Of a stretch of 20,347 nucleotides of DNA, positions 1 to 20,347 are shown piece by piece. The position numbers and the translations under genes were made by a program. Source of the stretch: a virus; the IMG/VR virus record IMGVR_UViG_3300031730_000023, positions 1-20,347 of that record; one strand, 5' to 3'. The notes under the pieces were generated by a model that searched no databases, was not told the origin of the DNA, and worked only from the letters and a program-made list of their open reading frames with translations. Numbering within the stretch: the stretch's first letter is position 1; each line of letters begins with the position of its first letter.

Positions 1-866
1 TTCAAGAAGGATTCGTTGGACTGGAAAGAGCCCCCTCCATTTGTCGTCGAAAAGTCCGTGAAGGAGGACGGGGCGCTAAAGGTAATCCGATTTCCATTCC
101 CTACCCATACCCGAGAGGTAAAAGTTTCAATTGTCGTCCCAGAGATACCGAAAGGGAAGATAATACCCGTTGCGGTAGCGGTCACGCCTCCCCCACCGGG
201 AGCCGCTATGGTTACCGTGATGGTATCCCCCACCGCGTAGCCCGTCCCGGCATTTGTAACCGTTATAGCGGTCACAGATTGATTTGTTACCGTGGCGGTG
301 GCTGTAGCGTTAATACCTGCCCCAGAAGTGGTTATAGTGACCGCTGGAACGGAGAGATATTTTGTTCCGGCGTTTGTTATCGTGATTTGGGGGCCAATGG
401 TTCCAGAAGTGTATGCAATGGTTCCATCCCAGACGTAGTAGCCATTTGTCGCGGGAGTAATGATGAGAAGAAATTGGTTTCCCCATTGAGCGGTTTGAGG
501 GAGGGTTGAGCCGGTGTAAAAAGTTCCCGCAATAGTGGTATTGGCCATCGTGTTAAGGTTGACCTGCAAAGCAGATCCGTTATTACGGCACACAAACATA
601 TAGGGCACCCCGGCGAGGACGTAGAACGAGAAATAGACAATGCTGAGGCCTGTGCCGGTGGCATCGTAAACCTTTGTCCCTAGGCCATTGAGCGTCCTCA
701 AATTTCCCTTGCCGATGGGAAAATAGTTCTCCAGCCAGTTAAACTCATTGTCTTCAATAGATTGTCGTGGAGAGCGGGTATTAAGACCCCCAAAATCCTG
801 TAGATCAAAAAGTTGGGCCTCTTTGGGGAGGCCCTTTCTTTGCCCCCCTTGCGGGGATTTATCCAT
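1..866 (-). CDS. DNA-stabilisation / head-completion-like protein, C-terminus cut by window edge
   Basis: The frame is open from ATG at 866 to the left edge, giving 288 codons with no stop, so the gene continues outside the window. The N-terminal stretch around residues 22-55 (FDLQDFGGLNTRSPRQ, then EDNEF, NWLENYFPIGKGNLRTLNG) resembles the start of phage proteins that close the portal and stabilise packaged DNA (P22 gp10-type). I recognise this from memory and rate it moderate. Residues from about 160 on hold two or three beta-rich repeats (ITITNAGTKYLSVPAVTI, AITVTNAGTGYAVGDTI) like those in two other virion proteins here. The start is coupled to the upstream gene: its TAA and this ATG share one base (TAATG), and no Shine-Dalgarno is visible. 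A terminator-like hairpin lies inside codons 11-20. It could also be a tail-spike or tail-fibre anchor. Confidence 0.75.
   Translation of the reverse strand, partial: MDKSPQGGQRKGLPKEAQLFDLQDFGGLNTRSPRQSIEDNEFNWLENYFPIGKGNLRTLNGLGTKVYDATGTGLSIVYFSFYVLAGVPYMFVCRNNGSALQVNLNTMANTTIAGTFYTGSTLPQTAQWGNQFLLIITPATNGYYVWDGTIAYTSGTIGPQITITNAGTKYLSVPAVTITTSGAGINATATATVTNQSVTAITVTNAGTGYAVGDTITVTIAAPGGGGVTATATGIIFPFGISGTTIETFTSRVWVGNGNRITFSAPSSFTDFSTTNGGGSFQSNESFL
807..834 (-). terminator. Intrinsic terminator-like hairpin inside the start of the next gene
   Basis: GGGCCTC (815-821) and GAGGCCC (828-834) form a perfect 7-bp stem with a 6-base loop. On the minus strand the stem is followed by AAC and five T residues (811-807). 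A second small hairpin, CCCC-GCAA-GGGG on the minus strand, sits just upstream at 845-856. The plus-strand side is also followed by a T-rich stretch, so it could act both ways. It falls within the first 20 codons of the 866 gene, so it would be an attenuator rather than a simple end signal. It is read from sequence only. Confidence 0.5.
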
Positions 867-1339
867 TAGGGGGTTGCGCTATCAGCTTGAGCCACGGGAT
901 TCAGGGTGCGCTCTAAAACCCGGACATCAATCAGGGTCGAGGGGGAGGGGGCGGTAAGGGTTAAGCCATATTGGCCAAGCTGGTTATTCATAATAGTGGT
1001 AATTGAACCACCAAATTGACCGGTAGCCACGCCGTAAGTACCAACGACAGTGGCGGTAATCACGTTGCCCGAACCCAAACCAGTGCCGGGCTGTACGGTG
1101 CCAAAAATAGAGGAGGAAATATTGATCGTCCCCGAGGCACCGCGAACCAGGAAAGAGAGGGCTGCACCCGGAAGACCCGAGGGAGTGAACAGAGGAGTAG
1201 TTTGGGTGACGTTAATGGGAAGGGTATAAGAAATCCCCCAGGTCGTCTGAGTACCGTTTACAATAATCTTAGTCCACGAGCCATTTGCCGCAAAGGCGGG
1301 GGTTGCCAGTAGAGCTAGGGCAAATACGAGTTTCTTCAT
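866..1339 (-). CDS. Small secreted-type protein in the virion operon
   Basis: About 157 aa. It begins MKKLVFALALLATPAFA, a clear Sec signal peptide (two Lys, a hydrophobic core, AFA cleavage site), followed by AANGSWTKII. The mature part is rich in Thr, Gly, Val and Ile with no Cys, and looks beta-rich. AAGGA at 1351-1347 lies 7 bases before ATG 1339 and 4 before ATG 1342, so 1339 is chosen; 1342 and 1372 are in-frame alternatives. It overlaps the downstream start by one base. The mature N-terminus shares a GSW-x-KI pattern with the other signal-peptide protein at 2288-2587. The role is unknown; an envelope-directed or virion-associated protein is possible. A gene for an exported protein between the adaptor and the stabilisation gene is unusual. 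Confidence 0.75.
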   Translation of the reverse strand: MKKLVFALALLATPAFAANGSWTKIIVNGTQTTWGISYTLPINVTQTTPLFTPSGLPGAALSFLVRGASGTINISSSIFGTVQPGTGLGSGNVITATVVGTYGVATGQFGGSITTIMNNQLGQYGLTLTAPSPSTLIDVRVLERTLNPVAQADSATP

Positions 1340-1385
1340 CATCAATTCCTTTATGCGATAATTTTGCAACACTTATGGGTTTACG

Positions 1386-2288
1386 TCAATAGTACGAGGG
1401 AACGCCCCCGCCTTCACTTGAAGCTCTTGAGGTTTGGAGGCGCATCAGCCACTTGGCGTAGAAATCTTTGGCGTCCTCATCTCTCTGTGCGTATTCGTAA
1501 TAGAGATAAGTGGCGTAATAGGGCACTGCCTCGCTCCATGGATACGGAACGGCATCTTGGGCGGCAGTGGATGAGGACGTAATGTCCAAGGGAAGACAAA
1601 CACAGTCCCAATCCATCTCCCACGCCTGGGAGGGAATCGGATACAGGTAAATCGAGCCGTTATCTCCGAAGGAATATTGGGACCATATCGCAACATTACC
1701 ATATTGTTGAGGGTAAACATTGCACTGTGCCTGGTAATTCAACCAATCCAACTGATAGAGGGCTGGCTTTGTAGACCCATTAGAAACAGCCACTTGCAAG
1801 ACCTTGAGTATCCGGTCAACCCCTGTAGTAAGCTTTACTGTCGAGTTGACCAAAGTAAAGGGATATACTTGTTGATTAGTTACTGTATTCATTGAAGTGT
1901 TTATAGTAGCTGTTGCGGTTGCTCCGGAACCCGTTGAATCGGTAATCGTCATAGTTACCGTTCCGGTGAAATTAAACCCCCCATCAACCACGGTAATGGC
2001 AGTGACGGCCCCTGCAACAACAGTTGCTGTAAATATGGCAGACTGTCCTAGCCCTCCTGAGGCGGTAATTGTTGGGGAACTGGAATAAGCCGAGCCTCCT
2101 GCGGTTACGGTAACTGCCGAAATCGTCCCTCCCGAGGCTCTGACACGAATACATTCCCCCCTTTCAGCCGTTTTTACGCGCGCCTGGTTAATCATATTCG
2201 TAAGAATGGTCGCAGAGACAGCTTGAGAAGACGAATCCCGGATAAGAATCCGGGTGTTCGTTGTGTACTGAGCGAGGGTTTGACCCAT
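1386..2288 (-). CDS. Head-tail adaptor-like protein with inserted beta repeats
   Basis: 300 aa. Residues 4-50 (LAQYTTNTRILIRDSSSQAV, then a helix with INQARVKTAERGECIRV) match the usual start of phage head-tail adaptors that dock on the portal, where a short helical segment of the type 'LxxxR..LRD....SxxxLxxxINxAR' is typical. Residues 210-300 (YLYPIPSQAWEMDWDCVCLP, WSEAVPYYATYLYYEYAQR) fit the conserved C-terminal half of this group. Residues 52-131 are a Gly/Thr/Ala-rich insert with two repeats (AVTVTAGGSAYSSSPTI; AITVVDGGFNFTGTVTM) that ordinary adaptors lack. The start is coupled to the preceding gene by TAATG, with no good Shine-Dalgarno. Adaptor assignment is by family memory; the insert is seen directly. 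Confidence 0.72.
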   Translation of the reverse strand: MGQTLAQYTTNTRILIRDSSSQAVSATILTNMINQARVKTAERGECIRVRASGGTISAVTVTAGGSAYSSSPTITASGGLGQSAIFTATVVAGAVTAITVVDGGFNFTGTVTMTITDSTGSGATATATINTSMNTVTNQQVYPFTLVNSTVKLTTGVDRILKVLQVAVSNGSTKPALYQLDWLNYQAQCNVYPQQYGNVAIWSQYSFGDNGSIYLYPIPSQAWEMDWDCVCLPLDITSSSTAAQDAVPYPWSEAVPYYATYLYYEYAQRDEDAKDFYAKWLMRLQTSRASSEGGGVPSYY

Positions 2289-2587
2289 TACGGCGTGGTC
2301 GGGGTCGGGAAGTTACAAGCCGTAGCAGGAGCAACAATCTTCACCCATGAGCCAGTTGTGGTGTTACTTAAAATACACGCTGCTCCCAAGGTGGAGAGGG
2401 CAATTGTACCAGTCACTACTCCAGTGGGAGTGGTGGTGTTCGCTAGGCCTAAAGACATCGCGGTGGCACTGACAAAATAGGAGCCGCTAATCGCCGTGCC
2501 AGAAGGCCCGTTAAACAGGAAATCATAGGCGTAGGCCGGGCTTACCAGGGTGGCAATCACAGCAACAGTCGTTAAGAGTTTTTTCAT
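2288..2587 (-). CDS. Small signal-peptide protein
   Basis: 99 aa from ATG 2587, chosen because AGGA lies 6 bases upstream; the in-frame ATG at 2593 would abut the Shine-Dalgarno. It starts MKKLLTTVAVIATLVSPAYA, a classical Sec signal peptide with a YA-Y cleavage region. The mature 80 residues are Thr/Ala/Gly-rich with two Cys and end NFPTPTTP. TTGSWVKIV near the end recalls GSWTKII in the 866-1339 protein. It lies between the repeat protein and the adaptor and overlaps the adaptor start by TAATG. The function is not recognised; it may be a virion component processed in the periplasm, or a product acting on the host envelope. Confidence 0.7.
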   Translation of the reverse strand: MKKLLTTVAVIATLVSPAYAYDFLFNGPSGTAISGSYFVSATAMSLGLANTTTPTGVVTGTIALSTLGAACILSNTTTGSWVKIVAPATACNFPTPTTP

Positions 2588-2595
2588 GTCCATTC

Positions 2596-3705
2596 CTATG
2601 CTTGCGTTTGTACCAAAATCCAGTCTGACTGACCTCCAACGGTCGGCGTGGCTAGAGTAAGACCCGAGGCGCCCGAGGCGTTGGCGTTTGTAATCACACC
2701 AACGGGCACGGACTCAAAGAGTCCGTTGTCGTCAATGGCAATTGTAGTGATTGCACCAGCCACAACAGTGGCCACGCCATCCGCTGGGCGGTTATTCAGA
2801 CTCGGGTTGTTGGTAATCAGGTAGGCCGTAGTCGATTCAGACACAAAGCCCCCCGAAGTCGTATAACGTGTCCCAGCAACAAAACCAGTACCACCGGCAC
2901 TCACAGTCTGGCCCGTGACCACTAGGCACATAATCGCCGTGGCCGCCGCAGAAGCACCACCACCACCGCTAAAGGAAATGGTTGGTACAGAAGTAAGCGC
3001 TGTCCCTTGATAGGTGACAATCAGAGCATTAACCGTACCCGCACCCGTAAGGGCCAGAGTAGCCGTAGCAGGCGTAATCGGAGTCGTTGCCGAATTCAGA
3101 TTCGGGTCAGAAGGATCAGAGAAGAAGGTAATGGTCGGCTGGAAGCCGCCCGCGCCAGTAATCGAGCCGTAACCCGCACCTTGAGAGGTGATAGTCACCG
3201 AGGAAACTACACCATTTGTCAAGGTAGCGTAACCTTGCGCACCAATACCCGGAGTTGAAGTATTACCCTTGTTCGGGGCGTCAATGACCACGCGCGGCGG
3301 GACAGTGTAGTTAGACCCACCACTCACGATGGTTACCGTAGTCGAGACCACTTGACCCATCACTGCTACCGCAGTCGCACCACCAGAACTAAAGGCTACC
3401 GCTGGGGCAGAGGTATATCCCGTGCCTGCATTCGTCACCCAACCATCAATCACACAACCTGACAGGTTGGCCAGACGGTAGTTAGAGCCGTCCGAGTGAA
3501 AGGGGGTCGTATCGTTTACAGGTTGAAATCCCGTCCAGGCTTGTTTAACCGGGTCAAACCACTGTAGAAACGTGTAAGGGCCAGTTTGAATAATCAATTG
3601 ACCAGCCGGAAGGGTGCGGGTCGTCCCCGCATTCAGGGTCTCTACGTTAGTGCGGAGTTGACCGAGGTTGAACCCGTTACTGGTGCCATCGTTGTAATAA
3701 GCCAT
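2596..3705 (-). CDS. Repeat-rich virion protein (decoration, fibre or connector type)
   Basis: 369 aa, directly downstream of the major capsid gene; AGGAG overlaps the capsid stop and lies 6 bases before the ATG. Residues 1-80 form a separate N-terminal region (NLGQLRTNVETLNAGTTRTL, then an LQWFDP segment). From about residue 88 the protein is built of degenerate beta repeats of about 40 residues: GWVTNAGTGYTSAPAVAF, TIVSGGSNYTVPPRVVI, VTITSQGAGYGSI, LIVTYQGTALTSVPTISF, and weaker copies near 268 and 318. It has one Cys pair only and no signal peptide. Its position suggests an abundant virion protein, such as a capsid decoration or fibre-like protein. The exact role is not established by sequence. 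Confidence 0.7.
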   Translation of the reverse strand: MAYYNDGTSNGFNLGQLRTNVETLNAGTTRTLPAGQLIIQTGPYTFLQWFDPVKQAWTGFQPVNDTTPFHSDGSNYRLANLSGCVIDGWVTNAGTGYTSAPAVAFSSGGATAVAVMGQVVSTTVTIVSGGSNYTVPPRVVIDAPNKGNTSTPGIGAQGYATLTNGVVSSVTITSQGAGYGSITGAGGFQPTITFFSDPSDPNLNSATTPITPATATLALTGAGTVNALIVTYQGTALTSVPTISFSGGGGASAAATAIMCLVVTGQTVSAGGTGFVAGTRYTTSGGFVSESTTAYLITNNPSLNNRPADGVATVVAGAITTIAIDDNGLFESVPVGVITNANASGASGLTLATPTVGGQSDWILVQTQA

Positions 3706-3714
3706 TTGATTCTC

Positions 3715-4758
3715 CTAGGTTATCGCCGCCGCAGCAAAGGCCGGGCTCGTGATATTGGTTAGCTGCATGCCGGTCTTGGGTTTCGTACACACAATGTTGT
3801 AAGCCACAAGCATCGCGCCGATATAGGCAACCTGGTTGAGCGGAATGGTGTTTTGGAAGCCTGACCACACAAACGGCGCAGCTTCGCTCAGATAGAGAGC
3901 CAGATAGCGGGTGTTAATCAGGAATCCCGAACCAGCCGGACAGAATGGGTCGGAGAAAATCGGCACATTACCAATCATAATCCCCCGAAAACCCGAACGG
4001 GCCACATCATCCTTACCGAACTGAGAACTCGCAGTGGTTTGGATTTGTTCCAGCGTCATAACGTCCTGGCAGAGGTTTTCCCAGTCCGCGAGGTTCAAAA
4101 CACCAAAGTCGGGGGCCTCACCACCACTCACAGCGGTGCATTGAGAAATCAGACTGTGCATGTTCATGCGGTTGATCTTACCGCCCACGTTAGCGATTGT
4201 GCTTGCGAGAGAAGTATAGGTCACACGGGAGAGGCCACCGTAAGAACTATAGGTCGTACCATCATCGTAGGCTTGAAAGAAGTTAGCCGGGAGGGTCGGG
4301 TCGTTCGGGTTGTTATAAGGAGCAAGACCGTACATCGCCGAGGCCATACCCTTAAGGGTGACGTTCTTCATATCAGCCATACGGGCCTTCAAAATCGGAA
4401 CGATAGACTCGGTGCTTTGCACTACGGCTTCCATCCCAAACATCCCAACGGGTGTAATACCCAGACTCAGGTTGAATTGAAGTTGGCCCGGCACACCAGC
4501 GGTATCCTGGGGTTGTTGGAAGGTTCCCGCATAACCGCTAAAGGCAAACTGCACAAAACTTGCGGTTTGCACGGGAATGGAGATTTGAGAGAGGCCGCCA
4601 CCAGCTTTTTGAGCATTGCGGAGCAGCATCGCCATGGTCGGCAATGCTTGATAAATCTGAATAACAACGGAAGGAATGACCGCGCGGCGGGTCAGAGCTT
4701 GGAGTTGATTCTGGGTTGCGGTTGAAGTACCCGCAAGCATCCCGCCAAATACAGGCAT
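3715..4758 (-). CDS. Major capsid protein
   Basis: 347 aa, right size for an HK97-fold capsid subunit that uses a separate scaffold. It has the expected layout: a short N-terminal arm, a mixed alpha/beta core, DFGVLNLADWENLCQDVMTL and GFRGIMIGNVPIFSDPFCPA in the second half, and a hydrophobic C-terminal strand set (VAYIGAMLVAYNIVCTKP). The gene lies between scaffold and a repeat-rich virion protein, as in many podoviruses. GGGGAG is 8 bases upstream of the ATG, the strongest Shine-Dalgarno in this block, as expected for the most abundant product. The stop of the scaffold gene and this ATG overlap as TAATG. I infer the function from position, size and general resemblance, with good confidence. 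Confidence 0.88.
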   Translation of the reverse strand: MPVFGGMLAGTSTATQNQLQALTRRAVIPSVVIQIYQALPTMAMLLRNAQKAGGGLSQISIPVQTASFVQFAFSGYAGTFQQPQDTAGVPGQLQFNLSLGITPVGMFGMEAVVQSTESIVPILKARMADMKNVTLKGMASAMYGLAPYNNPNDPTLPANFFQAYDDGTTYSSYGGLSRVTYTSLASTIANVGGKINRMNMHSLISQCTAVSGGEAPDFGVLNLADWENLCQDVMTLEQIQTTASSQFGKDDVARSGFRGIMIGNVPIFSDPFCPAGSGFLINTRYLALYLSEAAPFVWSGFQNTIPLNQVAYIGAMLVAYNIVCTKPKTGMQLTNITSPAFAAAAIT

Positions 4759-5273
4759 TAGTTATTCTCCCCTAATATCTTATAAATTTCGTCGTCGGCC
4801 CAGCCCATCGGGTTGTCCACCATTTTATCGGCCTCATCCTTACTCATCCCAAGGCGGCCATTGCCCCAACCGGCATGGTTGGAGACCTGGGCCGGGGTGG
4901 GCCGGAATTGTTCTTGGAAAATCTTGGCGGCCTCTAGGGGGTCGCTCAGCTTGTTTTCTTCCATGGCCTTTTGCACGGCCATGATCCCATCGTCGGTAAA
5001 ACCGAACTGGTTGCGCAAAGTGTCGAGCTTTTCTTTCTGCTCCCACATCTTAGACGACTTATCAATTTTGGCTTCAAAGGCTTCAAGTTTGGCGAGGCGT
5101 TCGGCCAGCGGGCCCATCACAGGCTCTAGCTGATCCGCCGTTGTCACCGCATCCGGGTTTACTTCCTTAGCGAGGGCCTCATAACGGGCACGGGTTTTGG
5201 GATTACTGTAAAGGCGATTGTGCAATTCGGTTGCACGCGCCATTTCGTTAGCCGTCATATCGTCAATGTCCAT
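4758..5273 (-). CDS. Scaffolding protein
   Basis: 171 aa, acidic and almost wholly helical, rich in Glu, Lys, Ala and Met. A coiled-coil-like stretch runs through residues 55-100 (GPLAERLAKLEAFEAKIDKS, WEQKEKLDTLRNQFGF). The C-terminal part (PAQVSNHAGWGNGRLGMSKD, then DEADKMVDNPMGWADDEIYK) would be the capsid-contacting end. Immediate placement upstream of the capsid gene with TAATG overlap is the normal scaffold position. GGAGAG lies a few bases upstream of the ATG. No serine protease motif is visible, so it is not a protease-scaffold fusion. Confidence 0.8.
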   Translation of the reverse strand: MDIDDMTANEMARATELHNRLYSNPKTRARYEALAKEVNPDAVTTADQLEPVMGPLAERLAKLEAFEAKIDKSSKMWEQKEKLDTLRNQFGFTDDGIMAVQKAMEENKLSDPLEAAKIFQEQFRPTPAQVSNHAGWGNGRLGMSKDEADKMVDNPMGWADDEIYKILGENN

Positions 5274-5461
5274 TACTTCTCTCCGCTCTTCCCACCACCG
5301 ACATGCTTAATCGTCATGTCGTTCATGGTCTTCTTTGGCATCGCAGAAGGGCGCGAACCCATGTCCTGATTATTAAAATCAACCTTGACCAGTTGGGAGT
5401 CGCTATCCACCGGCATGTTAATCATCGGGCGGGGAAAGCCACTCTTAAGTTCATCAGCCAT
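5273..5461 (-). CDS. Small virion-operon protein, unknown
   Basis: 62 aa, Met, Lys and Asp rich (FPRPMINMPVDSDSQLVKVD, ending KTMNDMTIKHVGGGKSGEK). AAGGAG lies 6 bases before the ATG, a strong Shine-Dalgarno. It overlaps the preceding gene by 8 bases and the scaffold gene by one (TAATG). No motif or transmembrane segment is visible. Its place between portal and scaffold suggests a minor head protein, but no function can be assigned. Confidence 0.65.
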   Translation of the reverse strand: MADELKSGFPRPMINMPVDSDSQLVKVDFNNQDMGSRPSAMPKKTMNDMTIKHVGGGKSGEK

Positions 5462-5792
5462 TTTGGGCTCCTTGCATACCTTGGCCCCGCATCATGGCGA
5501 CGTAGGGTTGCATTTGTTTCTGTTGCTGGGCGATACCCTGGAGAGCAGTTTGGTCCATACCCGGACTCGCTTCACTCTCAGAGACCACGCCCGAAATCTT
5601 TTTGGTGGCGTCTAAAACCGCATCAAGCATTTTACCCGGCTGTAACATCGGGAGGGCTTGTTGCATTAAATGAACTGCCTGCCGCAAAATCGCCTGTGCA
5701 TTCGCCGTCTCGCCAGGGTTTCCCGAGGCTTGAGACAGGGTGCTAGAGCCCTGCGGCGGTACACCGGTTAATTGCGGAGGCAGTCCAGGCAT
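5454..5792 (-). CDS. Small Gln/Met-rich helical protein, unknown
   Basis: 112 aa. The N-terminus is Pro/Gly-rich (MPGLPPQLTGVPPQGSS), followed by helices with many Gln, Met and Ala (ILRQAVHLMQQALPMLQPGK; GIAQQQKQMQPYVAMMRGQG). Such small proteins are common between portal and scaffold genes. AAAGGAACG precedes the ATG. It overlaps the next gene by 8 bases. No recognised domain; a minor head component is a reasonable guess. Confidence 0.65.
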   Translation of the reverse strand: MPGLPPQLTGVPPQGSSTLSQASGNPGETANAQAILRQAVHLMQQALPMLQPGKMLDAVLDATKKISGVVSESEASPGMDQTALQGIAQQQKQMQPYVAMMRGQGMQGAQNG

Positions 5793-5830
5793 CGTTCCTT
5801 TGGAGGACGCAAGGCGTTAAGCTTTTCAGC

Positions 5831-5878
5831 CTAGCGCTTTTTCTTGCGGCCGCGCTTTTCAAACACTTGTTTGACCAT
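5831..5878 (-). CDS. 15-aa basic leader ORF
   Basis: The frame MVKQVFEKRGRKKKR is followed by TAG. AAAGGA lies 7 bases before the ATG, an ideal spacing, and a sigma70-like promoter is about 85 bases upstream. It would be the first translated frame of the capsid transcript. The product is very basic, with eight Lys or Arg in 15 residues. It could be a leader peptide, a tiny nucleic-acid-binding peptide, or a chance frame. The conserved-looking Shine-Dalgarno is the main support. Confidence 0.4.
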   Translation of the reverse strand: MVKQVFEKRGRKKKR

Positions 5879-5957
5879 CGTTTTATCCTTTAGTTTCCGG
5901 TGCGGGACAGTTGGAACCACTCCGGGTTGGCGACCTCAAAGCTTACGCTCGGTCAGT

Positions 5958-5974
5958 TGTGATTAAAATACAAC
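5958..5974. promoter_or_regulatory. Copy 1 of a TGTGRTTAAAAT motif
   Basis: TGTGATTAAAATACAAC on the plus strand, with outer arms GTTGT and ACAAC (5956-5974). It covers the -10 region of the capsid promoter. Related copies occur at 8245-8262 and, on the other strand, 11652-11668. The recurrence in three non-coding or start-codon positions suggests a regulatory site, but -10 boxes alone could explain part of the likeness. Confidence 0.35.
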
Positions 5975-5990
5975 AGTGAGGTGTTGTCAA
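5962..5990 (-). promoter_or_regulatory. Sigma70-like promoter for the capsid genes
   Basis: On the minus strand TTGACA (5990-5985) is followed, after exactly 17 bases, by TTTAAT (5967-5962). The -35 is a perfect match and the -10 matches 5 of 6. The expected start is near 5955, about 75 bases before the 15-aa ORF. It lies in the only long gap of the structural block, just after the portal stop. Confidence 0.6.
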
Positions 5991-6000
5991 ATAGCAACAC
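5981..6000. promoter_or_regulatory. Inverted repeat around the capsid promoter -35
   Basis: GTGTTG (5981-5986) and CAACAC (5995-6000) are perfect arms around an 8-base centre that overlaps the TTGACA box. A longer alternative pairing, AGGTGT with ACACCT, spans 5979-6004 and reaches the portal stop codon. It may be a repressor operator or a weak hairpin at the portal gene's end; no T-run follows it on the minus strand, so an operator is favoured. Confidence 0.35.
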
Positions 6001-6002
6001 AC

Positions 6003-7742
6003 CTACTTGTGCTTTTTACCGCCACCGAACATTTTTGAGAGGAGGGAGGGGTCGGCCTGAATGGCCTTTTGTTGAAGCTCTTCCTGACTTTTTGCTTTGG
6101 CTTCTGCCTTTTCCATAAGAGTGTCCTCATCCTGGGGATGGGTGAGTCTAATGGTATCCACATCGTCAATCACCCCTAGTTTCTTAAGAGCGAGGGCAAG
6201 TTGCTTGGTGTCTTCCGAGAAAGCGGGGGAGGAAGTGTGGGAGTCCACCTCTACTTTCGCATCGGCGGGAATCATTGAAAGAAGAAATTCGGAACCGTCT
6301 TTAGCTTTATACTGCCTGGCGTCCTTGTGTTGCATCATCTTAAAGGCCAGGTCTCCGACCTCAGCATAATTCCTTTCAATCCTCAGGGCGCGGTCCCGAA
6401 GGTGGGGGGAGGACTGCCTAACCAGGGTATCGGCGTGGGCGGCAGAGCGCACCCCGGCCGAGCCCTCACCCGATAGAGTGGGTTTAAACCCCGCTACTTC
6501 ATCAAACATATCGTCGAGTTTTCCAACGTAGTTAAACAGTTCGGGGGGAATGGTAGGGGCCAAATTTTCAATCTTGGAGCCGGGTTGGGAATCGGTAAAC
6601 CAACCCCCTGGACTATTAAGTGCATTTCTTTCCATCTCTGAAATACCGGTAATACCGGACCCAAACTTAGGGGCCTTTACGGCCAGTTGAATCAATCTAT
6701 CCACATCATCCCAACGTCTGTTAAGATTCTCTTGAAGACCCCCTACGGTATCAAACTCAGAGAATCCCCAGAAATATCCCGTGGTTTTATTCGCACAAAC
6801 TTCCCTAAAGGGTTGTTCCCCCTTTACCCCGCAAAGATTTCTATGCTGGTATTTACCCTCAACGATAATATCCGGCTCAATAAACTGGATGGTCGTCCAG
6901 TCGTCCATCTCATCGTCTTTAATCCATATCTCCTCAAATTTAATTAACTTGGCAATCACTTCCGGGTCGAGGGTTGCAACAGGCCCGGAGAAGAGGGGGA
7001 CGTTCCCTGAATTCGGATTCGCCGTTCCCTGTAAAGTCATGGCGGAGTTTCCTCCGGACCCGTAGGAGAGAACGACCTCTTTCATAAATTCAGATTGTTG
7101 GAATTGAGAGGTGTTGGTGTCCCCACTGACTCCCGCTGTTGCTCTCTCGTAAATATTCTTATAATCAGGATGGTTTGCCAGTTGGATTCTCAACATCGAG
7201 GGGGTTATCCAAGTGGTGTAAGTAAATGCTTCCTGACGGTCAAGTTCTGCAATGTCCTCGCGGAGAACTCCCATATACTTGGCCTGAATAACCGAGCCTT
7301 CGAGGTCGGAAAATATCTCCTCATCCTTTAAAGAACCTTCACCCTTTTTCATAAGAGCTTTAAGCTTCACAAAAGCCTTGCCATCGATAAGGGAATTATC
7401 CACCGCCTCAGCAAAGGTTTCATCTATATTTGAGGTGTGGGTTTCAAAGGTCAGAGCTTTACTCGCTCTCTCTGCTTTAGCGAACCAGGAGGGGTCGTAG
7501 ACGTTTTCATATTTAATCCCGAACCTCACATCGGCGGGACTAAAAAGATAACTGGAGAGTCTATGGATGTGGGAATAACAACGGTTATAAATCACTCTCT
7601 GACCTTGAACAGTGGTTCCTGTATAATAGAGAGATTTATACTTACGGTAAGAGGTGAGCCTTGAAGACCTCGAAGTGGCGCATTCAGAGATAATATCCTT
7701 AACAAAAGGAATAAGCTCTTTTTCGTTAGTGGGTATTCTCAT
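6003..7742 (-). CDS. Portal protein
   Basis: 579 aa, within the range for podovirus-type portals that have no long barrel. It starts MRIPTNEKELIPFVKDIISE, with a helical N-terminus. A central part (residues 258-345) contains FEEIWIKDDEMDDWTTIQFI, then GYFWGFSEFDTVGGLQENLN and the helix RRWDDVDRLIQLAVKAPKF, the order expected of portals: wing, then stem helix region. Residues 408-470 hold the crown-side helices (FDEVAGFKP, GVRSAAHADTLVRQSSPHLR). The C-terminus is charged and coiled-coil-like, then FGGGKKHK. It lies between TerL and scaffold, the classical place. It overlaps the upstream zinc-ribbon gene by ATGA. AGGTAAACG precedes the ATG. Confidence 0.88.
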   Translation of the reverse strand: MRIPTNEKELIPFVKDIISECATSRSSRLTSYRKYKSLYYTGTTVQGQRVIYNRCYSHIHRLSSYLFSPADVRFGIKYENVYDPSWFAKAERASKALTFETHTSNIDETFAEAVDNSLIDGKAFVKLKALMKKGEGSLKDEEIFSDLEGSVIQAKYMGVLREDIAELDRQEAFTYTTWITPSMLRIQLANHPDYKNIYERATAGVSGDTNTSQFQQSEFMKEVVLSYGSGGNSAMTLQGTANPNSGNVPLFSGPVATLDPEVIAKLIKFEEIWIKDDEMDDWTTIQFIEPDIIVEGKYQHRNLCGVKGEQPFREVCANKTTGYFWGFSEFDTVGGLQENLNRRWDDVDRLIQLAVKAPKFGSGITGISEMERNALNSPGGWFTDSQPGSKIENLAPTIPPELFNYVGKLDDMFDEVAGFKPTLSGEGSAGVRSAAHADTLVRQSSPHLRDRALRIERNYAEVGDLAFKMMQHKDARQYKAKDGSEFLLSMIPADAKVEVDSHTSSPAFSEDTKQLALALKKLGVIDDVDTIRLTHPQDEDTLMEKAEAKAKSQEELQQKAIQADPSLLSKMFGGGKKHK

Positions 7743-8245
7743 CGTTTACCTAATCTCTGGTGGAGCATGGCCATGGGGTTTTGAGAACCTGTGTCGGCCA
7801 TATATTGAGAGCGGGCGTTCCCTATGAGAGTATTGGTACTTGGAAAGCCGTGTTGGGCGAAGGTCTGGTCCCACCCGTTAGACCCTACGGGGGTATTGGT
7901 CTCTTTCATGGCTTGTTGGAATTTTCGGGCTTCATTCTCAACTGTCGCCTGGTGGGTAGTTGATCGGACAAGGGCCTCTCCCTTATTAATCCCCTTTGAG
8001 AGGTCTAATTCATGGCCAATCCCATCTACTTGTTCTCTCATATTATCCCGGATAAGCCCTTGAACACGGTCCCTCTGTTTTTTGGTCTCCGAGCCGTATT
8101 CCCTGGCATTACCCTCGTAAATCTTCCCAGTTTGGCCCACTTTACAATTCGGGCACACCGGCAGGCTCATATCATCCATACGGGTAAGACGGGGGATGTG
8201 GGTCTTACACTTGTTGCAGATAAGTATCTGGGATTTCATCTTCAT
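7739..8245 (-). CDS. Zinc-ribbon protein between terminase and portal
   Basis: 168 aa from ATG 8245. Cys10/Cys13 and Cys31/Cys34 form two CxxC knuckles (ICNKCK; VCPNCK), an N-terminal zinc ribbon. The rest is polar and helical (residues 45-120), ending NPMAMLHQRLGKR. Function unknown; a nucleic-acid-binding or packaging-accessory role would fit, because it lies between TerL and portal, and its stop overlaps the portal ATG as ATGA. No Shine-Dalgarno precedes ATG 8245, ATG 8239 or the upstream GTG 8263. The ATG directly follows a copy of the TGTGRTTAAAAT motif, so initiation may be leaderless or controlled by the motif. Confidence 0.7.
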   Translation of the reverse strand: MKMKSQILICNKCKTHIPRLTRMDDMSLPVCPNCKVGQTGKIYEGNAREYGSETKKQRDRVQGLIRDNMREQVDGIGHELDLSKGINKGEALVRSTTHQATVENEARKFQQAMKETNTPVGSNGWDQTFAQHGFPSTNTLIGNARSQYMADTGSQNPMAMLHQRLGKR

Positions 8246-8262
8246 GTGGTTAAAATACCACA
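8245..8262. promoter_or_regulatory. Copy 2 of the TGTGRTTAAAAT motif at a start codon
   Basis: TGTGGT and ACCACA form perfect 6-bp arms around TAAAAT. On the minus strand TATTTT sits 6 bases before ATG 8245, so it could be a -10 box of a leaderless transcript, although no -35 is visible upstream. The operator explanation is equally open. Confidence 0.4.
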
Positions 8263-8284
8263 CTAGAGGGGGGAGGGAAGGGGG

Positions 8285-8563
8285 CTAGTTCAATTTGCGG
8301 GCAGCGTATTCGTTACCCATCAATTTAACGTGTTCAGGGATAATTGCATCTTTAATTTGCTCGGGAGACAGCTTACCCCTATTATATAAATCCATGGCCA
8401 GGGCGTATCCATCGGCCAAGGCTTGCTGGTATACTTCATTGGCTCTTGCTTCTGAGGCTCTCAGGATAAGGCCGTGAAATTGTGTCACTTCATCCTTAAG
8501 GCCGTTGGTTTCTAAGAGACCTACGAAGGATTCAATCTCACGGGCGAGTTGCTCAAGGCTCAA
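8285..8563 (-). CDS. Small helical protein starting with TTG
   Basis: 92 aa, helical and acidic (LEQLAREIESFVGLLETNGL, then GLILRASEARANEVYQQALA). The TTG start at 8563 is chosen because its TTGA overlaps the stop of the preceding 43-aa gene, and AGGA lies about 10 bases upstream. No other usable in-frame start exists before the middle of the frame. Position between terminase and portal genes could suit a small packaging-linked protein, but no terminase small-subunit features (HTH) are evident. Function unknown. Confidence 0.6.
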   Translation of the reverse strand: MSLEQLAREIESFVGLLETNGLKDEVTQFHGLILRASEARANEVYQQALADGYALAMDLYNRGKLSPEQIKDAIIPEHVKLMGNEYAARKLN

Positions 8564-8691
8564 GTTGTTTCAATCCTGTTCAGGGCATCTACAATCTGCT
8601 TTACTGTTTCTGCATCCCGAAAATCGGCAATAACCGTGCCATTGAATACCAGGTGGTAAATTCCGTAGTTGTTAATATAACTATATCTCAT
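8560..8691 (-). CDS. 43-aa protein directly after TerL
   Basis: MRYSYINNYGIYHLVFNGTV, then IADFRDAETVKQIVDALNRIETT. The ATG overlaps the TerL stop as ATGA and its TGA overlaps the next TTG start, so it is locked on both sides into the operon. The composition looks like a folded beta-beta-alpha protein, not a random frame. Function unknown. It is below common length cut-offs and easily missed. Confidence 0.6.
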   Translation of the reverse strand: MRYSYINNYGIYHLVFNGTVIADFRDAETVKQIVDALNRIETT

Positions 8692-10877
8692 CGCCACATC
8701 CTTGAGAGCTCGGCCATTTTCTTTTCCTCATCGTTCGCGTTTAAGGTTGTCGTCACTAGTCTCGTCCACATTTGATTCCTCGCATCCCGTTTAATCGGGT
8801 CGTTTAAATCTGCCTCTAATTGTAAAACCCGCTCATAGGTCTCCCCTCTTTGTAACATCCCAGGTCGAATCGAATCCACCCAGGCTTGAACAGCGAAACC
8901 CCCCGCGAAGACGCGGTCGTCTTTATGTCGGCCCTCGGCCCCAATCGAACTGCCGTTCTGGATAATCTTATGCATTTCTTCCAGCATGGGAACTGAGTTG
9001 ACCATTAACTCACCAGTATAAAACTTATCCCGCATATGCCCCATCATCGTAAGAATGGTCTGGTCGGTACTCTGGGTATGATAAAACCCCCCCGCCCCGT
9101 AAACCCCATCCGGTCTCCTCCAAATAAAGGAGCGGAGTCCTGAGAGGAAGTTGCCAGTAAACAATTCGGGGTTTCTTAAATCTCCCGTCGTATCCCCGGT
9201 TTCCGCAGCGGTAGGAGTAAGAACACCAAGATTACTCAATTGTTTCAAATGTTTAAGTTCCTGAATCACCTGCCAGCCCACCCCGTTCACTTCAAGGTTT
9301 ACCAGTGAGTCTTTATAGAGCCCTCCTAGGAAGGCTAAGACCCAGGCACATTGAGAGGCGGAACTATCAGGACTAGCATACTCCGCCACCTGAACTAACT
9401 TATCGGCATAACAGCGCCAGACAGAGACCACGTTCCTGTCCTTGTGCTCGTTATTCCCATAAGCACTGTCACAGCCGATAACGTACTTGCCTTGAGGGCT
9501 AGGCCGTTGCCAGATTCTAAGCTCAACCTCCGATTTAACATAAGCCTTCTCCAGGGACACTCCCAGTACGTCTTGACCGAGAAAGAACTTGTAGGCTTCA
9601 AATTTAGAGCCGGAATCCGCAATCACCTTGATTCTGTCAGAGACCTTGGTTGAACTAAAGAAGTGGGAACCTGTTAAGACAAAGGCTTCATATTCATGCC
9701 AGGGGTAATTCTGCTCAATCGTCCCCTCCTCAACAGTCCCGGTACTCTGTTTATGTCTGTACCAGGCTAATTGTCCTCTTGTGACCTCATACCCATAAAG
9801 CTCCTTAACAATTTTAATCTTCCCAGCCTCTTCCTCGTTAGGTTCATCCGCCCCGTACTTCTCCATTAAACGAGGCTCGTTATCCAGCGTATAATCCCTC
9901 TTCGCCCACCAGCCGATAAAGATACATCTCTGGGCATGAGGATCATCCCGAGCCTGCTGCCAGCCGTCATAGAACATATTAAAGCCCTCAGCAGTGCTCT
10001 CCCATATCCGTATCCGCCAAGGGTGTTTTTCCGCAAGTGTAGCCCTCAGAGAATCAAACCCCCGCCCATCCCCCCAGGCAGAGACCTCCGTCCCATGACA
10101 CCCCGCAAAGGCACGAGACTTCCCAAGACCCTTACCACCCCTCTTAGTCCCGGCCACAAGGTAATCAAGAACTGACCCATTCGCCAGTTGTAAGTTTGTT
10201 CGGTTATGTAAAGTCTGCTCCGGTCTATAACTCTTAGGCAGACTTTCCAAATACCTCTTTAAAATAATAATCGCCTTCTGCTTGTTATCGTCCGTATCAG
10301 TGACCAACCCATACTGCATCCCCGGATGAACAATTAACCAGAACAAATCAAGAGCCAAACTGATTGTCGTTATCCCCAACTGCCTAGCTTTAAGTATCCA
10401 GAACTCATGGATACCCTCATCAAGACCTTTGCAGACCTCCTTCAAAAATATAAGCTGGGATTCAAATAAGGAGTCCCTTAAAGAGATCCTACCGTAGTCC
10501 TTAGTGTCCACCTGTAATGCTGTAATAAACTCCATAAATAGGTCTAACCACTTGGAACTATTACCATTTGTAGTTACAAGAATATTTTCCTGCGGGGGGG
10601 AGAGAGTTGGGGGGCTCCATCTCTCCTCAGTCAAAGACCCATCAACCTCTTTTAAACTGTTTTGGGTCTGGTCTATACCAATACCCTCTAATACAGGTAA
10701 ACCTGCTGTACGGGCTTCCTGGTCAGCCTGGTATAGCTTAGCCTTATGTTCTTTTTCCTCAGCTAACCTCTTTAATCTCCACCGCCTCTTCTGATTACAT
10801 GAGCGTGAGCATAGGAATTGCTTGGCTTGAGCAGCCTCAAAGTGGCACCCGCATTCCTGGCAGACCTTTAGCTGCAT
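8688..10877 (-). CDS. terL: Terminase large subunit with N-terminal zinc finger
   Basis: 729 aa, the motor that pumps DNA into the capsid and cuts it. Residues 163-171 (KARQLGITT) are the Walker A-like motif; RAFAGCHGTEVSAWGD (255-270, Glu264) fits Walker B; ESTAEG (293-298) fits the coupling motif. The nuclease half has VIGCDSAYG (Asp470), an acidic NLEVNG (Glu529) and HKDDRVFAGG (Asp653/654). The N-terminal 30 residues carry Cys6, Cys9, Cys23 and Cys27 followed by a basic run (QKRRWRLKR), a separate zinc-finger-like module that most TerL proteins lack, and residues 40-105 look like a flexible linker. The length is well above the usual 450-600 aa. No Shine-Dalgarno precedes ATG 10877, and no later start keeps the Walker A with a reasonable N-terminus. 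Confidence 0.92.
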   Translation of the reverse strand: MQLKVCQECGCHFEAAQAKQFLCSRSCNQKRRWRLKRLAEEKEHKAKLYQADQEARTAGLPVLEGIGIDQTQNSLKEVDGSLTEERWSPPTLSPPQENILVTTNGNSSKWLDLFMEFITALQVDTKDYGRISLRDSLFESQLIFLKEVCKGLDEGIHEFWILKARQLGITTISLALDLFWLIVHPGMQYGLVTDTDDNKQKAIIILKRYLESLPKSYRPEQTLHNRTNLQLANGSVLDYLVAGTKRGGKGLGKSRAFAGCHGTEVSAWGDGRGFDSLRATLAEKHPWRIRIWESTAEGFNMFYDGWQQARDDPHAQRCIFIGWWAKRDYTLDNEPRLMEKYGADEPNEEEAGKIKIVKELYGYEVTRGQLAWYRHKQSTGTVEEGTIEQNYPWHEYEAFVLTGSHFFSSTKVSDRIKVIADSGSKFEAYKFFLGQDVLGVSLEKAYVKSEVELRIWQRPSPQGKYVIGCDSAYGNNEHKDRNVVSVWRCYADKLVQVAEYASPDSSASQCAWVLAFLGGLYKDSLVNLEVNGVGWQVIQELKHLKQLSNLGVLTPTAAETGDTTGDLRNPELFTGNFLSGLRSFIWRRPDGVYGAGGFYHTQSTDQTILTMMGHMRDKFYTGELMVNSVPMLEEMHKIIQNGSSIGAEGRHKDDRVFAGGFAVQAWVDSIRPGMLQRGETYERVLQLEADLNDPIKRDARNQMWTRLVTTTLNANDEEKKMAELSRMWR

Positions 10878-11003
10878 GTCGGTAAATGTTTACTGTGATT
10901 TAACATAAGATACATTCTGCGAAGCTCTTCCGGGTGGTTATTAATGTACATGAGGAGATTTATATCAAAGCACCTTGTGTTGCGCAATCACAACATCTAA
11001 ATT
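10878..11003. promoter_or_regulatory. Divergent control region between structural and early blocks
   Basis: This 126-base gap separates the minus-strand packaging/structural genes from the plus-strand genes. GTAAA-TG-TTTAC (10882-10893) lies just before TerL. The palindrome TTGCGCAA (10980-10987) is flanked by TTGTG (10975-10979) and CACAA (10989-10993). A weak plus-strand promoter candidate is TTGTGT with 17-base spacing to TAAATT (10998-11003). No strong minus-strand promoter could be found for TerL. This is the expected place for switch control; all sites are inferred. Confidence 0.4.
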
Positions 11004-11231
11004 ATGGGCATGGGAAATCTAAGTAAATCTAAAGCGGGTGTCAAGGCTTCTTATGAGGGTGTGAGGATGAAAGCTATTTGGCTACCTGAATGCTTGGAGA
11101 GGGAGCTAAAGCTATATGCAGGGCAGAGACTAATGAGGTTAAGGGGGGAATGGGCTAATGAATTACGAGAGCTTGAAGAGTCAGACAGTGGAGAACAACG
11201 GGTGTTGGGATTGGTTGGGGACAGCCACTAA
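11004..11231 (+). CDS. Small ORF before the HNH gene
   Basis: 75 aa, basic, with a helix-rich middle (WLPECLERELKLYAGQRLMR, then GEWANELRELEE). Its last 25 codons overlap the HNH gene in another frame. ATG 11067 (after GAGGGTGTGAGG) is an alternative start, giving 54 aa, and is preferable if the weak promoter ending at 11003 is real. No motif recognised. The helical composition and operon position support it only moderately. Confidence 0.45.
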   Translation: MGMGNLSKSKAGVKASYEGVRMKAIWLPECLERELKLYAGQRLMRLRGEWANELRELEESDSGEQRVLGLVGDSH

Positions 11232-11595
11232 AGAGGGTTATGGAGTAATCTATTTCAACCGCAAAACCCACTTGGTAACCCGTACAATGTGGCTATTGGT
11301 TAATGGCCCTATCCCTGCCGGGTTATTCTGTTGCCATAAATGCGATAGGCCTATTTGTTGTAACCCTGCTCATTTGTTTTTGGGTACGGCTAAAGATAAC
11401 ACTCAAGACTGTATTGCTAAGGGGCGATACAAATCCAATCAATCCCCTATCCGGGTGCGCAAGCTAACTGCTGAACAGGTTAACTCTATCCGCGCGGCTG
11501 TGGGGTTGCAGCGGGATATCGCCTTGGCACATGGGGTTTCAGTTGCCTGCGTGTGCCTCATCCGGGCTGGGAAGCGGAAGCAGCTCACGCGATGA
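11158..11595 (+). CDS. HNH endonuclease with C-terminal HTH
   Basis: 145 aa. Residues 16-82 hold the HNH_3-type layout: CWDW, GYGVIYFN, TMWLLVNGPIPAGLF, then CCHKCDRPICCNPAHLF with His60, Cys62, Cys67/68 and His72, and GTAKDN (DN at 80-81). In relatives a His often precedes the 'xxW' strand; here the segment reads LVTRTMW, so the first His may be replaced. Residues 103-141 (LTAEQVNSIRAAVGLQRDIA, then HGVSVACVCLIRAGKR) are a helix-turn-helix DNA-binding tail common in these nucleases. Such genes are free-standing homing-type nucleases, or assist packaging when next to terminase. It faces away from TerL. A G-rich stretch precedes the ATG. Confidence 0.85.
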   Translation: MNYESLKSQTVENNGCWDWLGTATKEGYGVIYFNRKTHLVTRTMWLLVNGPIPAGLFCCHKCDRPICCNPAHLFLGTAKDNTQDCIAKGRYKSNQSPIRVRKLTAEQVNSIRAAVGLQRDIALAHGVSVACVCLIRAGKRKQLTR

Positions 11596-11628
11596 TTTCC
11601 TTGTGGGCCGCATTCTATAATAAGGCCG

Positions 11629-11648
11629 GTCAGTAGTCAATCACTGAC
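11629..11648. terminator. Inverted repeat between convergent genes
   Basis: GTCAGT (11629-11634) and ACTGAC (11643-11648) form a 6-bp stem with an 8-base loop in the gap between the HNH gene and the convergent 83-aa gene. TTTT at 11655-11658 is 7 bases away, so it would be a weak terminator for the plus strand. No T-run follows on the other strand. An operator role is possible. Confidence 0.3.
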
Positions 11649-11651
11649 GTG

Positions 11652-11668
11652 ACATTTTAATCACAATT
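11652..11668. promoter_or_regulatory. Copy 3 of the TGTGRTTAAAAT motif
   Basis: The reverse complement reads TGTGATTAAAATGTC, matching copies 1 and 2. It lies in the convergent gap between 11595 and 11674. On the plus strand TTTAAT (11656-11661) could be a -10 box, with a poor -35 (TAGTCA) upstream; a promoter here would oppose the 83-aa gene. Confidence 0.3.
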
Positions 11669-11673
11669 CTAAA

Positions 11674-11925
11674 CTATTTGAGGTTGAGTCTGTTCGTCCT
11701 GCGCCTGCGCGGGTGGCCATCTCCATCAAAAATACTCTGCGTCTTAGGGCGTTTGGACGGTTCTTTCCAGCCTGCCTTCTGGTCTTTTATGGAGTTAACA
11801 CCTGCCTGAATATCCCAGAGGGTCTTAATAAGTTCCTCTACCTCGTTATGTGTGGCACGTTCCTTATAATAGGTTTTTGCTTCCCAATCACGGTAAATAT
11901 TAACCGCATATAATATGTGTGCCAT
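11674..11925 (-). CDS. 83-aa protein, possibly leaderless; unknown
   Basis: Hydrophilic, MAHILYAVNIYRDWEAKTYY, with a helix (ATHNEVEELIKTLWDIQAGV) and a basic tail (PRRRRTNRLNLK). It is the only minus-strand gene between 10878 and 20002. The overlapping plus-strand frame is judged a shadow because it is hydrophobic and lacks any initiation signal, whereas this gene has a strong promoter. The ATG lies 6 bases after the -10 box, so the mRNA would have no leader, and no Shine-Dalgarno is present. The position opposite the early genes, with an operator-like repeat over the promoter, suggests a regulator, but no HTH is visible. Function unknown. Confidence 0.6.
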   Translation of the reverse strand: MAHILYAVNIYRDWEAKTYYKERATHNEVEELIKTLWDIQAGVNSIKDQKAGWKEPSKRPKTQSIFDGDGHPRRRRTNRLNLK

Positions 11926-11931
11926 TTGTAT

Positions 11932-11960
11932 ATTCTAAACTTTCATGTTGATTATGTCCA
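11932..11960 (-). promoter_or_regulatory. Sigma70-like promoter of the 83-aa gene
   Basis: TGGACA (11960-11955), 17 bases, TAGAAT (11937-11932): each box matches the consensus at 5 of 6. The expected start coincides with the A of ATG 11925. Confidence 0.6.
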
Positions 11961-11966
11961 CATAAT
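11951..11966. promoter_or_regulatory. Operator-like inverted repeat over the -35 box
   Basis: ATTATGT-CC-ACATAAT: two perfect 7-bp arms with a 2-base centre, covering the -35 box of the 83-aa gene promoter. Its size and symmetry suit a dimeric repressor site. The AT-rich sequence to its right leads to the 12001 gene, so it could control both directions. Confidence 0.5.
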
Positions 11967-12000
11967 ATATTATTGAATCCGTGTACAGAAAGATAACAAC

Positions 12001-12126
12001 ATGGTGACCTATGATGTGGTTGATGAAAACGGGCATATTAGGCTAACCGACCTGACCTCTGCTGAGGCTTATGCCCTGGCTGGGGACTATGAAAAGGTTG
12101 TAGGGAGGTTGAATCTAGGGCTATGA
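12001..12126 (+). CDS. 41-aa protein, unknown
   Basis: MVTYDVVDENGHIRLTDLTS followed by AEAYALAGDYEKVVGRLNLGL. The stop overlaps the next start as ATGA. The composition is that of a small folded domain. There is no clear Shine-Dalgarno and no good promoter, although the AT-rich region with the inverted repeat is just upstream. Function unknown. Confidence 0.55.
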   Translation: MVTYDVVDENGHIRLTDLTSAEAYALAGDYEKVVGRLNLGL

Positions 12127-12389
12127 AAATGGAACGAGCTTTAAAGGCTCTAGTCGAAGAGCAAAATTATACCGTAGTATCTAAAACTGATTTCGTATTG
12201 GCGGCACAGATACTTAAGAACGGTTGGGCAGATTACTCATTTAATGAGGATGAAATCTGGCTTACTCCCACTCCTAAAGGTATAAGATACGCCCTTACCC
12301 TGGGTATTAAATACGATCCTGACTATCAGTCCAAGCAAATGGACAGGTGGCTTAAACTACATGACGAACTCTATTCTAAAAATGAGTAA
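12123..12389 (+). CDS. 88-aa protein, unknown
   Basis: MKMERALKALVEEQNYTVVS, with helical and beta parts and a central IWLTPTPKGIRYALTLGIK. It is coupled to its predecessor by ATGA. ATG 12129 is an alternative start. It overlaps the next gene by 8 bases. No family recognised. Confidence 0.6.
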   Translation: MKMERALKALVEEQNYTVVSKTDFVLAAQILKNGWADYSFNEDEIWLTPTPKGIRYALTLGIKYDPDYQSKQMDRWLKLHDELYSKNE

Positions 12390-12585
12390 TGTTACTCAAT
12401 CTAAACGCGGCGGTAAGCGTATCGGGGCCGGAAGACCTCCTATACACGATGAAGCGATGCCCTTGTTCTCTAAGCGCGTACCTTCCTTCCTCTTACCCTT
12501 GTTAAACGAATTCATCGAATCTGCCCTTAAAGTCAAAAACACCCTTGAATGGGATAACTGGTTGAATAACTGGAGGATTAAATGA
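12382..12585 (+). CDS. Small protein with GG-RIGAGRP motif
   Basis: 67 aa from ATG 12382; the frame is open to an earlier ATG at 12361. RGGKRIGAGRPP near the N-terminus is a motif seen in many short phage and mobile-element proteins, followed by a short helical domain (PSFLLPLLNEFIESALKVKN). Such proteins are often thought to bind nucleic acid; here that is inference. The stop overlaps the following 17-aa frame. Confidence 0.6.
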   Translation: MSNVTQSKRGGKRIGAGRPPIHDEAMPLFSKRVPSFLLPLLNEFIESALKVKNTLEWDNWLNNWRIK

Positions 12586-12635
12586 TGAATAATTATGCTA
12601 ATGAATGTGTTGACACAATCAAAGTAACGGGCTAA
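12582..12635 (+). CDS. 17-aa ORF with strong ribosome site
   Basis: MMNNYANECVDTIKVTG. GGAGG lies 5 bases before the first ATG and 8 before the second, and ATG overlaps the previous stop. The frame runs across the -35 box of the next promoter. It might be translated as a mini-peptide, or the Shine-Dalgarno may serve something lost. Low support. Confidence 0.3.
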   Translation: MMNNYANECVDTIKVTG

Positions 12636-12638
12636 TCT
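12606..12638 (+). promoter_or_regulatory. Sigma70-like promoter with overlapping palindrome
   Basis: TTGACA (12610-12615), 17-base spacer, TAATCT (12633-12638), which keeps the three most conserved -10 bases. The palindrome TGTGT-TG-ACACA (12606-12617) overlaps the -35 box, so repression there would be natural. The likely start is near 12645, before the 12681 gene. Confidence 0.5.
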
Positions 12639-12680
12639 TACTTATGGTTGCAATGACGCAATCGAGAGAAAGAGAAAAAG

Positions 12681-12959
12681 ATGAATAAACAACACACACC
12701 TACCCCTTGGTCTGCTGGTTATATTGATCCAGACCTGCCAGGCGGCTTTATTGAGTCCGCCAATGGCAAGAACGTAGCTATCTACTATGCGGGGCCAGAG
12801 ACTGCTGTTGGTGAAGAGGGTGAGGCCAACGCCGCCTTCATCGTCCGGGCCGCAAACAACCACGAAACCTTGCTAGCGGCTTGTAAGCATGCACTCGCAA
12901 AGTGCGTTGGCGAGCTAGAGCCGATTCGAGCCGCCATCGCCAAAGCGGAGGGCAAATAA
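12681..12959 (+). CDS. HTP-TPW type phage protein
   Basis: 92 aa. It begins MNKQHTPTPWSAGYIDPDL and ends with NAAFIVRAANNHETLLAACK, a frequent arrangement in small phage proteins of proteobacteria with the NA-x-FIVRA-N-H-x-LLAA segment. Function of this family is not known to me. A purine-rich GAGAAAGAGAAAAAG precedes the ATG. It is the first gene after the 12610 promoter. Confidence 0.75.
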   Translation: MNKQHTPTPWSAGYIDPDLPGGFIESANGKNVAIYYAGPETAVGEEGEANAAFIVRAANNHETLLAACKHALAKCVGELEPIRAAIAKAEGK

Positions 12960-13034
12960 ATGGCCTCCATGCGTAAAGAACAAAACCCCTGGAAGCTCTT
13001 CTGGTTGCTTCTGCCTATGATGATTGGAGAGTAG
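12960..13034 (+). CDS. 24-aa hydrophobic peptide
   Basis: MASMRKEQNPWKLFWLLLPM followed by MIGE. GGAGG lies about 8 bases upstream, inside the end of the preceding gene. Basic N-terminus plus a hydrophobic C-terminus suggests membrane insertion. It starts one base after the previous stop and ends one base before the next start. Small size keeps confidence limited. Confidence 0.45.
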   Translation: MASMRKEQNPWKLFWLLLPMMIGE

Positions 13035-13035
13035 A

Positions 13036-13188
13036 ATGACTGACGAACAACTAACCTACATGGCCATAGGCTATCTCGTACTGGCGGGGGAAATCAAACT
13101 TGCCGATAACTACAATGCTAAACTGCAAGAGGCCGTTAAAAAACTCCGCGAGGAAGGCTTTAAACTCGATGGCGGATTTGTGGCGTGA
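13036..13188 (+). CDS. 50-aa protein, unknown
   Basis: MTDEQLTYMAIGYLVLAGEI, then KLADNYNAKLQEAVKKLREE and GFKLDGGFVA: a compact helical protein. GGAGAG lies 7 bases before the ATG. The end overlaps the next start as GTGA. Function unknown. Confidence 0.6.
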   Translation: MTDEQLTYMAIGYLVLAGEIKLADNYNAKLQEAVKKLREEGFKLDGGFVA

Positions 13189-13307
13189 AATATGCCACTC
13201 ATAGCTGTTTAGAATGGACTGGACGCCATTACGACAAACATCACCAAATATCTTATATGGATTGCCACAACATCATTTACGGTGAACCTCTGCCCGTACC
13301 TCGGTAA
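13185..13307 (+). CDS. 40-aa Cys/His-rich protein starting with GTG
   Basis: VKYATHSCLEWTGRHYDKHH followed by QISYMDCHNIIYGEPLPVPR. The GTG overlaps the previous stop as GTGA. Several His and two Cys could bind metal, but no standard finger spacing is present. Supported by coupling and protein-like composition only. Confidence 0.45.
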   Translation: MKYATHSCLEWTGRHYDKHHQISYMDCHNIIYGEPLPVPR

Positions 13308-13309
13308 AC

Positions 13310-13322
13310 GTGTTTTCAACAC
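13310..13322. promoter_or_regulatory. Operator-like repeat upstream of the repressor
   Basis: GTGTT-TTC-AACAC, a 13-bp site with 5-bp arms, 10 bases upstream of the -35 box at 13332. The GTGTT/AACAC half-sites also occur at 5981-6000. A candidate self-regulation site for the XRE protein. Confidence 0.4.
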
Positions 13323-13331
13323 AACTAACAC

Positions 13332-13360
13332 TTGCATTTAACAATCATAAGGTGTATAAA
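13332..13360 (+). promoter_or_regulatory. Promoter of the XRE repressor
   Basis: TTGCAT (13332-13337), 17 bases, TATAAA (13355-13360). The start codon follows after only 5 bases, so the transcript would begin at or about the ATG. AAGGTG at 13349-13354 is an alternative ribosome site but is 11 bases away and would not be transcribed if this promoter is used. Confidence 0.5.
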
Positions 13361-13365
13361 GCATC

Positions 13366-13590
13366 ATGGATAAAAAACAGTTCTACAAGAGTCTTGGAGC
13401 AGTCTTAAAAAAGATTCGCCGCGATATGGGTATATCTCAAGAAAAGGTTGGAGAAATGTGTGATGTTAGCTTTCAACAAATTCAGAAATATGAATCCGGG
13501 TTAAATGCTATTCCTCTCTATAAGCTTATACAGATTTGTGACTACGCCAATGTGCGGGTTGAGGCTGTTTTAAAGGAGGTTGTGGCATGA
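13366..13590 (+). CDS. XRE-family transcriptional repressor (Cro/CI type)
   Basis: 74 aa, a single helix-turn-helix domain: LKKIRRDMGISQEKVGEMCD with recognition helix SFQQIQKYESG and NAIPLYKLIQICDYANV closing the fold. It acts as a dimeric DNA-binding regulator in the cytoplasm. It lacks the C-terminal peptidase of lambda CI, so it is closer to Cro-type or short repressors. Its likely sites are GTGTT-type inverted repeats at 13310 and nearby promoters; that link is inferred. The promoter suggests a leaderless mRNA. Its stop overlaps the next ATG as ATGA, so it heads the long plus-strand run. Confidence 0.88.
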   Translation: MDKKQFYKSLGAVLKKIRRDMGISQEKVGEMCDVSFQQIQKYESGLNAIPLYKLIQICDYANVRVEAVLKEVVA

Positions 13591-13859
13591 AAACCCTCGA
13601 AGAACTGCGGGATGAAACGGCTACTTTAATCACTCAGGCTGTGTATTCTGTCAGCACATTGCCTGACGATGATAGATGGCCTTCTGGGCAGATAAGTAAC
13701 GCTATTGTTGCAGGTTTATGTGCCGCCGAAAAGCTTGGCTATGACGCCGGGCTCTCCCAAGGCTTTGTGGATGGCAGCAGGCTTGCTCAGCGGGAAGGGG
13801 AAAAGCGGGGGATAGAGCAGGTGGCGTTAGCATTAGGCCGTAGAGGGGAGGAGGTATGA
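13587..13859 (+). CDS. 90-aa protein, unknown
   Basis: MKTLEELRDETATLITQAVY, helical, with a DDDRWPSGQ turn and a C-terminal charged helix ending GRRGEEV. AAGGAGG lies 8 bases before the ATG, one of the best ribosome sites in the window. Coupled at both ends by ATGA. No family recognised. Confidence 0.7.
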   Translation: MKTLEELRDETATLITQAVYSVSTLPDDDRWPSGQISNAIVAGLCAAEKLGYDAGLSQGFVDGSRLAQREGEKRGIEQVALALGRRGEEV

Positions 13860-14056
13860 ACTTGCTTAAAACAATAACTGGCAACGATAACTGGGGAGAA
13901 CTTTGGCAGCGTGGCAACGATGTGTCGGCGATGGAAGGGTATATTGAACAACTTATGTTTGAGTTTCGGCAAGACGATGTAACCGAGAGAAAACGCAAAC
14001 TGGCGCGTATTTATGAGTGCCTGCTTTATCGGCCTATCAACAGGGATACTAAGTAG
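13856..14056 (+). CDS. 66-aa protein, unknown
   Basis: MNLLKTITGNDNWGELWQRG, then a helix-rich part (FEFRQDDVTERKRKLARIYE). GAGGAGG ends just before the ATG and overlaps the end of the previous gene. Possible helical adaptor; no motif. Confidence 0.65.
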   Translation: MNLLKTITGNDNWGELWQRGNDVSAMEGYIEQLMFEFRQDDVTERKRKLARIYECLLYRPINRDTK

Positions 14057-14058
14057 CC

Positions 14059-14259
14059 ATGCCCAACAGAAAGCCGCAGGTGATGCTTACGGACGAGGAT
14101 AAGCAGTGGGTTATTAATTGCATATCGGTATTCATGCAGTGTGCAGGTATCAACAATGGCGACCCTAAACAGGTTACTCATACCGCCAATGTTATGCTTA
14201 AAACACTAGCCAATTACCAATTCGAAGTGCGCGAAACCAAAAAGGGGAAAGCTAAATGA
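14059..14259 (+). CDS. 66-aa protein, paralogue of the 19615 gene
   Basis: MPNRKPQVMLTDEDKQWVIN, CISVFMQCAGI, THTANVMLKTLAN, ending KKGKAK. The first 25 residues parallel the 19615-19785 protein: LTDEDKQWVINCISVFM against LDREDKEWIIGAIELFL, with a second helix containing T-A-x-x-L. Both are small helical proteins of unknown role. The shared pattern is seen directly; common descent is inferred. Confidence 0.65.
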   Translation: MPNRKPQVMLTDEDKQWVINCISVFMQCAGINNGDPKQVTHTANVMLKTLANYQFEVRETKKGKAK

Positions 14260-14447
14260 AACTGTTTGCATTAGTGGCCTACACCATAATGAATGGCCAG
14301 GTTACTTTAAGCCATACTGCGCCAGGTATCTACGGCTTCTACGCTACAAAGGCTGAATGTGAACAGTTGGCCTACCAATGGCAGCACCGTGAGCCGCAGA
14401 ATAAGTACGCCTGCGAGCCTGTGTTTGTAACCAAGAAGGGGAAATAA
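14256..14447 (+). CDS. 63-aa protein, unknown
   Basis: MKLFALVAYTIMNGQVTLSH has a weak signal-like start but keeps polar residues, so export is doubtful. A Cys lies near the middle (KAECEQLAYQW) and another near the end. Coupled to the previous gene by ATGA; AGGGG lies about 9 bases upstream of the ATG. Function unknown. Confidence 0.6.
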   Translation: MKLFALVAYTIMNGQVTLSHTAPGIYGFYATKAECEQLAYQWQHREPQNKYACEPVFVTKKGK

Positions 14448-14448
14448 A

Positions 14449-14700
14449 ATGAGATTGTTTAAGAAAAAGGCCGAACCTAAAAAGGTTGAGGCAATCAAGG
14501 TTGAAAAGGTCGCCTCTATTTCGGCCAAGAGAATCATTACCATACCCCAACCTATTTGGGAACAAATAGTCTTGGATTATCTCATGAAAGAGGGACAAAT
14601 TTCTAAAGGTCAGAAGCCTAATTATATTAAACTTCCTTATATTCCCGTAGGAGGTGTTTTGTATGCAAAACTTGATTTAATCGTAGAAGTGGAGGACTAA
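14449..14700 (+). CDS. 83-aa basic protein, unknown
   Basis: MRLFKKKAEPKKVEAIKVEK, a basic N-terminus, then RIITIPQPIWEQIVLDYLMK and a beta-rich end (YIPVGGVLYAKLDLIVEVED). AAGGGG lies 7 bases upstream. It begins one base after the preceding stop. No family recognised. Confidence 0.65.
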   Translation: MRLFKKKAEPKKVEAIKVEKVASISAKRIITIPQPIWEQIVLDYLMKEGQISKGQKPNYIKLPYIPVGGVLYAKLDLIVEVED

Positions 14701-14701
14701 C

Positions 14702-15400
14702 ATGCCAAAACCGACGCGGACACTGGAACGGATTAGCTTGCCGGGAGGGTGGTATTTTGAAGCTGTGGGCAATAAATACCACCTGCAACACGACAGATGG
14801 GGCAGCACTACTGTGCGAAGTGGCTTGTGGTGTGACGGTGATGCCGAGAGTTTTGCATCAGCGATGAATGGCCAACACTACGGCACGTCACGAATTACTG
14901 ACCCGGTATTTCAGACTGCACAGAAGGAATTAAACCGAATTCATGCCACTCAAGTTGCCGCCCTGCAAAGCCCTGCGTCAAAAATCCCAGTGGTTACAAT
15001 AAACGGCATTTCAAGCTCGATGCCAGACACAGAATACAGCCGGTATAGTTTTCCTGATGGTGTAAGCCATGAGGCAGGCGCGGATTATTTTACCTTACCT
15101 AGATTTGTTATGGCCGAAATCTTAGAACTGCGTGAACTTAAACGTAAACTGCAAAGCCCTGCGGGGGAGTGGCGGCCAATAGCAACGGCTCCGAAGGATG
15201 GGCGAAAGCTTTTGCTATGGCCTACGGATGGTTCTCACCACCGGAATTGTGAGCCGCAATCTACCATTGGTTATTGGACTGAACACGCGCCGGGTACGAA
15301 GTATGCCGGTAAGGGTTTTTGGATGGGTTGGAACAAATGCAAAAATCCCACCCACTGGCTCCCTTTGCCCCCGGCCCCAACCCAAAAGAAAGATAAGTAA
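14702..15400 (+). CDS. DUF551-like protein with repeat linkers
   Basis: 232 aa. The C-terminal third (EWRPIATAPKDGRKLLLWP, GYW, GFWMGWNKCKNPTHWLPLPP) matches the DUF551 pattern of proteobacterial phages (WxPIxxAPxDGxxxLLW ... PTHWxPLPPxP). The middle (residues 97-150) is a separate region, and the two are joined by LQSPA. The 15-nt sequence for that linker occurs twice, at 14963-14977 and 15149-15163. The N-terminal part (residues 1-80) holds WYFEAVGNKYHL and is unlike DUF551. DUF551 function is not established. The gene begins one base after the preceding stop. Confidence 0.72.
   Translation: MPKPTRTLERISLPGGWYFEAVGNKYHLQHDRWGSTTVRSGLWCDGDAESFASAMNGQHYGTSRITDPVFQTAQKELNRIHATQVAALQSPASKIPVVTINGISSSMPDTEYSRYSFPDGVSHEAGADYFTLPRFVMAEILELRELKRKLQSPAGEWRPIATAPKDGRKLLLWPTDGSHHRNCEPQSTIGYWTEHAPGTKYAGKGFWMGWNKCKNPTHWLPLPPAPTQKKDK
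14963..15163 (+). repeat. Exact 15-nt linker repeat (two copies)
   Basis: CTGCAAAGCCCTGCG at 14963-14977 and again at 15149-15163. Both copies are in frame and code for LQSPA, on the two sides of the middle region of the DUF551-like protein. They may be remnants of module joining. Confidence 0.7.
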
Positions 15401-15401
15401 A

Positions 15402-16397
15402 ATGCTCGCCTATCACAGTGACCCGAAAGTAAAAGCCAAGTACGTCAACCGTATTAAGGCCCACATCAAAGCCGATGATATCCAGCATGGCTTTTACTGG
15501 AGAAACGGAAAAGGTTGTGCAGTTGGTTGCACCATCGAAGGCTCCGACCACTCGGCTTATGAGCGTGAGATCGGCATTCCTGAATGGCTTGCGCGGGTAG
15601 AAGATACTCTATTTGAGGGCATGAATAACAAAAAGGCGCGCACTTGGCCAAAAGTGTTTCTAGAAGCCATCAAGCCTGGGATGGATTTGGAATCTTTGAA
15701 AGCGCCATTTATGTTGTTGGTTTTGCGTAATTCCTTGGCCATCCAGGAGGATAACACAAAATTTGATGCCGCCAAAAACCCCGAAGTAGTGAAAGTAATT
15801 GAAGAAGCCAAAAAGGTTCTCAAGGTGTGCATTGATCTGTGGAAAAAAGGCGAACCCGCCTGGAGCGCCGCCTGGAGCGCCGCCGAGAGCGCCGCCTGGA
15901 GCGCCTGGAGCGCCGCCGAGAGCGCCGCCTGGAGCGCCGCCGAGAGCGCCGCCTGGAGCGCCGCCGAGAGCGCCGCCAGGAGCGCCGCCGAGAGCGCCGC
16001 CTGGAGCGCCGAGAGCGCCGCCTGGAGCGCCGCCGAGAGCGCCGCCTGGAGCGCCGAGAGCGCCGCCTGGATCGCCGAGAGCGCCGCCAGGAGCGCCGCC
16101 TGGAGCGCCGAGAGCGCCGCCTGGAGCGCCAGGAGCGCCGCCTGGAGCGCCGAGAGCGCCGCCTGGAGCGCCGCCTGGAGCGCCGAGAGCGCCGCCTGGA
16201 GCGCCGAGAGCGCCGCCAGGAGCGCCGCCTGGAGCGCCGAGAGCGCCGCCTGGAGCGCCGCCTGGAGCGCCGAGAGCGCCGCCGAGAGCGCCGCCTGGAG
16301 CGCCGCCTGGAGCGCCGAGAGCGCCGCCTTCGACTATTACGCCGACGAACTGCTCAAGCTTATAAAGGCTTGCCCGGCCCCAACTGGGGAGGGGTGA
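15402..16397 (+). CDS. Phage protein with C-terminal Ala/Ser/Trp repeat tail
   Basis: 331 aa from ATG 15402; the frame is open further upstream over another gene, which is a shadow. Residues 1-145 are a globular domain: MLAYHSDPKVKAKYVNRIKA, GFYWRNGKGCAVGCTIEGSD, HSAYEREIGIPEWLARVEDT. I recognise this as a phage/prophage family of unknown function. Residues about 152-308 are tetrapeptide repeats (SAAW, SAAE, SAAR, SAE) that should be helical and alternate large, charged and small residues. The end is FDYYADELLKLIKACPAPTG. Shine-Dalgarno-like AAAGATAAG precedes the ATG. The repeat region is far more GC-rich than the neighbouring genes. Confidence 0.8.
   Translation: MLAYHSDPKVKAKYVNRIKAHIKADDIQHGFYWRNGKGCAVGCTIEGSDHSAYEREIGIPEWLARVEDTLFEGMNNKKARTWPKVFLEAIKPGMDLESLKAPFMLLVLRNSLAIQEDNTKFDAAKNPEVVKVIEEAKKVLKVCIDLWKKGEPAWSAAWSAAESAAWSAWSAAESAAWSAAESAAWSAAESAARSAAESAAWSAESAAWSAAESAAWSAESAAWIAESAARSAAWSAESAAWSARSAAWSAESAAWSAAWSAESAAWSAESAARSAAWSAESAAWSAAWSAESAAESAAWSAAWSAESAAFDYYADELLKLIKACPAPTGEG
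15859..16329 (+). repeat. GC-rich 12/9-nt tandem repeat array
   Basis: About 470 bases of GAGCGCCGCCTG and GAGCGCCGCCGA (12 nt) mixed with 9-nt units (GAGCGCCGA). All units are multiples of 3, so gain or loss keeps the reading frame. Occasional base changes (ATC for AGC near 16071, CAG for CTG) show some divergence. It codes for the SAAW/SAAE/SAAR tail of the 15402 gene. Confidence 0.9.
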
Positions 16398-16398
16398 G

Positions 16399-16704
16399 AT
16401 GAAAATAACCCACATTAGCTTCGGCGGCCCGGAACGAATAATTGAGATTGGCGGGAAGGATTATCACTTTGAGATGCATCCACACTTAGGCCCGATGCCA
16501 ATTCACGAGAAGTCCAAGAACGAGAGGAAGCTTTCGCACAATCACTTCTTTTGGCATGCCGTGAGTATTTGGGCGCAACAGGGCGAAAAGCTACTACCTG
16601 ACGGAAAGTGCGATTGGCATTGTGATGTGTCCGAGTACAAGGCCGAACAACGCCTCATCAAAAAACTAACAAAGCCCAACCAATGGAAGCCCGCAATGAA
16701 ATGA
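16399..16704 (+). CDS. 101-aa His/Trp-rich protein, unknown
   Basis: MKITHISFGGPERIIEIGGK, then YHFEMHPHLGPMPIHEKSKN and LSHNHFFWHAVSIWAQQGEK. Many His and one Cys pair (CDWHCD) could bind metal, but no standard site is seen. GAGGGG precedes the ATG, which lies one base past the previous stop. The stop overlaps the next start. No family recognised with certainty. Confidence 0.7.
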   Translation: MKITHISFGGPERIIEIGGKDYHFEMHPHLGPMPIHEKSKNERKLSHNHFFWHAVSIWAQQGEKLLPDGKCDWHCDVSEYKAEQRLIKKLTKPNQWKPAMK

Positions 16705-17423
16705 GCTTGGATAAACAAACGCTGCTGCCGTGCCCGTTCTGCGGCGATATAGAAAGCCTTGATGCTGCCGAGGCGCTTGGCCAACATATCGATGGATGCC
16801 CAACGATTGCTGCGGGATGTGAAAACTGCGGCGCTGTCGGCCCTAGCGTGTCTTACACAGGCGGCAAACAAATACCCATCCCCACACCTGACGAGCTTCT
16901 AGAGCGGAGCGCCCAAAGATGGAACGCCCGCCCCGCCAGCCCGGTAACGCGCAGCGCGGAAGCCTTGCGGTACGCAGAAAAGGCATTCGTATTAATCAAA
17001 AACCTTGCCAATGACGAGCATATGTCAAAGGCCCGTAACCTGGCACTCGTATGGCTATCATTATACGAAGATATTGAACAGCTCGAAGCCAGCCAGCCTA
17101 TCGAGGCCGACGATAAAGTGCGGGCGCTGGCCTCTAAAATGCTTTGCATGGCCAAGAAGGCTATTGATGATGCTAACGGCGAAGATTTGGTTGTTATCAC
17201 AAGCAGGCAATTTCAGGCATTCTCAAGCCAGCCTCAGCCGCAGAGTGATGAGGGGCTGCGGTATCAGTTTGAATGTTTGCGGCGGGTACTCGACCCTGAG
17301 ACTCTTACTGCTTTGCAGCGCTATCCCATGGATGTGTCTGTTGCCCATGCTGTTGAGGCTATCATTTCTCAGGCCCTATCCCGCCAAGCCCCTGTACCGA
17401 CAACCAATGGAGGGAAAGGGTGA
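16701..17423 (+). CDS. Lar-like zinc-ribbon protein, large
   Basis: 240 aa from ATG 16701, chosen for the ATGA overlap; ATG 16683 lies within the previous gene. The start, LLPCPFCG, then CENCGAVGP and QRWNARP, fits the Lar restriction-alleviation family (CPFCG ... CxxC ... WNxR). Lar proteins modulate host restriction; whether this one does is inferred. After residue 80 there is a long helical extension (AEALRYAEKAFVLIKNLAND; GLRYQFECLRRVLDPETLTA) that is not part of the usual 60-90-aa Lar. Internal Ser/Gln/Pro linkers (SQPQPQSD) separate parts. It ends with GGKG, which overlaps the next ribosome site. Confidence 0.7.
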   Translation: MSLDKQTLLPCPFCGDIESLDAAEALGQHIDGCPTIAAGCENCGAVGPSVSYTGGKQIPIPTPDELLERSAQRWNARPASPVTRSAEALRYAEKAFVLIKNLANDEHMSKARNLALVWLSLYEDIEQLEASQPIEADDKVRALASKMLCMAKKAIDDANGEDLVVITSRQFQAFSSQPQPQSDEGLRYQFECLRRVLDPETLTALQRYPMDVSVAHAVEAIISQALSRQAPVPTTNGGKG

Positions 17424-17552
17424 TGTGGTGGCTGCTTGGAATTCTAGCAGTATGCGTTGTGCTTATTGTTTGGGACATTTTATCATATCAATACAATGAC
17501 GGAAAAAGATGGTGAAGAATTTAGAAAATCAAGGTTTTGCCCCTGTACCGAC
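17388..17552 (+). repeat. Exact 14-nt repeat coding APVPT in two genes
   Basis: GCCCCTGTACCGAC occurs at 17388-17401, near the end of the Lar-like gene, and at 17539-17552, near the start of the next large gene. Both copies are read as APVPT. They flank the 30-aa membrane gene, which may have been inserted between them. Confidence 0.6.
17423..17515 (+). CDS. 30-aa single-pass membrane peptide
   Basis: MWWLLGILAVCVVLIVWDIL followed by SYQYNDGKRW: one transmembrane helix and a short polar tail. GGAGGGAAAGGG precedes the ATG by a few bases, and the start overlaps the previous stop. Its end overlaps the next gene by 7 bases. The strength of the ribosome site and the clear helix support it as a real gene. 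Function unknown; a holin-like or host-membrane role is only a guess. Confidence 0.6.
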   Translation: MWWLLGILAVCVVLIVWDILSYQYNDGKRW

Positions 17553-17994
17553 GAGCGGTGCGGCGGAAGTGGCGCGGGAGATTTGGGGGCTCATTGATAG
17601 CCTGACCCCGCACACAAAAATGCTTTCTATCAATGGGCAAAGCGCCGAGCAGTTTCAGGCGAAAGCCGCCGCCATCATTCAGCAATACGGCGATGCTCGA
17701 TGTGTAGAAGGCCGACGCGACCAAGAACAATTTCACCTTGAGGAAATGGCCAGCCAACCCCCAGCCGCAGATGGTAAGTTGGAGAAGCTGCGACGTAGAG
17801 CGTTTGAAGGCATTGAGCCCATGCACTATGAGGCTCTTTGCTTCACCGAGGCAGAGAATGGCGCTGTGGGATTTTGGGGTGTCGTTGAAACACAAGAGCA
17901 GTGGAATAAGGCTGCGCGTGAATGCGCTTTTTGGGTTAAGGCTGATGACTTAGAAGTCGCCCTAGCCCAACCGGCTAGCGACAAAAACCAATAA
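17509..17994 (+). CDS. 161-aa protein, unknown
   Basis: MVKNLENQGFAPVPTSGAAE, two helical regions (AREIWGLIDSLTPHTKMLS; EQFQAKAAAIIQQYGDARC), a Pro linker (SQPPAADG), and a second part (FEGIEPMHYEALCFTE, ECAFWVKADDLEVALAQPAS). The Ser-Gln-Pro-Pro linker is of the type found in several neighbours. The ATG follows GGAAAAAG. Function unknown. Confidence 0.65.
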   Translation: MVKNLENQGFAPVPTSGAAEVAREIWGLIDSLTPHTKMLSINGQSAEQFQAKAAAIIQQYGDARCVEGRRDQEQFHLEEMASQPPAADGKLEKLRRRAFEGIEPMHYEALCFTEAENGAVGFWGVVETQEQWNKAARECAFWVKADDLEVALAQPASDKNQ

Positions 17995-18186
17995 AAGACA
18001 ACGTGATGATAAAACTAAATGAATACCAAGCAGAGTTTTTGTTAGAGCTTTTTGGTGGTGATGATGAAAGCCAGATTTGCGTAGGTGAACTTGCCGGTCA
18101 CTCGGGGCACGGCCTTTACGCTTGGTTTGAAGAATACCCCGAAGAAGGTTGCACATTTTTACCGGAGGCTGCCCAACCGGCCAGCG
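17965..18186 (+). repeat. QPAS tail repeat at two gene ends
   Basis: GCCCAACCGGCTAGCG (17965-17980) and GCCCAACCGGCCAGCG (18171-18186) differ at one base. They code AQPAS near the ends of two consecutive proteins. Confidence 0.6.
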
Positions 18187-18200
18187 GGGGTGGGGAGTAA
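18006..18200 (+). CDS. 64-aa acidic protein, unknown
   Basis: MIKLNEYQAEFLLELFGGDD, then ICVGELAGHSGHGLYAWFEE and a tail AAQPASGGGE. Acidic, possibly binding a basic partner or mimicking DNA, but that is speculation. GTG 18003 is an alternative start. The TAATG overlap links it to the next gene. Confidence 0.6.
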   Translation: MIKLNEYQAEFLLELFGGDDESQICVGELAGHSGHGLYAWFEEYPEEGCTFLPEAAQPASGGGE

Positions 18201-18511
18201 TGGGTGGCGTCAAAGTGGTGGACCGTCTATTTCTCACGAGTGATGAGAGGCGTGAACGTAAAAAGAAGATGGCCAGAGATAGATCAGCTAAACGCTATCA
18301 TCAACGCTACGGACAATATCCGTCCCGCGCAGAATTAGACAGAGATAACCAAGTGCTACGCATTTTGGTTGGTGAACTCGCTAATACCTTAGAGCTTTGT
18401 CTCACTGCTACCGGAATAAGTAGCTACACCAGAGCCGAGATACAGCGCGTATTAGACCGCGTAAACGCACGCGTTCCGGCACCTCACACTTCTATCCGGG
18501 GTGGCCAATGA
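18200..18511 (+). CDS. 103-aa basic protein, possible DNA binding
   Basis: MGGVKVVDRLFLTSDERRER, then KKKMARDRSAKRYHQRYGQY, a strongly basic helix, followed by a leucine-rich helix (QVLRILVGELANTLELCLTA). The order of basic region and amphipathic helix resembles DNA-binding or dimerising proteins; it is not a confirmed bZIP. It starts by TAATG overlap after GGGGAG. The frame is also open upstream over the previous gene, which is ignored. Confidence 0.6.
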   Translation: MGGVKVVDRLFLTSDERRERKKKMARDRSAKRYHQRYGQYPSRAELDRDNQVLRILVGELANTLELCLTATGISSYTRAEIQRVLDRVNARVPAPHTSIRGGQ

Positions 18512-18879
18512 TGCAAGTCAAGCACGGCACTACCCGCATTGTTTTTCTTGTGGGTCGGTTGGCTTTCAAACTGCCCACTGTTACAAGCTATCGCCTATTC
18601 CTTCATGGTTTATTGGCCAACATGCAAGAGGCGCAATGGTGGCAAAATTTGCGCGAACCAAAGGCCCAGCGTCTGATGTGTCCGGTGAAACTCTATATTC
18701 CGGGCGGCTTCCTCATAGTGATGCCACGGTGCAAACCTATCAGCCGAAAGACATTTTTTAATTGCCGTCCCCTCAATCGAGAGTTCAAGAACGCTGGTAT
18801 ACCTGTTGAGAACAAGCTCGATAGTTTCGGGCGTTATAAGAAAAACATTGTAGCCGTTGATTATGGGAGTAGCCAATGA
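18508..18879 (+). CDS. 123-aa protein of a recurrent phage family
   Basis: MMQVKHGTTRIVFLVGRLAF, LFLHGLLANMQEAQWWQ, LMCPVKLYIPGGFLIVMPRC, and a final PVENKLDSFGRYKKNIVAVD. The overall pattern (GRLAFKxP, HGLLANMQE, GGFLIVMPR, KxDSFG, VAVDYG) is one I have seen in phage and prophage small proteins. The end IVAVDYG recalls the catalytic-metal loop of kinase-like folds, but the protein is too short for a whole kinase. Function unknown. The stop overlaps the next start. Confidence 0.7.
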   Translation: MMQVKHGTTRIVFLVGRLAFKLPTVTSYRLFLHGLLANMQEAQWWQNLREPKAQRLMCPVKLYIPGGFLIVMPRCKPISRKTFFNCRPLNREFKNAGIPVENKLDSFGRYKKNIVAVDYGSSQ

Positions 18880-19109
18880 TGCCCGAACTGAAACCAAAAC
18901 CTTGCCCCGTCTGCAACCGCCAGCCGGACGTTGACCTGTGCGACCCTTGGAAGAAACAGTGGGGGCCTCAGCCTTGGTATGCTGGGTGCTACAGTAATAA
19001 CCCAAAAGAGCACTACATCGGCGGCAATGGCGACACGCGGAAAGAAGCTATCGCCGTTTGGGAGGCCGAGAGAAACAAATACATAGCTGACAGGACGGTG
19101 AATGCATGA
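18876..19109 (+). CDS. Small Lar-like zinc-ribbon protein
   Basis: 77 aa. LKPKPCPVCNRQP (Cys10/Cys13), a further Cys22 and Cys38, and a closing DTRKEAIAVWEAERN follow the Lar/restriction-alleviation pattern: CPxC, a later Cys pair, and a helix with A-x-x-xW. The length is typical of Lar. It could reduce cleavage by host type I restriction; that is inferred. It is the second such gene here and differs strongly from the 16701 gene in length and outside the ribbon. Confidence 0.7.
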   Translation: MMPELKPKPCPVCNRQPDVDLCDPWKKQWGPQPWYAGCYSNNPKEHYIGGNGDTRKEAIAVWEAERNKYIADRTVNA

Positions 19110-19291
19110 ACCGGCCCGAAAGGCAGCTACGCAGTCTAGGGGAACGTGTGTTCGCAAAAGACTTAGGCGCATGGGGAGAAATTACAAATATTATTGGGGA
19201 TTTATATGTTTTGAAGCTGGACGGCGATAGGTGGGCCACGGTGCCAGAAGAACAAGTTTATGAAAGAGATTTAGATGCAGCCCGTAATTGA
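19106..19291 (+). CDS. 61-aa protein, unknown
   Basis: MNRPERQLRSLGERVFAKDL, then GAWGEITNIIGDLYVLKLDG and PEEQVYERDLDAARN. Looks like a small beta-barrel (SH3- or KOW-like) domain by pattern, with the GD-x-YVLKLDGDRW core, but the assignment is weak. ATGA overlap with the previous gene. Confidence 0.6.
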   Translation: MNRPERQLRSLGERVFAKDLGAWGEITNIIGDLYVLKLDGDRWATVPEEQVYERDLDAARN

Positions 19292-19424
19292 TGCAATCAC
19301 TAACGCTTGCCAGTTAATTTCAGGATGGCGTCTTGGCCCTGACTTTCAAAAACTGCTTTGGGCTGATGCTGATGAGGAGCCTGTGACCGAGGCAGCACTC
19401 GCGGTAAAGGACGGTGAGCGGTGA
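19275..19424 (+). CDS. 49-aa protein, unknown
   Basis: MQPVIDAITNACQLISGWRL, then GPDFQKLLWADADEEPVTEA and ALAVKDGER. It overlaps the previous gene by 17 bases and the next start as GTGA. AAAGAGAT lies a few bases upstream of the ATG. The composition is protein-like and the coupling is good; function unknown. Confidence 0.5.
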   Translation: MQPVIDAITNACQLISGWRLGPDFQKLLWADADEEPVTEAALAVKDGER

Positions 19425-19618
19425 CAAACTATCTGACTTGCTATAATTGCGCGTTTATTGAGCCGATAACTGATGAAACGGCATTTGTAGGCTGTCCGAT
19501 TTGTGGCCGCGAAAGATATGCGGTTAACGAAGAAGGCAACGCGGTATATTGTTTAAGCCAACAAGACGACCCAACTGATTGGGCTTCACCCGCCCACAAC
19601 AAAGGAGAGACGGAATGA
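19421..19618 (+). CDS. Zinc-ribbon protein starting with GTG
   Basis: 65 aa. Cys7/Cys10 (TCYNC) and Cys25/Cys28 (GCPICG) form a four-Cys zinc ribbon. The tail is polar and Asp/Glu-rich. Start GTG overlaps the previous stop. The small size and ribbon suggest a nucleic-acid- or protein-binding adaptor. Function unknown. Confidence 0.65.
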   Translation: MTNYLTCYNCAFIEPITDETAFVGCPICGRERYAVNEEGNAVYCLSQQDDPTDWASPAHNKGETE

Positions 19619-19785
19619 CATTAGACCGCGAGGACAAAGAATGGATTATTGGCGCCATTGAACTATTTTTATTGCGCCTAAATGGTGAGGGACATGATTA
19701 TGGTGCTGTTTCAAATACGGCTACTGATTTACATTTTAGAACCCATGAGATTGATCAGCGTATGAAGGATAAAAAAGATGCCTAA
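19615..19785 (+). CDS. 56-aa protein, paralogue of the 14059 gene
   Basis: MTLDREDKEWIIGAIELFLL, then VSNTATDLHFRTHEIDQRMK, ending DKKDA. Start 19615 is set by the ATGA overlap and AAAGGAGAG 8-9 bases upstream; the frame is open to 19579. The pattern D-K-x-WII/V-x-x-I-x-x-F and the later TAT-x-L helix match the 14059 gene. Function unknown. Confidence 0.65.
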   Translation: MTLDREDKEWIIGAIELFLLRLNGEGHDYGAVSNTATDLHFRTHEIDQRMKDKKDA

Positions 19786-19930
19786 CCCCACGCGCGGTGC
19801 TAAACAGGTGGCGAGAGAAATTATAGATCATTTCCATAAGCTTGAGAAACAGATCTATAGCCACCCCAGCGGCAGGAGAGAAGTAGTTGAAACCTGCATA
19901 CGGTACACGAATGATGAAAAGAACCTCTAA
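19778..19930 (+). CDS. 50-aa basic helical protein, unknown
   Basis: MPNPTRGAKQVAREIIDHFH, KLEKQIYSHPSGRREVVETC, then IRYTNDEKNL. ATG overlaps the previous gene by 8 bases and GATAAAAAAG precedes it. A helical basic protein; no motif recognised. It overlaps the next gene by 20 bases. Confidence 0.55.
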   Translation: MPNPTRGAKQVAREIIDHFHKLEKQIYSHPSGRREVVETCIRYTNDEKNL

Positions 19931-20078
19931 GGGTGGCCTTAACCGTGCTTTGATATTATCTCCCGAGAGACGGAAAGAAATAGCCAAGTTAGGGGCTGCG
20001 GCTAGAGTTCGTAGCCTAACCTCCCCAAAACCCGCCTTAACCTCAACTGCTCCTTTATGCTCAACCCCTCAAGCATAA
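19911..20078 (+). CDS. Small protein with SPERRKEIAKLGA motif
   Basis: 55 aa from ATG 19911. SKGGLNRALILSPERRKEIA followed by KLGAAARVRS is a pattern frequent in short phage proteins and prophage regulators (SPERRxEIAxxxAAAR). It probably binds DNA or a protein partner; unproven. The last 20 residues are low-complexity and lie over the end of the convergent minus-strand gene, so the true end may be shared or the tail may be a read-through of an altered end. Confidence 0.6.
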   Translation: MMKRTSKGGLNRALILSPERRKEIAKLGAAARVRSLTSPKPALTSTAPLCSTPQA

Positions 20079-20347
20079 ATAAACCTGGCTCAAAGTCTAT
20101 CTGTCGCCAAAATCTCAAAAGCATCTCTTTCTGGGTCGAATATTTCTTCTCAAAACTCCTCTGTCCTCTATGAAATTCCAGGTGTCTCCTCCGGCTCAAA
20201 GGTATCACAAACCAGTCGAAGGTCTTTAACCCCTTCCCGCTCTCAAAGAAATTTCCAAGACAATGGTGGGGGTCAACTGCCATCCCATCCCCCGTCATAT
20301 CGCGCAGGCCGGTTTTGAGTTCACTTTTGAACCACTCATAGTACACT
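20002..20347 (-). CDS. DUF968/Ref-like HNH nuclease, start outside window
   Basis: At least 114 aa, reading in from the right edge; the GTG at 20346 is probably not the true start. Residues 25-60 hold DPHHCLG, a Gly/Lys stretch, then DWFVIPLSRRRHLEFHR with His27/His28, His55 and His59. This is the His-rich metal site of DUF968 and Ref-type nucleases, which help recombination or cut single-strand DNA regions in related phages. The Cys positions often seen before the DPHH site would lie outside the window. The end, RLRRVLGRLGYEL, is intact. It overlaps the plus-strand gene by 77 bases tail to tail. Confidence 0.7.
   Translation of the reverse strand, partial: VYYEWFKSELKTGLRDMTGDGMAVDPHHCLGNFFESGKGLKTFDWFVIPLSRRRHLEFHRGQRSFEKKYSTQKEMLLRFWRQIDFEPGLFMLEGLSIKEQLRLRRVLGRLGYEL

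Follow-up and report, generated by a model that had tools for sequence, protein, structure and literature searches.

Tailed-phage particles are thought to be assembled in the cytoplasm. What, then, are two genes with predicted Sec signals doing among the head and neck genes of an environmental phage, and where would their products act? An earlier note on the 20,347-nucleotide stretch of DNA analyzed here (IMG/VR record IMGVR_UViG_3300031730_000023, positions 1 to 20,347; hereafter the window) had described these genes, which we call SP1 and SP2, as interleaved with an adaptor and a stabilization-like gene. The order of the open reading frames (ORFs) confirms the interleaving with an adaptor-like gene and a large tail/neck gene: the minus strand reads P369, SP1, ADP, SP2, STOP, where P369, ADP and STOP are labels assigned in this analysis from homology and gene order. 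We favor, at a probability of about 0.48, the interpretation that SP1 and SP2 are Sec-exported, moron-like accessory proteins that act in the envelope.

Gene order, predicted signals and searches for relatives

All window features described here are on the minus strand. The major capsid protein (3715-4758) matches phrog_9953 (E 3.2e-15) and is 39% identical to its counterparts in two Manatee Spring phages. Directly 3' of its gene lies P369 (2596-3705), a repeat-rich protein that serves as a lineage marker, followed by SP1 (101 aa; 2288-2593, with its ATG at 2593 or 2587). ADP (1386-2288) resembles head-tail adaptors and contains a beta-repeat insertion; it has homologues, by sequence and position, in the Manatee Spring phages MW202753 and MW202825, and its PHROG matches are structural, the majority of them falling in the beta-repeat. 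SP2 (158 aa; 866-1342, ATG at 1342 or 1339, the mechanically called ORF starting at GTG 1372) precedes STOP (3-866), a large tail/neck protein of which the first 288 aa fall inside the window before its edge cuts the gene; the homologues in the two Manatee Spring phages are 662 aa long. Both signal genes are co-oriented with the head-neck operon, and TAATG overlaps connect the SP1 stop with the ADP start and the SP2 stop with the STOP start. Their GC contents (0.526 and 0.530) fall within the range of the operon genes (0.476-0.558). SP2 is flanked by a weak promoter-like match just 5' (1361-1389; 9 of 12) and by a weak terminator-like hairpin just 3', within the start of STOP (815-834), both of types that occur near chance (3 promoter-like matches observed versus 4.3 expected in 6 kb; 11 hairpins observed versus 6.5 expected, sd 2.9).

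In MW202753, MW202825 and their IMG/VR kin, homologues of the capsid, portal, adaptor and STOP genes follow one another as in the window; the capsid scan for kin covered the best 80 of 579 matches. These phages differ from the window at two places: three genes, A, B and C, separate capsid from adaptor, and the adaptor adjoins STOP where the window has SP2 in between. No signal-peptide gene was found between capsid and STOP in these phages.

The clear Sec signals attributed to both proteins were also predicted by our own score. The SP1 N-terminus reads MDMKKLLTTVAVIATLVSPAYA/YDF and that of SP2 MMKKLVFALALLATPAFA/ANG (slash, predicted cleavage), giving putative signal peptides of 22 aa (2528-2593; score 3.67) and 18 aa (1289-1342; score 4.17). 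Shuffling residues 2-30 reached these values in 1 of 2000 and 2 of 2000 trials, respectively, and nine of ten E. coli signal peptides used as controls scored 2.8-4.1, the tenth being missed. This home-made score models neither lipoproteins nor Tat signals, and it also misses a spike in one of the kin (L259). In both N-termini an AxA cleavage site accompanies a short hydrophobic core, as is typical of signals that are cleaved, and reading the sequences revealed no further hydrophobic segment. There are two cysteines in the mature part of SP1 and none in SP2; unlike lipoproteins, neither has a cysteine at the mature start.

The two proteins had also been proposed to be recent duplicates that share GSW-x-KI after the signal, with a pairwise profile comparison of the mature parts as the check. 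Neither proposal was supported. The motif begins at residue 21 in SP2 and at residue 81 in SP1, so that it does not directly follow the signal in both, and a shared word of five matches in six arose in 91 of 400 shuffles. Profile alignment of the mature parts with hhalign found no relation (probability 2.2-10.7%). The likeness between the genes is confined to some 30 nt spanning the ribosome-binding site and first codons (2573-2601 for SP1, 1325-1356 for SP2), with a local score of 33. In tests picked after the match was noticed, this score was reached by 2 of 1326 pairs of hand-picked E. coli exported-gene starts and by none of 66 control pairs with KK, KR or NK after Met (best 30), which allows that SP1 and SP2 may have a shared 5' leader.

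SP1 and SP2 had no acceptable match in Pfam, PHROGs, NCBIfam or PADLOC (the best PHROG row for SP2, at E 0.1, was not accepted). Searches with tblastn against phages found no relative of either, and single-sequence searches of viral_contigs with SP1, SP2, capsid and portal confirmed no close relative. SP2 had no match in the four bacterial genomes from which L087-L090 derive and a single, chance-level row in plasmids (E 0.4). The best PDB sequence matches, LecA for SP2 (E 0.038) and one at E 0.25 for SP1, were taken as chance. Among ORFs of the kin, SP1 matched L201 783-1064 best (E 0.015), a score that 0 of 1000 shuffles equaled; we count it as chance because it was the top row of a large set and the ORF overlaps a zinc-ribbon-like gene (659-1144) in another frame. 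SP2 gave a collinear-looking alignment with L104 of the B family, the gene beside the capsid, yet the score was matched by 40 of 1000 shuffles after a screen of 4998 ORF entries, 530 of 1000 shuffles scored as well against the B profile, and a scan with the SP2-L104 alignment confirmed no relative. No relation of SP1 or SP2 to A, C or P369 was found. Single-sequence AlphaFold models of the two mature parts were unusable (mean pLDDT 40.5 and 46.8). By these comparisons SP1 and SP2 are orphans, lacking an accepted relative in the sets searched, and thus conservation gives no support for any function.

Signal-bearing proteins downstream of STOP in related phages

That exported products should be unexpected beside virion genes was a premise of the earlier note, and it is weakened by the kin, in which signal-peptide genes, some of them fiber- or spike-like, occur downstream of STOP. 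Within 22 kb downstream of STOP on the coding strand, 23 of 366 ORFs scored as signal-bearing versus 14 of 1286 elsewhere (Fisher p 1.3e-7), counts that are rough because the home-made score has the gaps described above and misses a control. The downstream examples come from 10 of 35 non-redundant kin records, several of which were covered to base 20000 or 40000 only. Ten Manatee-like records (of 12) had no such enrichment (3/118 downstream versus 8/394 elsewhere). The enrichment count excluded ten records without a capsid landmark at one step, G010 and G045, which have no landmark at all, and the near-duplicates G020, G028, G030 and G031; it kept G036, G038 and G042, whose capsids are 95-96% alike, and includes ORFs with doubtful N-termini such as one of 401 aa in G023 and those of the Manatee-like G050 and G054. 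The scoring that yielded the values for SP1, SP2 and the controls used ORFs tiled longest-first, leaving aside L001 (the window itself) and L004-L006 (distant capsid matches). The untiled ORFs above the score line (in L032, L040, L042, L044, L062, L073, L074, L094, L119, L123 and L183), which lie within the capsid gene or in frames overlapped by longer ORFs, were not counted.

In L199 and L208 the signal-peptide gene sits two genes past STOP. A protein in the record of L180 (G034) is 88% identical to that of L199; its first residues differ, yet they too look like a Sec signal (MKRFLLASTALAFFGFTDHAFA/QGC); in L280 an L199-like module follows the signal on a different body, and two nearly identical kin spikes bear different signals. 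We scanned 31 hand-chosen proteins of the 43 signal-bearing kin ORFs against family databases, leaving out a capsid false positive, short or membrane-like ORFs, and L245 16576-19722, which matched no family when scanned alone. The L268 protein matched Peptidase_S74 just under the cut-off (E 3.5e-4; 21.2 bits versus 22), the L262 protein, whose gene is outside the downstream count, matched the pectate-lyase-like PF12708 (E 5.6e-12), and one more matched an arabinofuranosidase domain (E 2.5e-7). Four of the six matching PHROGs are tail fiber or tail spike families, with one member each, possibly the same one; the majority of the signal-bearing proteins matched no family. Some fiber-like tail proteins of related phages appear to bear similar export signals, which would be unusual if used; in the portions of the literature on phage signal peptides and export available to us, we found no report of signal-peptide tail fibers.

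These proteins suggest a different origin for SP1 and SP2, as small members of a set of fiber-, spike- or decoration-like beta proteins that the lineage would send through Sec, and that would join particles only at lysis or remain as surface decoys. The downstream enrichment, the Sec-like but differing N-termini of the L199 protein and its L180-record counterpart, and the fiber, spike, Peptidase_S74 and pectate-lyase-like matches all favor such an origin. SP1 and SP2, however, lie before STOP, outside the fiber region, match none of the kin fibers and contain no fiber or spike domain match; most of the signal-bearing kin proteins are themselves without a match, and the kinship of SP2 with the B family is not significant. 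The fiber genes of the window itself are unseen because it ends inside STOP. We consider this origin possible but unlikely. The broader proposition, that an environmental tailed-phage lineage exports some virion-type proteins through Sec and possibly even Tat, spikes, fibers, SP1 and SP2 among them, is speculative and, in our estimate, improbable. If true, a periplasmic or surface pool would be made before lysis, and would complete particles at lysis or coat host receptors as secreted decoys.

The junctions occupied by SP1 and SP2

The two junctions in P369-lineage loci provide evidence for accessory genes. A signal-peptide gene was absent from the SP1 position (slot 1) in all 66 readable loci (46 of 59 in the first set and 20 of 26 in a second, with ORFs of at least 60 aa), and from the ADP-STOP junction (slot 2) in all 57 readable loci (39 of 59 and 18 of 26). 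Of the 66 loci in which ADP and STOP were both located, 65 have the two genes -4 to +2 bp apart, the exception being L089 (73 bp). Loci lacking either landmark were excluded from the slot and gap counts, and the slot counts include near-identical contigs. SP2 therefore splits genes that are adjacent in relatives, as morons do.

Other small genes have entered the same junctions. Slot 2 holds inserted small genes without a signal in three of the 39 loci (L093, L094 and L095), the one in L093 being a DUF6321 gene; elsewhere it contains 4.3 kb with other ORFs, also without a signal (L139), a piece of STOP (L135), or short gaps without an ORF of at least 48 aa (L089 and L123). Cargo in the slots of kin includes a Tad2-like anti-defense gene (PF11195) in L130 (E 4e-22) and L132 (E 3.8e-23), and an MptE-like gene in L118. 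The L094 gene at slot 2 matches phrog_462, annotated 'lipoprotein' (E 1.7e-13), and weakly matches Rz-like spanin families (E 0.016 and 0.064). This last gene is what would commend SP1 and SP2 as lysis or envelope-weakening helpers, spanin-like or wall-acting enzymes, which is very unlikely given that they match no enzyme family, begin their mature parts without a cysteine and show no additional hydrophobic segment.

Slot 1 in the kin usually holds the conserved small gene C (37 of 46 loci; 16 of 20 in the second set), as detected by a profile that was itself derived from such loci and that did not find C in the window. SP1 occupies the position where most kin keep C, and could be a structural substitute for it. 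SP1 and SP2 might then be inner-membrane or particle-borne neck or ejection parts with uncleaved hydrophobic N-termini, SP1 replacing C, as would suit the missing C and the placement of both genes within the head-neck operon at TAATG overlaps. The AxA sites and short hydrophobic cores look cleavable, however, and six other loci (L097-L100, L102 and L135) lack C as well and have an extra copy of the adaptor instead, indicating that loss of C requires no exported substitute. We regard uncleaved membrane or virion parts as distinctly doubtful.

We return to exported accessory proteins. SP1 and SP2 would be moron-like genes that sit at two head-neck operon junctions and are translated along with the virion genes; their products would be exported through Sec and cleaved, and the mature forms, small and beta-rich, would act in the periplasm or outside, on the surface of the infected cell. 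There they might block the entry of further phages or mask a receptor while particles assemble inside. Signals in the sequence, position in the operon, absence at the readable slots of kin and cargo in some kin are observed, and it is export, cleavage, late expression, a beta fold and an envelope role that we infer. The earlier suggestion of an action on the envelope fits the signals, the lack of a virion-family match and the cargo-accepting slots, and the role itself stays conjectural. T4 Spackle and T5 Llp set precedents for phage proteins that are exported. Several points weigh against accessory proteins: neither sequence nor fold links SP1 or SP2 to an exclusion protein, co-expression with virion genes would be unusual for such a protein (T4 Spackle, for example, is expressed early), the base composition is not foreign, the regulatory sites flanking SP2 are near chance, and SP1, in the slot of conserved C, could be structural. 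Sec-signal genes inside a head-neck operon, together with the signals on kin fibers and spikes, would point either to secreted decoys or exclusion factors, or to virion parts that travel through the envelope.

Comparison with known systems

Morons of tailed phages, of the lambda lom/bor type, are extra genes between conserved genes that are absent from relatives. SP1 and SP2 resemble them in being extra and missing in relatives, and differ in that their base composition is not foreign and the promoter- and terminator-like sites are near chance. To our knowledge, the gene for T4 Spackle is not located between virion genes.

Spackle (gp61.3) is an early-expressed, alpha-helical periplasmic protein of 75 aa when mature that inhibits the gp5 lysozyme (PMC7677548). 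Like SP1 and SP2 it is a small phage protein with a periplasmic signal, which in Spackle is cleaved and delivers a protein that acts in the envelope; SP1 and SP2 differ in being encoded among virion genes. Xanthomonas phage PBR31 gp40 is a signal-peptide protein resembling tail-associated hydrolases (PMC10975493); it differs from SP1 and SP2 as an esterase in a lysis block, outside the head-neck operon. SP1 and SP2 had no acceptable match to a described superinfection-exclusion family in Pfam, PHROGs, NCBIfam or PADLOC. T5 Llp and phi80 Cor are superinfection-exclusion lipoproteins, whereas SP1 and SP2 have no cysteine at the mature start. The Llp gene lies next to that of the receptor-binding protein pb5, and the lipoprotein blocks the receptor (PMC9586334); Llp, as predicted for SP1 and SP2, is an exported phage protein whose gene adjoins a virion gene.

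Two signal-peptide genes in the head-neck operon

The window is a virus record of 20,347 bases, and its minus strand bears an operon ordered terminase, portal, scaffold-like gene (labelled from its position alone), capsid, P369 (repeat-rich gene, 2596-3705), SP1 (2288-2593, 101 aa), ADP (adaptor-like gene, 1386-2288), SP2 (866-1342, 158 aa) and STOP (large tail/neck gene, 3-866). These five labels, and A, B and C for small genes between capsid and adaptor in kin, were coined in the present analysis. This order agrees with an earlier note, which described two signal-peptide genes alternating with head-tail genes. The capsid gene matched phrog_9953 (E 3.2e-15), and two circular Manatee Spring phage records share the capsid/portal/ADP/STOP gene order, matching the window at 39% (capsid), 30.6-31.7% (portal), 28% (ADP) and 36-39% over the aligned part (STOP). 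The window stops within STOP, and the fibre genes of its phage therefore lie out of view. ADP, P369 and STOP have in common a beta-repeat of the type G-x-Y-x-x-x-P-x-I/V (seen by eye), an insert in proteins otherwise unlike each other; the STOP profile also matched the other two.

SP1 and SP2 appear to be genuine genes: each fills its junction behind a ribosome-binding site, overlaps the next gene at TAATG, and shares the base composition of the operon. The Sec signal that the earlier note read at both N-termini was borne out by our home-made score, which was reached by 1 of 2000 (SP1) and 2 of 2000 (SP2) shuffles of residues 2-30. Both scores fall within the range of ten E. coli signal peptides, 9 of which the score detected. 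Searches found no accepted relative of either protein, and structure models of the mature parts were unusable.

The GSWxKI word offered as a sign of kinship between the two did not hold up: it lies at residue 21 in SP2 but residue 81 in SP1, an equally good six-residue word arose in 91 of 400 shuffles, and the profile alignment proposed as a check gave 2.2-10.7%. The DNA around the two starts is alike (local score 33; 0/1000 shuffles), ranking first among the 66 pairs from 12 operon gene starts (runner-up 26). As a stricter control we used 52 exported-gene starts, hand-picked from the annotation of six E. coli K-12 stretches: 2 of 1326 pairs attained 33, and none of the 66 pairs with KK, KR or NK after Met did so (best 30). 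A leader common to, or copied between, SP1 and SP2 is possible, but the test was picked post hoc, with the match already in view.

Elsewhere in the window, a 399-aa ORF (15198-16397 (+)) without a Pfam match carries a long AAWSAAESAA-type repeat run in its middle, across which further frames are also open. An HNH endonuclease gene (11158-11595 (+); PF13392, E 2e-9) lies near the terminase gene, at the point of strand divergence. Positions 16683-17423 (+) include a Lar-like N-terminal region (PF14354, E 1e-4, under cut-off), and 20002-20346 (-), at the window edge, matched DUF968 (PF06147, E 8.7e-12).

Occupants of the two junctions in related phages

Kin loci were collected with a capsid alignment (the best 80 of 579 IMG/VR loci, plus five from bacterial genome bins), a P369 alignment (57 loci) and a wider P369 alignment (68 loci, 26 taken as new). 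In one set of 66 loci with both ADP and STOP identified, the gap between them is -4 to +2 bp in 65 and 73 bp in the remaining one, L089. For P369-lineage loci, counting near-identical contigs, the P369-ADP junction (slot 1) was readable in 46 + 20 loci and the ADP-STOP junction (slot 2) in 39 + 18; none held a signal-peptide gene. Among 1927 tiled ORFs of the window and the kin loci collected first (L001 and L004-L006 left out), only SP1 and SP2 had signal-peptide scores above 2.6; untiled, overlapped frames added a few.

Slot 1 is occupied by the C gene in 37/46 and 16/20 P369-lineage loci, and by a second adaptor copy in six of the nine C-less loci of the 46-locus set; tandem adaptor-like copies with C missing occur in L097, L098-L100, L102 and L135. 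No frame of the window holds a recognisable C gene (best E 0.038, a 17-residue scrap). Tad2-like genes (PF11195), of a family named for blocking Thoeris defence, stand in slot 1 of L130 (8077-8373 (+), E 4e-22) and L132 (8076-8342 (+), E 3.8e-23), so that an anti-Thoeris-type gene sits within the head-neck operon, between P369 and the adaptor gene. Slot 1 of L118 holds an MptE-like gene; slot 2 holds a DUF6321 gene in L093 (near-twin in L095), a small gene matching phrog_462 in L094, and 4.3 kb with other ORFs in L139. The junctions of SP1 and SP2 are sites where some kin phages keep extra genes. This cargo favours an accessory reading, and we give slightly under even odds (about 0.48) to SP1 and SP2 being exported accessory proteins of the periplasm or surface.

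Signal-bearing proteins downstream of STOP in kin

Two genes past STOP, L199 (10810-12237 (+)) and L208 (5315-6127 (+)) encode signal-peptide proteins whose bodies resemble, by eye, a spike of the beta-helix type and a fibre rich in repeats; neither had a match by tblastn in phages, in Pfam or in PHROGs. We therefore read kin records more widely, piecewise and most nearly whole (41 of the P369 lineage, 10 of 12 Manatee-like). In 35 non-redundant landmark-bearing records, 23/366 ORFs on the STOP strand within 22 kb past STOP scored as signal peptides (in 10 records), versus 14/1286 ORFs elsewhere (Fisher p 1.3e-7); Manatee-like records gave 3/118 versus 8/394 (p 0.72). In capsid-landmark records 40/1528 and 11/453 ORFs scored, numbers that fell to 3 and 1 when the N-termini were shuffled; these kin counts take in a few doubtful N-termini.

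SP1, SP2 and 31 of the 43 listed kin signal ORFs form the 33-member alignment A7. Four of the six PHROGs matched by 31 kin proteins are tail fibre/spike families, each hit by a single protein that may be the same throughout; most others of the 31 scanned had no match. L268 (17720-19186 (+)) matched Peptidase_S74, a chaperone domain of tail spikes, at E 3.5e-4 (21.2 bits; cut-off 22). L262 (15986-17917 (-)), outside the downstream count, matched a pectate-lyase-like family (E 5.6e-12), and its N-terminus SRRKALLL resembles a Tat signal. An arabinofuranosidase domain (E 2.5e-7) was found in one more of the scanned kin proteins. The L254 region (8643-10909 (-)) carries four consecutive signal-peptide genes, and L224 (13821-14567), L256 (1156-1890; no Pfam match) and L257 (13968-14711) share a conserved protein of about 245 aa (TRVWLMYG...) that also bears a signal.

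The L199 spike has a counterpart in the record of L180 (L259, G034; minus strand), 88% identical from residue 21 on. Upstream of the matching part, its N-terminus (MKRFLLASTALAFFGFTDHAFA/QGCWPSNPNCIVPT...RAASTAFVQ) differs from that of L199 yet reads as a Sec signal, one missed by the home-made score. The signal is followed by a module resembling that of L280, in which a similar module follows another signal and is joined to a body of another kind. Given these differing signals, an export-type N-terminus seems to be retained while its letters are exchanged, and the L199-L259 comparison counts in favour of actual use of the signals. Position, fibre/spike matches and exchanged signals all back, for kin, a bolder reading in which the P369 phage lineage exports virion-type proteins; this support does not, however, extend to SP1 and SP2 themselves, and we consider the bolder reading unlikely for them.

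A putative envelope role for SP1 and SP2

As exported accessory proteins, SP1 and SP2 would be produced alongside the head-neck proteins, pass through Sec, be cleaved, and then do their work, as small proteins rich in beta structure, in the periplasm or on the cell surface. Their role at the envelope may, as a guess by analogy, be exclusion of further phages or masking of a receptor. Precedents are Spackle of T4 and Llp of T5, described in PMC7677548 and PMC9586334, respectively.
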